Shown: piece after piece, positions 1 through 64,000 of the stretch
How positions within the stretch are numbered: the stretch's first letter is position 1
Layout: every line of letters begins with the position of its first letter
Made by a program: the position numbers and the translations under genes
From: Candidatus Villigracilaceae bacterium
GTDB taxonomy: Bacteria; Chloroflexota; Anaerolineae; Anaerolineales; Villigracilaceae
Reading direction: 5' to 3'
Length of the DNA: 64,000 nt
Assembly: GCA_026645935.1 (NCBI GenBank)
Contig: JAPKMP010000010.1
Span: forward strand, 62,001-126,000
The notes under the pieces: model-generated
What the model was told of the DNA's origin: nothing
Databases searched by the model: none
What the model saw: only the letters and a program-made list of their open reading frames with translations

Positions 1-79
1 CACGCGGACCTTGGGCTGGCTCCTGCTCCTTGCAGCGATTCTTACACTGGTGGCGTATCTCGCCTTTCAATTGATCTAA
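1..79 (+). CDS. C-terminal end of a membrane protein (partial)
   Basis: The frame starting at base 2 is open from the window edge to a TAA at 77-79. It encodes 25 residues that are almost all hydrophobic (LLLLAAILTLVAYLAFQLI), which reads as a final transmembrane helix with a very short tail. The rest of the gene is outside the window, so no function can be given. Only 17 bases separate it from the next plus-strand start, consistent with co-transcription. Confidence 0.5.
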   Translation, partial: TRTLGWLLLLAAILTLVAYLAFQLI

Positions 80-96
80 ATAATGGATTTCACTCC

Positions 97-726
97 ATGA
101 CCGTTCTGAATCGACTTGCCTTCGCATTGAAGCACCGCGACGAAGTTCCCAACCAGGAACTGGCCCGCGACCTCGCCGTGAAAAAAGACAAAGCCGGGAT
201 TCGCGAAGTCGCGGAAAATCTATGGAACAAGGATAAGAACATTCAAGCGGACTGCATCAAGGTCTTGTATGAGGTCGGATACATCGAACCAAAGTTGATC
301 GCTCCTTTTGTGGATGATTTTGCAAAACTTCTCAAAAGCAGGAACAATCGACTCGTCTGGGGCGGCATGACCGCGCTCGCCGAAGCCGCCAAACCGAATC
401 CCGATTCCGTGTTCGCTCATCTGGACGCGATCAAGAAGGCAAAAGAAACCGGTTCTGTCATCACCGTGGATAATTCCATCTCCGCGCTGGCAATCACCGC
501 TTCGGCGAATAAAAATTATTCCGAAGCGATCTTTCCTTACTTGCTGAAACATCTCTCCACCTGCCGCCCCAAGGAAGTGCCCCAACACGCCGAGCGGACT
601 CTGCCCGCCGTTAACAAATCGAACAAAGACGCCTTCATCAAAGTTTTGACCAGACGCCTGGAAGACTTGAACGGAGGCGGGTTGGCGAGAGTCAAGAAGG
701 TGATGAAACAAGCTTCCAATCTTTGA
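97..726 (+). CDS. HEAT-repeat-like hypothetical protein
   Basis: This soluble 209-residue protein is predicted to be all alpha-helical. It has successive helix pairs (for example LWNKDKNIQADCIKVLYEVG at about residues 41-62 and LLKSRNNRLVWGGMTALAEA at about 77-97) with the spacing of HEAT/ARM-type repeats, so it is probably a protein-interaction scaffold. There is no signal peptide, membrane segment or catalytic motif. The ATG at 97 has no obvious Shine-Dalgarno sequence, so translation may be coupled to the upstream gene. Just 14 bases separate its stop from the Cas4-like gene. The repeat assignment comes from helix periodicity only, and no specific family is recognised. Confidence 0.65.
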   Translation: MTVLNRLAFALKHRDEVPNQELARDLAVKKDKAGIREVAENLWNKDKNIQADCIKVLYEVGYIEPKLIAPFVDDFAKLLKSRNNRLVWGGMTALAEAAKPNPDSVFAHLDAIKKAKETGSVITVDNSISALAITASANKNYSEAIFPYLLKHLSTCRPKEVPQHAERTLPAVNKSNKDAFIKVLTRRLEDLNGGGLARVKKVMKQASNL

Positions 727-740
727 TCTCTTAACTGCGC

Positions 741-1253
741 ATGTTTTACGTTTTTCTTCTTCTTTTCCTCCTCGCGCTGATTTTCTTCTGGCAGTCCAAC
801 CGCCAGCGGAAAGCGGCGGGACTTCCCGGCGGGCGCATCGTATACACCGATACGCGCGGATGGGGCAAGGTGGAGAAGCCCTTGTACTACCCCGCACTTG
901 CGCTTACCGGCAAGCCAGACTACCTGATCGAAAAGAACGGACAGATCATCCCGGTGGAGGTCAAATCGGGGCGCGCGCCCGAAGCGCCCTACGACTCGCA
1001 CATCTATCAACTGGCTTCGTATTGCCTGCTCGTGGAGAAGACCTACGGCAATCGTCCGCCGTATGGGATCATCCACTACGAGAACCGCGACTTTGCCGTG
1101 GATTACACGCGGGAACTGGAATCGGCGTTGATCGAGTTGATCGCCGATATGCGTGAGGATGACGTTCGCGGAAACATTGCCCGCTCGCACGAGCAGGCGT
1201 CCCGCTGCAAAGGATGCGGATTCAGGAATATCTGCGAGCAAAGTCTGGCGTAA
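741..1253 (+). CDS. Membrane-anchored Cas4/RecB-like nuclease (PD-(D/E)XK, Dna_2/Cas4 family)
   Basis: Residues 1-18 form a transmembrane helix, which is unusual for this family. The nuclease core follows: D60 in GKPDYLI, E73 and K75 in PVEVKSG, and Q90 in the QLASYC motif, matching motifs II, III and the QxxxY element of RecB/Cas4-type exonucleases. Three C-terminal cysteines (C156, C159, C165) correspond to the conserved CxxC and C ligands of the Cas4 iron-sulfur cluster. The fourth, N-terminal cluster cysteine is absent; C95 is the only other cysteine. Length (170) fits Cas4. No CRISPR array or other cas gene is present. It sits in a DNA-repair-flavoured run ending in recN, so a role in DNA end or plasmid processing at the membrane is possible but inferred. 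Confidence 0.75.
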   Translation: MFYVFLLLFLLALIFFWQSNRQRKAAGLPGGRIVYTDTRGWGKVEKPLYYPALALTGKPDYLIEKNGQIIPVEVKSGRAPEAPYDSHIYQLASYCLLVEKTYGNRPPYGIIHYENRDFAVDYTRELESALIELIADMREDDVRGNIARSHEQASRCKGCGFRNICEQSLA

Positions 1254-1282
1254 AAGCAGGCGCGTCGCACATTATCAAAAGG

Positions 1283-1288
1283 TATAAT
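1283..1288 (+). promoter_or_regulatory. -10 box TATAAT placed for a leaderless nadK transcript
   Basis: A perfect TATAAT lies 7 bases upstream of the nadK ATG at 1296, and there is no Shine-Dalgarno sequence between them. Transcription from this box would begin at or next to the start codon. I see no good -35 hexamer at 17 bases. Confidence 0.5.
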
Positions 1289-1295
1289 TTCCCGC

Positions 1296-2159
1296 ATGTC
1301 ATCGCCCTTCATTCCGAAGCGCATTGTCATCACGGCTTACCCGAAGATCAACGAGGCGTACTCCGAGGCGGAAGCCATGCGCGGATTCCTCGGGGAAAAG
1401 GGCTTGGATGTGCTTGTCGGTTCCCTTTATGATGAGGGAATCCGCCAACGGGTCAAGGAGGGCGAGTTCGATCTGCTGATCGCCGTCGGCGGGGATGGAA
1501 GCGTGCTGCGCGCCGGTCATCTATGCGCGCCGGCGAAAGTTCCCATCCTCGGCGTCAATCTCGGCAGGCTCGGCTTTCTTATCCAGATCGACCGCAGGGA
1601 ATGGCGCGGGTACTTCGAGCGTTTGCTCGACGGCGAGGCATGGATCGAAAACCGCATGATGCTCCGCACGGAACACGTGCGCGCGGGCGAAAACCTGGGC
1701 GTATTGATTGCGTTGAACGAGGCGGTGGTCGCGCGCGGTGAAAACCTGAGACCGGTGCGATTGACCGCATTCGTGGATGCTCGTGAGCTATCCAGCTACG
1801 TTGCAGACGGGTTGATCGCCGCCACGGCGACCGGGTCCACGGCGTATGCTCTTGCCGCAGGTGGACCGATCCTGCCGCCCGAACTTCGCAACATCCTGCT
1901 TGTGCCCATTGCGCCTCATCTTTCCGTGGACCGCGCAGTTGTTCTCTCAGAGGGTTCGTCGGTGGGCATCGTAATAAAAAGCGAAAATGCCGTGCTGAGC
2001 GTGGACGGACAACCGCCCACACCGTTGATGGAGGGCGACCACGTCAATGTCACCGCCGCCGACGTGACGGCTCAATTCATCCGCTTTGGTGACCCGGGGT
2101 ATTTCTACCGGAATATCACCATGCACATAAACGAAAACTCTTTAGGATTTCCACGATGA
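1296..2159 (+). CDS. nadK: NAD kinase
   Basis: Phosphorylates NAD to NADP with ATP or polyphosphate. The diagnostic GGDGS motif is at residues 65-69 (IAVGGDGSVL), followed by NLGRLGFL, the LNEAVV (NE/D) motif and the substrate-binding segment ATATGSTAYALAAGGP. Its length of 287 is normal for bacterial NadK. The ATG at 1296 is preceded by TATAAT at 1283-1288, suggesting a leaderless message. The stop codon overlaps the next start (ATGA at 2156-2159), so the B-box protein is translationally coupled to it. nadK next to recN is a common bacterial arrangement. Confidence 0.95.
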   Translation: MSSPFIPKRIVITAYPKINEAYSEAEAMRGFLGEKGLDVLVGSLYDEGIRQRVKEGEFDLLIAVGGDGSVLRAGHLCAPAKVPILGVNLGRLGFLIQIDRREWRGYFERLLDGEAWIENRMMLRTEHVRAGENLGVLIALNEAVVARGENLRPVRLTAFVDARELSSYVADGLIAATATGSTAYALAAGGPILPPELRNILLVPIAPHLSVDRAVVLSEGSSVGIVIKSENAVLSVDGQPPTPLMEGDHVNVTAADVTAQFIRFGDPGYFYRNITMHINENSLGFPR

Positions 2160-2677
2160 CCGAACCTGCGATCCAGTACTGCTACGCCCATCCGACCCGC
2201 GAGACTTCGTTGCGATGCAAGCGGTGCGACCGTCCCATCTGCACTTCGTGCGCGGTGAGCACCCCCACCGGTTACATTTGCAGGGACTGTATGCGCGAGC
2301 GGCAAAAGAGTTTCGATACCGCCGTCTGGTACGACTTCGTTTCGGGCTTCATCATTGCCGGACTGCTTTCAGGGCTGGCTTCTTTTCTTGTGACCTTTGT
2401 GGGAGGGATTGGTTTCATCGGCTGGCTTCTGATTTTTCTCGGCTCTTCCGTAGCCGGGGGCATTATTGCCGAAGCTGTTCGAGCGGTCACCCGCCGACGC
2501 CGTTCGCGCGCCCTGTTTCTGACGGTCGGCGCGGGCGTTGTGTTCGGAGCCCTGCCCATGCTTTTATTGCAATTATTGAGCGGAAATATTTTTGGTTTAA
2601 TCTTTCAGGCAATCTACCTTGTCATTGCTGCTCCGATGGTATATGCCCGGCTCTCCGGCATCCAACTTTCCAGGTAG
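2156..2677 (+). CDS. B-box-type zinc finger membrane protein
   Basis: The N-terminal 45 residues carry eight evenly arranged metal ligands: C9/H12, C21/C24, C29/C32 and C42/C45. This pattern fits the cross-brace B-box zinc finger found in many bacterial membrane proteins of this type. After the finger come about four hydrophobic segments (about 60-80, 83-105, 120-140 and 147-165) separated by a basic loop (VTRRRRSRA). The protein is therefore a cytosolic zinc-finger head on a small membrane domain, function unknown. It overlaps nadK by 4 bases and ends 3 bases before recN. Confidence 0.8.
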   Translation: MTEPAIQYCYAHPTRETSLRCKRCDRPICTSCAVSTPTGYICRDCMRERQKSFDTAVWYDFVSGFIIAGLLSGLASFLVTFVGGIGFIGWLLIFLGSSVAGGIIAEAVRAVTRRRRSRALFLTVGAGVVFGALPMLLLQLLSGNIFGLIFQAIYLVIAAPMVYARLSGIQLSR

Positions 2678-2680
2678 CCC

Positions 2681-4420
2681 ATGCTTACCGAACTTCACAT
2701 CCAAAACTTCGCGATCATCGACAAACTCGACCTGCGCTTCGGTCCGGGGCTCATCATCCTGACCGGCGAGACCGGCGCGGGCAAATCCATCATCCTCGAC
2801 GCGGTGGTCATGCTCATCGGCGGCAAAGCGGATACCACTTTTGTCCGCACGGATTCGGAGGCGGCTTTCGTCGAAGGCGTGTTCCAACTCAAAGGTCCCG
2901 AACGCGAAGCGGTGCATGAGATCCTCAAGCGCGAAGAACTGATGGATGATCCCAATTACGTGGTGTTGATGCGTGAAGTGAGACGCGAGGGACGAAGTGT
3001 GGCGCGGATCAACGGGCGGACGGTGAACGTCGGTCTGCTGAAAGAGATCGGCGCATTGTTGGTGGATATTCACGGGCAGGCTGAACATCTTTCCCTGCTC
3101 GATCCGCGCGCGCATCTTGGACTGCTCGACCGTTATGCGGATGTTTCGAAACCGTTGAACGAATACCGGCAGACGTACCATTCTTTGCTCGCCCTTCGCA
3201 ATGAATTGAATTCCCTGCGCAAAGCCCAGGCAGATGCAGACCGGCGCATCGAAATGCTGACGTATCAAGTCGAAGAGATCGACACCGCGAAACTGAAAGT
3301 GGGCGAGGACGAAGAACTGAAGAAAGAACGCGACCGGCTTGCCAATGCCGAGTCGCTGGCAAAGAACGCGCAGGAGGCGCTCGCGATCCTCGAAGAAGGC
3401 TCGCCGGATACCCCCGCCGCCACCGATCTGATCGGCCAGGCGGCGCAGGCGCTCGCCGCGCTCGCGAAAATCGATTCGGGTCAGGCGGAATTGTCGAATC
3501 AAGCCGAAGTGATGCTCGATTCACTCTCGGATATCATCCATGAATTGCGCGGGTATCTGGATGAGATCGAATTCAACCCGAAGCGGCTCGACGAAGTGGA
3601 GGAACGACTCGACCTCATTCATTCGCTCACGCGCAAATACGGCGGCAGCATCCCGGCTGTAATCGCCTATGGCGAGGACGCGCAAAAACAACTCGAGACC
3701 ATCACCGGCGCGGCTGACCGCATCAACGAACTTGAGATGCAGGAAGCAAAACTGCTGGAAAAACTTTCCAAACAGGGCACCGACCTTTCGGAGAAGCGCA
3801 AATCTGCCGCGACGAAAATGGGCAAAGGCATCGAGACCGAACTCGACGATCTACGGATGGCATCTGCGCAATTCGGCGTCGATTTCCAGACCAAGCCCGA
3901 CCCGAACGGCATTCCCCTTGCGGATGGGACCCGCCTCGCCTTCGACCAGAGCGGAATCGACCGCGTTGAATTTCTCGTCGCCCCGAACCCCGGCGAAGGA
4001 CTCAAACCGCTGGCGAAGATCGCATCCGGCGGCGAGACCTCGCGCCTGATGCTCGGATTGAAAAACGTCATGGCGCGCGCCGATGAAGTCCCGTCCCTGA
4101 TCTTCGATGAGATCGACCAGGGCATCGGCGGGCGCGTGGGCATGGTGGTGGGGCACAAACTTTGGAATCTCTCGCGCAGTCACCAGGTCTTTTGTGTGAC
4201 GCATCTTCCCCAGCTCGCCGTCTTTGGCGATCAGCATTGCCAGGTGCAAAAACTCGTGGACAAGGGCCGTACCCTGACACGCGTCGAACCGCTCGAAGGG
4301 GAGGCGCGTTTGCTGGAACTTTCGCAAATGCTCGGCGAAGTGGGCGAAGGCACTCTGCGTTCCGCGCACGAACTTCTGCAGACCGCACGGCAAATGGTCA
4401 AGGAAAGCACGAAGAAATAA
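2681..4420 (+). CDS. recN: DNA repair protein RecN
   Basis: An SMC-like ATPase acting in double-strand-break repair. The Walker A motif GETGAGKS is at residues 29-36. The central region (about 150-400) is a long coiled coil rich in Glu, Lys and Leu. The C-terminal half has the ABC signature ASGGETSRLMLGLK and Walker B SLIFDEIDQGIGG. The 579-residue length is typical. The start ATG at 2681 lies 3 bases after the preceding stop, with no strong Shine-Dalgarno sequence, so coupling is likely. A hairpin immediately downstream ends the unit. Confidence 0.97.
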   Translation: MLTELHIQNFAIIDKLDLRFGPGLIILTGETGAGKSIILDAVVMLIGGKADTTFVRTDSEAAFVEGVFQLKGPEREAVHEILKREELMDDPNYVVLMREVRREGRSVARINGRTVNVGLLKEIGALLVDIHGQAEHLSLLDPRAHLGLLDRYADVSKPLNEYRQTYHSLLALRNELNSLRKAQADADRRIEMLTYQVEEIDTAKLKVGEDEELKKERDRLANAESLAKNAQEALAILEEGSPDTPAATDLIGQAAQALAALAKIDSGQAELSNQAEVMLDSLSDIIHELRGYLDEIEFNPKRLDEVEERLDLIHSLTRKYGGSIPAVIAYGEDAQKQLETITGAADRINELEMQEAKLLEKLSKQGTDLSEKRKSAATKMGKGIETELDDLRMASAQFGVDFQTKPDPNGIPLADGTRLAFDQSGIDRVEFLVAPNPGEGLKPLAKIASGGETSRLMLGLKNVMARADEVPSLIFDEIDQGIGGRVGMVVGHKLWNLSRSHQVFCVTHLPQLAVFGDQHCQVQKLVDKGRTLTRVEPLEGEARLLELSQMLGEVGEGTLRSAHELLQTARQMVKESTKK

Positions 4421-4426
4421 AAAAAA

Positions 4427-4450
4427 CATCCCGATGAGTTCATCGGGATG
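4427..4450 (+). terminator. Rho-independent terminator after recN
   Basis: The arms CATCCCGATGA (4427-4437) and TCATCGGGATG (4440-4450) are perfect complements. They are preceded by a run of seven A and followed by a T-rich stretch. It lies 6 bases after the recN stop. Confidence 0.75.
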
Positions 4451-4601
4451 TTCGTTCCAGGCATTCCATGCGATTGAGGCGGCTATCGCATAATGCAGCC
4501 AGCAGAAATTTCGATGGAAACGCGCTTTTTGGCGAACCGTTACCTTAATTTCATGACAAGCGATAAAATAACGCCACTTCAATTCAAAGGCGCATCGAAT
4601 T

Positions 4602-5867
4602 ATGTCACCAGATAAACAAGCCGAACCAAATCCGACCGTAACCAAAGATTCCTCCGAATTCAACAAGGACGCCTACGCCTCCATCCCGCCGGGGGAACTG
4701 GCCGTGTTTGCCGTTCAGGTGTTACAAGCGGACGGCTCTCCCGCCGCGACCGAAGATATCGTCTCGATCTGCTTTCGGTTCTTCCCGCACAGTTTTTCGC
4801 TAAAGAATTATTTCTATTGGCCCGACTCTGCCCTGGTGACCCGCCGATTGCACGACGCCAAAGAAAAGGGATTGCTGAAAGGCAACGCGGCCGACGGTTT
4901 TGAAGTGAAGGTTCAGGGCAGGCGGGTGGCTAAGCATGTAGCGAAGGCATTGGGTGTTGTTTTCCCTATCCCGCCCAAAGTGGAAGTTCCGCCCGCGCCC
5001 GTTGAAGAGAAGAAGGAAGAGTCCGAAGCGCCAGCGAGAGCCGAAGAGAAGGTAGTCGCAACACCCGCCCAGCCGCGAAAGAAAAAAGTGGTGAAGAAGC
5101 GGTTTGTCAAAACAGAAAAGAAGACAAAGAAGCCCCGTGTCAGGAAGAAACCTGTTGTTATAAAGAAGGCAACGATTACAAAGCCAAAGCCGAAACCCAG
5201 GGCAAAAGCCGTTAAACAGGTTGAGATAAAAAGGAAACCCGCTCCAAAACCGAAGGCAGGAAAGAAACAGGCGAAGTCTGTAAAAAAGGCGAAGGTAGCT
5301 GTCAAGCCGATTGTTAAGGCGAGACCAAAGCCTCAGCCGAAAGCACAGGTCAAACCGGCGCCAAAGGGAAAGGTTCATAAGCCGAAGCCGCAGAAAAAAC
5401 AAAGGCAAATTGCAAAGCAGGCGAAAGCGACACGACTGACGATGCCGCTCGCTCCGCCAACGGCGTGGAAAAAGGCTGAAGTTCCGGCGATCAAGCCCAA
5501 GGTCAAGGTTGAGGCCCCCCCCATCGGGGACAGGAAGCCGGTCAAAAAGGAAGCGGCGGTTCCGGTCGTTGTATCCAAAGAGGAGAAGGTCAAAGCCGCG
5601 AAAGTCGTCAAACAGATCGAACATTCGGACGCGTACCGGTCGTATCGGCGCAGCGGCAGGCGGGCGATCATCGGCGAGTTCGATTTCCGCAATATGCTCT
5701 TCGCGACGATGGAATCCTCGGCGGAGACGTTGAAACGCAACATGGATTTGTTCAAGCGCTACGCAGGCATTCATTTCCGCGCGGACCTGATCGCGTTCCT
5801 CGATTTTTGTGAAGAGAAATTTTCCGTTTTATTGGTATCGAAGGCGAAAGTTAAAGGTGGAAGATAG
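4602..5867 (+). CDS. Linker-histone-like protein: winged-helix head, Lys/Pro/Ala-rich tail, C-terminal helical cap
   Basis: This 421-residue protein has three parts. Residues about 28-118 look like a compact winged-helix fold (PPGELAVFAVQVLQ, then DSALVTRRLHDAKEKGLL and a beta-wing FEVKVQGRRVAKHV). Residues about 125-335 are a disordered basic tract dominated by K, P, A and V with dozens of KPK/KKxxKK motifs. Residues about 340-415 are a predicted helical domain (YRSYRRSGRRAIIGEFDFRN onward). A winged helix plus a K/A/P tail recalls eukaryotic histone H1, but I claim architecture, not homology. The tail should bind DNA or RNA. The next gene, a MORC-like ATPase, starts 2 bases after this stop, so the two very likely act together. 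Start ATG 4602 has only a weak AAAGG upstream. Confidence 0.6.
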   Translation: MSPDKQAEPNPTVTKDSSEFNKDAYASIPPGELAVFAVQVLQADGSPAATEDIVSICFRFFPHSFSLKNYFYWPDSALVTRRLHDAKEKGLLKGNAADGFEVKVQGRRVAKHVAKALGVVFPIPPKVEVPPAPVEEKKEESEAPARAEEKVVATPAQPRKKKVVKKRFVKTEKKTKKPRVRKKPVVIKKATITKPKPKPRAKAVKQVEIKRKPAPKPKAGKKQAKSVKKAKVAVKPIVKARPKPQPKAQVKPAPKGKVHKPKPQKKQRQIAKQAKATRLTMPLAPPTAWKKAEVPAIKPKVKVEAPPIGDRKPVKKEAAVPVVVSKEEKVKAAKVVKQIEHSDAYRSYRRSGRRAIIGEFDFRNMLFATMESSAETLKRNMDLFKRYAGIHFRADLIAFLDFCEEKFSVLLVSKAKVKGGR

Positions 5868-5869
5868 GC

Positions 5870-7744
5870 ATGGCAGGCACAAGAAAATTACAGTACGCCG
5901 ACCGCGTTGCGATCCAGCAGGCGGACCAGGCGATCCGCAAGGATGTGCTGCGCGCGCTGGTGGAGGTCATCACCAACAGCAACGACAGCTATTCGCGTCT
6001 CGAGCAGGCGGGCTGGTCGGTCGGCGGCGAGATCTTCATCCATATTCACCGCAAGCACAAGAATTCGACCATCCGCGTCTGGGACCACGCCGAGGGGATG
6101 AACGACTCGCGCATGGATAAAGTGGTCGGGACGTACGGCGAAGCGACCAGCGGCATCAAGGAAGATAAACATGTGCGCGGCATGTGGGGGCGCGGACTCA
6201 AGGATTCCATCTTTGGTTTGGGTCACGGGTATGTGCATTCGTTCAAAGGCGGGAACTTTTATTCGTGCTCCCTGCTCATCAAGAACGGCGTGCCGACCTT
6301 TACGCTCGAAGAGCCTGTCAGGGCGTTGGTTCCCATGCGGCAGCAATACGACATACTCGAAGGCAACGGGACGATCGTGGATATCATCGTCTCGCGCGAT
6401 GATGTCAAGGTGCCTCAGTTCGACAACCTGCGCAATTACCTGCAAAGACATTTCGAACTGCGACCCATCATGAGCAATCCCCGCAGAAAAATCGTTTTGC
6501 GCGATGTGGCGGCGGATGGAACGGTGCGCCAGGAATACACGCTCAGTTACAAACCGCCCAAGGGCGAAAAGGTCCTGAGCGAACGCATCAAGATACCCGG
6601 ATATCCCGCCTGGGTGAAGCTGGAGCTTTTCCGTTCGGCGATCCAGCTGTCCACGCGCGGCGAGGAAGGCGATTATGCCGACGGCGGCCTGCTGGTCATC
6701 AGCAAAGGCATGGTATTGTCGCTGACCATGCTCAGATACGAGAACGACCCGGTGGCGGCGTATTTCTACGGGACGATGCAATGCGACTTCCTGCATGAAC
6801 TGCTGAAGAAGGACGAACCCGTATTGACCGCCACGCGCGACGGCATCAACTGGTCGCATCCATTCGCGAAGGCGATAAAGACCGCGGTGGAGTCGAAACT
6901 CGAACCGCTGATCGAAAAGGAACGCAGGCACGCCCTGCGCGAGGAACAAACCAAGCTTGATAAGAAGTTAAGGCAGAAGATCGACCGCGCCCTGCACGAG
7001 TTGAATCACATTGCGCTGACCGAATTGAGGGAACGCAGGGATGGCGACGCGCGCATCCTCCTGCCCGAGACCGGCATGGCATTCATTCCCGAACGCGCCT
7101 ACGTGCAGACGGGCAGGGTGCTGACATTGACGCTGCGCGCCGACATCGCAAAGAAGGTAAACCCGAACGCGGTGATTCAGGTCGCTTCCAACAGCGGAGA
7201 GGTGATCGTGCTGACGCCGCAGGTGACGTTGAAGCCGCACAGGGCGGATCCGTCCGTGGGCGAGGCGCAGGTGAGAGTGGAAGGCAGGCAGGTGGGCGAA
7301 GAAGGCGTCGTCACCGCCTTTATCGGAAGACTCCATGCGCAGGCGATGGTGCAGGTCCACTCGAAGAAAGAGGCGCTGGTCGAATCCCCCACGCGCGGGA
7401 AGAGCGCGCTCTTCAACGACATCCGCTTCGACGACCGCATGGATCCGCGCCAGCGAGTCTACTTCGACCGCGTCAACTCGAGCATCGTCATCGCGACGAA
7501 CGCGCCTTCGGTGAATATGTATCTGGATGAAAACAACCGCCTCGACACGACCGTGCAGGGACAGGTGCTGTTGGCGGAACTCGTCACCGAAGCCGTGTGC
7601 CGCGAGATCGCCCGCGAAGGCGTGGAGAAGGGACGTTTCCTCGTCCTTGAAGGCTCCGAGGCGGACGCGATTCAGAACCATTTCATCCGCTTGCAGAACC
7701 GCTATTCGCATTTGATCCACGAGCATATTGTGACGATGGAATAG
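5870..7744 (+). CDS. MORC-like GHKL ATPase
   Basis: The 624-residue protein begins with a GHKL (Hsp90/MutL/histidine-kinase-type) ATPase. The N-box has E32 and N36 (VEVITNSNDS), the G1 box is WDHAEGM at 71-77 and the G2 box is GMWGRGLKDSIFGLGHG at 104-120. A transducer-like region follows (about 170-335), then a charged coiled coil (about 338-390). Next is a beta-rich, probably Ig-like domain (about 405-498), and a C-terminal domain (about 510-624) with the segment VYFDRVNSSIVIATNAPSV. The GRGLK G2 loop and absence of a phosphorylatable H-box argue for the MORC/paraMORC branch rather than a sensor kinase. The start is supported by GGTGGAAG upstream. It forms a two-gene unit with the basic protein at 4602-5867, ended by a hairpin at 7776-7816. 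Cellular role unknown. Confidence 0.75.
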   Translation: MAGTRKLQYADRVAIQQADQAIRKDVLRALVEVITNSNDSYSRLEQAGWSVGGEIFIHIHRKHKNSTIRVWDHAEGMNDSRMDKVVGTYGEATSGIKEDKHVRGMWGRGLKDSIFGLGHGYVHSFKGGNFYSCSLLIKNGVPTFTLEEPVRALVPMRQQYDILEGNGTIVDIIVSRDDVKVPQFDNLRNYLQRHFELRPIMSNPRRKIVLRDVAADGTVRQEYTLSYKPPKGEKVLSERIKIPGYPAWVKLELFRSAIQLSTRGEEGDYADGGLLVISKGMVLSLTMLRYENDPVAAYFYGTMQCDFLHELLKKDEPVLTATRDGINWSHPFAKAIKTAVESKLEPLIEKERRHALREEQTKLDKKLRQKIDRALHELNHIALTELRERRDGDARILLPETGMAFIPERAYVQTGRVLTLTLRADIAKKVNPNAVIQVASNSGEVIVLTPQVTLKPHRADPSVGEAQVRVEGRQVGEEGVVTAFIGRLHAQAMVQVHSKKEALVESPTRGKSALFNDIRFDDRMDPRQRVYFDRVNSSIVIATNAPSVNMYLDENNRLDTTVQGQVLLAELVTEAVCREIAREGVEKGRFLVLEGSEADAIQNHFIRLQNRYSHLIHEHIVTME

Positions 7745-7775
7745 CAGACGAAAGACCATGGACGATGAACAATAG

Positions 7776-7816
7776 AAAAGGGCGATAGACTGAGGTAATG
7801 GTCTACCGTCCCTTTT
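7776..7816 (+). terminator. Terminator-like hairpin after the GHKL ATPase gene
   Basis: AAAAGGG (7776-7782) pairs with CCCTTTT (7810-7816), with an inner TAGAC/GTCTA pairing, giving a bulged stem-loop ending in TTTT. It separates the plus-strand pair from the minus-strand transporter gene. Confidence 0.55.
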
Positions 7817-7828
7817 ATTTACCGCAAA

Positions 7829-7874
7829 ACTCGCAAGGAAAAGCTATAAACTTGGGGAGCTTAGCGTTCCTTGC
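7829..7874 (-). terminator. Inverted repeat downstream of the DMT transporter gene
   Basis: GCAAGGAA and TTCCTTGC form the outer arms and AGCT-containing segments pair inside. It lies just past the minus-strand stop at 7881 and may end that transcript. T-tract support is weak. Confidence 0.35.
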
Positions 7875-7880
7875 AGTTGT

Positions 7881-8315
7881 TTACCTCACCGTCAGCCACA
7901 CTCCCAGCATCACCACCACAAACCCGAACACCCGCTGAAGGTCAATCGTCCGCGGAGCCATGCCGAGCAGGCCGAAATGGTCGAGGATGGCGGCAACGAG
8001 AATCTGTCCTGCCATGAGGGTGATCAACGCGCCCGCCGCGCCGATACGGGGAATCATATATCCCATGCCCATGATGACGATCAGCCCCAGCGCACCCGCG
8101 CACAACGCGTACCAGGGCACGTTCTTCCACTGCCCGAGTCGCGAGCCGAGGAAAGCCATGGGGATCAACGCCGCGATCGCGCCGCCGATGTGAACGATGA
8201 AGACGCTTTCGAGAGGTCCCAGTTTTTGCGTGATGAGACTCGACAACGGTCCCTGCACGCCGATTGCCATTCCGCCCGCCAGACCGATAAGGATGATTAA
8301 GAAGAGGGTGTCCAT
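7881..8315 (-). CDS. DMT-superfamily small transporter (YdcZ/DUF606 type)
   Basis: A 144-residue protein with five hydrophobic helices: MDTLFLIILIGLAGGMAIGV, then about 35-55, 65-88, 92-112 and 118-140. It matches the half-size drug/metabolite transporter family DUF606 (YdcZ), whose members usually work as dimers or paired subunits; the substrate is unknown. A longer frame begins at 8348, but the ATG at 8315 has a CAGGAA ribosome-binding site 6-7 bases upstream, so I chose the shorter form. It is downstream of the malic enzyme gene on the same strand. Confidence 0.8.
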   Translation of the reverse strand: MDTLFLIILIGLAGGMAIGVQGPLSSLITQKLGPLESVFIVHIGGAIAALIPMAFLGSRLGQWKNVPWYALCAGALGLIVIMGMGYMIPRIGAAGALITLMAGQILVAAILDHFGLLGMAPRTIDLQRVFGFVVVMLGVWLTVR

Positions 8316-8365
8316 TTGATTTCCTGAGATTGTCTGTAAATTGCTCAAGCCGCCGGGAGCATATT

Positions 8366-9715
8366 TTATTCTTCCACGTACGGCACGTAATCGGCGCGAG
8401 CGATGCCCTGCCTGATCGCAGTCTCCGCCACTGCTCTTGCAACCGCGCGATGCACTTTCTTGTCGAGCGGGCTGGGCACCAACTCGCCGGGCGGGGTCAT
8501 CGAAGCGATGGTCTCCGCCGCGGCAACCAGCATCTCCTGCGTGATTTGAGGCGCGTTCGCATCCACTGCGCCGCGGAAGATGCCCGGAAAGCCCAGGACA
8601 TTGTTCACCGATTTACCGTCCGCCGCGAACGCCGCGCCGTGTTCCAGCGCCACATCCGGATCGATCTCCGAGTTCGGGTTCGAAAGCGCCAGGATGATCT
8701 GTCCTTTGCGCACCATCTCCGGCTTGATGAGATTTGGCGCGCCTGTCGTCGCAACAACAATATCACAGTTCGCCATGATGTCTTTCAGGCTGGATTTGAC
8801 CCCGCCCGCTTTTTCGAATCGACTCAACGCCTCTAGACTCAAGTCCGCGCCGTAGACCGGATTCCCCGTCAGACGCATCAACATCTGACCGATGGCCTGA
8901 CCAGCCGCCCCAAGCCCGACCTGCCCGATGACGGCTTTCTTCATGTCCATGCCTGCCTCGCGCGTGGCGACCATCAATGCCGCAGTGGAGACGACTGCAG
9001 TCCCATGCTGGTCGTCGTGCATGACGGGCTTGTCCAGCATGGATTGTAATCTCTGCTCGATCTCGAAACAACGCGGCGCGGAAATGTCTTCAAGTTGAAT
9101 CGCCGCGAAGGTCGGGGCGATCGCCGCAACGGTATTGATAATTTCATCGGTATCTTTGGTGTTCAATAGAATCGGAATCCCCGAAAGCCCCACCAATGTT
9201 TCCATCAACATGGCTTTGCCTTCCATGACGGGCATCCCAGCCACCGCACCTATATCCCCCAATCCTAATACAGCGGTTCCGTCAGTGATGATCGCAACCA
9301 TGTGGCTGATGCTCGTGTACAAACGCGCTTGAGAAGGCTCCTTGGCGATCCGCATGCAGACTTCCGCCACGCCGGGCGTGTAGACGCGGCGCAGGGTAGT
9401 CAACGAATCGATCGGGTAGCGGGAGCGGATGGCGATCTTCCCTTTTTGATGCAGTTCCAGCACTTCATCGCGCACTTCGATGATTCTTGTGCCTTCGTTC
9501 GCTTCCATTGCAGCAAGAACGGCGGCGAGGGTCTTTTCGTCATCTGCGGTGACGGTAATATCGCGCACCACATGCCGCGAGGTTTCGGTCAACAGCACCA
9601 TACTGCCGATGCTCCCGCCCGTGTCTGCGATGGCGGTCAATAGTTTTGCTAGCACGCCTTTCTTCTGCGAATTCCGCACGCGCACGATGCGCAAAATTTT
9701 TTGGTCCCAAGCCAT
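8366..9715 (-). CDS. NAD(P)-dependent malic enzyme with N-terminal ACT domain
   Basis: Oxidatively decarboxylates malate to pyruvate. Residues about 6-85 form an ACT-type regulatory domain (VRVRNSQKKGVLAKLLTAIA), which in other enzymes binds amino acids or related effectors. The catalytic part follows with YTPGVAEVC, the NTKDTDEII segment, DDQHGTAVV and the dinucleotide-binding GLGAAGQAIG. Its 449 residues fit the short bacterial malic enzyme (about 385) plus the ACT domain. The ATG at 9715 is preceded by AAAGGAGA. The ACT domain implies allosteric control; the effector is not visible from sequence. Confidence 0.93.
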   Translation of the reverse strand: MAWDQKILRIVRVRNSQKKGVLAKLLTAIADTGGSIGSMVLLTETSRHVVRDITVTADDEKTLAAVLAAMEANEGTRIIEVRDEVLELHQKGKIAIRSRYPIDSLTTLRRVYTPGVAEVCMRIAKEPSQARLYTSISHMVAIITDGTAVLGLGDIGAVAGMPVMEGKAMLMETLVGLSGIPILLNTKDTDEIINTVAAIAPTFAAIQLEDISAPRCFEIEQRLQSMLDKPVMHDDQHGTAVVSTAALMVATREAGMDMKKAVIGQVGLGAAGQAIGQMLMRLTGNPVYGADLSLEALSRFEKAGGVKSSLKDIMANCDIVVATTGAPNLIKPEMVRKGQIILALSNPNSEIDPDVALEHGAAFAADGKSVNNVLGFPGIFRGAVDANAPQITQEMLVAAAETIASMTPPGELVPSPLDKKVHRAVARAVAETAIRQGIARADYVPYVEE

Positions 9716-9804
9716 GGGGGTCTCCTTTATTTAAACTGGTCATGCCATTCGCATAACGGACGTTAGAGAACGTCCACTTTGCAAAACAATTCTATTTTAA
9801 CGCG

Positions 9805-9832
9805 AATACCGCGGAGTTTTCTCCGCGGTATT
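9805..9832 (-). terminator. Hairpin between the HAD gene 3' end and the malic enzyme promoter
   Basis: AATACCGCGGAG (9805-9816), loop TTTT, CTCCGCGGTATT (9821-9832): a perfect 12-bp stem. It lies 58 bases past the minus-strand HAD stop. A second small palindrome (GGACGTT/AACGTCC, about 9758-9776) lies in the malic enzyme leader. Confidence 0.5.
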
Positions 9833-9889
9833 TCCAACAATGCGCAGTCGGCAACTTATTATGTCGGCGGACGCATGAGAGAACTTGTC

Positions 9890-10618
9890 TTACACGATCA
9901 GCAACCCGTGCAGTTCGTCGAACGAGCGGATGACGTCACACTCGGCTTCGGGGAAGAGTTGCCCCGGGTCGTAGAGAACAGGCGTCAGCCCGGCGCGAAG
10001 CGCTCCGACCACATCCGCGAAGTAATTGTCGCCCACATAAATGGTTTCATCGGCAGAGGTCCCTGCAAGTTTCAAGGCATGCGCAAAGATGAGCGGGTCG
10101 GGTTTGAAAGACCGCACCTCGCCGCCTGCAAGCGAAAACTTGAAATAAGACTTCAAGCCGAGCGAATCGAGTTCGTCATGGAAAGGGTCCTCGCGGTTCG
10201 AAACAACTCCGAGCACATAACCCGTTTCCTGCAGTTTCTGCAAGACGGTTTGAATTCCATTGGGAAGTTGGGACTGGGGTTTGTAATTTGCCTCCATGCA
10301 GTCGGAAATGTGCGGGGCAATTTCATCCGCCTTCCCGTTATGAAGCCCCAGCGCGATCAAGCGCCGTTTGGTGAAGTTGACCCAAAAACCCTTCTCGTCA
10401 TCCTTGTAGGTCTTGCTGTCTGCCTGGATCTCGAACGAGTTCGCGAAATAAAAATGTTCCCAGCGTTCGGCGCGGGTATGGTCCTCTCCCGAAGCCTCCA
10501 CGCCCATGCCTTTGAGACAATCGGTAAAGACATCGACGGAATTGGGAACGTTGAGACGCAGGGTCCCATCGAGGTCGAACAAAACTGCCTTGATATTTTT
10601 TGACAAACTTTTCTCCAT
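9890..10618 (-). CDS. HAD-superfamily hydrolase
   Basis: A probable phosphatase of the haloacid dehalogenase superfamily. Motif I is VLFDLDGTL, with nucleophile D15 and acid D17. The helical cap region (about 25-110) contains a long charged insertion. Motif II is GVVSNRE, the conserved Lys is in SFKPDPLIF, and motif III is YVGDNYFADVVGALRAGL. Its 242 residues fit subfamily I with a C1 cap. The substrate cannot be told from sequence. It lies downstream of moaA with a strong palindrome (10627-10657) between them, so co-transcription is uncertain. Confidence 0.85.
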   Translation of the reverse strand: MEKSLSKNIKAVLFDLDGTLRLNVPNSVDVFTDCLKGMGVEASGEDHTRAERWEHFYFANSFEIQADSKTYKDDEKGFWVNFTKRRLIALGLHNGKADEIAPHISDCMEANYKPQSQLPNGIQTVLQKLQETGYVLGVVSNREDPFHDELDSLGLKSYFKFSLAGGEVRSFKPDPLIFAHALKLAGTSADETIYVGDNYFADVVGALRAGLTPVLYDPGQLFPEAECDVIRSFDELHGLLIV

Positions 10619-10626
10619 GATTATCA

Positions 10627-10657
10627 GACCCTAAAGGTTTCCATAACCTTTAGGGTC
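10627..10657. terminator. Perfect 13-bp palindromic hairpin, family GACCC(C/T)AAAGGT
   Basis: GACCCTAAAGGTT (10627-10639), loop TCCAT, AACCTTTAGGGTC (10645-10657). No T-run follows on either strand. A close relative lies at 29438-29468 upstream of clpC. It may end the moaA transcript or be a dispersed palindromic repeat. Confidence 0.6.
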
Positions 10658-10671
10658 TCTTGATTATCCGG

Positions 10672-11700
10672 TTACCCGCCGATGTGAGACATTTCAACTT
10701 TGGGGAGCGGGACGGTATTTTCAGAACGGATCTCGGAATAACGGTCGGCGCGTTTGCTCCATACGCTTTCGATCTTATGGGAGATCTCTTCGTCGCTTGC
10801 GCCATTACGAAGCAATTCACGGAAGTCATGTCCCTTGACTGCGAAAAGGCAGGTGTAAAGTTTTCCCTCCGCAGAGAGACGCGCGCGGTGACAGTCGCGG
10901 CAGAACGCCTGCGTGACCGAGGCGATCACGCCGATCTCGCCGCCGCCGTCTTTGTAGCTCCAGCGTTCCGCCACTTCGCCGCGATAGTTCGGGTCGGCGG
11001 GTTCGAGCGGGAATTCCCTGCCGATGATGTTGACGATCTCTTTTGCCGGGACAACATCGTCCATGCGCCAGCCGTTGGTGTGGCCGACGTCCATGTACTC
11101 GATGAAGCGCAGGATGTATCTCTTTTCGCGGAAGAAACGCGCCATCGGCAGAATGCTGCTTTCATTGACTCCGCGCTTCACCACCATGTTGACCTTGATC
11201 GGCTCCAGCCCGGCGGCTTTGGCGGCGTCCATGCCTTCGAGCACTTTCTCGACCGGAAAATCCACATCGTTCATGGCTTTGAAGATCTCGTTATCCAATG
11301 AATCGAGGCTGACGGTGACCCGCTTCAGCCCCGCCTTTTTGAGTTCATCTGCAAAACGCGGAAGCAGCGCCCCGTTGGTGGTCATCGTCAGGTCGAGATC
11401 GGGAATCTGCGCCAGCATTTCGACGAGTTTCGGGAAGTCCTTGCGGACAAGCGGCTCGCCCCCGGTGAGACGAATCTTCCGGACGCCGAACCCGGCAAAA
11501 ATACGGGCGAGGCGCGTGATCTCTTCGAAGGTCAGCACCATGTCGCGGTGCAGGAATTGATAATCCGGTCCAAAGACTTCCTTCGGCATGCAGTACACAC
11601 AGCGGAAGTTGCACCGGTCGGTGACGGAAATACGCAGGTCGCGCAGGGGTCGATTTAACGTGTCAAGCAGATTCATAGGGTTCACAGTTTCGGCGTCCAT
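10672..11700 (-). CDS. moaA: GTP 3',8-cyclase MoaA (molybdenum cofactor biosynthesis)
   Basis: A radical-SAM enzyme for the first step of molybdopterin synthesis. The N-terminal cluster motif is [12 protein letters not shown] (CxxxCxxC), the [10 protein letters not shown] segment follows, and the C-terminal second cluster is [18 protein letters not shown]. The chain ends in the conserved Gly-Gly tail (SHIGG) needed for activity. Start 11700 gives 342 residues; the ATG at 11676 ([15 protein letters not shown]) is also plausible, and neither has a clear Shine-Dalgarno sequence. A TATAAT on the minus strand (11721-11726) lies 20 bases upstream of the first ATG. No other moa gene is in the window. 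Confidence 0.96.
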
Positions 11701-11755
11701 CGACTGCCGTGAGAGGGGCGATTATATCAATTTTATTAGACAACACTTAATTGAA

Positions 11756-11784
11756 TTGACGCAGGATAGCAGCCATGCTATTAT
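11756..11784 (+). promoter_or_regulatory. Sigma-70 type promoter for the PIN-TRAM gene
   Basis: TTGACG (11756-11761), 17-base spacer, TATTAT (11779-11784), 38 bases before the ATG at 11822. It is divergent from moaA. Confidence 0.65.
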
Positions 11785-11821
11785 GACGTTGTCATTATTC
11801 TTTTTATTTCAGGAGTTATTC

Positions 11822-12901
11822 ATGAGTTTCGAATTTATTCTTCGCATCATTGGCATGATCATGTTGGGGATCGCCGGAGGGGTCTGGGGATTTCAACTTT
11901 CGCAGTTCACCCCCGAAGACGCGTTCCGCACCACGCTTGTGTTCGCCTTGTCCGGCGCGCTGGCGGGATTGATCCTCACTCCATACTTTACCACCCGCCC
12001 GGCGCGCGCCATCCGCTCCCTGCTGGCACGGATGACCGCCGAATCCCTGTTCGCCGGGTTGACCGGGCTTGTGGTCGGTCTGTTGATCGCCGCGCTGCTG
12101 GCATTTCCGCTTTCGATGCTTCCCGCCCCTTTTAGCCAAATCCTGCCTTTCATCGGCGTGTTGATCTTCTCCTATTTCGGGGTTTCTCTCTTCGTTATGC
12201 GTCAGGGCGACATCATGGGTTTGCTCAGCGCGCTCAGCGGACGAAGCGAGGGCGGCTCCTCCTCTTCGTGGACCAATCTCAACCGCAACATCCTGCTCGA
12301 TACCAGCGTGATCATCGACGGGCGCGTGTCGGATATCGCCAAGACCGGCTTTCTGCCCGGCACTCTCCTCATCCCGCGCTTCGTTCTGAACGAATTGCAG
12401 TACATTGCCGATTCTCCCGACGGAGTCCGCCGTCAGCGCGGGCGGCGCGGCATGGAAGTGCTTGCCGAATTGCAGAAACTGCCCAACGTCCTCGTGCGCA
12501 TCTCGGACATCAATGTGGACGGCGTGCGCGAAGTGGACGATAAACTCGTCGTGCTCGGCAAACAGCTCAAGAGTCCCATCCTCACCAACGATTACAACCT
12601 CAACCGCGTTGCCGAATTGCAGGGCGTGACCGTGCTCAATATCAATGAACTGGCGAATGCGGTCAAGTCGGTTGTGCTGCCCGGTGAAGTCCTGCGTATT
12701 AACGTCATGCAGGAAGGCAAGGAACACGGACAGGGCGTGGGCTATATGGACGACGGCACGATGGTCGTGGTTGAGAACGGACGCGACTACATCGGCGAGT
12801 ACATGGACGTCAACATCACCAAGGTCCTCCAAACCGCAGCCGGGCGCATGATCTTCGGGCGGGTGGAGGAGGAGAACGGGAAGAGGGGGAAGAGCAAGTA
12901 A
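11822..12901 (+). CDS. PIN-TRAM domain membrane protein (YacL-like)
   Basis: The 359-residue protein has hydrophobic segments at about 5-25, 38-55, 78-98 and 105-125, then a PIN nuclease domain beginning at ILLDTSVIIDGRVSDI with acidic residues D160 and D166. A TRAM RNA-binding domain ends it (about 275-350; PGEVLRINVMQEGKEHGQGV). This is the YacL architecture, thought to be a membrane-anchored RNase or RNA-modifying protein. The ATG at 11822 has AGGAGTT 5 bases upstream, so upstream in-frame sequence is not part of it. A good promoter and a terminator bracket it as a single gene. Confidence 0.9.
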   Translation: MSFEFILRIIGMIMLGIAGGVWGFQLSQFTPEDAFRTTLVFALSGALAGLILTPYFTTRPARAIRSLLARMTAESLFAGLTGLVVGLLIAALLAFPLSMLPAPFSQILPFIGVLIFSYFGVSLFVMRQGDIMGLLSALSGRSEGGSSSSWTNLNRNILLDTSVIIDGRVSDIAKTGFLPGTLLIPRFVLNELQYIADSPDGVRRQRGRRGMEVLAELQKLPNVLVRISDINVDGVREVDDKLVVLGKQLKSPILTNDYNLNRVAELQGVTVLNINELANAVKSVVLPGEVLRINVMQEGKEHGQGVGYMDDGTMVVVENGRDYIGEYMDVNITKVLQTAAGRMIFGRVEEENGKRGKSK

Positions 12902-12919
12902 AAAGTGAATAGTGAGAGC

Positions 12920-12951
12920 AAACAGGGCGTCGAGAGGCGTCCTGTTTTTTT
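12920..12951 (+). terminator. Terminator after the PIN-TRAM gene
   Basis: AAACAGG (12920-12926) pairs with CCTGTTT (12941-12947), and the T-run continues to 12951; GCG/CGT pairs extend the stem. Confidence 0.7.
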
Positions 12952-13022
12952 ATGCGGTAAAATAAAACTGCCTATAAAAAAATCCTTTGTGCCCCTTCGT
13001 GATGCTTGGTGGTAAAACGAAA

Positions 13023-14420
<1,398 letters not shown>

Positions 14421-14425
14421 ATTTT

Positions 14426-14457
14426 GTAGGTCACGCGAACAGCGTGACCTACTTTTT
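14426..14457 (+). terminator. cysS terminator, GTAGGTCACGC hairpin family (copy 1)
   Basis: GTAGGTCACGC (14426-14436), loop GAACA, GCGTGACCTAC (14442-14452), then TTTTT. Near-identical arms occur at 17799-17825 after an unrelated gene. Confidence 0.8.
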
Positions 14458-14516
14458 ACAGACAAATTTCAGATGTATAATTCAAACATCACAACGACTT
14501 TTCAAGGAGACTCTCC

Positions 14517-14738
14517 ATGCAAAGAATGTTCGGATTTTTGATCGGCATCTTCACCGGCGCGCTGGTTGGCGCGGTAATCGCGCTGTTGCTCGCACCCGAA
14601 TCCGGTGAAGCCCTGCGCGGACAGATCCGCGAGCGCGGGCAGACCTTCCTCAACGACGTCCGGCACTCGGCAGACGCGCGCCGCATCGAACTGCGCGGGC
14701 GGCTGGAATCCCTGCGAGCGCCGAGAAGCGAGTTCTAA
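14517..14738 (+). CDS. YtxH-like small membrane protein
   Basis: A 73-residue protein with one glycine-rich transmembrane helix (FLIGIFTGALVGAVIALLLA) followed by PESGEALRGQIRERG and a charged amphipathic tail. This is the standard YtxH/general-stress small protein layout (LLAPxSG motif). A strong CAAGGAGA lies 7-8 bases before the ATG. It is probably involved in envelope or stress functions; no biochemical activity is established for the family. Confidence 0.85.
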   Translation: MQRMFGFLIGIFTGALVGAVIALLLAPESGEALRGQIRERGQTFLNDVRHSADARRIELRGRLESLRAPRSEF

Positions 14739-14800
14739 TGCGTGATGCGTGATCCGTAAGAAGCAATTACGTTTTACGCATTACGAATTACGGAATAGAA
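14739..14800. repeat. TTACG-rich intergenic repeat (copy 1)
   Basis: The stretch alternates GCGTGAT, ATCCGTAA, ATTACG and GCATTACGAATTACGG. Related sequence occurs at about 42890-42950, 44225-44315 and 55973-56035. Read on the minus strand it provides the last codons and TAA stop of the adjacent glycosyltransferase (codons for IRNA-stop). Confidence 0.5.
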
Positions 14801-15955
14801 CCCCTCAACCTTTTTCATATTCGCGCCAAACTCCGCTCGAGTGGAGATAATATTCGCATTGAGACCTGCGGCTTCGGTTCGCAGGTCTTCTCTTTCCAAA
14901 CCCAGCAAAATTGCATCGGCTATCGACTGCGGGTCATTTGAATCGAACAGCAAACCGTTCCGCCCGTGCGTGATCCACTCGCGGATGGACTCCAGGTCGC
15001 CCGCCACAGGAAAACACCCGCACGCCATCGCTTCGATCAACGTATTCGGCGTCCCGTCGTGAACACTCGGCGAGACCACGATCTGCGCCCCGCGAAATAC
15101 CTCTCCCATTTTTTCATGCGCGAACGCGGGCAACAACTCAACGGCGTTTTCGATCTTCAATTCTCTCACCCAATCCATCGCCTGCGGTTCGGCTTGCATC
15201 CCCGTGCATAAAATTTTCGCATCCGGTCTTTTCGCCTGCACGAGCGGAATCGCCTTGAAGAACGAATCGTTCCGCACATAGGGGCGCACCCCGCGCGGAT
15301 TGATGACGACCGGACTCTTTGTCAATTCTTTTGGCGGATAAAAAACATCGCCTCGCACTCCGCCGTTGCCGGGCGCGACCAAAGTGGGCTTGTCCACGCT
15401 CAAGCCCCACTGACGCGCCAGCCGCACGTCACGTTCGGTATCGGCATGCAAACCGTCCGCATATTTCATCACTTTCCGCGTGTAATACCTCATCAACGGC
15501 GTGGAAGGGGCGTGCAGGGTGAAATCGTTGCCCCAGATGGACACCAGGAACGCCGGTGGTCTCGAAACGCCTCCGGCTACTCGACCACCAGATATTGCAA
15601 CCGCCGCCAACATCCCTTCGTAGGGAATTCGCATTGCATGCACGATCTCAGGCTGGACCTCTTTTATCAACGCCCGCAACTTGCGCGCGGATGCGGGAAT
15701 GGTCAGGGGTCCAAGCCATTGCCTGATCCTGGTGCGCAAACCCAGGGTCCGCGAAGAGGCGGTGGAGGGGGCGGAGGTCCGTTTTTTGACGGCGCTAAAA
15801 GCCGCAGGGACGAATTCCATCCGCATAATGGGAAAATCCAACCCATCCGATTCGAAGGTGGAGGCGATGAAAATTTCGTCCCCGCGCCGGGAAAAGTAAC
15901 GGATCCAATTGCGGGAAATGGGCGAGCGGGCGTCTGTGACGAATAGCAAGCGCAC
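14774..15955 (-). CDS. Glycosyltransferase family 4-like protein
   Basis: A GT-B fold glycosyltransferase of 393 residues. The N-terminal domain begins MRLLFVTDARSPISRNWIRY. The C-terminal donor-binding domain contains VVINPRG, KILCTGM and the segment VVSPSVHDGTPNTLIEAMACG, with the E-x7-E-like motif of family 4 retaining enzymes. It probably transfers a sugar to a surface glycan; donor and acceptor are unknown. The last four codons and stop appear to be contributed by the TTACG repeat at 14739-14800. It is transcribed alone, converging on the ytxH-like gene. Confidence 0.88.
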   Translation of the reverse strand: MRLLFVTDARSPISRNWIRYFSRRGDEIFIASTFESDGLDFPIMRMEFVPAAFSAVKKRTSAPSTASSRTLGLRTRIRQWLGPLTIPASARKLRALIKEVQPEIVHAMRIPYEGMLAAVAISGGRVAGGVSRPPAFLVSIWGNDFTLHAPSTPLMRYYTRKVMKYADGLHADTERDVRLARQWGLSVDKPTLVAPGNGGVRGDVFYPPKELTKSPVVINPRGVRPYVRNDSFFKAIPLVQAKRPDAKILCTGMQAEPQAMDWVRELKIENAVELLPAFAHEKMGEVFRGAQIVVSPSVHDGTPNTLIEAMACGCFPVAGDLESIREWITHGRNGLLFDSNDPQSIADAILLGLEREDLRTEAAGLNANIISTRAEFGANMKKVEGFYSVIRNA

Positions 15956-16022
15956 GTTGTGATTATACTCATCGGCTCGAATTACCGGGAAATTGCCATC
16001 CAGTTTGTAGTATATTTAAGCC

Positions 16023-16412
16023 ATGTCCGCAGGTCGTATCTTGATTGTCGAAGACAACATGGATACTTATGAATTGGTGCGTTTCATCCTGGAGAGAAAC
16101 GGGTTCGAAACGTTTCTTGCCATGAACGGGCGGGACGGGGTGAATGCGGCCGCCAAACAACAGCCGGACCTCATCATCATGGATCTCTCGATGCCCGAGA
16201 TGGATGGCTGGACGGCAACCCGCCTGATCAAAGGCAATTTGCTGACCTCATCCATTCCATTGATTGCGCTTACCGCGCATGTCCTGCCCAGCGACCGCAA
16301 ACGCGCCTACGATGCGGGCTGTGATGAATACATCACCAAGCCCATGGACCTGCTCGACCTGCTCGAAACCGTGAACGATTGGATGCAAAAGGGGAAGAAA
16401 ATTACCGGGTGA
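16023..16412 (+). CDS. Single-domain response regulator (CheY-like)
   Basis: A 129-residue stand-alone receiver domain. Acidic pocket E10/D11, phospho-acceptor D54 (LIIMDLSMPEMDGW), T84 (ALTAH) and K106 (YITKPMDL) are all present, so it should be phosphorylatable. There is no output domain. Such short receivers often relay signals to kinases, or act by protein contact as in the DivK family, which this resembles. No kinase gene is next to it; the orphan hybrid sensor kinase at 21504-24701 is one candidate partner (inference only). Confidence 0.93.
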   Translation: MSAGRILIVEDNMDTYELVRFILERNGFETFLAMNGRDGVNAAAKQQPDLIIMDLSMPEMDGWTATRLIKGNLLTSSIPLIALTAHVLPSDRKRAYDAGCDEYITKPMDLLDLLETVNDWMQKGKKITG

Positions 16413-16493
16413 TCTTAAAAACACTGGCATGCCTCCTGCGCTTTGACCGGTCAACGGACAGCAAGCCAAAACTATCAATCAAGAGGAAACAAT

Positions 16494-17789
16494 ATGAAAC
16501 AAATTTGTGTCGCCGGCGTGGGTTACGTCGGCCTGGTAACAGCGGCGTGTTTTGCCGACCTGGGCAACCGTGTGACCGCGTTGGATGTGGACGAGAGGCG
16601 CGTGGAAAATCTCAAGAAGGGCATCATGCCCATCTACGAGCCGGGGCTGGATGAACTGGTCAAGCGCAATTTCAAGGCGGGGCGTATTTCGTTCACCACT
16701 TCATACAAGGAAGCCCTGAAAGACGCGGAATATGCCTTTATCGCAGTCGGGACACCTTCCGGTTCGGACGGCTCGGCGGATCTGCAATATGTGGCTGCTG
16801 CCGCAAAATCCATCGCGGAGAATATGACTGCGCCGCTGGTCATCATCAATAAATCCACGGTTCCGATCGGGACCGGCGACTGGGTCGCTGACATCGTAAA
16901 AGGCGCCCAGCCGAAGCCGATCGAGTTCTCGGTCGTGTCGTGCCCTGAATTTTTGCGCGAAGGTTCCGCCATCGGCGACTTTATGAATCCGCACCGCACG
17001 GTCATCGGTTCGCTCGACCGCGAGGCCGCGAACAAGGTCGCTCATTTGCACCTGCCACTGCGCGCGCCCATCGTCATCACCGACCTGCGCACAGCTGAGA
17101 TGATCAAGTATGCCAGCAACGCTTTTCTCGCCACAAAGATCTCTTTCATCAACGAACTCGCGGATTTATGCGAGCGGGTCGGCGCGGATGTAAAGGAAGT
17201 GGCGGCGGGCATGGGTTACGATGCGCGCATCGGGCGCTACTTTTTGGATGCGGGTCTCGGCTGGGGCGGTTCATGCTTCCCCAAGGATGTGGAGGCGCTG
17301 GCGTTCATGGCAAAAGAAAAGGGACTCGAACCGAAGATCCTCAACAGCGTGATGGTGGTCAACTACGACCGCCGCAAGGAAGCTGTGAAGGTGGTGGAGC
17401 AAATGCTGGGAGGCAGCCTGAAAGGCAGGACCATCGGCCTGCTGGGTCTGGCGTTCAAGCCCAACACGGATGATATGCGCGATGCGCCGTCCATCGATAT
17501 TTCGCAAGAATTGATCGAAGCGGGCGCAAAAGTCCGCGCCTACGATCCGGTGGCAATGGACGTGGCGCGTTCCATACTTCCGGCGGTGGATATGTTCGAG
17601 GAACCGTACCAGATGGCGGCCGGGTGCGACGCGCTGATGGTCATCACCGAATGGAACGAGTTCAAGCAGCTCGATCTGGATAAACTGAAAGGCCTGCTCA
17701 AGTCGCCGGTCGTTTACGACGGGCGCAATATCTACGAGCCCGCGCGCATGCGTGAAATGGGATTCGCTTATAGGGCAATTGGACGGTAA
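16494..17789 (+). CDS. UDP-glucose 6-dehydrogenase
   Basis: Oxidises UDP-glucose to UDP-glucuronate for capsule or exopolysaccharide. The N-terminal Rossmann motif is [25 protein letters not shown] and [10 protein letters not shown] follow, and the catalytic Cys lies in [10 protein letters not shown]. The C-terminal UDP-binding domain contains [16 protein letters not shown]. Its 431 residues match the Ugd/TuaD family. The ATG at 16494 is preceded by AGAGGAAAC; an earlier in-frame start at 16443 has no family resemblance. The gene sits among glycosyltransferases, supporting a role in surface sugars. Confidence 0.95.
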
Positions 17790-17798
17790 TGAAAACAA

Positions 17799-17825
17799 GT
17801 AGGTCACGCTTATAGCGTGACCTAC
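17799..17825. terminator. GTAGGTCACGC hairpin family (copy 2)
   Basis: GTAGGTCACGCT (17799-17810), loop TAT, AGCGTGACCTAC (17814-17825). It is nearly identical to the cysS hairpin at 14426-14452, but no T-run follows. It lies 8 bases before the methyltransferase ATG. Confidence 0.65.
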
Positions 17826-17832
17826 AAGCTTT

Positions 17833-18732
17833 ATGAACACTCCCCCTGTCTGCAATTACGAAGGCTCCGATTACCAGCGCTCCTTTTGGGAGGAGGGCGG
17901 GCGCGCGTATGAAGATCGAGCCGAAGCCATCGCGCTGAAACGACTGCTTCCCAAAGGCGGGAGGCTCATGCTCGAACTCGGCGCGGGCGCGGGCCGCAAC
18001 ACGCCGCGCTATGCAGGCTTTGATCGAATCGTCCTATTGGATTATTCGACGACTCAGCTGGCTCAGGCTCAAGAGAGGCTTGGCCGCACCGATAGATACA
18101 TCTATGTCGCGGCGGATGTCTATCGCCTTCCCTTCCGCGCAGGCCTGTTCGACGCCGCCACGATGATCCGCGTCCTGCATCACATGGCAGATGCGCCCAA
18201 GGCGCTGGCACAGATCCGGGCGGCCCTGCAGCCGGGTGCGGTTTTCATCCTTGAATTTGCGAACAAATTGAACCTCAAAGCGATTCTGCGTTACTGGTCG
18301 GGAAGGCAGTCGTGGAACCCGTTCGATTTGGAGCCTGTCGAGTTCGTCAAATTGAATTTCGATTTTCATCCGAAAGCCATTCGGCAATGGCTGGGCGGAC
18401 TGGGCTATTCCATCGAAAAGATGCTGACGGTCTCTCACTTCCGGCTCGGACTCCTGAAACGTATTCTGCCTGCCAGGTTCCTCGCCGCGCTGGATGGCTT
18501 ATTCCAACCGACAGGCGCGTTTTTTCAGCTTACGCCGAGCGTGTTTGTAAAGGCGAAACTCCCGGGCAATGCGGATACTGCCATGCCTATCAACATCATC
18601 GAACTCTTCAAATGCCCGGACTGCAACAGCGGAAATTTGATCGGGAAGGAAGACCACCTCGTCTGCCCCTCTTGCGGGGCGAAATGGTCCGTGCGCGATG
18701 GAATCCATGACTTCAGGGAACGGATGAAATAA
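17833..18732 (+). CDS. SAM-dependent methyltransferase with C-terminal Trm112-like zinc ribbon
   Basis: The N-terminal class I methyltransferase has the SAM-binding motif LELGAGAGRN (residues 47-56), an acidic VLLDYS motif II and MIRVLHHMADAP near the active site. From about residue 250 a second module starts with MPINIIELFKCPDCNS and continues to LVCPSCGAKWSVRDGIHDF, a four-cysteine ribbon like the free-standing Trm112/YcaR proteins. In other organisms Trm112 activates separate methyltransferases; here the two are one chain. The substrate is unknown. The leader is only 8 bases from a palindromic repeat and has no clear Shine-Dalgarno sequence. Confidence 0.85.
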   Translation: MNTPPVCNYEGSDYQRSFWEEGGRAYEDRAEAIALKRLLPKGGRLMLELGAGAGRNTPRYAGFDRIVLLDYSTTQLAQAQERLGRTDRYIYVAADVYRLPFRAGLFDAATMIRVLHHMADAPKALAQIRAALQPGAVFILEFANKLNLKAILRYWSGRQSWNPFDLEPVEFVKLNFDFHPKAIRQWLGGLGYSIEKMLTVSHFRLGLLKRILPARFLAALDGLFQPTGAFFQLTPSVFVKAKLPGNADTAMPINIIELFKCPDCNSGNLIGKEDHLVCPSCGAKWSVRDGIHDFRERMK

Positions 18733-18751
18733 AAACCACAGCGTATTCGAT

Positions 18752-20182
18752 ATGAATGATTCGGCAAAGAATGAGACAACGCTTGGCTTTGTGACCCTGC
18801 TCCTCGGCATCACGACAGCGGCTGTGATCCATTGGCTGATCCTCGCCTTGAGAATCCCGGTCCTGGATTCGTTTCCCGATTGGAAATATAAGCTTCAACC
18901 GATCCCGGTTTTCCATGCATGGATCGCCCTGGCATTCGTCGCTTTCGGCGCAGCGATCCTTGTCTCGTTCATCAAGCTGGATTATCGAATCAAGATCGTT
19001 GCATTGATCCTGCTGGGCACGGCGCTTCAATTCAGTTTTGCCTATTCCAAGGGAAAGGGACTCGACGGGATACGCGATCGAATGGTCACGCTGGGACACG
19101 GGGAATTTGCCAACGCCGCCGCCGAACAAACGGACACCTTATCCGCCCTGCGGGACTACGAAACCCTGGCGAAAAAGAAACTATACGGCCATATCCCCAG
19201 CAAGCCGCCGGGCACTTTGCTTTTTTACATGCTGACGGAAAGGGTCTCTCATGCGCTCTGGCATGGATCGACGCCTGCGGAGCGCGGGGATGACCTGCGC
19301 ACCTTTGCCAGCCTCACATGGCCTTTTATTTCATATCTCGTTCTCATCCCGCTCTTCTACCTTGCGCGCGAGTTGACGGGAAACACTGAAACGGCTGTTC
19401 TTGCATGTCTGACATATATCGCCATTCCGTCCGTCACCCTGATCACGCTTCACACAGACCAGGTGATCTACCCATTCCTCACGGTTCTCCCCCTGCTGTT
19501 GGCGGTATACGCGATCAGAAGGAAAAATTTCTGGCTGGCGGTCCTGTGCGGAATCGCAACCTATATGACGGTTTACTTTTCCTTCGGCCTGGCCGTGGTT
19601 GCCTTTCTTTTCCCGCTCCCACTCTTTTTCAAGCCCGGGGATATTCCGCCTCGTCCTTTCATCCCGGCTTTGAAATGGATCGGAGGCTTTGCCGCCGGGT
19701 GGCTGCTCGCCGACAGACTGGCAGCCATCATCCTGAATTACGATATCTTTCTTCGCTATAGATTGGCGATCGAGCACCATGCAAACTGGAAGGCTTGGGA
19801 GAACACCCTGGGGACGGTCCTGCGTTTCGGATTGACCAACATCGCAGAGTTTTCCGCCTGGATCGGTTTGCCGGTAGCCTTATTGTCCTTTGTTTGTGTG
19901 GGCGTCGCCATCGATCAATTCATTAATCGAAAACCCGGCACAATTTCCCTATACACCGCCATCCTCACAGGAATTTTTATCTTCCTGCTTGTGTTTGGAA
20001 GGACCAAAGGCGAAACGGCTCGTTTATGGCTCTTTCTGGTTCCCTTCCTTTGCGTTAGCGCGGCAAACTTCATCCAAACCAGGGGCTGGTCGGCCCGCAG
20101 TAAGACCGTGTTTTTCGTGATGGTGCTCTTTCTGGAGTTTGGCACCACATACTTTACCCTGCATTACCAGGATTTCAGCTGA
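18752..20182 (+). CDS. GT-C-type multi-pass membrane glycosyltransferase or related protein
   Basis: A 476-residue protein with about ten transmembrane helices. A large extracytoplasmic loop after the second or third helix holds LDGIRDRMVTLGHGEFANAA and the motif IPSKPPGTLLFYML, which resembles the (H/S)xPPG loop of PMT/ArnT-like GT-C enzymes. No cytosolic catalytic domain is seen. It likely uses a polyprenyl-linked sugar donor (family knowledge; substrate unknown). It follows the methyltransferase by 19 bases on the same strand, and its 3' end overlaps the converging small gene by 19 bases. Confidence 0.7.
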   Translation: MNDSAKNETTLGFVTLLLGITTAAVIHWLILALRIPVLDSFPDWKYKLQPIPVFHAWIALAFVAFGAAILVSFIKLDYRIKIVALILLGTALQFSFAYSKGKGLDGIRDRMVTLGHGEFANAAAEQTDTLSALRDYETLAKKKLYGHIPSKPPGTLLFYMLTERVSHALWHGSTPAERGDDLRTFASLTWPFISYLVLIPLFYLARELTGNTETAVLACLTYIAIPSVTLITLHTDQVIYPFLTVLPLLLAVYAIRRKNFWLAVLCGIATYMTVYFSFGLAVVAFLFPLPLFFKPGDIPPRPFIPALKWIGGFAAGWLLADRLAAIILNYDIFLRYRLAIEHHANWKAWENTLGTVLRFGLTNIAEFSAWIGLPVALLSFVCVGVAIDQFINRKPGTISLYTAILTGIFIFLLVFGRTKGETARLWLFLVPFLCVSAANFIQTRGWSARSKTVFFVMVLFLEFGTTYFTLHYQDFS

Positions 20183-20430
20183 CCGGCTGTGCCGCCATCC
20201 CCCGTTGTTTTTGATTTTTCCAATACAAGATTCATCGATCCGATTTGCGCATCATTCGCGTGCCGTGCCTGGAGCCCCTCACCGAGCTTGACCATGCCTG
20301 CCCCAAGCCTCGCCAGCCAATGCCTGGCGTTTAAATTTCGAAGTATGCGCCGCACCCGAATATCCGCCAGGTCTTCACGGTGTTTGCGCTGGGCAAGTTG
20401 CAATAGATCAACCGGGTGGATATTGTCCAT
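20164..20430 (-). CDS. Small hypothetical protein (88 aa)
   Basis: The ATG at 20430 has an excellent GGAAGGAG 7 bases upstream, which supports a real small gene beginning MDNIHPVDLLQLAQRKHRED. The product is basic and helical (DIRVRRILRNLNARHWLARL), with one amphipathic helix that could touch the membrane (GAGMVKLGEGLQARHA). No known domain is recognised. It lies immediately downstream of the SRPBCC gene on the same strand, with a hairpin between, so it could be part of the ArsR-controlled unit. Its last 19 bases overlap the end of the plus-strand membrane protein gene. Confidence 0.6.
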   Translation of the reverse strand: MDNIHPVDLLQLAQRKHREDLADIRVRRILRNLNARHWLARLGAGMVKLGEGLQARHANDAQIGSMNLVLEKSKTTGDGGTAGQLKSW

Positions 20431-20491
20431 TCTGAATCTCCTTCCGATAAAACCGCGAACAATTACAACCTTTTGAGTAAGCAGTTCTTTT

Positions 20492-20531
20492 GATGGAAGG
20501 AAGCGACGGTAATCCGCCGCTTCCTTCCATC
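20492..20531. repeat. Long inverted repeat (hairpin) between the SRPBCC gene and the small gene
   Basis: GATGGAAGGAAGCG (20492-20505) and CGCTTCCTTCCATC (20518-20531) are perfectly complementary, and a CGG/CCG pair extends the stem. No T-run follows on the minus strand, so it may stabilise or process the mRNA rather than terminate it. Confidence 0.6.
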
Positions 20532-20534
20532 CCG

Positions 20535-21005
20535 CTACCGGGACTCTGCGGCATCCAGGTATTTTCCCAGGACAAAATCCCAGCCAGTCACATAGCCGTT
20601 GCGTTTCTCGAGCGCCTGTTCGCCCAGCGTTTCCCATCCGGTGTGGATCAATTCGAGGCGCGATCCACCGGCTGTTTCGGTGAACATCACCGTCACTTCC
20701 TGCGCGGTTTCGGGAGTCCGGTCTGGGTACCATTGAAACGAAACCCTGGTGTACGGCTCCCAAACCAGAACCTTTCCCCATTCTGATTCTTCGCCATGTT
20801 TCGAGACTTCGACGATCCTGCCGCCCACCCATCCTTCGAAGTAACACGACTCTGCTCCCTCACCCCAAACGGAATGGGTCACCAGGGGCCACCATTTGTT
20901 TATTCCCTCTGTGAACAAACGGAACGCATCTTCTGCGGGAAGTTTTACCTCCAATTTCTTTCGGATAGATTCGATCTGTTCGTGCTTAACCTGCTGTTTC
21001 ATCAT
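20535..21005 (-). CDS. SRPBCC (AHSA1-like) domain protein
   Basis: A 156-residue START/Bet v 1-like fold. Residues from about 15 onward show the AHSA1 pattern: KLPAEDAFRLFTEGINKWWP, GGRIVEVSKHGEESEWGKVL, VSFQWYP, VTVMFTETAGGSRLELIHTGWE, with a terminal helix ALEKRNGYVTGWDFVLGKYL. Such proteins bind hydrophobic ligands or act as co-chaperone-like factors. The start at 21005 is set by AGGAG 9 bases upstream. The upstream ArsR gene lies 41 bases away on the same strand; ArsR-SRPBCC pairs are a common toxicant-response or lipid-ligand operon. Confidence 0.88.
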   Translation of the reverse strand: MMKQQVKHEQIESIRKKLEVKLPAEDAFRLFTEGINKWWPLVTHSVWGEGAESCYFEGWVGGRIVEVSKHGEESEWGKVLVWEPYTRVSFQWYPDRTPETAQEVTVMFTETAGGSRLELIHTGWETLGEQALEKRNGYVTGWDFVLGKYLDAAESR

Positions 21006-21046
21006 TTCATTTCTCCTTTTGCGAATTGTGAAAAAATCCATACGGG

Positions 21047-21382
21047 TCATCCCGCTGAATTCGACTCCTGATCCTTGCCGGCTGCGAGCCTGGACGCTTC
21101 CTCTTCGAAGGCTTTGAATACATCGGTCCACATTTCCTCCACGTACTGCCTCAACTCCAGCAGACCGACGGGGTTTATCCGATATATGCGCTGTTGACCT
21201 TTTTTTTCCATACGGACAAGCTGCGCCTCCTTTAGTACCTTGAGATGCTGGGATACAGCCGATTGACTCACTTCCACAGTGTGGACGAGTTCAGTAACAG
21301 AGCAGGGACCTTCGCGCAATCTCTCGAAAAGTTTGCGGCGGGTGGGGTCTCCAAGTGCATTAAGTGAACTTATATTAGTCAT
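21047..21382 (-). CDS. ArsR-family transcriptional regulator
   Basis: A 111-residue winged-helix repressor: LNALGDPTRRKLFERLREGP, then the recognition region SQSAVSQHLKVLKEAQLVR and a beta-wing GQQRIYRINP. There is no CxCxxC metal site, so it is a non-metal ArsR of the kind paired with SRPBCC proteins. Its start codon lies inside a 12-bp inverted repeat (21368-21395), which argues for strong autoregulation. The downstream SRPBCC gene and possibly the 88-residue gene would be its targets. Confidence 0.93.
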   Translation of the reverse strand: MTNISSLNALGDPTRRKLFERLREGPCSVTELVHTVEVSQSAVSQHLKVLKEAQLVRMEKKGQQRIYRINPVGLLELRQYVEEMWTDVFKAFEEEASRLAAGKDQESNSAG

Positions 21383-21408
21383 AACTAATATAAGTATAAA
21401 CTAATATA
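21368..21408 (-). promoter_or_regulatory. ArsR operator: 12-bp inverted repeat plus an extra half-site
   Basis: ACTTATATTAGT (21368-21379), spacer CATA (containing the start codon on the minus strand), ACTAATATAAGT (21384-21395) form a perfect inverted repeat. A further ACTAATATA half-site follows at 21400-21408. The AT-rich box could also contain the promoter. Confidence 0.7.
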
Positions 21409-21503
21409 TATCTCTTGTCAAGAGGAAAATGCGCTCGAAAAGCTGAATCAAATGATATTTCGCGATGTTTCCCTGAAGCAAACACATACCCCCATTTACC
21501 GGT

Positions 21504-24500
21504 TTATTCCTTCTTCAAGGGCAATCGAATGAAAAACGTGCTGCCGGGAAATTTTTCTTCATCCCGCCTGGGGCTTTCCACCCAGATAGTTCCCTGCAAG
21601 GCGCGGACGATGCCTGCGGCGATGGCGAGTCCCAACCCGGCTCCGCCGCCTTTGAAGTTTGTGCGGCTGGACGAATGCAGTTGCACTTCCCCCATTTGAT
21701 ACAACTTCTCGAAAATGACCTTGTGATGTTCCGGGTCGATACCGATGCCGGTGTCCTTGATGGCGACCTCCGCCATTTTTCCGCGATTGGTATCCTCCAC
21801 CACCCAGGCAGAGACCGTGATCGAGCCCCCGTCGGGTGTGAACTTGATCGCGTTGACGATCACCTGGTCGAGCGCCTTCTTCAGTAATTCTGAATCCGCC
21901 AACAGCGGAGGAATCGTATTGATGGACTCGTCCAGGTTCAGGGTCAGGTTGCGAGCCGCCAGGTCTTTTACATAATCCTTATGGACGAGTCGGAGGATCA
22001 AGCCCAGGCTCACCGATTCAAAATGCGGCGTGATGACCTGGCTTTCAAGGCGGACCATATCCAGCATGCTGTTCACGATCTGATGCAGGCGGTTCGTGCC
22101 GCGCTGTACGCCCTGGATCGCCTCGGACAACGTGGGATTTGCTTGTATCGTTTCATCGTTCAAAAGCATGCCAATGAAGCCTTTCACCACCGTCAATGGT
22201 GTGCGCAGTTCGTGCGCCGCGACCTGAATGAACGCGGATTTATTCTGGTCGTGTTTTTCCAGTTTTTGGTAGGCTTTGTTCAATTCCTCTACCCGTTCCG
22301 CCACCATGCGTTCCATCACCTGGTTGATGCCGGTTACTTCGCGGTAGAGGCGCGCATTTTCGATGGCGATGGTCGCCTGGTGCGCAAATGTGTCTGCCAG
22401 CAATCCATCGTCCTGGGAGAACGATCCTTGCGCGCGGCTCATCAGCAGAAGCCCCACTACATTATCTTTCGAATACAATGGGATTCCCATCCATGACTTG
22501 TCGCGCGGAAGCCATTCAGGCTGGGTCCAATCTTCCGCCGTGTCGATATCGTTGATCAGCAGGGTTTCACCCATGCGTGAAATGGCGATGTACAAATTGC
22601 TTCCTTTGAGTCCGAGGCGAAAGCCGGACATATCCGTACCGGCAGGCATGCCGCGATGCGCTTCGATGCGCGGTTCGTTGTTGACATCTTCTAGATAGAA
22701 GACGCCGCGGTCATGCGGGATCACCTGGCTCAACTGATCGAGGATTTGTTCGGGGAGCTGCTCGATGGTTTTCAATGAGGATAATTGGCGCAGGGAACGA
22801 GCCAACGCCTCGGCTCCGCGGCGCCGTTCCTGTTCGGAGGCAAACAATTGGGCATTTTCGCTGGCGGCTTTTTCAGCCATATCCTTCGCGCCTCTGAGTT
22901 CCTCGGCGCGTTCGCGCGCCTCGCCCAGCAGGCGTTCCACTTCGCGTTGAGCCTTTTCCCGCTGGGTGACAAGCATCACACGCAGCAACGCGCTCGAAAG
23001 CAGATTGCGCACGCGTACATATACATCCCAATCGTCCTGCCCCATCTCCGCCCACATGAAGCCGAACCGGTTGCCTGCCAGCGAAAGCGGCATGACCACG
23101 GCATCGTACCGACGGTCGGTCGGCGTCTTCCCGCGGGGTGTCAGTTGACCCGTAACCAGCCGCGTGCGTTCGCCCGGCATGGTGAATCTTTTTTCATCAT
23201 ATTGCATCAAGAGCCGGTAGTATTGCGGCGGCGGAGACGATATGGATCCCGGTGAATCGGCATCGTCGTAATACATCACATACCAGGACCCGATCCCTAG
23301 GAGAGGAAAATGCAAGGCGATCGCTTCGCCGATGGCGTCGAAGGTCACAGCAGATGCCATCGAAAAACTGAAATTATTGAGCAGTTCCTCCTGCTTGACG
23401 AGCAGGAGCCTGCGGTATGCCTGCGTCCTTTGCGATAATTCACCTGCCAGCATGCGCGCCTGTTGGAAGAGGTTTTCGGCGTGGAGCATGGTGGTGTTGC
23501 TCGAAAGGCCTCCCAAGGCATAACGACGGAACGTGGTAAGCACATTCTGCCATGTGTTCAGGTCGTAACCGTGTTTTTCGAGGAGTCCCATCAGCTTCTG
23601 CACAGACTTTAGGAATTCCTCGCTTTTTCCCAGTTCGCGCAGCGCGGTCAGGAAGGTGTCCCAGGTGCGGCCGACCGCATCGATATACTCTTCCCGCGCC
23701 GGGTCCCCCTCTTTTACACCGACAGAGCTCAACAGAGCTTTGATCGCCGCAACACGTTTGTTTTCAAGCCTGCCCGTGTGAGCCACTTCGCGCGGAAGGA
23801 CTACCGCGCGCTGGATGCTTTCAGGTAGGCATCCGCAGGACCAGCGCACCACCAGGTCTGAAGGAAGTGATTGGATTTCACCCGCTTCCACGCCGTTGAT
23901 GCGTTTGACCAGAGAGTCAAATGCCAATGCGCCCGCATCGTAAAAGGATTGCCTGACTGTCGTCAACGGAACCCCCATGGATTGAGACTCGCTCACATCG
24001 TCGAAACCGGTCACGGCAATCTGGTCCGGCACGTGTATGCCACGGTCCTGCAGCGCTTCCAGCACGCCGAACGCCATGCGGTCGTTGGCGGCGACAATGG
24101 CTCGCACCGACATGCCGCGCTCGTCCAGCAGCGTCCGCACGGCTGCCCGCCCGCTTTCCGCTGAATAATCCCCTTCGAGAACCAAATGTTTGTCGAAACG
24201 GAGCTTGCGGTCTTTGAGTTCGTCGAGGAAAGCGTTGTAACGCGCCTCGGCTTCCACTTGTCCTGCGGGTCCGCGCACGAAGGCAATCCGCTCGTAACGG
24301 TGTGTTTCAATCAAATGGCGGACGATGGAGCGCATCCCGCCCTCGTTATCCGCCATCACCGAAGGGATGCCTTTTCCCGGAACGGCAAAGGATGCGATTG
24401 GCGTCGGTGATAGGTAACCGATAAAATCTTCGAGTTCTTTTTTGGAAAGACCGTGCGCAAGGTCCGCCGAGAGCAGGACGCCGTCGAATTTGCCGGATTT

Positions 24501-24701
24501 GATCAGGTCATATAAACCATAGGAACGGCCATTATCCAGCGCGACGGGTTTCCCACCCACAAAGCTGACCACGTTGACATCCCCCGTCCGCGCAGAGTCC
24601 AGCACTCCCGCCATGAATTCATTCCCCCAGGCGCGGTTCAATTGCGCGCTTAACACGGCGATGGTCTTGCGTTTTGCTGCTGATTTTTCGGATTTTTCCA
24701 T
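21504..24701 (-). CDS. Sensor histidine kinase with LacI-type ligand-binding and GAF domains
   Basis: This 1065-residue protein has no signal peptide and no transmembrane helix. Residues about 12-295 form a Peripla_BP_3/LacI-type effector-binding domain (TIAVLSAQLNRAWGNEFMAG, VMADNEGG, RIAFVRGP, VAANDRMAFGVLEALQDRGI, AVTGFDDV) without the LacI DNA-binding helix-turn-helix. Residues about 300-640 are a helical region with coiled coil. A GAF domain covers about 655-795. The HisKA domain has H830 in QVAAHELRTPL. The HATPase has N-box VIVNAIKFTPDGGS, G1 DTGIGID and G2 GGGAGLGLAI. It should sense a cytoplasmic small molecule, probably a sugar-like ligand. No response regulator is adjacent. Start 24701 has no earlier alternative of merit. 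Confidence 0.9.
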   Translation of the reverse strand: MEKSEKSAAKRKTIAVLSAQLNRAWGNEFMAGVLDSARTGDVNVVSFVGGKPVALDNGRSYGLYDLIKSGKFDGVLLSADLAHGLSKKELEDFIGYLSPTPIASFAVPGKGIPSVMADNEGGMRSIVRHLIETHRYERIAFVRGPAGQVEAEARYNAFLDELKDRKLRFDKHLVLEGDYSAESGRAAVRTLLDERGMSVRAIVAANDRMAFGVLEALQDRGIHVPDQIAVTGFDDVSESQSMGVPLTTVRQSFYDAGALAFDSLVKRINGVEAGEIQSLPSDLVVRWSCGCLPESIQRAVVLPREVAHTGRLENKRVAAIKALLSSVGVKEGDPAREEYIDAVGRTWDTFLTALRELGKSEEFLKSVQKLMGLLEKHGYDLNTWQNVLTTFRRYALGGLSSNTTMLHAENLFQQARMLAGELSQRTQAYRRLLLVKQEELLNNFSFSMASAVTFDAIGEAIALHFPLLGIGSWYVMYYDDADSPGSISSPPPQYYRLLMQYDEKRFTMPGERTRLVTGQLTPRGKTPTDRRYDAVVMPLSLAGNRFGFMWAEMGQDDWDVYVRVRNLLSSALLRVMLVTQREKAQREVERLLGEARERAEELRGAKDMAEKAASENAQLFASEQERRRGAEALARSLRQLSSLKTIEQLPEQILDQLSQVIPHDRGVFYLEDVNNEPRIEAHRGMPAGTDMSGFRLGLKGSNLYIAISRMGETLLINDIDTAEDWTQPEWLPRDKSWMGIPLYSKDNVVGLLLMSRAQGSFSQDDGLLADTFAHQATIAIENARLYREVTGINQVMERMVAERVEELNKAYQKLEKHDQNKSAFIQVAAHELRTPLTVVKGFIGMLLNDETIQANPTLSEAIQGVQRGTNRLHQIVNSMLDMVRLESQVITPHFESVSLGLILRLVHKDYVKDLAARNLTLNLDESINTIPPLLADSELLKKALDQVIVNAIKFTPDGGSITVSAWVVEDTNRGKMAEVAIKDTGIGIDPEHHKVIFEKLYQMGEVQLHSSSRTNFKGGGAGLGLAIAAGIVRALQGTIWVESPRRDEEKFPGSTFFIRLPLKKE

Positions 24702-24774
24702 GAATGAATTGTGAAATTATACGGCAGGTTGTTTGAGGGGAAAATTGCAATTTTGCAAGAATAATTGATAAAAA

Positions 24775-24802
24775 AACAGGTCGGATTGTGGTCCGACCTG
24801 TT
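24775..24802 (-). terminator. Terminator after the metalloprotease gene
   Basis: On the minus strand AACAGGTCGGA and TCCGACCTGTT pair (24792-24802 with 24775-24785), and seven T follow (A-run at 24770-24776 on the plus strand). It lies 7 bases past the stop at 24809. Confidence 0.85.
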
Positions 24803-24808
24803 GCATTC

Positions 24809-26827
24809 TTATCGTATTTCTATCTGGTAATTGGCAAGTTCGCGTGTGAACCGGGTCGTGCCGGAAACGACCAGATAGGCCGTCTCGCCAGAGCTCAACG
24901 AGACCGGGATCTCCGCCGTCTGGTCGGGGTTCATGGGAATCATCGTCACGCTGGAGTCACCCGAATGGATCAACGCCAATCTGAAGGTCTGGGGCAGGAC
25001 GTTTTGAATTCGCACAAAGCCTTCAGCGGCCCAGCCGCCGTCATCCGCCTCGAAATCGGAACTGTAGCCTGCCGCCTCCACCCGGACATCATCCACCATG
25101 AAGCCTTCTCCATTGACCGCCGCATCGGTGACATATTCGAATCGGATCAAAACCTTTTTGCCCGCATAATCCGAAAGATCGACCGTCTCCTCGATCCAAT
25201 CGCCCGACACGCCGGTGTATCCCCAGCCGTAGGAATTTCCGCTCGGGTCGGTGCCCGTGCCGGAAGGTGTGGTGAGGATTTCCCAGGTCTCGCCGTTTTC
25301 AGAAGCTTCCACGTAGACATAATCCCAGTCCGTTTCGATGTCGTACCAGGTGCGGAAGGACAACTCGATGGGTCCGCTCGCATCTGTGAAATCGAACTCG
25401 CGAGTCAGGGTCATGTCCGATTCATCGCCCTTGTTCGACCAAAAGGCGTAGTCCCCCGAATAGGGATCAGCGGGCAATAACCCGGTCACGGTGGAGCCGG
25501 TGAAGTGGATCGTAAAGTTCCCGGTGCATTCGAAGGCAATGTAATCCGCGCCATATTGATGAACGGTACGGGTGAGGGGCTCCTGCGGGCAGTTGAATAT
25601 CGTCTCGGTTGCAGAGGCGCGCAGCGCGTCGGGATAATTGGTGTAGATGTAACGTCCATCACCGATGGAAGAATCAAGCACGAAGTTGGTTACAACCCAA
25701 TCCATGAAAAAATCATCGGCGGTGATGGGCTGACCGGTCAGAGGGTCGATTGCGCCGACCTCTTCAAGGACATCCTCGACACTGTCCAACCCGTTGGCGG
25801 GGTCTTTGACAAGCAGTTGAGTTGCCTCTTCACCGAAGCGGTCGAGGAAATAGGTCATGAACAGGAAACCCGCCCCGTAATGCGGCGATGTGGCGTCCTG
25901 GTCGTTGGGCCAGTCGTTCAATTGCAAGTCGGGGTCGGCAATGTAAAGCATATCGAAGCCGCCGGTGTCATAACCGTTGAGCAGGACCGCCAGTTCCGAA
26001 GCGCCTTCGTTGAGCCAGGAAGTCTCGTTCAGGTCGTTGTTCCAGTGGATCATGTGTTGGAACTCATGCGCCAGCACCGCGTAGGCATAATCACCGCCCA
26101 GCGGAGTGTTATCGGCATTGAAGAGGAACATCTCATGCGCGTTCGAATATTCCTGTATCAATGGGTGAGTGGAATCCGAAGTGGAAAAATATCCCGCAAC
26201 CGAGAAACCCAATCCGCGCGAATATAAAATGTAAATGTGCTCATCGCCGTCGATGCCCGGCGACCATTCACTGCCGAAGAACTCGCGGTTTGTCGTGTAG
26301 ATCTCGTTTTCGAACGCTTCCACCAATGCCTTGACTTCATCCTCGTCCACATCCACGCCGTCCTGCACCCAAAAATATACGTGCGGGGTGATATAACGCA
26401 GGGTGGCTTGTACTTCATTGTTTTCATTCGAATCCAGGTCGTGAACCCAGAAATTCTTCTTGTCGCCCAATGCGCGCGGCATGGCGGATTCAGCAATCAC
26501 TTCGGGTACGTTGCATTTGCCATCCAACCGGCAAGCCAGCACGCGCGGATCATTCTCAGGGACGATGGTGCTCTCCAGTGTTTCCAGCGTTTCATTGGAG
26601 ATCGTCTCGACCGGCGGCCGGATAATCTCTCCTTCATCCTGCGGCACAACCGGGTTGAATGGATCGACGAATACGGGAGAATCCTGCGAAGGGGTGAAGC
26701 CGCTCAGGGTGTAAAACGCATATCCGCCAACTCCCAATAGCAGCAGGCAGAAACAACCCAATAAGAGGACGACTCCCACAAAGATGCCGATCGTCGAGCT
26801 TGAGGAATTATTTTCCGAATTGTTCAT
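24809..26827 (-). CDS. Membrane-anchored extracellular metalloprotease (HExxH, immune-inhibitor-A-like tail)
   Basis: The 672-residue protein starts at the ATG at 26827, with AAGGAACC upstream. Residues about 12-40 form a single signal-anchor helix, so the rest is outside. The zinc motif is LAHEFQHMIHW (HExxH at 254-258), followed by NEGASE with a probable third ligand at E274. A C-terminal beta domain (about 500-610) with SFRTWYDIETDWDYVYVE, SGDWIEETVDLSDYAGKKV and GEGFMVDDVRVE resembles the MAM-like module of M6 immune inhibitor A. Function is probably degradation of external protein. Catalysis has not been demonstrated for this exact family. A terminator follows. Confidence 0.82.
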   Translation of the reverse strand: MNNSENNSSSSTIGIFVGVVLLLGCFCLLLLGVGGYAFYTLSGFTPSQDSPVFVDPFNPVVPQDEGEIIRPPVETISNETLETLESTIVPENDPRVLACRLDGKCNVPEVIAESAMPRALGDKKNFWVHDLDSNENNEVQATLRYITPHVYFWVQDGVDVDEDEVKALVEAFENEIYTTNREFFGSEWSPGIDGDEHIYILYSRGLGFSVAGYFSTSDSTHPLIQEYSNAHEMFLFNADNTPLGGDYAYAVLAHEFQHMIHWNNDLNETSWLNEGASELAVLLNGYDTGGFDMLYIADPDLQLNDWPNDQDATSPHYGAGFLFMTYFLDRFGEEATQLLVKDPANGLDSVEDVLEEVGAIDPLTGQPITADDFFMDWVVTNFVLDSSIGDGRYIYTNYPDALRASATETIFNCPQEPLTRTVHQYGADYIAFECTGNFTIHFTGSTVTGLLPADPYSGDYAFWSNKGDESDMTLTREFDFTDASGPIELSFRTWYDIETDWDYVYVEASENGETWEILTTPSGTGTDPSGNSYGWGYTGVSGDWIEETVDLSDYAGKKVLIRFEYVTDAAVNGEGFMVDDVRVEAAGYSSDFEADDGGWAAEGFVRIQNVLPQTFRLALIHSGDSSVTMIPMNPDQTAEIPVSLSSGETAYLVVSGTTRFTRELANYQIEIR

Positions 26828-26901
26828 GAAGGTTCCTTTTACGAGAGAATGCCCGATGGTACCCCAGCCCGCTGAAAAATGGATGAGGAAATTCATGTAA
26901 G

Positions 26902-26933
26902 AAAGATGCCCCAGTTTCCACCGGGGCATCTTT
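26902..26933 (-). terminator. Terminator after clpC
   Basis: AAAGATGCCCC (26902-26912) pairs with GGGGCATCTTT (26923-26933). It lies directly after the clpC stop (26936) on the minus strand, with T residues at the stem base. Confidence 0.8.
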
Positions 26934-26935
26934 GC

Positions 26936-29413
26936 CTACGCTTCCACTTCCTGTTTGGATTTTTTCTTTTTGACGCCGGTCGTGGAACTGAAGATGATTT
27001 TGTTCTGTTTCGAATCCACATCCACGACCACTTCAGCGCCGTCCTTGAACTTGCCGCTGAGCAATTCCACCGAGAGCGGACTCTCGACGTGCTTCTGGAT
27101 CGCCCTGCGCAACGGACGCGCACCAAAGGCGGGATCATAACCTTCCTTTGCCAGCCACGAACGCGCGGCATCGGTCATCTGCACGGTGATGTTGTGCTCG
27201 TTGAGCCGATCCTGCACTTCCTTCATTTGCAGGATGACGATCTGCTCCATTTGATCGAGCGAAAGCGGCGAGAACATGATGATCTCATCGATACGGTTGA
27301 GGAACTCGGGACGGAACGCCGCTTTGAGCGCCTTGTCGATCTTGTCGTGGGCGTCGCGTTCTGCGTCGTCCGATTTTTGCGGAAGGAAGCCGAGGGTGCC
27401 GCCTTTTCTCACATATTCGGTGCCCAGGTTCGAGGTCATGATGAGAACCGTGTTGCGGAAGTCCACCACGTTGCCCTGGCCGTCGGTCATGCGCCCATCG
27501 TCAAGGATTTGCAGCAGGGCATTCCAAACTTCCGGGTGAGCCTTCTCTATCTCGTCGAAGAGCAGCACGCGGTACGGCCTGCGGCGGACAGCTTCCGTCA
27601 ATTGACCGCCTTCCTCGTAGCCGACGTATCCCGGAGGCGCGCCAAAGAGTCGACTCACCGTATGCTGTTCGCGATACTCGGACATATCGATGCGCACCAT
27701 TGCATCTTCATCGTCGAACATGAACCAGGCAAGCGCCTTTGCCAATTCGGTCTTGCCCACGCCGGAAGGGCCGATGAAGATGAACGAGCCAATGGGACGC
27801 GCCGGGTCCTTCAGACCGGAACGCGCGCGGCGGATCGCATCGGAAATGGCGTGGATGGCTTCCTCCTGGCCGATGATGCGCTCGTGCAAACGCGCCTCCA
27901 TGTGCAGGAGTTTTTCCGATTCCGTTTCGAGCATTTGCGTCACGGGAATGCCCGTCCACTGATGCACGACCGCGGCAATATCGTTCACATCCACCACTTC
28001 ATCGAGATGATGCTCGGCTTCCCAATGGTCTCGTTTTTCGTGATATTCCTGTTCGAGCCGCAGGCGCTCGGCTTTCTTTTGCGCAGCGCGTTCGTAATCG
28101 CGGTTCAAACCGGCTTGTTCCTCTTCGGCTTGCAGTTTATCGACCTCGGTTTTCATTGCCTTGAGATCGGGCGGCATGGAATACAAAGCCACGCGAAGTT
28201 TCGCGGCGGCTTCGTCCATCAGGTCGATGGCTTTATCGGGGAGGTGGCGGTCTGTGACGTAGCGATCCGCCAAGTGGGCGGCGGCAGATAAAGCCTCATC
28301 CGAGAAGCGCACTTTGTGATGTGCTTCGTAACGGTCGCGCAACCCCAACAGCATTTTGATGGTATCGTCAACGCTCGGCTCATCCACATAGATAGGCGCA
28401 AAGCGGCGCTCGAGCGCGGCATCCTTTTCAATGTGTTTGTGATACTCGTCCAAAGTCGTCGCGCCGATACATTGAAGTTCTCCGCGGGCAAGCGCGGGTT
28501 TGAGCATATTGGACGCATCCATCGCGCCCTGAGCGGCTCCCGCGCCGACGACCGTGTGCAATTCGTCGATCATCAATATGATGTCGCCCTTCGCGCGTTG
28601 GACTTCCTCCATCACGGCTTTGAGTCTCTCCTCGAACTCGCCTCTGAATCTTGACCCGGCGATCATCGCGCCCAGGTCGAGCGCGACCACCCTTTTGCCT
28701 GTGAGGATCTCCGGTACATCGTTGCTGGCGATCTTTTGCGCCAATCCTTCAGCGATGGCTGTTTTACCAACGCCCGCTTCGCCGATGAGGACCGGATTGT
28801 TCTTCGTGCGGCGGGACAATATCTGGATCAAGCGCAAGATCTCGTTATCGCGCCCAATGACCGGGTCGAGTTTGCCTTCGCGCGCGAGTTGGGTTAAGTC
28901 GCGCGAATATTTTTCGAGCGTGCGATACTTCGTTTCCGCCTGCGGGTCGGTCACTCGTTGACCGCCGCGCAAATCCTGAATCGCGTCATACACACGGTCG
29001 CGCGTCAAACCAGCGGATTCCAAAATGCGCGCCGCGGGTGTATTGCGCTCGGTAAGAATCGCCAAAAAGATATGCTCGGTGGAAATGTATTCATCCTTCA
29101 AGCGGTTGGCTTCTTCGTTGGCAAGGTCGATGATCCGCTTGACGCGCGGCGTAATGAAGATTTGCCCTGCGCCGCCGCCGAAAATATTCGCCTTCGGGCT
29201 GGCGCGCAGGGTGGCATCGAGTCGTTCGGTCAACGCCTGGGCGCTGACGCTCATTTTTTCCAAAATTTGGGGAATCACCCCTCCGGGCTGTTCGATCAAT
29301 GCCAGGAGAATGTGTTCGGTATCGATTTGGTTGTGACCATAGCGCTGGATGATCTCCGCCGCGCGCTGGGCAGCTTCCTGCGCTCTCTCTGTAAATCGGT
29401 CAAATCGCATCAT
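26936..29413 (-). CDS. clpC: ATP-dependent Clp protease ATP-binding subunit ClpC
   Basis: An AAA+ unfoldase that feeds substrates to ClpP. The N domain holds two Clp_N repeats ([20 protein letters not shown] and HILLALIEQ). The first AAA module has Walker [14 protein letters not shown]-like motif and short middle domain ([20 protein letters not shown]) mark ClpC rather than ClpB, whose coiled coil is much longer. The second AAA module has [16 protein letters not shown] and the sensor SNLGTE. The C-terminal D2-small domain follows. Length 825 is normal. AGAGGAAA precedes the ATG. No CtsR gene or mcsAB is nearby. Confidence 0.95.
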
Positions 29414-29434
29414 AAGAATTTCCTCTTTCTGAAA

Positions 29435-29471
29435 AAAGACCCCAAAGGTCCTCGAGACCTTTGGGGTCTTT
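29435..29471. terminator. Palindromic hairpin upstream of clpC, family GACCC(C/T)AAAGGT
   Basis: GACCCCAAAGGTC (29438-29450), loop CTCGA, GACCTTTGGGGTC (29456-29468), extended by AAA/TTT to 29435 and 29471. It is related to 10627-10657. It may be the terminator for the converging or upstream genes, or a dispersed palindrome. Confidence 0.6.
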
Positions 29472-29499
29472 ACTGACTAGGGGCATTATAACAAACGCC

Positions 29500-29549
29500 G
29501 AGTCGGCGAACTGTCAACGCGGCGTAAGAAGAGTATTGGAATTCAGGGA
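29500..29549. repeat. Direct repeat A, left copy (GCGGCGTAAGA...GGAATTCAGG)
   Basis: About 50 bases sharing GCGGCGTAAGA and GGAATTCAGG, plus a CGCCG/CGGCG-type mini-palindrome, with 30518-30566. The two copies bracket the two unknown genes at 29655-30519. Confidence 0.6.
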
Positions 29550-29654
29550 TGAAAGAAGCGCCAATCAAACGGGCGAAGACCTGGCAGGGTTGATGGTTGA
29601 TCTTGAAATTGAAATTTTTCGGCAATTTTCAGATCAAGGAACTCGCCGCCAGGC

Positions 29655-30305
29655 TCAGAACGGACTTTTCATTTCATGTTTACGATTCTCCAGCATGGTA
29701 GTCGCCTCCACCTCAAACTCCGCAATGGAGTGAACATGAGCGAATTGAGGGTCCTTCAACAACAGGTTGGCAAGAGAATTCAGCATGATCTCGCTTGCAA
29801 CTTCCTCTGAGAACCAGATTGCGCCACTTGTATATTTGAAGAGGAAATGATTTATCGTGGTCCCTGCCAAAAAGGTGGCAATTGGCTCGTTTTCCAACAA
29901 GTGTTGAAAAGAAAATAATACTTCCTTCATGGAAGGAAGTCCGAGTTGGATCGCAATGGCAAGCGCGGCACACCTGCCTAGCATGTTTTCTTCGATGGGC
30001 TGGTCATAAAGGATTCCACCTTCGGCACGGATTTTTGCTTGCTGAGCCTGAATTTTTTCGATTGCCACATCCCATTCCGGGTCATACAACAAAGCGGCCC
30101 GGCCATCCGGTAAAACACGAAACGGCGCAATCTCCGGATCATAATGCCCAATTGCTTCGCACCCTGCTTCAGGCAGATAAAGTCCTTGCGAGATCGCATC
30201 TCCCAGGGCTGTGCCATCGCCAGCCCGCTCTCCCATCTGCCAGGTTTCTGCATGGAAATCGGCAGACGCGGATTTAGTTTTGAACATGTTTCGAAGAAAA
30301 TTCAT
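29655..30305 (-). CDS. Hypothetical protein (216 aa)
   Basis: An unrecognised acidic soluble protein. The first half has a compact pattern with HYDPEIAPFRVLPDGRAALLYDPEWDVAIEK. The second half is helical (LGRCAALAIAIQLGLPSMKE, IMLNSLANLLLKDPQFAHVHS). It has no signal peptide or motif that I can name. AAAGGAG lies only 2 bases before an ATG at 30311 and 8 bases before the ATG at 30305, so 30305 (MNFLRNMFKTKS) is preferred. It is preceded 25 bases upstream by a small frame on the same strand, and both sit between copies of a direct repeat, suggesting an acquired or mobile cassette. Confidence 0.65.
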   Translation of the reverse strand: MNFLRNMFKTKSASADFHAETWQMGERAGDGTALGDAISQGLYLPEAGCEAIGHYDPEIAPFRVLPDGRAALLYDPEWDVAIEKIQAQQAKIRAEGGILYDQPIEENMLGRCAALAIAIQLGLPSMKEVLFSFQHLLENEPIATFLAGTTINHFLFKYTSGAIWFSEEVASEIMLNSLANLLLKDPQFAHVHSIAEFEVEATTMLENRKHEMKSPF

Positions 30306-30330
30306 TTCCATTTCTCCTTTCTGGAATTAA

Positions 30331-30519
30331 CTACCACGGCAGGACGTCAATCCAGGCACCTGTAAACAAATCCTTGGGAAATCCGATCAGCAATTGGAAA
30401 CGTTTCCACCCAAAATCATTATACGCTTCCCCCCGATAAAATAAAACACCCGCTTTATCCGATAAGCCCATCGCCTCCTGGCAGATTTCTCCATCAGCAT
30501 GATAAAAATATCGCCGCAT
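30331..30519 (-). CDS. Small protein or 3' fragment of a truncated gene (62 aa)
   Basis: The translation (MRRYFYHADGEICQEAMGLS onward, ending DLFTGAWIDVLPW) looks like genuine protein with aromatic and charged residues. The ATG at 30519 has no Shine-Dalgarno sequence and lies within direct repeat A. The frame stays open 13 codons further upstream to a TGA inside the repeat. So it may be the tail of a longer gene whose 5' part was replaced by the repeat. It ends 25 bases before the 29655-30305 gene, consistent with an operon. No family is recognised. Confidence 0.45.
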   Translation of the reverse strand: MRRYFYHADGEICQEAMGLSDKAGVLFYRGEAYNDFGWKRFQLLIGFPKDLFTGAWIDVLPW

Positions 30520-30566
30520 CGGCGGATCGACAATGCGGCGTAAGAGAAATGTCGGAATTCAGGCGG
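30518..30566. repeat. Direct repeat A, right copy
   Basis: It matches 29500-29549 in order and orientation, with GCGGCGTAAGA and GGAATTCAGG identical and several substitutions between them. The mini-hairpin changes sequence but keeps pairing (CCGCATCGG here against CGCCGACTCGGCG-type there). It ends 9 bases before the ilvE stop. Confidence 0.6.
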
Positions 30567-30574
30567 ATGCGAAC

Positions 30575-31492
30575 CTATACCTCCACATTCCAACTCGAAT
30601 ATTTCGTGTTCTTTGCCCGCACCACGTCATCAAACATCATCCTCAGCTTCGTTGTCACCGGTCCCATCGAACCGTTCCCCACCGGGCGGTGGTCCACCTT
30701 TGTCACAGCCACCACCTGCGCGGCTGTTCCGGTCATGAACATCTCATCCGCAATGAAGACTTCGGTGCGGTCAATCGAGCGTTCGACTACATCCAAACCG
30801 ATTTCTTTCTTAGCAAGCTCGATGATCGAACGGCGGGTGATGCCTTCCAGGATATTATCCGTGACAGGCGGAGTGACAAGGACTCCGTCGCGCACCATGA
30901 AGACGTTCATCGCCGACCCTTCAGAGATATGTCCGTGCTGGTCCAGTACAAGCGCCTCATCGAAACCCGCGCGGTTCGCATCCGTTTTGATCAATGCCGA
31001 GTTGGCGTATGCCCCGGCCACCTTGCCGCGCGCCGGGATGACGTTGTCGTCGATCCGCCGCCATGAAGAAACGGTCACATGCGCGTTCGTATCGTTCCTG
31101 ACGTATGGCTCGTACGCCATCACGAACATGCAGAACTCATCCTTTAACTCGTGCAATCTCACGCCGATGCCCATATCCGCCTTGTAGATCGTGGGGCGCA
31201 TGTAAATATCCTGCCGCCAGTTGTCCGTACGCAGAAGGTCAACGGTTAATTGAATCAGGCTTTCCTCATCGTACGGAATACTCATCGCCATCATCCGCCC
31301 CGAATTCAATAAACGGCGGAAATGATCATAGGGACGAAAAACGAAGAGACGTTTCTTCTCTTCGTTCCAGTAACCGCGCACCCCGCCGAAGACGGCGGTG
31401 CCATATAAGAATCCATGCGTGGCAATGTTGATCCTTGCCTCGCTCAAAGGGACAGTCTTACCCTCGAAGAACGCGTGCTTCGAAAGATCCAC
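30575..31492 (-). CDS. ilvE: Branched-chain amino acid aminotransferase
   Basis: A fold-type IV PLP aminotransferase interconverting Leu, Ile and Val with their keto acids. It has the IATHGFLYGTAVFGGVRGYW substrate region, the PLP lysine in ANSALIKTDA, and the family segment GHISEGSAMNVFMV followed by ILEGITRRS. The start is probably the GTG at 31492: AGGAGG lies 5 bases upstream of it, whereas the GTG at 31498 would overlap that site. That gives 305 residues, typical of IlvE. A TATAAT with a TTACCA -35 lies upstream. Confidence 0.95.
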   Translation of the reverse strand: MDLSKHAFFEGKTVPLSEARINIATHGFLYGTAVFGGVRGYWNEEKKRLFVFRPYDHFRRLLNSGRMMAMSIPYDEESLIQLTVDLLRTDNWRQDIYMRPTIYKADMGIGVRLHELKDEFCMFVMAYEPYVRNDTNAHVTVSSWRRIDDNVIPARGKVAGAYANSALIKTDANRAGFDEALVLDQHGHISEGSAMNVFMVRDGVLVTPPVTDNILEGITRRSIIELAKKEIGLDVVERSIDRTEVFIADEMFMTGTAAQVVAVTKVDHRPVGNGSMGPVTTKLRMMFDDVVRAKNTKYSSWNVEV

Positions 31493-31525
31493 GTGCACCT
31501 CCTCTGTGCTGAATTGATTAAAAGG

Positions 31526-31553
31526 ATTATACCCGCAAGCAGGTATCTGGTAA
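31526..31553 (-). promoter_or_regulatory. ilvE promoter
   Basis: On the minus strand TTACCA (31553-31548), 16-base spacer, TATAAT (31531-31526), 34 bases before the GTG start. The rest of the gap to the next gene (31554-31768) shows nothing I can name. Confidence 0.5.
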
Positions 31554-31768
31554 TGTATATAACCCTAACGGATTTTCATCGCTTCGTCTTTCCAATGAGA
31601 ACCATTCCGCGCCTCAGACTCCGCCCCGGCCTGCCTCGTTTATCCAGGCCTCTTCCCAGCCGCAGCCGATCAGCCGCGCAACATGCCATCTCATCTTAGT
31701 GGGGGCGCGGGCGGATCAGATCGCATTCATCAGCGATGGGGATCCAAAACATGAGGCGCGATCATCCC

Positions 31769-31817
31769 TTGACAAACCCGGGATTCGGTTTTAAAATCTA
31801 ATTCGATAAATATCGAA
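31769..31817 (+). promoter_or_regulatory. Promoter and ArsR-type operator for the first ArsR-DUF2087 gene
   Basis: TTGACA (31769-31774), 17-base spacer, TAAAAT (31792-31797). It is followed by the inverted repeat TTCGAT (31802-31807), AAAT, ATCGAA (31812-31817) across the likely transcription start. This is where an ArsR repressor would block initiation. Confidence 0.7.
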
Positions 31818-31838
31818 ATAAATCTACGGAAGTGAATC

Positions 31839-32375
31839 ATGAACGAAATGCTCGATTATGTCAAAGCCCTGTCCGACCCGGTCCGTTTGCGGATCATCGG
31901 CTTGCTATCGCAGGGAAGCGCCTCGCGGGAGCAGATCGCCGCGCGCCTCAACCTTTCTCCAAAGGACTCGCTTACCCATCTGGGGTTCCTCGAATATGTC
32001 GGCGTTGTCACTCAGGCCGACGGCGTTTTCACATTGGACAACGATAAACTTGCCACGCTTGGAAAAGAAAAACTGACCGGAGAAATGAAAAAATTTAAGC
32101 CGTCAGAGGACCTGGATGAGTTCTCGAAAAAGATCCTGCGTGACTTTCTGAACGCAGACGGCACGATCCGCCAGGTGCCGGAACAGAAGAAGATCGGTCC
32201 TGTTCTGGATTATCTGATTCAAAATTTCGAATTCGATAGAATCTACACCGAGCGGGAAGTCAACACCATCATCAAACGATTCAACGAAGATACCGCCGGT
32301 CTACGCCGCGACCTGGTCGATGCAAAGATGCTGGCGCGCGAAAGCGACGGATCGCGATACTGGAGGCCCAAGTAG
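31839..32375 (+). CDS. ArsR-type regulator with C-terminal DUF2087 (paralogue 1)
   Basis: 178 residues. The N-terminal winged helix is VKALSDPVRLRIIGLLSQGS with SREQIAARLNLSPKDSLTHL. The C-terminal DUF2087 domain has the family pattern DGTIRQVPEQKKIGPVLDYL, YTEREVNTIIKRFNEDTAGL and a final SRYWRPK. DUF2087 is found mostly in regulators and its ligand is unknown. A clean promoter and operator lie upstream. A paralogue lies 130 bases downstream, with an inverted-repeat element between them. Confidence 0.88.
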   Translation: MNEMLDYVKALSDPVRLRIIGLLSQGSASREQIAARLNLSPKDSLTHLGFLEYVGVVTQADGVFTLDNDKLATLGKEKLTGEMKKFKPSEDLDEFSKKILRDFLNADGTIRQVPEQKKIGPVLDYLIQNFEFDRIYTEREVNTIIKRFNEDTAGLRRDLVDAKMLARESDGSRYWRPK

Positions 32376-32376
32376 A

Positions 32377-32495
32377 TGTCATTGCGAGGACTGACGGTCG
32401 AGTAGGACGAAGTCCGTATCGAGACCCAGCCTGATGCAATCTCTTAATTAATCATGAGATTGCTTCGTCAGGCTTACGCCATCCTCGCAATGACA
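32377..32495. repeat. TGTCATTGCGAGGA inverted-repeat element (copy 1)
   Basis: The termini TGTCATTGCGAGGA (32377-32390) and TCCTCGCAATGACA (32482-32495) are perfect 14-bp inverted repeats. An inner pair GCAATCTC (32436-32443) and GAGATTGC (32456-32463) forms the tip of a long imperfect hairpin. A degraded relative lies between groES and groEL (48354-48443). No reading frame inside. It looks like a non-autonomous palindromic element inserted between the two regulator genes. Confidence 0.75.
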
Positions 32496-32505
32496 GGAGT
32501 ACATA

Positions 32506-33063
32506 ATGAGCGAAGAACTCGTCGCCTTCTTCAAAGTCCTCTCGGATGCGAATCGGCTGAAGATAGTCGGCTTGCTTGCCCAAAAACCCTACAGCGTGGA
32601 GGAACTTGCCGCGTTATTGAACTTGAAAGCCTCCACCGTATCGCATCATCTCTCGAAGCTCGCGAAGGTTGGGCTGGTGCATGCCAGAACCGAAAGCTAT
32701 TACAACGTGTATCAACTCGACCAAAAAACGCTGGAGGAAAAATCTCGCAGCATGTTCTCGCAGGAGAAAATGACCGTCTCTGTCGCGGACGTGGACACGG
32801 ATGCCTACGACCGCAAAGTCATCAGCGATTACACGCGCAAAGACGGCAGTCTCAAGACCATCCCGGCTCAACAAAAGAAACTGGAAGCGATTCTGCGTTA
32901 TGTGGTCAAAGCCTTCAAGGTCGGCAGGCGCTACAGCGAGAAGCAGGTCAATGAAATCCTGGGTGGCTATCATGACGACACTGCCACCCTGAGGCGCGAA
33001 TTGGTCGGATTCAAGTTAATGAAACGCGAAGGCGGCGGCGGGGATTATTGGAGGGAAGAGTAA
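32506..33063 (+). CDS. ArsR-type regulator with C-terminal DUF2087 (paralogue 2)
   Basis: 185 residues with the same layout as the preceding gene: winged helix FKVLSDANRLKIVGLLAQKP and ASTVSHHLSKLAKVGLV, then DUF2087 from about residue 100 (DGSLKTIPAQQKKLEAILRY, YSEKQVNEILGGYHDDTATL, GDYWREE). Its helix-turn-helix is closer to the classical ArsR pattern than paralogue 1. ACAGGAGT lies 6 bases before the ATG. It probably shares the upstream promoter but is separated by an inverted-repeat element. Tandem duplication is the simplest origin. Confidence 0.9.
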   Translation: MSEELVAFFKVLSDANRLKIVGLLAQKPYSVEELAALLNLKASTVSHHLSKLAKVGLVHARTESYYNVYQLDQKTLEEKSRSMFSQEKMTVSVADVDTDAYDRKVISDYTRKDGSLKTIPAQQKKLEAILRYVVKAFKVGRRYSEKQVNEILGGYHDDTATLRRELVGFKLMKREGGGGDYWREE

Positions 33064-33088
33064 GAATCTCGCCGAAGCGATGAATGAA

Positions 33089-33122
33089 AACCCGACCGTG
33101 AAATTCTTTTCACGGTCGGGTT
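33089..33122. terminator. Bidirectional terminator between converging genes
   Basis: AACCCGACCGTGAAA (33089-33103), loop TTCT, TTTCACGGTCGGGTT (33108-33122): a perfect 15-bp stem with an A-run before and T-rich bases after. It serves the ArsR gene (plus) and the lipoprotein gene ending at 33144 (minus). Confidence 0.85.
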
Positions 33123-33143
33123 ATTTATTGGTTTGTCAACTCC

Positions 33144-34412
33144 CTATGGCGTCGGCGTGATGGTGGGCGTTTCGGTGGCGGTCGCTGTCGGTGTAAAGGT
33201 GGGCGTGAAAGTCAGCGTGGGAGTGAAGGTTATCGTCGGCGTGAAAGTAATTGTCGGTGTGAATGTAGTTGTCGCGGTGGGCGTATTGGTCGGCGTGGGC
33301 GGGTTTCCCTGCCGGACGATATGAGGATTGAGCCAGATGGCAAAATCCTGGTTGTTGCCGCCGTTCGCGCTGACGACAAGGATGAACTTCAACGTCTCAC
33401 CTTTGAGGGAACTCAAGTCGAGGTCCACCGGGAAGTATTTCCCTTCATAGACCTCCGCCCAACTGGCAAAGGTCTTGATCACGCCGTTGTTCAAATAATC
33501 GAGCCGGAAGATGACATTGCAGTTCGAAGCGTTGCGCTGGCAGTTGACGATCGTGCGGAAGCGGTCGCCTGCCTGAACGGTGATCGACGGGAACTGCGCA
33601 CTGATATACCCATTGCGTACATCCTGCGGAACCATCAGCAAGCCGGGTTCGTCCTCCGTGACGCCATTTTCCATCACTGGCGCGCTCAAGCGGATGATAT
33701 ATCCGTTCGGATCGCCATTCGTGCCCGGGCACGGCAGATTGCCCGCGCCGCTCGTCCAGTTCGCCGCGCAATAATTATCGGCAAAGTTGTACGTGACGAA
33801 CGAAGGACCCGTCACACGGATATCCACCCAGAAGGCGGTATCCGCCGCCGAGCCGATCCCAAACAAACCGCCCGATGCGTTGCGCAATTTCCAATAGCCG
33901 CGATATTTGCCGTCCGTGTTCGGCGAGACCAGAGTGACGGGAATCTCGATGTACTGACCCGGCGCGACGCTGCCCGGCATTTGGACAAAAGATGGCGCGC
34001 CCATGCTGTCTCCGCTCGCAAAGATGATCGAATAGGATGTGTTCCAAGTGCAGGTGCCCACGTTGCGGATGCGCCAGATCTTGACGAAAGTAGTGCTGCG
34101 TGGGACGATGCTACCATCGGGATAGGTGACATCCGCGAGGAATTGCGCCGCATCACACCGGGACACGGGAGCGGGCACAAGGGTCACAGGCTGATTCGTC
34201 GCTGTGGGTGATCCTGCGAGGGTTACTGTCGGCAGGGGGAGGCCCGGGGTGGACGTGCCAGCCGCGGCGAGGGTTTGAGCCGAAGCGGTGTAGAGTCCGT
34301 TTAGGGTGGCGAAGGGATCCGGGGTTGATGAATCCGATGGAAGGTTGCAGGCAAGCTGGACGATCAACAAGACGATAATGAGTAGAATGAGGGGTGAAAA
34401 TTTTCGAGACAT
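33144..34412 (-). CDS. NBR1-type Ig domain lipoprotein 1 with Thr-Pro tail
   Basis: A secreted lipoprotein of 422 residues. The signal peptide ends in the lipobox VQLAC (C22). A Thr/Pro/Ser linker leads to an Ig-like domain of the type first seen in human NBR1 (about 88-185; WRIRNVGTCTWNTSYSIIFA, SVAPGQYIEIPVTL, GKYRGYWKLRNA). A second beta-rich domain (about 205-360) follows. The C-terminal about 50 residues are TP-rich repeats (TPTITFTPTLTFTPTFTPTA). Probably surface-exposed and binding or adhesive. Two related lipoproteins follow upstream in tandem. A terminator lies at 33089-33122. Confidence 0.85.
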   Translation of the reverse strand: MSRKFSPLILLIIVLLIVQLACNLPSDSSTPDPFATLNGLYTASAQTLAAAGTSTPGLPLPTVTLAGSPTATNQPVTLVPAPVSRCDAAQFLADVTYPDGSIVPRSTTFVKIWRIRNVGTCTWNTSYSIIFASGDSMGAPSFVQMPGSVAPGQYIEIPVTLVSPNTDGKYRGYWKLRNASGGLFGIGSAADTAFWVDIRVTGPSFVTYNFADNYCAANWTSGAGNLPCPGTNGDPNGYIIRLSAPVMENGVTEDEPGLLMVPQDVRNGYISAQFPSITVQAGDRFRTIVNCQRNASNCNVIFRLDYLNNGVIKTFASWAEVYEGKYFPVDLDLSSLKGETLKFILVVSANGGNNQDFAIWLNPHIVRQGNPPTPTNTPTATTTFTPTITFTPTITFTPTLTFTPTFTPTATATETPTITPTP

Positions 34413-34470
34413 GCTTCTCCATTCCTTTCAACTAATAAAGACGAATTGCATGACCGATAAGTTCCCAATA

Positions 34471-34501
34471 AAAAGAAGCCGGGCGAACCGGCTTCTTTTT
34501 A
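34471..34501 (-). terminator. Terminator after lipoprotein 2
   Basis: AAAAAGAAGCCGG (34471-34483), loop GCGAA, CCGGCTTCTTTTT (34489-34501). The T-run on the minus strand directly follows the stop at 34508, so lipoproteins 1 and 2 are separate transcripts. Confidence 0.85.
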
Positions 34502-34507
34502 TTGCTG

Positions 34508-35458
34508 CTATGGGCAGAAAAATTCGAACCCCACCTTTTGATATTCCCGGTAAAACGGTTCTTTGATAAGGAATTGCATCCAGCGATTGTCGTTCTGAGA
34601 GTTGGCACGACCTACCCTCCAGCGATGATCTTTCAGCACTATCTTGGATGCTTCCTTGAATTCCAGCCACTGCGCTGAGGAGTTTCCGCCGTCCGAATGG
34701 ATGTATTGATATCTAATCTTGATCGGTCCATTGCTGGTGATGGTAACCACAGCCCAATAGTCGATGTTCGCGGGCGCACAACCATAATCGGGTTCGCGGT
34801 CAATCTCCAGCACGACGCTGGTGATGTCGTACACCGGCTTTTCCTCGGCGGAGACAGCAATCTCCGCATAGAAGGACGCCTGGTAGATGCCCACACCGAA
34901 GTTGATGTTATCGGGCGTTTGAAGTTTCCATTCGGAGCGATAGGTTCCGGCCGTGGTGGGTGTGGTCAGGACCAGTTCGATGGGCACGGTTTGCCCGGGA
35001 GGTGTGACCCGCGGCAGGTTATAGACGTAGCCGCCGCCGAGCATATCACCGGACCAGAAGATGATCTTGTAGGTGGTATCCCACGTGCAGGGGCTGGTGT
35101 TTTTGATATACCAGGTTTTCACGAATTCCACCCCCGGCTTGAAGATCTTGCCATCCACTACGGTCTCATCTTCAAGACTGGCGCTTGCGCATTGCGCCTT
35201 CGACCCGGCGGGGGTGAACGAAGTGGGCGAAGGGATCGGTGAAGGAAGCGGTGTGAGAGAGAACGGAGTCTGGGTGGGGATCGATGTAACGGTGGGGGTT
35301 TGGGTAACGGGATCTTCGGTGGGAGCCTGCGCTGTAAAGGTTTGAGCGATGGAGGTCTGGATGACCGCCTGCACTTCGGCATCGTTTCCGCATGCGGTGA
35401 TGAGCAGTGAAATGATAAAGGTCAGTGTGATCAGGATATTTATTTTGTTCTTGAACAT
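34508..35458 (-). CDS. NBR1-type Ig domain lipoprotein 2
   Basis: 316 residues. Signal peptide with lipobox LITAC (C23). A TP/SP-rich linker (about 45-85) precedes the Ig domain (about 90-190; WYIKNTSPCTWDTTYKIIFW, PPGQTVPIELVLTTPTTAGT, YRSEWKLQTPDN). A C-terminal beta domain (about 210-316) ends in a cysteine-containing tail (YQKVGFEFFCP). It shares the CxW and G(T/K)YRxxWKL signatures with its neighbours. The role is not established; extracytoplasmic binding is inferred. Confidence 0.83.
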   Translation of the reverse strand: MFKNKINILITLTFIISLLITACGNDAEVQAVIQTSIAQTFTAQAPTEDPVTQTPTVTSIPTQTPFSLTPLPSPIPSPTSFTPAGSKAQCASASLEDETVVDGKIFKPGVEFVKTWYIKNTSPCTWDTTYKIIFWSGDMLGGGYVYNLPRVTPPGQTVPIELVLTTPTTAGTYRSEWKLQTPDNINFGVGIYQASFYAEIAVSAEEKPVYDITSVVLEIDREPDYGCAPANIDYWAVVTITSNGPIKIRYQYIHSDGGNSSAQWLEFKEASKIVLKDHRWRVGRANSQNDNRWMQFLIKEPFYREYQKVGFEFFCP

Positions 35459-35501
35459 TTTCTTCCTTTCGTATTGCTTGTAAAATTATACTGTTAAATG
35501 G

Positions 35502-35527
35502 AGACGCCCGCTTTCACGGGCGTCTCT
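35502..35527 (-). terminator. Hairpin after lipoprotein 3
   Basis: GAGACGCCCG (35502-35511), loop CTTTCA, CGGGCGTCTC (35518-35527). It is GC-rich but with little T-tract, 22 bases past the stop at 35549 on the minus strand. Confidence 0.6.
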
Positions 35528-35548
35528 GGATTAATGGACTATTATTTT

Positions 35549-36448
35549 CTACGGACAGGTGATTTGCGCCCGCCCGAACTGCTGGTTGATTGGGCTGAGG
35601 ATTTGAATATCGATCCAATGCGTTCCGGCTGCGCCCACACTCCAGGTATAACTGCGCGATTGAGTCCCGGCGGCGGCGAAGTTCAGGGTTTCGTTCGGCA
35701 CGGTTGCGCCGTCGCTGAACTTCCATGTGTATGTGACGGTGCCGGGTCCGTTGGTGGTGATATTGGCAGTGGCGGTAAATCCGCCGCAAGCGCCCGAGGT
35801 GGTGACGGTCACATTCGTGACGGTGAAAGGCACGGAAGTGTTTGTCGCTGTGGCGGTGGGAGGCGCCTGGACTTTGATATCCACATAAAACGATCTGCCC
35901 TGATATCCATTGAGCATGGGCACGAGCACATTATTGTTCGAAACGATGCGCCAGTAACCGCGATAGTTCCCGGCCGTGGTTGGGGCGGTGAGATTCACTT
36001 CCAGGTCGATCTCCTGCCCCGGGTTGATAACGCCGATGGGCTGTGAGGCGGGTCCGCTCATGGAATCGCCGCTGTCGAAGACCATGCTATAGCCGCTCCA
36101 GGCGCATGTCCCGGTATTTCGGATGCGCCATTTCTTTGTGAAGGTTTGCCCCGGGTTCATGATCGTCCCGTCGGGGATGGTCACATCGGTAACGAATTGT
36201 CCCTGCGGACAGACCGGGGTGGCGGTGGGGACGGGTGTATTTGTGTTTGTGGGAACCGGGGAGTTTGTGGGCGGTACAACAAAGGTGGATGTGGCGGTGG
36301 GGGTTATTTTTAGAAGAGCCTCCACGGTTTGCGCGGCAAAGGTGCTGCTTGCTTCGGCGCCTTCCGGCTCGTCCGCAGGCAGGTTGCAGGCGCCGAGAAA
36401 CAAGGCGCAGATGATGAACAAATGAAACATGCGTGTAAACTTTTTCAT
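35549..36448 (-). CDS. NBR1-type Ig domain lipoprotein 3
   Basis: 299 residues. Lipobox FLGAC (C21), then a short TP linker. The NBR1-type Ig domain covers about 80-180 (WRIRNTGTCAWSGYSMVFDS, NPGQEIDLEVNLTAPTTAGN, YRGYWRIVSNNN). A second Ig/PKD-like C-terminal domain covers about 205-299 (SGACGGFTATANITTNGPGT onward, ending RAQITCP), with cysteines that could form a disulfide. It is the first gene of the cluster in reading direction. Very similar domain order to its two neighbours supports tandem duplication. Confidence 0.84.
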   Translation of the reverse strand: MKKFTRMFHLFIICALFLGACNLPADEPEGAEASSTFAAQTVEALLKITPTATSTFVVPPTNSPVPTNTNTPVPTATPVCPQGQFVTDVTIPDGTIMNPGQTFTKKWRIRNTGTCAWSGYSMVFDSGDSMSGPASQPIGVINPGQEIDLEVNLTAPTTAGNYRGYWRIVSNNNVLVPMLNGYQGRSFYVDIKVQAPPTATATNTSVPFTVTNVTVTTSGACGGFTATANITTNGPGTVTYTWKFSDGATVPNETLNFAAAGTQSRSYTWSVGAAGTHWIDIQILSPINQQFGRAQITCP

Positions 36449-36516
36449 TGCTTCTCCTCTTTTTACGAAAATATTTTACCGCAGTAGTACAGGTCTGCAG
36501 GCTTGTTCCACGAAAA

Positions 36517-36545
36517 AAAACAGGAGTTGGAAAAACTCCTGTTTT
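36517..36545 (-). terminator. Terminator after the BMP-transporter permease gene
   Basis: AAAACAGGAGTT (36517-36528), loop GGAAA, AACTCCTGTTTT (36534-36545). On the minus strand a long T-run follows (plus-strand A at 36513-36520). Confidence 0.85.
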
Positions 36546-36576
36546 GTGGATCAAGCTAAAGGTCCGAATGAAGGGC

Positions 36577-37839
36577 TTATTTCTCGTACGGCTGGCCGTC
36601 TGCTGCGGGTGGAATGGCACGCCCGACCACGCCGGTCAGGATGATCATGGTCACGATATAGGGAGCCATGAGCAAAAACTCAGAGGGAATTGGCACGCGC
36701 AGGATCTGTAATTTGACCTGCAACGAATCCGCGAAGCCGAAAATGAGCGACGACGTGTATGCGCCAATTGGATTCCAGTTGCCGAAGACCATCGCCGCGA
36801 GACCGATAAAGCCTTTTCCCGCTGTCATGATCTCATCGAAGCGTCCCACTGAACCGATGGTGAAATATGCGCCGCCGAGTCCCGCGATCATGCCGCCCAG
36901 GGTCACATTGACGAAGCGCATGAAGTACACATTGACGCCCAGCGTATCAGCCGCCTTCGGGTGTTCGCCCACTGCGCGCGTGCGCAGTCCCCAGGGGGTG
37001 TAGAAAAGCATGATGTGCATGACGATCACGAGCAGGATCGTGAGGTAAACGATCAGGTTGTTTTCGAACAAGACGGGTCCCAGCACGGGGATTTTCGAAA
37101 GCCCGGGAATGGCAATGATGGGGAACGTGCCGGAATTGTTCAACTTGTCTGTTGCGTGCGCCATGAAGCGCGAACTGATGAAGGAGGTGGCGCCGGCGCC
37201 GAAGATATTGATCGCGACGCCGCTGATGATCTGGTCCACCTTGAAGCGGATGACGAGAAAGGCGTGGAATGCCGCAACCAATCCGCCCATGATGATGGCG
37301 GAGACCAGCCCCACGTAAAGGCTGCCGGATACGGTCGCGGTGACGACTGCCACCAATGCAGACATGAGCATGATGCCTTCGATGCCGATGTTGATGACTG
37401 CCGCGCGCTCGCTGATCACGCCGCATAACGCCGCCAGTGCGATGGGTGTGGCGCGCACCAGCGAACTTTGCAGCATGCCGGTCAGGTTGAAGGATTTATC
37501 CTGCGCCGCCCACATGAGGAAGGCGAAGACGAAAGTGAAAGCCAGGATACCGATCAGCCAGCCTGTCGAGCGCACGCCGCGCGCCAGTTGATACGCTCCT
37601 GTAAAGACGGCGATTGCTGCCATGAGGTGGACCGCAGGCAGGGCCGGGATCACGAGGTCGGAAACCTCGATGGCTTGCGAACCCAGCAGGTTCAAACCAA
37701 AGGTCGTCAGCGAACCGGGCTTTGTGTTCGACCCGAAAAGCAGGTAGATGACCAGCCCCACGACCAGAAGCGTAACCCCGAACGAAATACGCCTGCGTCT
37801 CTCGATTGCCGAACTGATATCGATGGATGAATTGTTCAT
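36577..37839 (-). CDS. ABC transporter permease (BMP/nucleoside family, second permease)
   Basis: A 420-residue permease of the BPD_transp_2 family with about ten transmembrane helices after a short cytosolic start (SSAIERRRRISFG). Conserved family features include GVISERAAVINIGIEGIMLM, IISGVAINIFGAGATSFI, RAVGEHPKAADTLGVNVYFM and the terminal AYTSSLIFGFADSLQVKLQI. It resembles YufQ/NupQ-type subunits. It is the last gene of an operon with ATPase and permease 1, separated from permease 1 by 10 bases. Substrate is probably a nucleoside or similar, by family only. Confidence 0.92.
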   Translation of the reverse strand: MNNSSIDISSAIERRRRISFGVTLLVVGLVIYLLFGSNTKPGSLTTFGLNLLGSQAIEVSDLVIPALPAVHLMAAIAVFTGAYQLARGVRSTGWLIGILAFTFVFAFLMWAAQDKSFNLTGMLQSSLVRATPIALAALCGVISERAAVINIGIEGIMLMSALVAVVTATVSGSLYVGLVSAIIMGGLVAAFHAFLVIRFKVDQIISGVAINIFGAGATSFISSRFMAHATDKLNNSGTFPIIAIPGLSKIPVLGPVLFENNLIVYLTILLVIVMHIMLFYTPWGLRTRAVGEHPKAADTLGVNVYFMRFVNVTLGGMIAGLGGAYFTIGSVGRFDEIMTAGKGFIGLAAMVFGNWNPIGAYTSSLIFGFADSLQVKLQILRVPIPSEFLLMAPYIVTMIILTGVVGRAIPPAADGQPYEK

Positions 37840-37849
37840 GACAACCTCG

Positions 37850-39028
37850 TTAACTGCCCCAACCGCGTGTCAGCACGGTCTCGTCTTTTTTGACGGCGCG
37901 GATGCGATAAAACCAGCGGATAATCTCGGGCGCGGCAATGAATACGATCACCATGCCCTGTATGATCGAAATGATGTCAATCGGGATACTCGCCATGGAT
38001 TGCATATTGGTCGCGCCGGAACGCAGAAAGCCGAACAGGAGCGCCGCCAGGACGACGCCTAACGGGTGACTTTTCCCGAGCAGGGCAATGGCAATCGCAT
38101 CGAACCCGTACCCGGCTGAGAAGCCCTGCCCCACCCAATAATCCACGCCGAGGACCTGGGCTGAACCTGCCAGCCCTGCCAGCCCGCCTGCGAGCACCAT
38201 CACCAGCACAAAATTGCGGACGATGTTCATGCCCGCATATTTCGCGGCATCGGGATTTGCGCCCACCGACCTGATCTCAAAACCCAATGTGGTCTTGAAC
38301 AGGAACCAATAGACGAGATACGCTGCCAGAAGCGCGAGGAAGAATCCGAGGTTGAAGCGCAGCGGGTCCGGGAAGAAGCGCGGCAATTCTGCTGTTTCGA
38401 AAATGGTGGGAGTCACCGGGCGAAACCCGGGACCTTTCATTGGTCCGTCCAAAAGCCAGTCGCTCAAGCGGAAGGCGATCCAGTTCATCATGATGGTGTT
38501 GACGACTTCATGCGCCCCGAAGCGCGCCTTGAGATACCCGGGGATCATGCCCCAGAGCGCGCCGCCCAGCGCGCCGCCGAGGATCGCCAGCGGCAGATGG
38601 ATGATCATCGGCAGCCCCTGGATGCTGTAGCCGACGAAGGCGGCCGATAACGCGCCGATGAAGAACTGTCCCTCGGCGCCGATGTTGAACAGACCGCAGC
38701 GGAAGCCAAGCGCCACCGAAAGCCCGGCAAAAATGTAGGGCGTAGCGGTCACAAGGCTTTCCGTTAATGGATAGAACGCCCGCAGCAGTTGCCTCGTCTC
38801 GCCGGTGGCGGAATAGATCTGCAAGCCGTCGATCAGGCGGACGGGCGAACCGAAGGAACCGGTGAAGAGCGCGCCATACGCGCGGAAAGGATTCTCCCCG
38901 CTTACAACGATCACAATCGCGCCGAGGATCAAGCCCGAGACGACTGCAAGCACGGGGACGAGCAGTTCCGACCAGATGGCGCTGCGTTTCTTTTCTTTCT
39001 TTTCGGGAGCGGTTGTGTTACTCACCAA
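37850..39028 (-). CDS. ABC transporter permease (BMP/nucleoside family, first permease)
   Basis: A 392-residue BPD_transp_2 permease (YufP/NupP-like) with a basic N-terminal tail and about nine transmembrane helices. Typical segments are GLSVALGFRCGLFNIGAEGQ, MIPGYLKARFGAHEVVNTIM, IRSVGANPDAAKYAGMNI and the late GYGFDAIAIALLGKSHPLGV. It pairs with the permease encoded 10 bases downstream to form the membrane channel. It is encoded 16 bases after the ATPase gene. Confidence 0.92.
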   Translation of the reverse strand: MVSNTTAPEKKEKKRSAIWSELLVPVLAVVSGLILGAIVIVVSGENPFRAYGALFTGSFGSPVRLIDGLQIYSATGETRQLLRAFYPLTESLVTATPYIFAGLSVALGFRCGLFNIGAEGQFFIGALSAAFVGYSIQGLPMIIHLPLAILGGALGGALWGMIPGYLKARFGAHEVVNTIMMNWIAFRLSDWLLDGPMKGPGFRPVTPTIFETAELPRFFPDPLRFNLGFFLALLAAYLVYWFLFKTTLGFEIRSVGANPDAAKYAGMNIVRNFVLVMVLAGGLAGLAGSAQVLGVDYWVGQGFSAGYGFDAIAIALLGKSHPLGVVLAALLFGFLRSGATNMQSMASIPIDIISIIQGMVIVFIAAPEIIRWFYRIRAVKKDETVLTRGWGS

Positions 39029-39044
39029 TACAACTCCTATAATT

Positions 39045-40574
39045 CTATTTCCTGGAAGATTCGGCGGGATGCACCCCCGCCATCAGCAAACCGAGTTGTT
39101 CCTTGCTGGTTTTGTCCGCGTCGAGGATGTCCATGATGCGCCCCTTGTACATCACGGCAATCCTGTCCGAGAGGGCAAGGATCTCGTCCAATTCGGAGGA
39201 GACGAGCAGGACCCCGGCGCCTTCGTCGCGTTTCTTGATGATCTGCTTGTGGATGTACTCGATGGAGCCGACATCCAGGCCGCGGGTCGGCTGTGAGGCG
39301 ATCAACAACTCAATCGGACGCGAGAACTCGCGCGCCACGATCACCTTTTGCTGGTTGCCGCCGGAGAGCGTTCCCGCATTGAGGTAGATGCTTGGCGTGC
39401 GCACATCGTATTGCTCCACCAGTTCCTCGGCATTCTTGAAAATGGAGACGGGCTGCAGGGATATGCCTTTTGCAAACGGATCCTTGTAATACGTGCATAA
39501 CATGAGATTGTCGTGGATGGGGAAGGTCAGGATCAGCCCGTGACGCTGGCGGTCTTCGGGTATGTGCGCCACGCCCCGTTCGAGGATATCCCGCGGTGTG
39601 GCACGGTGGATCGGCTCGTCGAGCAGGTGGATCGAGCCGGACTCGAGCGGGAGCAAGCCCGTCAGGGCATAGACGAGTTCAGTCTGTCCATTGCCCTGCA
39701 CACCCGCCACGCCCAATATCTCGCCTTTGCGCACGTTAAACGAAACTCCTTGTACGGTCAGATGCTGGCGTTCGTTGCGCACATACAGGTTTTCGACGAC
39801 CAGAACAGGTTCAGCGGGTTTGGCGGGTCCCTTTTGCACGACCAGGCTCACGTCGCGCCCGACCATCATGGTGGCGAGGATCTCGGAGGTGGCATCCTGC
39901 GGCTTGATCGAACCGACCACGGTCCCCAAACGGAGGACGGTGATATCGTCGGCGATAGCCAGCACTTCCTTTAGTTTATGCGTGATGAAAATGATGGATT
40001 TGCCCCCCTTGATGAGCGTCTCGATGATCTTGAACAGCCCTTCCACTTCCTGCGGGGTTAGCACTGCCGTCGGCTCGTCGAGGATGAGGATATCTGCCGC
40101 GCGGTAAAGCACCTTGATGATCTCGACGCGCTGTTGGATGCCCACCGGCAGATCTTTGATATAGGCGTGCGGATCCACCTCGAGCCCGTACTGGTCGGAA
40201 ATTTCCTTGATGCGCTTTGCGACCTTTTCCCGATCCAGGAAAACGCCGCCCCTGACTGGCTCGATGCCGAGCATCACGTTCTCGGTCACAGTCATCACCG
40301 GCACAAGCATGAAATGCTGATGCACCATGCCAATGCCCTGCGAAATGGCGTCGTTGGGACCTTCGATTTCCACTTCCCTGCCGCGCACAAATATCTTTCC
40401 CTCGTCGGGCTTGTATAAGCCGTAAAGGATGTTCATCAACGTGCTTTTGCCCGCGCCGTTCTCCCCCAGCAGGGCGAGGATTTTGCCCTCCCGAAGACTG
40501 ATGTCCACCTTGTCGTTCGCAAGTACGCCTGGGAATCGTTTGGTGATGCCGCGCAATTCAAGGACGTTCGTCAT
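39045..40574 (-). CDS. ABC transporter ATP-binding protein, twin nucleotide-binding domains (BMP family)
   Basis: 509 residues with two fused ABC domains. Domain 1 has Walker A GENGAGKST, the PVGIQQRVEIIKVL signature area and Walker B ILILDEPTAVLTPQE. Domain 2 has a degenerate Walker A (GVQGNGQTELVY), signature LSGGNQQKVIVAREF and the ASQPTRGLDVGS region. This matches RbsA/YufO-like importer ATPases. It powers the two permeases encoded directly downstream. The BMP lipoprotein gene is upstream, with a terminator between that may lower expression of the downstream genes relative to the binding protein. Confidence 0.93.
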   Translation of the reverse strand: MTNVLELRGITKRFPGVLANDKVDISLREGKILALLGENGAGKSTLMNILYGLYKPDEGKIFVRGREVEIEGPNDAISQGIGMVHQHFMLVPVMTVTENVMLGIEPVRGGVFLDREKVAKRIKEISDQYGLEVDPHAYIKDLPVGIQQRVEIIKVLYRAADILILDEPTAVLTPQEVEGLFKIIETLIKGGKSIIFITHKLKEVLAIADDITVLRLGTVVGSIKPQDATSEILATMMVGRDVSLVVQKGPAKPAEPVLVVENLYVRNERQHLTVQGVSFNVRKGEILGVAGVQGNGQTELVYALTGLLPLESGSIHLLDEPIHRATPRDILERGVAHIPEDRQRHGLILTFPIHDNLMLCTYYKDPFAKGISLQPVSIFKNAEELVEQYDVRTPSIYLNAGTLSGGNQQKVIVAREFSRPIELLIASQPTRGLDVGSIEYIHKQIIKKRDEGAGVLLVSSELDEILALSDRIAVMYKGRIMDILDADKTSKEQLGLLMAGVHPAESSRK

Positions 40575-40708
40575 GCCATGCCCTCCATCGTTTGAGGTTC
40601 GATAAATCCATAAGGTCTTTTTTGCACCGCCTCATTCGAGGACGACTGGTGCATGCAGGCTGCGACAATTCGATGAAAACACCTTGTGGATCTATCGTTT
40701 ACGAAAGA

Positions 40709-40743
40709 AAAAGCCGGGGGAGAATCCTCCCCCGGCTTTTTTT
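40709..40743 (-). terminator. Strong hairpin between BMP lipoprotein and transporter ATPase genes
   Basis: AAAAGCCGGGGGAG (40709-40722), loop AATC, CTCCCCCGGCTTTT (40727-40740), with A/T extension on both sides. Within an importer operon this probably allows partial read-through, so that the binding protein is made in excess. Confidence 0.85.
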
Positions 40744-40755
40744 CAGCGGGTGAAT

Positions 40756-41769
40756 CTATCGAACTGCGATGGTGCCGTCGATGATGCCCTGTTTGACAGC
40801 GTCCAAACCGGCATTGAGTTCGTCCGAAGCGCCCTTTACAGCGGCAAGGCCCACGCCGTCATTGGCGAGCGTGCCGATGTACAAGCCGCCCGCGAAGGTG
40901 CCGTCCTGGACGGACTTGATCGCTTCGAACACGGCGACATTCATGTTCTTCAGCACGGAGGTCAGGATGACATCGGTGTACTCGGAAGCAGAGATGGTCC
41001 AGTCGGTGTCCACGCCGATGACCATGCAGGAGCCGGATTCAGCGCAGTATGCCGCGCCGCCCAAGCCCGCAGGACCGGCAACCGGCATGACAATGTCGGC
41101 GCCTTCCTGGACGAGCGACTCGGTAATCGAGCGGCCGTCATCAAGGGACTCGAAGTTGCCGATGAAAGCGCCTTCGTTGGCGGCGGTGTCCCAGCCGAGG
41201 ACTTCCACGCTTGTGCCGTTCTGCTCGTTGTAATAGTTCACGCCGGCTTCGAAGCCGATCATGAAGTCAGCCACAGGCGGGATGTTGATGCCGCCCCAGG
41301 TGGCGACTTTGCCGGTCTTGGTGGAGCCAGCTGCGGCGTAACCAGCCAGGAAGGTTGCCTGATCGATCGAAAAGACCAAACCCAACACATTCGGGATGGT
41401 CGGATCGTAGGCAAAGTCCACGATGGCGAACTTGGATTCGGGGTTGGCTTCGGCCGCGGCCTTGGTCGCATCACCGAGCAGGAAGCCAACGGTCACGATC
41501 AGGTCGGTTTCCTCATCGACGAACTGCTGGATGTTCTTTTCGTAGTCAGCCTGCTGGGTGGATTCGAGATATTTTCCGTCCACGCCGAGCTCGTCAATCG
41601 CCTGTTGGACACCGGCATACGCGGTGGCATTGAAGGACTTGTCATCAATACCGCCCAGGTCGGTCACCATGCCGACCTTGAGACCGCCGCCGCCCGCCCC
41701 GCCGCCGCAGGCGGTAAGGACCATGGAAGCAACGATCAACACAGCCATAACGAAATGGAATTTCTTCAT
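40756..41769 (-). CDS. BMP-family substrate-binding lipoprotein
   Basis: 337 residues, lipobox VLTAC (C21), then a glycine-rich spacer and the BMP/PnrA domain (GLKVGMVTDLGGIDDKSFNA, STQQADYEKNIQQFVDEETD, GFLLGDAT, FAIVDFAYDP, AGYAAAGSTKTGKVATWGG, MVIGVDTDW). Family members bind nucleosides or related molecules outside the membrane. It is followed by ATPase and two permeases on the same strand. A promoter lies at 41839-41867 and a small hairpin (AAGGCTTT/AAAGCCTT) in the leader. Confidence 0.93.
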   Translation of the reverse strand: MKKFHFVMAVLIVASMVLTACGGGAGGGGLKVGMVTDLGGIDDKSFNATAYAGVQQAIDELGVDGKYLESTQQADYEKNIQQFVDEETDLIVTVGFLLGDATKAAAEANPESKFAIVDFAYDPTIPNVLGLVFSIDQATFLAGYAAAGSTKTGKVATWGGINIPPVADFMIGFEAGVNYYNEQNGTSVEVLGWDTAANEGAFIGNFESLDDGRSITESLVQEGADIVMPVAGPAGLGGAAYCAESGSCMVIGVDTDWTISASEYTDVILTSVLKNMNVAVFEAIKSVQDGTFAGGLYIGTLANDGVGLAAVKGASDELNAGLDAVKQGIIDGTIAVR

Positions 41770-41838
41770 GGTATTTCTTCTCCTCTTTAGAAGATATTTT
41801 GGAAAGGCTTTTGTTCACAAAGCCTTACGACAATGTTA

Positions 41839-41867
41839 AGTATAAATCCACTCCATACATTGTGCAA
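41839..41867 (-). promoter_or_regulatory. Promoter of the BMP transporter operon
   Basis: On the minus strand TTGCAC (41867-41862), 17-base spacer, TATACT (41844-41839), about 70 bases before the ATG at 41769. Confidence 0.6.
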
Positions 41868-41878
41868 GCCTGAACGAA

Positions 41879-42910
41879 TTAGGGTTTTTCCTTTGTAATA
41901 TTTGGAACAATTTCACCCTTTGACAACAAAGAGATCAAAGCCTCCAATCCTGTGATTGAAGAAGGGTCGACGCCTGGATGCGGGACTGAAAAATGGATTT
42001 TGCCGACACGTTCCCCGTTAAATTCACCGTTTTTTGCCCGACGGATCGCTTCCTGGACCTCGAACCGGGCATCCCCATAAAAAGATGTCACTAAACCCGG
42101 TCCGGTTCCTCCCAAAGCCGCCGCCTGGTCGCGCTCCGCTCCGATCGCAAACACGTCGAATTCCAAAGCCGCCCGTAGTGCTCCCTGACCCGTGATACCG
42201 CCTGCCGCGAAAATCACGTCAGCACCGCGTTGGATCAAGCTCGAGCCGGTTTCATATCCCCACGCTTCATCCAGGAATAATTTTTCCCTGTCTCCATCAT
42301 CGCGATAGATCACCGCTGCCTTGACCGTCCCATTCGTAAACTCCACACCCGCGCGAAAGCCCTCGCAATAGCGCCACATCGAGTCGATGCCGGAGGTTTC
42401 GCATATGGCTCCCACGGTCCCGGTTTTCGTTAATTGGGTTGCCACGACCCCGGCGGCGAATCCCATCTGGTCTTCGGGAAAAATAATGGAGACCAGGTTG
42501 GGGCGGCTCTCTTCATAGGATTGATTGAAGCCAATGAAGATCGGGCTTGGACTCCCCTGCGTTTGAGCTGCAAAATACTGTGTTGCAACCTCGAACGTGG
42601 CGTTCCGCAAACCGATGCCCGCCGTAAAGATCGCATCGTATCCGTGCGAAGCAAAATAGGCGATGTTCTTCTCGTAATCTCGCGAATCGACAGACTCGAT
42701 GTAATCCACCCTGTCTGCCAGCCCGTTCTCTTGCGCTTCGAGCATTCCCGCCCAGGCATCCTGATTGATCCCGTGATCTTCCATCCCAAGCGAATCCGTC
42801 ACCAACGCCGCGCAGAAAACATCCTCGCGAAAACAATCTGGCGATGACAGGCAGGCAGTGAGCGCCAGGCCCGTCATTGCCAGAAAAATGTAATGCGTAA
42901 TCCGTAACAC
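41879..42910 (-). CDS. Second, divergent BMP-family lipoprotein
   Basis: 343 residues. Lipobox LALTAC (C20), then FCAALVTDSLGMEDHGINQD, SVDSRDYEKNIAYFASHGYD, IFIGFNQSYEE, FPEDQMGFAAGVVATQLTKT, YCEGFRAGVEF and VIFAAGGITGQGAL, i.e. the complete BMP fold. It may be an alternative binding protein for the downstream importer, or a sensor. The start is a GTG at 42910 with no Shine-Dalgarno sequence. The first eight codons (LRITHY) coincide with the TTACGGATTACGCATTAC repeat, so the n-region of the signal peptide comes from repeat DNA. The nearest internal ATG would leave too short a signal sequence. Confidence 0.82.
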   Translation of the reverse strand: MLRITHYIFLAMTGLALTACLSSPDCFREDVFCAALVTDSLGMEDHGINQDAWAGMLEAQENGLADRVDYIESVDSRDYEKNIAYFASHGYDAIFTAGIGLRNATFEVATQYFAAQTQGSPSPIFIGFNQSYEESRPNLVSIIFPEDQMGFAAGVVATQLTKTGTVGAICETSGIDSMWRYCEGFRAGVEFTNGTVKAAVIYRDDGDREKLFLDEAWGYETGSSLIQRGADVIFAAGGITGQGALRAALEFDVFAIGAERDQAAALGGTGPGLVTSFYGDARFEVQEAIRRAKNGEFNGERVGKIHFSVPHPGVDPSSITGLEALISLLSKGEIVPNITKEKP

Positions 42911-42950
42911 GTAAAACGAATCTCTATTCCTCTAATTCTCTGATCTTACA
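42888..42950. repeat. TTACG/GAATTAGAG intergenic repeat (copy 2)
   Basis: Minus-strand order: TCAGAGAATTAGAG, GATTCG, TTTTACGTGTTACGG, ATTACGCATTAC. It supplies the stop codon of the MFS gene (AAT TAG) and the start region of the BMP-like lipoprotein gene. Shares TCAGAGAATTAGAG with 55973-55988 and CGTAATCCGTAA with 44268-44279. Confidence 0.5.
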
Positions 42951-44218
42951 ATTGCTTCCCCCCGCTTCACTCCCATCATCAATCCCAGCGCGATGAGCAT
43001 GAAGAACGGGGCGATCAACATGATGATGTTGTAATTTCCTCCGGTGAGTTGAACCGCCCAGCCGTTGACATTCGGACCGACAATGGCGGAAAGGGTGGAG
43101 AAGAGATAGTAAAGACCCGTGAAGGTGCCGATGCGCGCCGCGCTGGTCAAATCCACGATCATGGGCAGGGAGTTGATATTAATGAACGCCCAGCCGATCC
43201 CGCCGAGGATGAGCAGAACGCCGGCGAGCGTGAGCATGCGCGCGCCGCCTTCCACGAGCGGAATGCCGACAAGAGGCAGGGGCGCGATGCCCGTCAGCAA
43301 GGCTTCGGCGGGCGTGACGAAGAGGAGGACAAGCATGATGACGAGGATGATCAAACCGGTTGCAATGGTGGTGCGCCGCCCGATCTTCCCCGCGACAAAT
43401 CCGGATGGAATGGCGGACAATACAAAGAACAATGGCAGGACGGAAAGCAGGGTTGCCCCATCGCCTTCGTTCAAACCGAGGTGGTTTTTTGCATAGAGAG
43501 TGAAGAAGGTCTCGACTGCTGAAAAACCGAGGAACCAGAAGAAGATGGCGGATAAGATGCGCAAACCGCTTTTGTCCGGGTCGCTGATGACTTCCTTCAG
43601 GCTGGCGAACATACCGGGTTGCTGTTCCGCCGTTTCGTATTCCTTCGGCTCTTCGATGAAGAGATAAACGACCAGCACCGCAAGTAAAACCAACCCCGAG
43701 CCAAGCCAGAATGGGAAGTTGGGACTCATCTTATAAAGCATGCCGCCCGTTTGCAAAGCGACGATTGTTCCGATGCCGCCCATGAAATTGATGATGCCGT
43801 TCGCCTGCGAGCGGAATTCTGATGGCGTGATATCGGGCATCAGCGCCACGACCGGGGTTCGCCATAAAGCTGCGCTTAGGAGGAGCGTGCTGGTGCAGGC
43901 AACGAACAACGGCAGAATCGCCGCAATGGGGATCAACCCGAATGCAACCGCCGAGATCGGCGCGCCGATCAATATGAAGGGGATGCGGCGACCCAACGGT
44001 GTGCGGAGTTTATCCGACCACGCACCCACCGGCGGCTGGATGAACAGCGCCGCAATATTATCGAGCGTCATGAAGAAACCGATCAGGACAGGGGAGAGAT
44101 CGAATTTATCGGCGAGGAAGATGGGGACGAAGGCATTGTACACGCCCCAGATCACACTGACACCGAAAAAACCGAACCCGAGCAGGAAGGTCTTGCCGTA
44201 ATTCAAACGCGATGACAT
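42932..44218 (-). CDS. MFS transporter, GPH/SLC45-like
   Basis: 428 residues and twelve transmembrane helices. The first loop has the MFS motif GAWSDKLRTPLGRRIPFIL, and IQPPVG plus MTLDNIAALF recall sugar:cation symporters and SLC45 carriers. A cytosolic loop between halves (IEEPKEYETAEQQPGMF) and a second motif GFVAGKIGRRTTIA are present. Substrate unknown; a sugar or glycoside is a reasonable guess. The ATG at 44218 has GGAGGC 5-6 bases upstream, so upstream in-frame codons (derived from repeat sequence) are excluded. Confidence 0.87.
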   Translation of the reverse strand: MSSRLNYGKTFLLGFGFFGVSVIWGVYNAFVPIFLADKFDLSPVLIGFFMTLDNIAALFIQPPVGAWSDKLRTPLGRRIPFILIGAPISAVAFGLIPIAAILPLFVACTSTLLLSAALWRTPVVALMPDITPSEFRSQANGIINFMGGIGTIVALQTGGMLYKMSPNFPFWLGSGLVLLAVLVVYLFIEEPKEYETAEQQPGMFASLKEVISDPDKSGLRILSAIFFWFLGFSAVETFFTLYAKNHLGLNEGDGATLLSVLPLFFVLSAIPSGFVAGKIGRRTTIATGLIILVIMLVLLFVTPAEALLTGIAPLPLVGIPLVEGGARMLTLAGVLLILGGIGWAFININSLPMIVDLTSAARIGTFTGLYYLFSTLSAIVGPNVNGWAVQLTGGNYNIIMLIAPFFMLIALGLMMGVKRGEAIVRSEN

Positions 44219-44224
44219 GATAGC

Positions 44225-44315
44225 CTCCGATTTACGATTGACGATTTGTGATTGCCTGACTCGTGATACGCGTTTCGTAATCCGTAACTTTCGCATCACG
44301 TATTACGAATGGCGA
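44225..44315. repeat. TTACG-type intergenic repeat (copy 3)
   Basis: Contains TTTACGATTGACGATTTGTG, TTTCGTAATCCGTAA and CACGTATTACGAATGGCG. On the minus strand it gives the last two codons and stop of trmD (CAT TCG TAA). Confidence 0.45.
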
Positions 44316-45058
44316 AGCGACTCGATAAACTTCAAATCCTCTTTTGTTAATTCCGCCTTCTCCAGCATATCCGGTCTTTTTCTGAAAGTGCGCTCCAAAG
44401 CCTGTTCCCTGCGCCACTTGTCGATCTTTGCATGGTCGCCGGAGAGCAGGACGTCGGGCACTTTGCTTCCGCGAAACTCAGGCGGGCGGGTGTAATGCGG
44501 ATATTCCAGCAAGCCCATCGCGTGAGAGTCATCCTCCGCGCCGGTGGGGTCGCCTAGAACGTCGGGCAGGAGGCGGGCGACAGCGTCGATAACGATCAAT
44601 GCGGGCAGTTCCCCCCCTGTCAGCACGTAGTCGCCGATGGAGATTTCATCGGTGACCAGTCCCTCGCGGATGCGCTCGTCAATGCCTTCATAACGCCCGC
44701 AGATGAGCGCAATGCGTGGATGCTGTGATATTTCAGCGGCGATGGTTTGGTTGAAGACTCGTCCCTGCGGGGTGAGGAGAATGATGGGGATGTTTGAAAC
44801 AGGCCCGGGCGGAGTTTGCAGCGAAACAAGTCCCAGAACGGATTCGACCGCCTCGAAAACCGGCTCCGGTTTCATCACCATCCCGCCGCCTCCGCCGTAG
44901 GGCAGATCGTCGGTGGTGTGATGCCTGTCGTGCGTGTAATCGCGGATATTATGAATGCGCACATCGATGAGCTCCCGTTCGCGTGCGCGCTTGAGTATGC
45001 TGGTTTCGAGATAGGATGGAAAGATTTCGGGCAGAAGTGTGAACACCTCGAATTGCAT
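44303..45058 (-). CDS. trmD: tRNA (guanine-N1)-methyltransferase
   Basis: Methylates G37 of tRNAs to prevent frameshifting. A SPOUT-class enzyme: [20 protein letters not shown] start, [40 protein letters not shown] and the trefoil-knot segment [20 protein letters not shown]. Length 251 is typical. The start at 45058 matches the family and has TACAAT 6 bases upstream (leaderless-type). A much longer in-frame upstream extension to 45328 lacks homology character and overlaps the divergent TPR gene. No rimM or rplS is adjacent, unlike the usual operon. Confidence 0.95.
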
Positions 45059-45064
45059 GACGGG

Positions 45065-45070
45065 ATTGTA
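45065..45070 (-). promoter_or_regulatory. -10 box TACAAT for a leaderless trmD transcript
   Basis: TACAAT on the minus strand ends 6 bases before the ATG, and there is no Shine-Dalgarno sequence. Confidence 0.45.
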
Positions 45071-45170
45071 GCATATAAGAGCCGAATAAGAACTCCGGCA
45101 TCCCTGCTTGACGACGGTTTCTCGCGGATGGTAATATGAATTTATGTATTTAAGAGGAAGCAAGTGGAGC

Positions 45171-46427
45171 ATGAACAAGAAAAAGCGGGACCGGCCGAAC
45201 TGGTTCCGCATCATTGTCCTCTGTCTGATCGTGCTGGCGGCGGCGTATATCAACCGATTCGTCGTCGCGGATATCGAGCCGCTGGGCGTCCCGTCTCCCA
45301 CGCCCACCATTTCGGCTGAGACGCTCATCGCTGAAGCGCAAAATCTCTTCGGTCAGGGGAAACTCCTGCCCGCCATCGACACGTATCAACAAGCGATCGT
45401 CTCCCAGCCGGACAACCCTGCCACGCACATCATGCTGGCGCGCGTGCTTGTGTTCGCCGGGAAGTATAAGGAAGCGCAGACCGCAGCCGAAGATGCGCTC
45501 CTGCTCAACCCCAATAGCTCGATGGCATTCGCGGTGCGCGCCTGGGCACTGTCGTTCCAGGGCGAATACCTCGAAGCAGAGACGGACATCAAACGCGCCT
45601 TGGAACTCGACCCGAATAACGCGCTGGCTCACGCATATTACGTGGAAATTCTCGTCGATTCATTTTACAACGGTCTTGGTTCGTTCGAAGGAGTCGAAAG
45701 AGCCATCGAAGAATCCCGTGTGGCGCAGGCGCTTGCCCCCGACCTGCTCGAAACCCATCGCGCGCGCGGGTACGTTCTCGAAGCAACCGGCAACTATGAA
45801 GAAGCCATCCGTGAATATGAAGCCGCCATTGCCATCAATGCCAACATCGCCGACCTGCACCTGGCGATCGGACGCAACTACCGCATCCTTGGGATTTACG
45901 ACAAAGCGGTGGATTCCTTTACCCGCGCCGACGCGCTCAACCCCCAAGACCCCAACCCTGATCTGCTTTTATCGCGTACGTACGCGACCATCGGCGAATA
46001 CGGCAAAGCCATGCAATTCGCCGAATCGGCTGTGGCGAACGACCCGGAAGACACCAACCTGCGCGGCAATCTCGGCGTGATGTATTACCGCAATTCCTAC
46101 TGGCCCGAAGCCGTGAAGGAACTTTCCTATGTGGTCAAGGGCGGTCTTTCCGACGACGGTCATGAGATGGAGTTCATCAACCTCGTGCCCGATTCGCCGC
46201 GCATCGCCGAATATTATTTCACCTACGGGCTGGCACTTTCCCGCACGAACCAATGCGGCGAGGCTTTGCAGATCGCGCAGTTGATCATCTCGCGCATCCC
46301 TGCCGACGAACTGGCGGTGGACAACGCGAACGCGATCGTCAACCGCTGTCAGGAAAACCTGAACGCGCCTCTTTCCACGCCGGAGGCTGAGTCCACGCCT
46401 CAAGCAGAATCCACCCCGACCCCATGA
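45171..46427 (+). CDS. Membrane-anchored TPR protein 1
   Basis: 418 residues. A basic start ([13 protein letters not shown]) and one transmembrane helix ([14 protein letters not shown]) lead to about nine tetratricopeptide repeats (for example [60 protein letters not shown]). It ends in a Ser/Thr/Pro/Glu tail ([17 protein letters not shown]). It is probably an extracytoplasmic scaffold. A GGAG-containing site lies just before the ATG at 45171. Its stop overlaps the next start by 4 bases, and the next gene is a paralogue. Confidence 0.85.
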
Positions 46428-47848
46428 ACATCAACTATCGCCGCAGTATCTTTCGCCGCCGGGATGACTCGAGTGTCTATCGCATGTTCCTTTTCGTCAT
46501 CTTGATCCTGGCGGGCATCTGGCTCATCCGCTCGGTACAACAGGGAGATATCAAGCCGCTGTTTTTGCCGACGCCTACTCCCACGCGTTTCGCCGCCTCT
46601 TACACCCTCGAAGGCGACGCGCACTTCACCGCCGGGAAATTGGACTCTGCGATCCAGGCTTACCGCGAAGCAACACGGGTCGACAAGAGCAACGCGGACG
46701 TCTGGGCGCAGCTCTCGCGCGTGCAGACCTATTCCACGGCGCTCATCGTAAAGCAGGAAGATATTCTCGCGAGGTTGGATGAAGCCATCGCCTCCGCTGA
46801 AAAGGCAGTTGAAGTCAACCCGGACAGCAGTTTTGCCCATGCCGTGCATGCCTTTGCATTGGATTGGAAAGCCTCTTACACATCCAACGAACGCGAGCGG
46901 CAGGCGCTCCTGCAAAAATCGGAACAGGAGGCTGTGCGCGCGATCCAACTGGATAACACCAACGTGCTCGCGCAAGCCTTCTACGCTGAAGTGCTGGTGG
47001 ACCAGCAAAAATGGACCCAAGCCCAACAGGTCATCGACCAGGCTGTGGCGCAGGACCCAAGCCTGATGGATGTGCATCGAGTCAACGCCTATGTGCTTGA
47101 ATCTTTGGGCGAGTACGCGCTTGCCATCGAATCCTATGACCGCGCCATTGCCATCACGCCAAACCTGACCTTCCTTTACCTGCGCGCCGGCGCAGGATAT
47201 CGCCGCCTCGCCTTCGAAAGCCCCAACGAGGATGTTCAACGGCAGTTGTATGAAAAGTCGCTGGAATATTTCGCGCAGACTGCCCGCATCAACCAGCAGT
47301 TGGGTGTGCAGGACCCTGTCCCCTATCTTTCCATCGCCAAGACCTATTCTCAAATGGGCGAGTTCTTCATCGCCATTCGCAATGTGCAAAGGGCGATAGA
47401 GTTCGAGCCGTCCAACCCCGTGTTTTATGGCGAGTTGGGGGTTTTGTATCACAAGAACCGAAATTACGAGACGGGCATCCTCGCGCTGGGTTGCGCGATC
47501 AACGGATGCACGCCCGAAGAATCCTGCGATGGGCGCGGCGGGTGCGGTCCCAACGATGAGCCTGCCGAAGTGATCGGTTTGCCCATCTCAGCCAGCACGG
47601 TTTATTATTACGATGTGTATGCCTCCGAATTGGCGGCGCTGAGCACCCCAAAGGTCAATTACTGCCCGCAGGCATTGGAGGTTGCCGCCATTATCGAAGC
47701 TTCAGAATATATCCAGGATCCGAACATCGCCGCGGATATGACCGTGGTGCGGACGATCTGTTCCTTCAGTCCGGGGACGACGGGCTCCGGCTCATCCCCC
47801 ACGCCGACAACTGAACCGTCCATGACCGAGCCTGCGCCTACGCCGTAA
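46424..47848 (+). CDS. Membrane-anchored TPR protein 2 (paralogue)
   Basis: 474 residues. It has the same plan as its neighbour: basic N-terminus ([20 protein letters not shown]), one helix (MFLFVILILAGIWLI), about nine TPRs (GDAHFTAGKLDSAIQAYREA, LGEYALAIESYDRAIAITPN, MGEFFIAIRNVQRAIEFEPS) and a Pro/Thr/Glu tail (TPTTEPSMTEPAPTP). A cysteine-rich insertion near the C-terminus (LGCAINGCTPEESCDGRGGC) is specific to this copy and could be a disulfide-bonded loop. It overlaps the preceding gene (ATGA), so the pair is translationally coupled and probably forms one complex. Confidence 0.85.
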   Translation: MNINYRRSIFRRRDDSSVYRMFLFVILILAGIWLIRSVQQGDIKPLFLPTPTPTRFAASYTLEGDAHFTAGKLDSAIQAYREATRVDKSNADVWAQLSRVQTYSTALIVKQEDILARLDEAIASAEKAVEVNPDSSFAHAVHAFALDWKASYTSNERERQALLQKSEQEAVRAIQLDNTNVLAQAFYAEVLVDQQKWTQAQQVIDQAVAQDPSLMDVHRVNAYVLESLGEYALAIESYDRAIAITPNLTFLYLRAGAGYRRLAFESPNEDVQRQLYEKSLEYFAQTARINQQLGVQDPVPYLSIAKTYSQMGEFFIAIRNVQRAIEFEPSNPVFYGELGVLYHKNRNYETGILALGCAINGCTPEESCDGRGGCGPNDEPAEVIGLPISASTVYYYDVYASELAALSTPKVNYCPQALEVAAIIEASEYIQDPNIAADMTVVRTICSFSPGTTGSGSSPTPTTEPSMTEPAPTP

Positions 47849-47953
47849 GCCCGCTTCCAGAGTAGGTACGTTTGGGTCGGCGAGTGAGGTATCAGGTCTG
47901 AGGAGAGGCGGGGAACGAGAGTCAGAGAATTGTAAGAATTTTTATTTTCCCCC

Positions 47954-47982
47954 TTGACTTTGAAATTCTAAGTGGGTAAGAT
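47954..47982 (+). promoter_or_regulatory. groESL promoter
   Basis: TTGACT (47954-47959), 17-base spacer, TAAGAT (47977-47982). Transcription would start close to the left CIRCE arm. Confidence 0.75.
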
Positions 47983-47987
47983 AGCAT

Positions 47988-48014
47988 TTAGCACTCAGAA
48001 GTTTTGAGTGCTAA
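47988..48014 (+). promoter_or_regulatory. CIRCE operator (HrcA binding site)
   Basis: TTAGCACTC (47988-47996), 9 bases, GAGTGCTAA (48006-48014): an exact match to the CIRCE consensus. It predicts HrcA repression of groESL; hrcA itself is outside the window. Confidence 0.97.
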
Positions 48015-48052
48015 TTCTATGGTTAATTAGAAAATCCACCTGGAGGCATCAT

Positions 48053-48349
48053 ATGGCAAAAATCTCGTTCAAACCCCTCGGTAGCCGCGTGCTGATCGAG
48101 CCAATTGAACAGGAGGAAACGACGGCGAGCGGAATCATCCTCCCCGAAACGGCAAAGGAAAAACCCCAGCAGGGCAAGGTCCTTGCGGCGGGACCCGGCG
48201 ACCGCAACGAAAAAGGCGAGCGCGTTGCGATGGACGTGAAGGTCGGCGATACGATCCTGTTCGCAAAATATTCCGGCACTGAAGTGAAGATGGATGGCAA
48301 GAAACTGCTCATCCTGCGCGAGAGCGACATCCTCGGAATTGTTGGATAA
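48053..48349 (+). CDS. groES: Co-chaperonin GroES
   Basis: 98 residues. It has [20 protein letters not shown], the mobile-loop region, [20 protein letters not shown] and the closing [18 protein letters not shown] typical of GroES. The ATG at 48053 has TGGAGG 7 bases upstream. CIRCE and a sigma-70 promoter lie directly upstream, so it is heat-induced through HrcA. An inverted-repeat element separates it from groEL. Confidence 0.98.
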
Positions 48350-48353
48350 AACA

Positions 48354-48443
48354 TGTCGCTGCGAGACGCGGAGCGGCGAAGCAGCCTCACGGTATAACGT
48401 AGGAAATTGCTTCGTCGGGAAACCCGCCCTCCTCGCAATGACA
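48354..48443. repeat. TGTCATTGCGAGGA-type element (copy 2, degraded) between groES and groEL
   Basis: The right end CCTCGCAATGACA (48431-48443) is identical to copy 1 at 32483-32495. The left end TGTCGCTGCGAGA is degenerate. The interior contains AATTGCTTCGTCGGGAAACC, also matching the inner arm of copy 1. It must be co-transcribed with groESL and would form an mRNA hairpin. Confidence 0.7.
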
Positions 48444-48469
48444 TAACATTCTAAAAAGGAAGTGAAACT

Positions 48470-50128
48470 ATGGCAGCGAAACAACTGGTATTTTCCGAAG
48501 AAGCCCGCCGCAAGCTCAAGAACGGCATGAACGCCGTTGCGAATGCGGTATCCGCCACGCTCGGTCCGAAGGGACGCAATGTGGCTGTCGATCGCAAGTT
48601 CGGCTCCCCCACCATCACGCACGACGGCGTTTCTGTGGCGAAGGAGATCGAACTTGAAGATCCGTTCGAGAACATGGGCGCGCAGCTCCTGAAGGAAGCC
48701 GCCACCAAGACCAACGATATCGCCGGTGACGGGACCACCACCTCCACCGTGCTCGCTCACGCGATCGTGAACGAAGGTTTGAAGGCTTTGGAAGCGGGCT
48801 ATAACCCGATGCTTCTGAAGCGCGGCATCGAACTCGCCACCGAAACCGTCGTTGCGGATTTGAAGAAGAACTCGGTCAAGATCGACACCAAGGAAGAGAT
48901 CGCGTCCGTCGCCACCAACTCCGCGGCGGATGAAGAAGTCGGCCAGCTCATCGCGGATGTGATGGACAAGGTCGGCAAAGACGGCGTGATCACCGTCGAA
49001 GAATCCAAGACCATGCAGTTCGAGACGGAATTCGTCGAGGGCATGCAGTTCGACCGCGGCTATCTTTCCCCCTACTTCATCACTCACGCCGACCAGATGG
49101 AAGCCCAGATCAGCGAGCCCTATGTGCTGATCTACGATAAGAAAATTTCCGCGGCGGCCGACATCGTGCCCCTGCTCGAAAAACTCGTCCAGATCGGCAA
49201 GCGCGAATTGGTCATCATCGCCGAGGATGTGGACGGCGAAGCCCTCGCCACCATGATCCTCAACAAGATTCGCGGCATGTTGAACGTGCTCGCCATCAAA
49301 GCACCCGGCTTTGGCGACCGCCGCAAAGCGATGCTGCAGGACATCGCCATCCTCACCGGTGGACAGGTCGTTTCCGAGGAAATGGGCCGCAAGCTCGAAT
49401 CCGTCACCGTTCAGGACCTCGGCAAAGCTGAGAAGGTCATCTCCGACAAGGAGAACACCACCATCATCGGCGGCAAGGGCAAGAAAGGCGATATCGAAGG
49501 ACGCATCAAAGAGATACGCATCGAGATCGATAAGTCCACCAGCGACTACGATAAGGAAAAACTGCAGGAACGCCTTGCCAAATTGAGCGGCGGAGTCGCC
49601 ATCATCCGTGTGGGAGCGGCGACCGAGACCGAAATGAAGGAAAGGAAGCATCGCGTCGAAGACGCCCTTTCCGCCGCGCGCGCCGCAGTGGAGGAAGGCA
49701 TCGTTCCCGGCGGTGAGATCTCCCTCATCAATGCCTCTGCCAAGCTCGACAAACTTGCGAAGGAAAACGCCGAAGACGGTGAGGAAATTCGCGTGGGCAT
49801 CAACATCGTCAAAAAGGCGCTCGAAGCCCCGATCCGCAAACTGGCTTCCAATGCCGGCCAGGACGGCTCGGTAATCATCGATACCGTGCGCCGCACCGCC
49901 GCCGAAAAGAAAGACAAGAACATCGGCTACAACGTGCTGACGGACAAATACGTGAACATGATCGACGCCGGCGTGATCGACCCCGTCAAGGTCGTGCGCG
50001 GCGCGCTCGAGAACGCCGCCTCCATCGCCGCGATGATCCTTACCACCGACGTGTTGATCACCGACATGCCCGAGAAGGAAAAGACCCCTGCCATGCCTCC
50101 GGGCGGTATGGGCGGCATGGATTACTAA
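48470..50128 (+). CDS. groEL: Chaperonin GroEL
   Basis: 552 residues. ATP-binding [15 protein letters not shown], the apical domain, the hinge region [10 protein letters not shown] and the C-terminal Gly-Met tail GGMGGMDY are all present. Assembles as a 14-mer working with GroES. AAAAAGGAAG lies upstream of the ATG. It ends in a strong terminator. Confidence 0.98.
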
Positions 50129-50153
50129 ACCTTGCCGTAGGGTAATTTCAAGC

Positions 50154-50193
50154 AAAAGAGTGGCGTCTTCACCCGAAGACGCCACTCTTTTTT
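50154..50193 (+). terminator. groEL terminator
   Basis: AAAAGAGTGGCGTCTTC (50154-50170), loop ACCC, GAAGACGCCACTCTTTT (50175-50191), then more T. A 17-bp perfect stem. Confidence 0.95.
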
Positions 50194-50284
50194 CTTCGAT
50201 TCCCTCCAAAAGGAGCGGGCAATTCGAGAAACAAGCGGGTACAATTTCATTTGGTCATTGTCATTTCGGAGCAAGGAGAATCTT

Positions 50285-50707
50285 ATGATCGATTTCAAAT
50301 CCAAACTTGGGCGCAAGGCGATGCGTCATCTCAAAAAGGAATATTTCATCTGGCTTACCACGGTCGACTCAACCGGCAGTCCCCAGCCCCGCCCCGTTTG
50401 GTTCGTATTGGAAGGCGACTCCCTGCTGATTTACAGCCAGCCGGGCGCGTTCAAACTCAAGCACATCATTAACGATCCGAAGGTCTCCCTGCACTTCAAC
50501 ACCCCGGATGAGAAGGGCGAAGAGGATGTCATCGTTTTTGGCGGGAAAGCGAAGATCGATCTCAAAGCCGAACCGGCGGACAGGAACGGCATCTACATGC
50601 GCAAATATCGCTCAGGGATAAAAGGGCTTGGAGCCACGCTCCGGAAATTTTCCGAAGAATATTCCACAGCGGTCCGTATCAAGCTCACGTCCCTGCGCGG
50701 CTGGTGA
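50285..50707 (+). CDS. PPOX-class, probably F420-dependent, flavin-type oxidoreductase
   Basis: 140 residues. A split beta-barrel of the pyridoxamine-5'-phosphate oxidase superfamily: FIWLTTVDSTGSPQPRPVWF, LLIYSQPGAFKLKHIINDPK, VSLHFNTPD, then a C-terminal helix with YRSGIKGLG. This pattern is closest to the small F420-type group (Rv3369-like), not to FMN-dependent PdxH. AAGGAGA lies 7 bases before the ATG at 50285. It is the first gene of a three-gene overlapping operon. Confidence 0.8.
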   Translation: MIDFKSKLGRKAMRHLKKEYFIWLTTVDSTGSPQPRPVWFVLEGDSLLIYSQPGAFKLKHIINDPKVSLHFNTPDEKGEEDVIVFGGKAKIDLKAEPADRNGIYMRKYRSGIKGLGATLRKFSEEYSTAVRIKLTSLRGW

Positions 50708-50708
50708 T

Positions 50709-51383
50709 ATGAACCGGGGCCAGATCATTCAAAAGACCGCCGAATACATCAAGCGGGAATTTTCAGGCGATTCCTCGGGCCATGATTGGTGGCATATCCA
50801 CCGCGTCTGGAAGAATGCCATTGCCATCTGTGAGATCGAAAAAGCGGATGATTTCATCGTTCAACTTGCCGCCTTATTGCATGACCTCGACGATTGGAAA
50901 TTCAACGGGTCGGGGGACGAAACCCCGCTTCGCGCCCGTGCCTGGCTTGACTCTTGCTCCGTCGACCCTTCCGTCGCCGAAAGCGTGTGCCGCATCATCG
51001 CGAATATTTCCTACAAAGGCGCGAACGTCGAAAATAAAATGGAGTCACTCGAGGGTTTCATCGTCCAGGATGCCGACCGGCTCGATGCCATCGGCGCGAT
51101 CGGCATCGGCCGCGCCTTCGCCTATGGCGGGTATAGGAATCGCCCATTGTACGATCCAGATACCCCTCCTCAAATGCATACGAGTTTCGACGAATACAAG
51201 AACAGCAAAAGCGCGACCATTAATCACTTTTACGAGAAACTTTTATTATTGAAAGACAAAATGAACACCCCAACCGCCAGGCGGATCGCTGAAGAACGAC
51301 ATGCCGTAATGGTGAAATTCATCGAGCAGTTCATGAGGGAATGGGAAGGCGGGGATGTCATCTCTGCACCGGAGAATCCATGA
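50709..51383 (+). CDS. HD-domain phosphohydrolase
   Basis: 224 residues. The HD-type metal site shows H-x-x-H (HDWWHIHRV), then HDLDD, then a later acidic D in IVQDADRLDAIGAIG. This is the YedJ/predicted HD hydrolase group with an insertion (FAYGGYRNRPLYDPD). It probably cleaves a nucleotide or other phosphate ester; substrate unknown. It starts 1 base after the PPOX stop and its stop overlaps the next start by 4 bases. Confidence 0.88.
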   Translation: MNRGQIIQKTAEYIKREFSGDSSGHDWWHIHRVWKNAIAICEIEKADDFIVQLAALLHDLDDWKFNGSGDETPLRARAWLDSCSVDPSVAESVCRIIANISYKGANVENKMESLEGFIVQDADRLDAIGAIGIGRAFAYGGYRNRPLYDPDTPPQMHTSFDEYKNSKSATINHFYEKLLLLKDKMNTPTARRIAEERHAVMVKFIEQFMREWEGGDVISAPENP

Positions 51384-52876
51384 AACGAACCCTGCGAATC
51401 ATATCAACCGCGATTTTTGTAATGCTGGCTTGCAAGACCCTCACGCCCAAATCCACCACAGAAGCCCCGGTCATCGAAGTGCCACCCACAAAAACCCCGG
51501 CACCGACAGAGACGGTTATCGATGAACCGGTTGACCCAATGGCGGGCTCTTCCGGCATGGGCGATTCGCTGTATCCCGGGTTCGGCAACGGCGGCTATGA
51601 TTCCATTTCCTACACCTTGAATATCACCGTCAACGATGTAGCCACAAGCGATCTTTCAGCTATTACCGCCATCGAAGCCGTTGCAACCCAGGAATTAAGT
51701 CGCTTCAATTTGGACTTTGCCGGGTTCGAGATCACCGGCATCACGGTCAACGGCGAAGCGGCGGAGTTTGATAGAAAGGGACAGGAGCTGACGATCATCC
51801 CATCCCAGGTGCTGTCCAAAGATGAATCATTTACGGTTGTTGTTTCTTATCAGGGCATCCCGAATCCGATGCAATCGCAAGCCCTGCCTTTTCCCACCGG
51901 CTGGATCGTGTATGACGGCGGCATCTTTGTCCTGAGCGAGCCGGACGGTTCCGCTAGTTTCTTCCCCGTGAACGATCATCCACTCGACAAGGCGACTTAT
52001 ACCATCATCGTCACCGTGCCTGAGCCGTATGAAGTCGCCGCCAATGGCGTGCTACAGGATGAAGTTGATAATGGCAATACCACCACCTACACCTTCACCG
52101 TCCGCGACCCGATGGCGAGTTATCTCACAACCATCAACATCAATGACTTCGATGTGGAAACCATGGAATCAGCTGGCGGCATTCCGATCCGCAATTATTA
52201 TGCCGCCAGCCTGCCCGACGATGTCAATAAACCGTTCGCCCGCCAGGGTGAGATGATCGACTACTTCAGCGAACTCTTCGGGCCGTACCCGTTCGAAGTG
52301 TACGGCGCGCTTGTGATGGATACCTACTTCGGAGCCGCTCTCGAAAACCAAACCATGTCCATCTTCGGCATGGACATGGTGGACCTGGATGACATCGAAG
52401 GCACGGAATCCGTCGTGGCGCACGAACTCGCGCATCAATGGTTCGGCGACAGCGTCAGCGTTGCCGATTGGAGCGACATCTGGCTCAATGAGGGATTTGC
52501 CACCTACGGCGAAGCCTTGTGGGTTGAATACGATTACGGCCGCGAAGGTCTCGATGACTGGGTTGCAAGCGTGTACACAGAGGTTAATGAATACCCTGAA
52601 TTTTATCCCCCGCCGGGCAGCCCTGCCCCGTATGATCTCTTCAATGGCGGCGTATACCTGCGCGGCGGGTTGACGCTCCATGCTTTGCGGCTCGAGGTCG
52701 GCGACGAAGCCTTTTTCGAAATACTCCGCGCCTATTATGACCGCCATAAATACGGCAACGCCTCCACGGAAGATTTCATCGCAATCGCCGAGGAAATCCG
52801 CGGAAAGGACCTGACCGACCTTTTCGATGCATGGTTATTTGACGAAGACCTGCCGCCCATGCCAGGAATCGAGTAA
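51380..52876 (+). CDS. M1-family-like metallopeptidase lipoprotein
   Basis: 498 residues. Signal peptide with lipobox VMLAC (C18), so it is an exported lipoprotein. N-terminal beta domain (about 60-230), then the gluzincin core: VVAHELAHQWFGDSVSVADW (HExxH) followed by IWLNEGFATYGE with the third zinc ligand. The usual GAMEN exopeptidase motif is replaced by GAALENQ, so specificity may differ from classical aminopeptidase N. The C-terminal part is helical and shorter than in full M1 enzymes. It overlaps the HD gene by 4 bases. Operon with the two upstream genes ends in a hairpin. Confidence 0.87.
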   Translation: MKRTLRIISTAIFVMLACKTLTPKSTTEAPVIEVPPTKTPAPTETVIDEPVDPMAGSSGMGDSLYPGFGNGGYDSISYTLNITVNDVATSDLSAITAIEAVATQELSRFNLDFAGFEITGITVNGEAAEFDRKGQELTIIPSQVLSKDESFTVVVSYQGIPNPMQSQALPFPTGWIVYDGGIFVLSEPDGSASFFPVNDHPLDKATYTIIVTVPEPYEVAANGVLQDEVDNGNTTTYTFTVRDPMASYLTTININDFDVETMESAGGIPIRNYYAASLPDDVNKPFARQGEMIDYFSELFGPYPFEVYGALVMDTYFGAALENQTMSIFGMDMVDLDDIEGTESVVAHELAHQWFGDSVSVADWSDIWLNEGFATYGEALWVEYDYGREGLDDWVASVYTEVNEYPEFYPPPGSPAPYDLFNGGVYLRGGLTLHALRLEVGDEAFFEILRAYYDRHKYGNASTEDFIAIAEEIRGKDLTDLFDAWLFDEDLPPMPGIE

Positions 52877-52879
52877 GAC

Positions 52880-52916
52880 AAAGTGACTGCCGCCAAAAAG
52901 GTGACAGTCACTTTTT
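52880..52916 (+). terminator. Terminator after the M1-like peptidase gene
   Basis: AAAGTGACTG (52880-52889) pairs with CAGTCACTTT (52905-52914), followed by further T. It overlaps the converging glycosyltransferase stop at 52908. Confidence 0.7.
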
Positions 52917-54452
52917 ATATTCGAAGATCAGCGCATTCGCGGACTCGTAAACAAGTGCATGAACGGCTGACGCACGTGCGGAAAATCCCAGGCTTCTCAA
53001 TGACTCCGCCATTTCCCCTTCTGCCACATCGGGGGGTATCAACACGATCAAGTAATCGTAAGCCCTGCCGTTGCGAAACGACCATTCATTCAAGCAAGCC
53101 ACATTTGGGCATTTTTGGAATTCGGTCAACTGCTCATACCAGGGAAAGAAGTCACCGGCAAGGGTCCATTCCATTCCTTGAAGGGTGGTCAGGCTCGTCC
53201 GCCCCGTCAGCGCTGGGAACCATTCCTGCAGCGGGTCGGTCATAGAAAACTCGCGCCCGGTGGCGAGCGCGAACGTTTTACCCGCATCCGAATTTTCATT
53301 CACCCATTCGATCATCGCCAGGTCTCCCGCCTTGAGGCTTGTGTTGACAAGGCGGAAATCAATGATAACCGCCACGATGACGAACCAGACCAACACGCTT
53401 ATACCGATGAGAAGCAATCCGCGCCTCACTGCCGGACGTTTTATCGATTCGTCCTTCCCGGGGTTGATCCATGCCCAAACCTGGACCGCTCCCATGGCGG
53501 CAAGCACAGCTTTGGGAAAAAGCGCAATTCCATCCGCGCCCCGCGGATCGGAAAGGTACGCGGAAAGGATCCACACTATATAAATGAAATTCCGCTCCCT
53601 GAACGAAACCAAAATACCGATGTAAAACAGGATCAAAAATGGAATGGCGGGAATATTGGACGGCAGATGCAATTTGAGGACGATCAAGTAAAACTCGAGG
53701 CTGCGCTGGCTGGTCTGCCCCGCGGAGAGGAAGGTGTCAAGACCGTGTCTCTGCAGCACGATCAGCCACCAGGGCGATGTCAGGATTCCCACCCCCAACG
53801 CGACGAGAAACGCGGAAAGAATTCCGCGTTTGTTCCGTCCCTGGAATAGGAAGATGAGCGATCCGCCCAATGCGGCATGGAAGGCTGTCTGCGGATGGCT
53901 GACCACGGCGGCGGCTCCGAACAATATGGTTAAGATCAATTTGTGGAAGCGATATTCCTTGAACAACTGGAGCGCCTGCCAAAGCATCAGCAAGAGGAAT
54001 ACCACGCCAAAGGAACGCGTGATGCCCCCGCCCATCACCAGCCAGAGGAAGGATCGCGGCTCGAGCGCATAGATCAGCGTTGCGATTGCGGCTACGACTC
54101 GAGTTGGCGAAATCTCATTGGCGAAAAGGTAGAAGGCTGGGATGGTAAGTGAAGCGATGAATGCCGGAAGGTAGAGAAAGATGGATAAGTCCGAACCCGG
54201 CGCGAGCGCGGAAAGAAGCGCGGCGATGTAAAATCCAAAAGGCGGATAGGCGAAGGGAATGTCCAAGTTATTGTAGGTTGTAAAATCCGGCAGGGCAAAG
54301 CCGTTCGCTTTTAAATCCTGAGTCATCACAAAGAACATGCCGCCGTCGTTGAGCGGAAATCCATTTGCCATGGCCGGGTAGAAGCGTACAATGATCCCGA
54401 AAAGCAATGCCGATAGCAGAAGGAGAGTGGGGAAGTCAGGTTTGCGATGCAT
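52908..54452 (-). CDS. GT-C-type multi-pass membrane glycosyltransferase-like protein
   Basis: 514 residues with about eleven transmembrane helices and a C-terminal extracytoplasmic domain (about 400-514; WVNENSDAGKTFALATGREF, EWTLAGDFFPWYEQLTEFQK). The first loop after helix 1 has NGFPLNDGGMFFVMTQDLKA with an acidic residue where GT-C enzymes keep a catalytic Asp. Substrate unknown. The ATG at 54452 has TATAAT 6 bases upstream and no Shine-Dalgarno sequence. An upstream in-frame extension runs through the T-box leader and is excluded. Confidence 0.7.
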   Translation of the reverse strand: MHRKPDFPTLLLLSALLFGIIVRFYPAMANGFPLNDGGMFFVMTQDLKANGFALPDFTTYNNLDIPFAYPPFGFYIAALLSALAPGSDLSIFLYLPAFIASLTIPAFYLFANEISPTRVVAAIATLIYALEPRSFLWLVMGGGITRSFGVVFLLLMLWQALQLFKEYRFHKLILTILFGAAAVVSHPQTAFHAALGGSLIFLFQGRNKRGILSAFLVALGVGILTSPWWLIVLQRHGLDTFLSAGQTSQRSLEFYLIVLKLHLPSNIPAIPFLILFYIGILVSFRERNFIYIVWILSAYLSDPRGADGIALFPKAVLAAMGAVQVWAWINPGKDESIKRPAVRRGLLLIGISVLVWFVIVAVIIDFRLVNTSLKAGDLAMIEWVNENSDAGKTFALATGREFSMTDPLQEWFPALTGRTSLTTLQGMEWTLAGDFFPWYEQLTEFQKCPNVACLNEWSFRNGRAYDYLIVLIPPDVAEGEMAESLRSLGFSARASAVHALVYESANALIFEYKK

Positions 54453-54458
54453 GGGCGA

Positions 54459-54464
54459 ATTATA
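54459..54464 (-). promoter_or_regulatory. -10 box TATAAT for a leaderless transcript
   Basis: TATAAT on the minus strand lies 6 bases before the ATG of the GT-C gene, back to back with the divergent pheST promoter at 54469-54496. Confidence 0.45.
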
Positions 54465-54468
54465 AGCC

Positions 54469-54496
54469 TTGACATTGCGGTGGTTTTGCGGATAAT
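54469..54496 (+). promoter_or_regulatory. pheST leader promoter
   Basis: TTGACA (54469-54474), 16-base spacer, GATAAT (54491-54496). The predicted start at about 54503 fits the 5' end of the T-box leader. Confidence 0.7.
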
Positions 54497-54502
54497 TCAA
54501 GA

Positions 54503-54838
54503 CAACAGGCGAGCCATAAGACGGTGACAGAGGAAAGTAGGCTGACGGAAGCCGCCAGAGACGTGCAAAGCAAGCGGTGAAATTGCACCCGACCGAAATT
54601 AGTTGAAGTTCCCTCTCGAGTCGTTCGTGTGAAGAACATGTCACGTGTCATGTTTGGTAGTGCGAGCCGCAATCCCAGCGTTAACCGGGAAGTCGATACT
54701 CGAAATTCGATATTCGTTGCGTGATTATCGTATGGCGAACGTCAGACGCTGAGTGAGTTGTCCTGAGTGAAATCGAAGGATGGCTAATTTGGGTGGCACC
54801 GCGGGTCTCCCTCCCGTCCCATTGCGGACGGTTTTTTT
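54503..54838 (+). promoter_or_regulatory. T-box riboswitch (tRNA-Phe sensing) upstream of pheST
   Basis: The T-box core GGGTGGCACCGCGGG is at 54791-54805, followed by a terminator stem CCGTCC/GGACGG (54814-54831) and seven T (54832-54838). In Stem I, AGAGG (54529-54533) pairs with CCTCT (54612-54616). The enclosed loop has AGTA on the 5' side (54536-54539) and GAAGTTC on the 3' side (54605-54611). The specifier codon is thus TTC (Phe) at 54609-54611. Uncharged tRNA-Phe should stabilise the antiterminator and raise pheST expression. Confidence 0.93.
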
Positions 54839-54842
54839 ATTA

Positions 54843-54900
54843 ACCACAAAGGAGCACCAAGGGCTACAAAGGTTTCCTTTATGTTCCTTCGTGGTAAACA
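54843..54900. repeat. Imperfect inverted repeat of ACCACAAAGGA type
   Basis: ACCACAAAGGA and TCCTTCGTGGT flank a short centre (TACAAAGGTTTCCTTTATG) between the T-box terminator and pheS. A partial match (CCCCTTCGTGATGCTTGGTGGT) lies before cysS at 12991-13012. Confidence 0.45.
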
Positions 54901-54912
54901 AAGAGGTGAAAT

Positions 54913-55971
54913 ATGCAGGATACACTAAGTGAGATCGAAAGAGCGGCGCTCAAGTCGTTGGAGTCCGTGAACGATCCGTCCGCGCTGGAGGCGTGGCGCG
55001 TGGCGAATCTTGGACGCAGTTCGGCGTTGATGAATGTTTTTTCAGGGTTGGGCAAACTTTCGAAAGAGGAGCGGCCAGTGATCGGCGCGGCTGCGAACCG
55101 TGTGAAGGTGGCGTTGGAGTCTGCATTGGAGGAACGCTCCAGGCTGGTCAAGGCTGTCGCGTTGGCAAGGTCGCTGGAAGAAGATCATATCGATGTAACG
55201 CTGCCCGGTCGCAGGAAACATGTCGGGCGTCTGCATCCTTCCACGCAGCAGCTTCGCCGCGTTCTGGACATTCTGGCTGAGATGGGTTTCCAGGTCTTTA
55301 CTTCGCGGGAAGTGGAGACGGATGAATACAACTTCCAGTTATTGAACTTCCCGCCGCACCACCCTGCGCGCGACATGCAGGATACACTGTTCATCGAAGC
55401 AGAAGGGCGCGGAGACAATCCGATCATCATGCGCACCCATACCTCGCCGGGCCAGATTCATGCCATGAGGCAGTTTGCCGCGACGAATCCGCAAGACCCG
55501 CCGCCGATTCGGATTGCTCTGCCGGGGATGTGCTTCCGCTACGAACAGATTACGGTGCGCTCGGAGGTGCAGTTCAATCAGGTGGAGGGTCTCGCCGTTG
55601 GAAAGAACATCACCTTCGCGGACTTGAAGGGCACACTGACCGATTTTGTCCGACGCATGTTTGGCGAAGGAACAAGGCTGCGTTTCCGCGCCTCATACTT
55701 CCCATTTACAGAACCAAGCGCCGAAGTGGATGTGGAATGTTTCGTCTGCGGCGGGAAGGGCTGCCAGGTCTGCAAGAATTCCGGCTGGCTGGAAATTCTC
55801 GGGTGCGGCATGGTGCATCCCGTTGTTCTGCAAAACGGCGGTTACGACCCGAGGGTCTACTCAGGCTATGCCTGGGGCATGGGACCCGAACGCCAGTTGA
55901 TGCTGCGGCACAAAGTCAGCGACATCCGTTACTTTTGGGGTAACGATGTGAGATTTTTGGAGCAGTTCTAA
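54913..55971 (+). CDS. pheS: Phenylalanyl-tRNA synthetase alpha subunit
   Basis: 352 residues. A coiled-coil N-terminal arm (about 1-85) binds tRNA. The class II catalytic core has MGFQVFTSREVETDEYNFQL, the ARDMQDTLF motif, RTHTSPGQ, GMCFRYEQ and a C-terminal GMGPERQLMLRHKVSDIRYF. An insertion with CFVCGGKGCQVCKNSGW looks like a small zinc-binding knuckle, also known in some PheS proteins. AGAGGTGAA lies upstream of the ATG. The T-box leader controls this gene and pheT downstream. Confidence 0.97.
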   Translation: MQDTLSEIERAALKSLESVNDPSALEAWRVANLGRSSALMNVFSGLGKLSKEERPVIGAAANRVKVALESALEERSRLVKAVALARSLEEDHIDVTLPGRRKHVGRLHPSTQQLRRVLDILAEMGFQVFTSREVETDEYNFQLLNFPPHHPARDMQDTLFIEAEGRGDNPIIMRTHTSPGQIHAMRQFAATNPQDPPPIRIALPGMCFRYEQITVRSEVQFNQVEGLAVGKNITFADLKGTLTDFVRRMFGEGTRLRFRASYFPFTEPSAEVDVECFVCGGKGCQVCKNSGWLEILGCGMVHPVVLQNGGYDPRVYSGYAWGMGPERQLMLRHKVSDIRYFWGNDVRFLEQF

Positions 55972-55972
55972 A

Positions 55973-56035
55973 TTCAGAGAATTAGAGATTGGAGAATTGA
56001 GATTGGTAATCCGTAATTGGTAATTGATGGTGGCC
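55973..56035. repeat. GAATTAGAG/TAATCCGTAA intergenic repeat (copy 4)
   Basis: TCAGAGAATTAGAGATTGG, AGAATTGAGATTGG and TAATCCGTAATTGG occur in order between pheS and pheT. The first part is shared with 42935-42950. Confidence 0.45.
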
Positions 56036-56111
56036 GATTAGCGAGCATCCGTTGCGAGTGTATCGAGACCACAGTTTCCTGTCTCAAGTCTTTCCTAACA
56101 AGGATACGCAT

Positions 56112-58649
56112 ATGAAAGTACCTATTTCTTGGTTAAAAGATTTCATTGATTTGGATGACTTGTCCATTGAAGATATAGCCCGCAAATTAACTTTGGCGGG
56201 CCTGGAAGTGGACGAGATCCTCTACGTCGGCTTGTCCATGCCAGACCATGCCGCGCGTGGATTGCATTCCAGCGAAAAGCACGAATTCAAGACGGGCGGC
56301 ATCGCGTGGGACAGGGAAAAGATCGTCGTGGCGGAGATTCGGGAAGTGAAGCCGCATCCCAACGCGGACAAACTGACTTTGCTCGACCTGTTTGATGGTC
56401 AGCAGGAGCAGGTCGTTTTGACGGGCGCGCCGAATATCTTTCACTTGAAGGGCACGGGTAAGCTGCCCAAGCCGATCAAAGTCGCCTATGCCAAGGAAGG
56501 CGCGACGATCTACGACGGTCATGCCGAAGGACTGGTGTTGATGACCCTCAAGCGGGCAAAGATTCGCGGGGTCGATTCCTATTCGATGGTCTGCTCCGAA
56601 AAGGAACTTGGCATCACCGGGGAGCATGAAGGCATCATTCTGCTGGACGACGATGCACCCGTGGGCATGCCGCTCGCCGATTATATGGGCGATGCTGTGC
56701 TGGATATTTCCATCCTGCCGAACATGGGGCGGAACGCGAACGTGGTCGGTGTGGCGCGCGAACTGGCGGCGATGCCTGGGCGTGAATTGAGGAAGCCCGA
56801 ACCGAAACTGAACGTCAGCGGACAATCCGTCAGGGAACTGGTCGAGATCGAGATAACCGATCCCAAACTCAACCCGCGTTTTGTGGCGGGGTTGATCCGC
56901 GACGTGGAGATCAAACCCAGTCCCTATCAGATTCAGCGCAGGCTGAAATTGGCGGGCATACGCCCCATCAACAACGTGGTGGATGCGACCAACTACGCCA
57001 TGCTTGAATATGGTGAACCTCTGCATGCCTTCGATTACGATGTGCTAAAAAAGCGCGCTGGGAAGAAGAAAATAAAGATCATCACGCGCGCCGCAAAGGA
57101 TGGCGAAAAACTCAAGACGCTTGACGGCCACGAACGGACGCTCAATCCCGTCAACGTCCTGGTTGCGGATGAAAAAGGTTCGCTGGGTCTGGCGGGTGTG
57201 ATGGGCGGCGAAGAATCCGAAGTGGGCGATAAAACAAGGAACATCCTGCTCGAAGGCGCGGCGTGGAACTACATTAATATCCGCCGCACGGCTAAACAAC
57301 ATAATCTTCCCTCCGAAGCGTCCTTTCGTTTCTCCCGCGGCGTGCATCCGGCCATGGCTGAGGGCGGCGTCCATCTCGGCTTGAAATACATGGCGGAATG
57401 GTCCGGAGGCGCGGTCGCCCCCGACCTCGTCGATGTGTATCCGCTCCCGCCGAAAGATGCGGTGGTGGACATCACAGTCCGCGATATTCATCGCTGGCTT
57501 GGCATCGATCTCACGCTCGAAAGGGCAGCCGAGCTTCTCTCGCGCCTCGAATTCAAATGCGAGGTTAAGGTCGAAACTTTGCGAGTCACTGCGCCGGATC
57601 ATCGCATGGATATCGGCGAAGGCATCGTCGGCATGGCGGATGTGCTCGAAGAAGTGGCGCGCAGTTACGGCTACGATAATATCCCGACCACAAACATGGC
57701 AGATGCGCTCCCGCCGCAAGTCGGCAATCCTGTCCACGAATGGGAGGAAACGCTGCGCGACCAGCTCGTCGCGCTTGGTTTGCAGGAAGTTGTCACCTAC
57801 CGAATGACCACGCCGGAAAAAGAATCCCGCATCGTAAAGTATGACGAATACGTCCGCATCGCGAATCCCATCACGCCCGAGAAGAATGTCCTGCGCCGCA
57901 GCCTGATCGCCTCCGTGTTCGACTCGCTCGAAAAGAACATCCGTTACAACGAAGCCTTCTCCTTCTTCGAGATCGGACCCATCTTTGAACCCGTGAAGAA
58001 CGACCTGCCGCGCGAACCGCGCAGGCTGGTCATTGTGATGACGGGCTTCCGGGAGGCGACAGCATGGGATGTAAAGGAACCGGCGAAACTGGACTTCTTC
58101 GACATGAAGGGCCGCATCGAACTCATGTTGGGCGGTCTGCGCCTCACGAAAGTTTCCTACGCCGCGACCGAATCCCACGCCTACCTTCACCCCGGCAAAG
58201 CGGCCGAAGTCAAAGCGGGCGGCAAGGCCATCGGCGCGTTCGGCGAACTGCATCCGCTGGTAAGGGAACAATACGAGTTGGGCGATTTGCCCGTGCTGGT
58301 TGCCGATTTCGACCTCGATGTAATGCGCTCCATCCCGCCGGCATACGAGATCAAGCCGATCCCCGAAACTCCGCCCATTTATGAAGATATCGCCCTCATC
58401 GTGGATGAATCAGTGAAGGCAGAGACCATCGAATCATTGATCCGGCAAACGGGAGGGAGAAGCGTGACAGGCGTCCGCCTGTTCGACCTCTATCGCGGAG
58501 ACCAGGTCGGCGCGGGCAAAAAGTCCCTCGCCTATGCATTAACCTATCAAGCCGAAGACAAGACCATGACCGATGCCGAAGCCGCGGCGATTCGCAACAA
58601 GATCGTCAAGAGGCTGGAAAAGGAAGTTGGCGCGAAACTGCGAAATTAA
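56112..58649 (+). CDS. pheT: Phenylalanyl-tRNA synthetase beta subunit
   Basis: 845 residues. It has an N-terminal MKVPISWLKDFIDLDDLSIE, an EMAP/tRNA-binding domain (about 65-215; VVAEIREVKPHPNADKLTLL), B3/B4 editing domain (PINNVVDATNYAMLEYGEPL, TRNILLEGAAWNYINIRRTA), B5 domain, a catalytic-like domain and the C-terminal FDX-ACB domain (PPIYEDIALIVDESVKAETI, VGAGKKSLAYALTYQ). The ATG at 56112 is preceded by CAAGGATACG. It is separated from pheS by 140 bases containing a repeat, but both should be under the T-box. Confidence 0.97.
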   Translation: MKVPISWLKDFIDLDDLSIEDIARKLTLAGLEVDEILYVGLSMPDHAARGLHSSEKHEFKTGGIAWDREKIVVAEIREVKPHPNADKLTLLDLFDGQQEQVVLTGAPNIFHLKGTGKLPKPIKVAYAKEGATIYDGHAEGLVLMTLKRAKIRGVDSYSMVCSEKELGITGEHEGIILLDDDAPVGMPLADYMGDAVLDISILPNMGRNANVVGVARELAAMPGRELRKPEPKLNVSGQSVRELVEIEITDPKLNPRFVAGLIRDVEIKPSPYQIQRRLKLAGIRPINNVVDATNYAMLEYGEPLHAFDYDVLKKRAGKKKIKIITRAAKDGEKLKTLDGHERTLNPVNVLVADEKGSLGLAGVMGGEESEVGDKTRNILLEGAAWNYINIRRTAKQHNLPSEASFRFSRGVHPAMAEGGVHLGLKYMAEWSGGAVAPDLVDVYPLPPKDAVVDITVRDIHRWLGIDLTLERAAELLSRLEFKCEVKVETLRVTAPDHRMDIGEGIVGMADVLEEVARSYGYDNIPTTNMADALPPQVGNPVHEWEETLRDQLVALGLQEVVTYRMTTPEKESRIVKYDEYVRIANPITPEKNVLRRSLIASVFDSLEKNIRYNEAFSFFEIGPIFEPVKNDLPREPRRLVIVMTGFREATAWDVKEPAKLDFFDMKGRIELMLGGLRLTKVSYAATESHAYLHPGKAAEVKAGGKAIGAFGELHPLVREQYELGDLPVLVADFDLDVMRSIPPAYEIKPIPETPPIYEDIALIVDESVKAETIESLIRQTGGRSVTGVRLFDLYRGDQVGAGKKSLAYALTYQAEDKTMTDAEAAAIRNKIVKRLEKEVGAKLRN

Positions 58650-58747
58650 TAAAGAGCGCCGCTGAGCCTGTGATCGAACAACAATTCGGAATCCGTTTTG
58701 TGCCTGCCTGCGAGATTAGAGTATCTTAAATGCTTGAAATTAACCGC

Positions 58748-58776
58748 TTGACATTTAGCTGACCGGGGTGTATTAT
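58748..58776 (+). promoter_or_regulatory. Near-consensus promoter with no obvious gene
   Basis: TTGACA (58748-58753), 17-base spacer, TATTAT (58771-58776). The predicted start (about 58783) coincides with the first base of the hairpin at 58784. Confidence 0.7.
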
Positions 58777-58783
58777 TGCAGTC

Positions 58784-58822
58784 GATGATTGCTAGGGTGC
58801 CCCCCTCACCCTAGCAATCATC
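58784..58822 (+). ncRNA. 5'-terminal 16-bp stem-loop of an orphan transcript
   Basis: GATGATTGCTAGGGTG (58784-58799), pyrimidine loop CCCCCCT, CACCCTAGCAATCATC (58807-58822): a perfect stem. With the promoter 7 bases upstream, it would be the extreme 5' end of the RNA. A GAAGGAAAAATG start-like sequence follows at 58839-58850, but its frame soon runs antisense to the glycosyltransferase gene. It could be a small RNA, a 5' leader of a lost gene, or an antisense regulator of the 58911-60404 gene. Confidence 0.4.
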
Positions 58823-58910
58823 ATTTAATCTCCCGGATGAAGGAAAAATGGACAAATTTAGGGGTGTTATTAATAACAAGGCGGGCAGAGAGATTTCGAT
58901 CCATTGTCAA

Positions 58911-60404
58911 TCAATCACTACTTGTATATTCAAATATCCGCACGCTGTTTCCCTTGTCTTCAAAGACCAGGTTGAATCGATCCGGCAACGCCTCGATCTC
59001 GGCATCGATTTGGCTTACCTCTTTGCTCAGTTTCGTGCTTCCCGGCGATTGCAGCAGCGGCGCGATGACGATGTAGTCCACCCCCTGATTCTCAAGGTAT
59101 TTTTCCAGGTCCTGGTCGTTCTTTGGGAAGTTGATCGTCCTGCGTTTGACGTGAACGTAAGCAGGCACCGGCTCGTTGACCATGACGATCGCATCAGCCG
59201 GGGCATGTTCGGCGATCCAGCTTGTTCCTATCGAAATGTCAGTCATCTGCTCGCGGATGGGATTGCGCCAATCCAAAATACTCCTTGCCAGCAGGATGAT
59301 GGAAATAATACACGCGACTCCAATAAGTCCGCGCTCCGCGAATCGCGCGTTGAGTTTTTCAGCTGCCCAATTCAAACCGGTTAGAAAATAGAAATAGAGG
59401 AAAGGCAGGATGGGAATCAAGAAACGCGCCTTCACACTCCCCACTTTTGGGTTCCAGAACGCCAGAATGCCGATTAGATAAATGGCAAGATACAGATACA
59501 TCCATTCAAGTTTTGGTTTTGCTGCAAAGAGCCCACCGGCGATGGTTAGAAGGATCGCAAGGTTCAAAACAAAGAAAATAGCGGGAAGTATTGAATCCAG
59601 CCGTGTGCCGAAGATGGGGATCAGCGACCCGGGGAGGATCTGGTCGAAATAGCCTGAGACATTCGACCATACCTGGCTTATTTTCTCCATGGCTGATCCA
59701 CCCAGCACTTGCGCTTCATAACCGGACGAGATGATGCTTCCCCCGTTGCGAAGGTTGAACCAGGCCTGGAGGGAGAATCCAAGAATAAGAATGAACGATG
59801 CGATTCCAAGGTCCCGAAAGCGGCGGGTGCTCGCAAGGTAAATCAGAAGCGAAGCGGACAACGCGATCCCGATCGTGCGAATCTGCTGGGAATAAAAAGC
59901 GAGGATGGCGGCAAGGATGAGCCATCCGACCTTTTTATCATCCGTTTTATCGAAAACGGCCAAAGCCAGTAACGAGAAAAACACATACGCCGACTCGGAC
60001 ATGACCGTAACGGACGAACCAATGAGCAGCGGGTTTAATGCAACGAATGCGGTGAGAACTTCGAGTCCGGGAGAATTGAGCCGCTTGGAAAAAAATTTAT
60101 GAACGAGAGGAATCGAAGCCAGCCAGAGGACAAGCGAAACGAGTTTGAGCGCTTCGTAATTTTTCTGGAAGACGAGTGTGAAGGGCGCAAGCAATATTGG
60201 AAATCCCGGTGGGAAATTCCTCTCGATCTGCGGGCGCGGAAAGTTGATGAGTTTGTAGCCCTCGCCGCTGACCAGGCTTTCGGCGAGGATGATGTAATGC
60301 GCATCGTCATAGGAGGTTCCGAGTTGGGGCGAGTCAAATCGCAGAAGTGCCAGAAATGCGCTGGCGGGGATCAGGATAAGAAGGAACAGACTGGAGGGTT
60401 TCAT
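58911..60404 (-). CDS. GT-C/ArnT-like membrane glycosyltransferase
   Basis: 497 residues with eleven or so transmembrane helices. After helix 1 the loop has GTSYDDAHYIILAESLVSGE with the acidic pair used by GT39/83-type enzymes, then FPRPQIERNFPPGFPILL, the xPPG motif. A C-terminal soluble domain (about 400-497; ISIGTSWIAEHAPADAIVMV, VDYIVIAPLLQSP) follows. It probably transfers a sugar from a lipid carrier to a lipid or protein outside the membrane. A predicted antisense promoter lies at its 3' end. Confidence 0.75.
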   Translation of the reverse strand: MKPSSLFLLILIPASAFLALLRFDSPQLGTSYDDAHYIILAESLVSGEGYKLINFPRPQIERNFPPGFPILLAPFTLVFQKNYEALKLVSLVLWLASIPLVHKFFSKRLNSPGLEVLTAFVALNPLLIGSSVTVMSESAYVFFSLLALAVFDKTDDKKVGWLILAAILAFYSQQIRTIGIALSASLLIYLASTRRFRDLGIASFILILGFSLQAWFNLRNGGSIISSGYEAQVLGGSAMEKISQVWSNVSGYFDQILPGSLIPIFGTRLDSILPAIFFVLNLAILLTIAGGLFAAKPKLEWMYLYLAIYLIGILAFWNPKVGSVKARFLIPILPFLYFYFLTGLNWAAEKLNARFAERGLIGVACIISIILLARSILDWRNPIREQMTDISIGTSWIAEHAPADAIVMVNEPVPAYVHVKRRTINFPKNDQDLEKYLENQGVDYIVIAPLLQSPGSTKLSKEVSQIDAEIEALPDRFNLVFEDKGNSVRIFEYTSSD

Positions 60405-60487
60405 TCGGTGAGTGCAATCATATCATTGTGGGGGGATGTGAAATAAATCCTATACAGGGAGCGTCTAATCACAGGATGACCGAAGCG

Positions 60488-61354
60488 ATGTCTCACATTC
60501 GAACCTTGTTCCGAAGCGATCTCATGCGTGTCTTCGATTATCGCTGCACGGGTCACGACGGCCGGGATGAGATTCCGCAGGGACATGAGATCGCCCTCTC
60601 CCGCGCGGGAGCGTTTCAACGCAAGGATGCGCACGGCACCTTCCTTGCCGACCCGAACCATATCCTGTTTTACAATAAAGGCGAGCCGTACGATATCAGT
60701 CATCCGGTCGGCGGCGGGGACGCCACGACGGTCTTCATCTTCGCGCCTTCGTTGCTGGTCGAAATGTTGCGAACTTACAACCCTGATGTCGAGAACAATC
60801 CTAGCAGGCTATTCCACCGCAGCCATATCACCATCCCCACCCAACTTCAAGTATTGCAATACCGGCTTTTGCAGGCGCGCGGCCACGACGACCCGCTCGA
60901 AATTGAGGAAAGAATTCTCGCCGCTGCGACCGGCGTCATCCACGCTTTGTATCAGGGTCGATCCGTAAAGCGGAGAAACACTTCATCACGCACTTTGCGG
61001 GCGCACCTCGAACAGGTGCAGGCGGCAAAAACTTTTCTCAACGCGCATATCCATTCCTCCCTGCAGCTTGAACGGATAGCATCCGCTGTTCATCTTTCCC
61101 CCTACCACCTCTGCCGTATTTTCAAAATGAACACGGGTATGACCCTTCATCTTTACGTCAAGCGACTGCGCCTTTTCAACGCTGCCGAAAAAATGCTCGA
61201 AAATCCAAGATCGCGCCTCGACCTGCTTGCGCTTGAATACGGATTCTCGAATCACGGTAACTTTTCCACAGCATTCCGACAGACTTTCGGGATGAATCCC
61301 TCCGAACTTCGCGGCGCGCAACTCCAGCAGATGAGCAAGAATTTAAAAGCCTGA
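60488..61354 (+). CDS. AraC-family transcriptional regulator
   Basis: 288 residues from the ATG at 60488; the ATG at 60476 (MTEAMSH) is also possible. The N-terminal cupin-like sensing domain (about 10-130) has RAGAFQRKDAHGTFLADPNH and SHPVGGGDATTVFIF. The C-terminal double helix-turn-helix (about 190-285) has LQLERIASAVHLSPYHLCRI and LALEYGFSNHGNFSTAFRQT, ending MNPSELR. It lies 101 bases before an MFS efflux gene on the same strand, which is a likely target. Confidence 0.92.
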   Translation: MSHIRTLFRSDLMRVFDYRCTGHDGRDEIPQGHEIALSRAGAFQRKDAHGTFLADPNHILFYNKGEPYDISHPVGGGDATTVFIFAPSLLVEMLRTYNPDVENNPSRLFHRSHITIPTQLQVLQYRLLQARGHDDPLEIEERILAAATGVIHALYQGRSVKRRNTSSRTLRAHLEQVQAAKTFLNAHIHSSLQLERIASAVHLSPYHLCRIFKMNTGMTLHLYVKRLRLFNAAEKMLENPRSRLDLLALEYGFSNHGNFSTAFRQTFGMNPSELRGAQLQQMSKNLKA

Positions 61355-61455
61355 CGCGGCGATATCCCCTATCATCACAACCGAAAAAACGAAAAGCCGA
61401 TCCCGCCAGCGCAAGCGGAGAGTAGATGTATTTTCGGTATGAAAAGGAAATCGAC

Positions 61456-62682
61456 ATGACACAACTTCAACTCACCTCCTACCGCGATATTCTGCGGAAC
61501 AAAAATTTCCTCACCTTCTGGTCGGGATTCACGCTTTCCTCTCTCGGCGATTCGCTCACCCGTGTCGCGCTCACCTGGTATGTCTTTGAAGAGACCAAAT
61601 CCGCACAAGCGCTGGGCATCCTTGCCATCGCTTACACCGCGCCGATCCTTTTCGGCGGGTTCATTGCCGGTCCTCTGATCGACCGATTCTCCGCACGCAA
61701 GGTCATGATCTGGGATAACCTGATCCGCGGATTCGCCTTTTTCATCATCCCCATCCTGCATGTGCTGGATGTATTGGAAGTCACCCATATCTACATCTTT
61801 GCCGCAATCTATGGAAGCCTGATGATGATCTCGCTGGCGGGCGGCCCGACCTTGATTCCCTCAATTGTCAAGGAGGAACAATTGGAAACAGCCAACGCCA
61901 TGGAGACATTGATCTACACGTTGAGTGGGGTGATCGGCTTGCCGCTTGCCGGGTTCCTTGTCGAGTGGATCGGGATCGCGAATGTGGTCGTTATCGACGC
62001 GATTTCGTACATCGTTTTTGCCCTGGCGCTCGCGCGCATCTCCGTGACGGAAGCGGGTCATCACTACTCTGCCGAAAAACAGACCACATCGTTCAGCGTG
62101 ATGGACGCGGCTCGTTTGATGGTCGTGAACAAAGTGATTCTCTCCACCACGCTCATGTTCATGGCGGCGAATATCGGGCTTGGCGTGATGACGGTTTACC
62201 TGCCTCTCGTTTCAGATCAGATCGCGCCGGACAGTTCAAGCATGTACGGGACCTTGCTGGGATTCATGGCGCTTGGGGAGGTCATCAGTTCATCGCTGGC
62301 GGGCACGCTCGTGACAAGGACGACGTTGGGCCTGCGGATCGCCTTTGCACAGGTTCTCTCCGGATTAAGCATCGCCTTTTTGCTGGTGGGATCCGCATTC
62401 TGGGCGGCGGGAGCCGGGCTTTTCCTCCTCGGTTTTTTCAGCGCGCCTCTCACCATTTGGGCTCAGACTCTTCGAATGCAAGTCATCCCAACCGAGTTGC
62501 GCGGCAGGACGTTTGCGCTATTGCGCACTCTCATGCAAGGCGCGACACCCATCGGCGGTGCGCTGGGAGGATTTTTATTCCCGCTCGCAGGATTGCCCAT
62601 GATGATCGCCATTTCCCTGTTGGTGATCGGTCTGCCCGGGTTGGCGGGTTTGCAGGTGCGTGAGTTAAGAGAAGCGGGTTGA
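61456..62682 (+). CDS. MFS efflux transporter (DHA3/MFS_3-like)
   Basis: 408 residues and twelve transmembrane helices. It starts MTQLQLTSYRDILRNKNFLT and has FWSGFTLSSLGDSLTRVALT, the motif GPLIDRFSARKVM between helices 2 and 3, and PTLIPSIVKEEQLETANAME in the helix 4-5 region. These features match the MefA/macrolide-efflux-like DHA3 group. AAAGGAAA lies 7-8 bases before the ATG at 61456. Substrate unknown. Probably regulated by the AraC protein encoded just upstream. Confidence 0.9.
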   Translation: MTQLQLTSYRDILRNKNFLTFWSGFTLSSLGDSLTRVALTWYVFEETKSAQALGILAIAYTAPILFGGFIAGPLIDRFSARKVMIWDNLIRGFAFFIIPILHVLDVLEVTHIYIFAAIYGSLMMISLAGGPTLIPSIVKEEQLETANAMETLIYTLSGVIGLPLAGFLVEWIGIANVVVIDAISYIVFALALARISVTEAGHHYSAEKQTTSFSVMDAARLMVVNKVILSTTLMFMAANIGLGVMTVYLPLVSDQIAPDSSSMYGTLLGFMALGEVISSSLAGTLVTRTTLGLRIAFAQVLSGLSIAFLLVGSAFWAAGAGLFLLGFFSAPLTIWAQTLRMQVIPTELRGRTFALLRTLMQGATPIGGALGGFLFPLAGLPMMIAISLLVIGLPGLAGLQVRELREAG

Positions 62683-62691
62683 ATTTAGAAC

Positions 62692-63345
62692 CTATTCTTT
62701 TCGGACGACCCCCTCACGCCAGGCATACACGGCCGCCTGGGTTCGATCCGCGAGATGCAGTTTGCCCAAAATATTACTCACGTGCCCCTTCACAGTTTTT
62801 TCGCTCAACACGAGCTGCGACGCAATTCCCGCATTGGATAACCCATCGGCAATCAGCTTCAAGACTTCCAACTCGCGTTCGCTCAATTCGGTGAATGGAT
62901 TCAACGTGCCTTCGCGCCTGCCCTGCAATTCCTTGATAACGCGCGCCGCCACACGCGGATGAAGAACCGCCTCGCCCTCCGCGGCTTTCCTCACCGCCGA
63001 CGCCAATTCCTCCGCGCTGACATCCTTCAAAATATACGACAACGCCCCCGCCTTCAACGCGGGAAAGATATGTTCATCTTCATGATATGAAGTGAGAAAA
63101 ACGATTTGCGAACGCGGACTTATTTGCTTGACGCGGCGCGTCGTCTCGACCCCATCCATATCGGGCATGATAAGGTCCATGAGAATCACATCTGGGATTG
63201 ACTGCGCTGCAAGTCTGATCGCCTCTTCGCCCGAACCCGCCTCGCCCACAACGGTTATATCGGGTTGCGTTTCCAAAAACGTTTTCACACCCTGACGCAC
63301 CACCGCATGGTCATCCACAAGTAGGACCGAAATCGAATCGTTCAT
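62692..63345 (-). CDS. NarL/FixJ-type response regulator
   Basis: 217 residues. Receiver domain with D11/D12 (LLVDDHAVVRQG), phospho-acceptor D57 (VILMDLIMPDMDGV), T/S in FLTSYHEDEH and K in YILKDVSAEE. LuxR-type helix-turn-helix at about 150-210 (ELSERELEVLKLIADGLSNA, LSEKTVKGHVSNILGKLHLA). The start overlaps the upstream kinase gene by 4 bases (ATGA), so they form one two-component system. Confidence 0.95.
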   Translation of the reverse strand: MNDSISVLLVDDHAVVRQGVKTFLETQPDITVVGEAGSGEEAIRLAAQSIPDVILMDLIMPDMDGVETTRRVKQISPRSQIVFLTSYHEDEHIFPALKAGALSYILKDVSAEELASAVRKAAEGEAVLHPRVAARVIKELQGRREGTLNPFTELSERELEVLKLIADGLSNAGIASQLVLSEKTVKGHVSNILGKLHLADRTQAAVYAWREGVVRKE

Positions 63346-64000
63346 TCCAACCTCCTCAACTTTGCAGTAATTTGTGTGCCATGCCCTTTTTCGCTCCTCA
63401 CTTGAAAAGCGGCTCCAATTTGAGACAGCCGCTCTTGCATGGATCTAATGCCAATGCCCTTTTGCATATTATCCACGTTAAATCCCTTTCCATTGTCCAC
63501 AACACAAAATAATATATGGGAGTCTTCATAAACCAACTCAATGTCCACTTGCGTAGCTCGACTGTGGCGGGTAATATTCGATAGCGACTCCTGAATGACA
63601 CGGAAAAACGCCTGCTCTTCATTGGCACTCAAAGGCAGGTTTTCATCCACCCTGAGATTGGTTGCTATATTGTTTTGCTTCGACCATTCGTTGACATATT
63701 CCTTGATCGCGTCGGTCAGTGATTTACTCTCCAACACGGGCGGTCGCAAGGCGTTGATGAGCGTGGTCAGCTCTGCGCCTGCCTGTTGGGCGAGTCGTTC
63801 GGCTTCGGTTATCGATGAATACGCTTTATCCGATTCGGACAACGATGTCCGCGCTGCGCTCAATTGCATCGAAATGGCGAAGACCTGTTGCTTCACCGAG
63901 TCGTGCAGTTCGCGGGCGAGGCGGTTGCGTTCCTCCACCACAGCCAGTTCCTGCAGCTTCTTCTGCGTGGACTGCAGCTCTTCCACCAATTGCTGGTTGT
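63342..64000 (-). CDS. NarX/LiaS-type sensor histidine kinase (partial, 5' end outside window)
   Basis: The visible 219 or so C-terminal codons stay open to the window edge. A coiled coil (NQQLVEELQSTQKKLQELAV) leads to the HisKA_3 dimerisation domain with the phosphorylated His in ERNRLARELHDSVKQQVFAI. The HATPase follows (FRVIQESLSNITRHSRATQV, VVDNGKGFNVDNMQKGIGIR, GHGTQITAKL). The sensory domain is not in the window. Coupled to the NarL-type regulator downstream. Confidence 0.93.
   Translation of the reverse strand, partial: NQQLVEELQSTQKKLQELAVVEERNRLARELHDSVKQQVFAISMQLSAARTSLSESDKAYSSITEAERLAQQAGAELTTLINALRPPVLESKSLTDAIKEYVNEWSKQNNIATNLRVDENLPLSANEEQAFFRVIQESLSNITRHSRATQVDIELVYEDSHILFCVVDNGKGFNVDNMQKGIGIRSMQERLSQIGAAFQVRSEKGHGTQITAKLRRLE

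Follow-up and report, generated by a model that had tools for sequence, protein, structure and literature searches.

Two adjacent genes in the window (the whole 64,000-nucleotide stretch that was analysed) encode a winged-helix protein, P1, and a GHKL-transducer ATPase, P2, and their relatives were found side by side at every distinct P2 locus. We propose that P1 and P2 form a two-subunit, DNA-bound, ATP-gated clamp of a paraMORC-like kind, a function that we infer and whose chances we put at about even. Distant kin of the pair stand in some cases beside restriction-modification genes; here the pair occupies a settled chromosomal locus and P1 carries an H1-like linker. The initial annotation knew of no named system with this pair, and indeed none of the libraries searched names it; no description was found in the literature (titles and abstract openings, mostly of open-access papers).

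Layout and pairing of the two genes

P1, P2, their domains and the terminator lie on the forward strand. P1 (4602..5867, 421 aa) consists of a winged-helix head, a basic linker and a helical C-terminal domain, and P2 (5870..7744) is a 624-aa GHKL ATPase. As the initial annotation had it, 2 bp separate the P1 stop from the P2 ATG in the ORF coordinates, and the terminator it placed behind the pair was found as a hairpin at 7776-7816 (-17.7 kcal/mol, z -2.73; 2 of 200 shuffles fold equally well). The T-rich 3' arm of this intrinsic terminator (7776..7820) continues into TTTTATTT. A simple terminator scan missed the hairpin and gave 7 terminator-like sites for 6.7 expected, which is no excess. 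Comparison of the window with locus L010 gave differences at codon positions 1/2/3 of 59/29/187 in P2, 21/18/58 in the P1 head, 22/17/40 in the P1 C-terminal domain and 47/55/69 in the loosely constrained P1 tail. Because these differences fall by codon position, P1 and P2 are real genes.

At 28 of 28 distinct P2 loci, the gene immediately upstream on the same strand encodes a P1 relative; P2 identity goes down to 21%, and one of these loci is a tailed-phage contig (L050). At six more loci a P1 gene stands before a different GHKL ATPase (three clear, two putative and one decayed). The two-gene unit of the initial annotation is thus supported. Two loci were left out: L083, the probable other half of the P1 gene of L049, and L014 (Gammaproteobacteria), a false match of 51 residues in a lysine-rich ORF. 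The large proteins of L077 and L078 were called GHKL on motifs by eye; their profile comparison was weak (E 0.024, probability 2), and searches of Pfam and of PDB sequences returned no match. Leave-one-out profiles recovered each of 15 P1 proteins at E <= 3.2e-20 among 1191 ORFs. Distances among P1 and P2 proteins are correlated (r 0.94 over 276 pairs; maximum of 1000 permutations 0.54), to which shared ancestry contributes. In L030, L044, L045, L047, L048, L079 and L081 the two reading frames share 4-8 bp. Tight coupling is not universal, as intergenic gaps of 68-97 bp occur in five loci and of 235-424 bp in L008, L009 and L049 (starts as chosen).

Gene neighbourhoods and distribution

The ten neighbours of the pair in the window encode a Cas4-like PD-(D/E)XK nuclease, an NAD kinase, a RecN/SMC protein, YdcZ, a malic enzyme, a HAD protein, a MoaA-type protein, a PIN-TRAM protein and two proteins without a Pfam match; no SFII helicase is among them. 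The RecN neighbour drew many PADLOC hits, which were taken as SMC/AAA cross-matches. A defence island at the window locus was considered and rejected, since the neighbours are mostly ordinary despite the Cas4-like nuclease gene about 3.3 kb upstream of the pair. The same upstream gene is common to 14 of the 19 loci of the window's group, and the locus is therefore a settled one.

Distant loci present a different picture. A motif scan that is blind to cytosine-C5 methyltransferases and covered flanks of 2.2-12 kb placed a DNA methyltransferase near the pair at 0 of 19 loci of the window's group and at 4 of 14 distant loci (Fisher p 0.024), namely L045 (MmeI-like), L046 and L079 (N6_N4) and L081 (Eco57I-type); motif hits at L028 and L080 were left out by eye as non-methyltransferases. 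Sigma70_r4 proteins adjoin the variant pairs L077, L081 and L082, the one at L077 combining Sigma70_r4 with a HARE-HTH part. At L077 and L082, the Sigma70_r4 part of the neighbouring protein resembles the end of MzaA, from the MZA defence system (E 8.4e-7 and 1.7e-6). Only these two neighbours show a likeness to MzaA, and P2 itself has no match to it.

The pair occurs patchily, in 14 of the 400 genomes covered from the window's phylum. Searches of 72,556 plasmids and 50,697 phage records with P0002 gave no match. Nothing was found in viral contigs with alignment A1, in plasmids with the L044 and L030 ATPases, or in phages with the L050 ATPase, which recovered only L050 itself from viral contigs. 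The L081 ATPase matched one place on a Rhizobium plasmid, where no P1-like gene was seen by eye among the neighbours. Pseudomonadota gave no match in 299 genomes with the 11-sequence P2 alignment or in 200 with the P1 profile, nulls that show little because there was no positive control there.

These contexts bear on the proposal that the pair is an anti-invader module, a paraMORC-like part of a restriction or silencing system in which P1 would recognise unmodified or foreign DNA and P2 would block or condense it, here without a linked methyltransferase. We regard this as possible rather than probable. The methyltransferases of the distant loci, the HARE-HTH and MzaA-like neighbours and the patchy occurrence speak for it, and paraMORCs sit mainly in restriction-modification operons according to Iyer, Abhiman and Aravind 2008 (PMC2292703). 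Against it stand the settled locus, the lack of methyltransferase motif hits throughout the window's group and the absence of P0002 matches from the plasmid and phage records. PADLOC likewise gave no convincing match for P1 or P2 (best E 0.029) and none at 0.1 for ten relatives. The anti-invader idea of the initial annotation thus fits some distant kin better than the window locus, because the neighbours here are mostly ordinary and methyltransferases are found only at the distant loci.

P1, a winged-helix protein with a variable basic linker

The structure of the P1 head was derived from an AF2 model of L013, a tail-less P1 homologue (pLDDT 81), and transferred by alignment. Residues ~18-112 of L013, corresponding to ~24-118 of P1 (4671..4955), match winged-helix proteins with Z up to 9.8, among them AF1382, SSV1 F-93, MntR and DtxR at Z 8-9.8. 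Judged by this model, the P1 head is a winged helix, in close agreement with residues ~28-118 predicted from the sequence. A Foldseek comparison of P1 with viral models gave nothing at E < 0.05.

The head is followed by a K/P/A/V-rich basic linker at residues ~119-323 (4956..5570), composed of 26% K, 17% P and 13% A with a net charge of +51, which corresponds to the K/P/A-rich tail of about 210 residues described in the initial annotation. In one Anaerolineales group the basic stretch forms an insert of 73-205 residues that separates two folded domains. It is long in 17 of the 26 P1 proteins measured and comprises 4-23 residues in the remaining nine, so the H1-like arrangement did not hold as a design of the family. 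Since its sequence is hardly constrained and it is lacking in these nine proteins, the tail need not be functional. The all-helical C-terminal domain at residues ~324-416 (5571..5849) is conserved across relatives; in searches that covered it as part of longer models, no fold match was identified for it.

P1 resembles linker histone H1 and H1-like proteins of bacteria, such as AlgP (PMC9239181), in joining a winged-helix head to a K/P/A-rich basic stretch. Unlike that of H1, the stretch in P1 is internal and leads into another folded domain. Assignment as a linker histone as such was rejected, since the stretch is internal and lineage-specific and P1 has no match to the Pfam linker-histone family (H1/H5 globular domain).

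The nearest folds to the P1 head, small archaeal winged-helix proteins and DtxR/MntR-type regulators, might indicate a regulatory pair rather than a clamp, with P1 as a repressor or activator and P2 as the ATP-dependent switch or chaperone by which P1 is loaded or taken off. The Sigma70_r4 proteins beside L077, L081 and L082 would suit such a role. However, the C-terminal domain of P1 and its constant, large GHKL-transducer partner are unusual for transcription factors, and the long basic insert better fits non-specific DNA coating; we therefore consider a regulatory pair unlikely.

P2, a GHKL-transducer ATPase, and the proposed clamp

P2 is a GHKL-transducer ATPase. The GHKL boxes noted in the initial annotation were confirmed in an alignment of 11 sequences, the window included. 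E32 and N36 of the N-box (5963..5977) are invariant, and by likeness to GHKL ATPases they would be the catalytic Glu and the Mg-binding Asn, respectively. In the G1 box D72-H-A-E-G-M77 (6083..6100) D72, A74 and G76 are invariant, as are R103, G104, G107, R108, G109 and K111 of the G2/lid segment R103 to K111 (6176..6202). In the phage copy L050 the G2 box reads RGFFSVGAK, so that G107 and R108 are not kept there. P2 matches Pfam HATPase_c_3 at E 1.8e-5 with a score of 25.2 (gathering score 25), and nine of the 11 members match it at E up to 0.1. Neither P1 nor P2 matched a TOPRIM or nuclease domain in Pfam.

The structure model of P2 is of low confidence, with a mean pLDDT of 59 and blocks at residues 401-490 reaching at least 80. 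It suggests an S5-like transducer at ~176-330 (6395..6859), a long helix and possible coiled coil at ~331-387 (6860..7030), an all-beta domain at ~403-497 (7076..7360), to which the well-predicted blocks belong, and a C-terminal domain at ~515-624 (7412..7741). The last is conserved in alignment A1 and partly in the 11-sequence alignment, and R323 of the transducer is invariant and possibly acts as a basic finger. Because the model is poor, the transducer and C-terminal domains rest on it together with conservation. The coiled coil, beta domain and C-terminal domain proposed in the initial annotation were thus all seen, though only in this low-confidence model. Some P2 relatives (748-757 aa) carry extra residues behind the all-beta domain.

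Residues 20-357 of the P2 model matched Topo VI B (9o0g_D) with Z 12.0 and rmsd 5.3 over 256 aligned residues; ParE, GyrB and Hsp90 tied with Topo VI B as fold matches of this low-confidence model, and MutL matched too. P2 thus shares the GHKL-transducer fold of the topoisomerase VI B, GyrB and MutL modules, and a Pfam scan of P1 found no TOPRIM match that would liken it to the topoisomerase VI A subunit. An Hsp90-like chaperone with P1 as its dedicated co-chaperone, the winged helix being a protein-protein module, might be suggested by the endoplasmins that head the P2 profile search against solved structures (E 0.0044 and up) and by MukF/MukE among the P1 fold matches, yet it is very improbable, as MORC3 appears in the same list (E 0.0081), GyrB, ParE and Topo VI B equal Hsp90 in fold, P1 is strongly basic and DNA-modification genes adjoin some kin.

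With the MORC family, eukaryotic and prokaryotic, P2 shares the GHKL boxes, the transducer and the long helix. The published MORC signature in the S5 domain reads GhXhhpXXRhl (PMC2292703). At the corresponding place, chosen by eye, P2 reads GLLVISKGMVL, with M in place of the signature arginine, and its relatives have T, I, A or G. The MORC-like assignment of the initial annotation, taken as membership, was accordingly rejected. In the same source, paraMORCs combine an N-terminal GHKL domain, an S5-like transducer and a distinct C-terminal extension, as P2 does, and their distribution is sporadic like that of the pair, which for its part adjoins DNA methyltransferases in some distant loci. The available part of that paper describes no upstream wHTH/helical partner gene, unlike the arrangement here. 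Of the family-specific additions of paraMORCs (RE nuclease, TIR), P2 has no Pfam match, and no Pfam nuclease match to the C-terminal RE-fold domain (DUF4263-like) of paraMORC3 / Shedu type I-D was found in P2 or its relatives.

Two further GHKL systems were compared. The HEF_HK / Response_reg_2 pair (PMC8011034) likewise joins two genes, one of them for a GHKL protein, and lies close to restriction-modification genes, whereas its families PF19191 and PF19192 are absent from the Pfam matches of P1 and P2. T4 rIIA carries a GHKL domain (PMC7824862), and the present pair also occurs on a phage contig. In single-sequence hhalign comparisons, which are of low sensitivity, P2 resembled rIIA in the GHKL region only (E 0.0018, probability 14.6) and P1 showed no similarity to rIIB (probability 0.1). 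A T4 rIIAB assignment was set aside on these comparisons, which gave a general GHKL signal for rIIA and none for rIIB.

Knowledge of prokaryotic MORC relatives comes mostly from their genomic surroundings and says little about the delivery of these ATPases to DNA. Since P1-family proteins constantly accompany GHKL ATPases of at least two kinds, both across the phylum and on a phage contig, this family suggests itself as a candidate DNA-recognition subunit. In the proposed clamp, the winged helix of P1 would contact DNA and its C-terminal helical domain may dock onto P2. Binding of ATP would dimerise the GHKL domains of P2, the transducer and long helix would close around DNA, and hydrolysis would reopen them. 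MutL, the topoisomerases and the MORC ATPases work through such an ATP-gated cycle. Chaperones and kinases that do not act on DNA belong to the GHKL ATPases as well, which counts against the clamp reading. In some distant kin the module stands beside DNA methyltransferases or Sigma70_r4/HARE-HTH proteins and is likely to act in restriction or epigenetic discrimination.

In the window's group, the long H1-like linker would raise non-specific DNA affinity and might condense or bridge DNA around the clamp. A bolder and more doubtful extension is that the pair represents an independently arisen bacterial chromatin-type system, in which an obligate winged-helix subunit with an H1-like linker would load a MORC-like GHKL ATPase, and this ATPase would clamp and condense DNA; a restriction-associated module would then have been converted, in one Anaerolineales group, into a resident machine for chromosome organisation or silencing. 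The tailed lineage stands beside close tail-less relatives and offers a ready comparison for the role of H1-like tails in bacteria. As to a single origin of the tail, the tree requires two changes of the tail-less label, and one change suffices in 8% of bootstrap trees.

A conserved P1–P2 gene pair

The genes for P1 (421 aa; window 4602-5867) and for the GHKL ATPase P2 (624 aa; window 5870-7744) lie on the + strand with a spacing of 2 bp, and a terminator hairpin with a T-rich stretch at its 3' arm follows at 7776-7816; the initial annotation had described the 2-base spacing and a terminator after the pair. Both are genes, since their differences to relatives concentrate at third codon positions. 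The source genome (4.33 Mb, 98.67% complete) holds a single match to P2, and relatives in named records come from Anaerolineales/Chloroflexi bins.

P2 loci were collected from a genome-contig search (12 of 13 real), samples of the class (9/296 genomes) and phylum (14/400), and viral contigs (1 of 50 candidate stretches). This gave 28 distinct loci, with the window counted and a doubly seen contig (L009 = L023) merged; contig ends truncate P1 at two loci (L004, L049) and P2 at one (L029). The next upstream same-strand gene is a P1 relative in 28/28, which are not all independent because L006 and L007 are near-identical; the question whether the pair always occurs together is thus answered in the affirmative for the P2 loci surveyed. 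Leave-one-out profiles of 15 P1 proteins (nine of the 28 loci plus six variant loci) regained 15/15 among 1191 ORFs at E 3.2e-20 or lower, the runner-up ORF in the same locus scoring E 0.42 or higher. In seven loci (L030, L044, L045, L047, L048, L079 and L081) the two reading frames share 4-8 bp, while gaps of 68-97 bp (L004-L007 and L011) and 235-424 bp (L008, L009 and L049) result with the start codons chosen. Across 24 loci, P1 and P2 distances correlate with r 0.94 (276 pairs), and with r 0.70 within 147 close pairs. Such co-variation would fit a complex, and shared descent predicts the same. The MAG9 bin carries two copies of the pair on separate contigs (L007:6755-9878 and L012:6774-9881), with 78% and 74% identity to P0002, which are paralogues or the product of a mixed bin.

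Domain architecture of the two proteins

P2 matches Pfam HATPase_c_3 at threshold (E 1.8e-5), with no convincing match in NCBIfam, PADLOC or PHROGs. E32, N36, D72, G76, R103, G104, G107, R108, G109, K111 and R323 are invariant in 11 sequences including the window; the G2 box of the phage copy L050, outside this alignment, reads RGFFSVGAK. The AlphaFold model, built with 13 similar sequences, is of low quality (pLDDT 59); it matched the ATPase regions of GyrB, Hsp90 and MutL in Foldseek (best E 1.7e-7) and ParE, GyrB, Hsp90 and Topo VI B in VIA-align (Z 11-12.4), the Topo VI B match spanning residues 20-357. Together with the motifs, these matches bear out the assignment of P2 to the GHKL ATPases. 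Beyond the GHKL-transducer part the model places a long helix, an all-beta domain whose residues 401-490 have a pLDDT of at least 80 and, with low confidence, a C-terminal domain. In three distant relatives the protein measures 748-757 aa, the extra residues sitting behind the beta domain.

For P1, the tail-less homologue L013 was folded (pLDDT 81). Its residues ~18-112, which correspond to P1 ~24-118, match winged-helix proteins with Z up to 9.8 (AF1382 and SSV1 F-93, next MntR/DtxR), and the model thus supports the winged-helix head predicted earlier. No match was identified for the all-helical domain behind it. In the window the two domains are joined by a linker of ~205 residues (26% K, 17% P, 13% A, 13% V; net +51). 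Among 26 P1 proteins measured (L004 and L049, cut by contig ends, and the six variant loci are outside this count), in 17 the linker spans 73-205 residues and carries a net charge of +20 to +53; in nine it spans 4-23 residues. The proposed likeness to histone H1 therefore holds for the K/P/A-rich basic composition but not for the layout, as the stretch lies between two folded domains and is long in only 17/26 proteins. On the P2 tree the short-linker form requires two changes; either a single gain with a later loss or two separate events would account for this. Between the window and L010, linker codons differ by 75 amino-acid-changing and 34 silent changes; the composition is kept, the sequence is not. 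In genome G631 the P1 gene is seemingly split over two contig ends (L049:10332-11786 and L083:7261-7629), where the repetitive linker perhaps broke the assembly.

Variation of the ATPase partner and a possible mechanism

A P1-profile search of the phylum (19/400 genomes) added six loci; L083 was not counted, since it is probably one half of the P1 gene whose other part lies in L049. In L079, L081 and L082 the gene after P1 encodes a GHKL ATPase of 532-550 aa from a different subfamily (HATPase_c_3 E 3.8e-15 to 6.8e-17), which aligns with the P2 family across GHKL and transducer at E 7e-13 in a profile comparison. The partner in L077 and L078 (597-626 aa) has a GHKL-like motif without support from any profile. 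P1 is thus the fixed member of the pair and the ATPase the variable one, as these loci pair P1 with other, in part putative, GHKL proteins. L080:7431-8496 holds an intact P1 adjoining what by eye is a decayed GHKL ATPase fragment. Three-gene units of P1, another large partner and a Sigma70_r4 protein occur at L077:4716-8681, L081:4777-10178 and L082:6343-10442; the L077 Sigma70_r4 neighbour contains a HARE-HTH domain, L078 being similar by eye. A PIN-domain gene lies upstream in L077 and L029.

The constant pairing, the ATPase motifs, the winged helix and the lineage-specific basic linker are established. In GHKL-transducer ATPases such as MutL, topoisomerases and MORC, ATP shuts a dimer gate around DNA, a picture taken in part from Iyer et al. 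2008 (PMC2292703). P1 would deliver P2 to DNA, and the linker would add coating or bridging of DNA. P2 is similar in build to the paraMORC ATPases, but the signature of the MORC family is missing, which argues against MORC membership. Nuclease, TIR, HEF_HK and MzaA matches were sought in P2 and none was found. Neither a wHTH-helical partner nor a named system with this pair, of which the initial annotation knew none, is described in the libraries searched or the literature surveyed (titles and abstract starts; the figures of Iyer et al. lie outside this scope), and a P1-type partner may be drawn or named elsewhere.

Genomic surroundings and locus history

A membrane glycosyltransferase-like gene (PMT_2, below cut-off) precedes P1 in 14/19 loci of the window's Anaerolineales group, with one gene in between in L002. 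In most of the group, polX and ydcZ flank the block formed by this gene and the pair. At pair-less sites polX and ydcZ are adjacent (L093, another genus of the family) or separated by a gene that by eye is MFS-type (L092, same genus). The pair looks like one old insertion, retained since, as judged from gene order. The window is an exception: pair and ydcZ stay together, placed between recN and a malic enzyme gene, an arrangement that L010 matches on the ydcZ–malic enzyme flank. P2 occurs in 9/11 sampled genomes of the genus and in 1 of the 14 listed in the rest of the family.

Placement in defence islands, raised earlier as a question, suits some distant kin better than the window's group, whose flanks look ordinary. 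A DNA methyltransferase is nearby in 0/19 loci of the group (window excluded, L013 included) versus 4/14 others (Fisher p 0.024), L077 and L078 being close kin. The scan covered 6 kb where contigs allow (flanks 2.2-12 kb overall) with the motif [NDS]PP[YFW], which is blind to cytosine-C5 methyltransferases; matches in L028 and L080 were removed by eye. A stand-alone gene for a Cas4-like PD-(D/E)XK nuclease (window 741-1253; Pfam Cas_Cas4 E 4.1e-9, PADLOC Cas4 E 1e-20) lies ~3.3 kb upstream of the pair, flanked by a gene without Pfam match and by NAD kinase.

The pair apparently occurs in a tailed phage (L050:4281-7184), because the 129-kb viral contig L050 has a T4-type terminase (Terminase_6N E 8.8e-8; L091:1414-3312). 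Its ATPase has no relative in 50,697 phage records and found only itself in one scan of viral contigs. Another distant member of the phylum (L030:5540-13981) has the pair embedded in its operon for an F-type ATP synthase, where the neighbouring genes on either side are named by eye as gamma and beta subunits.
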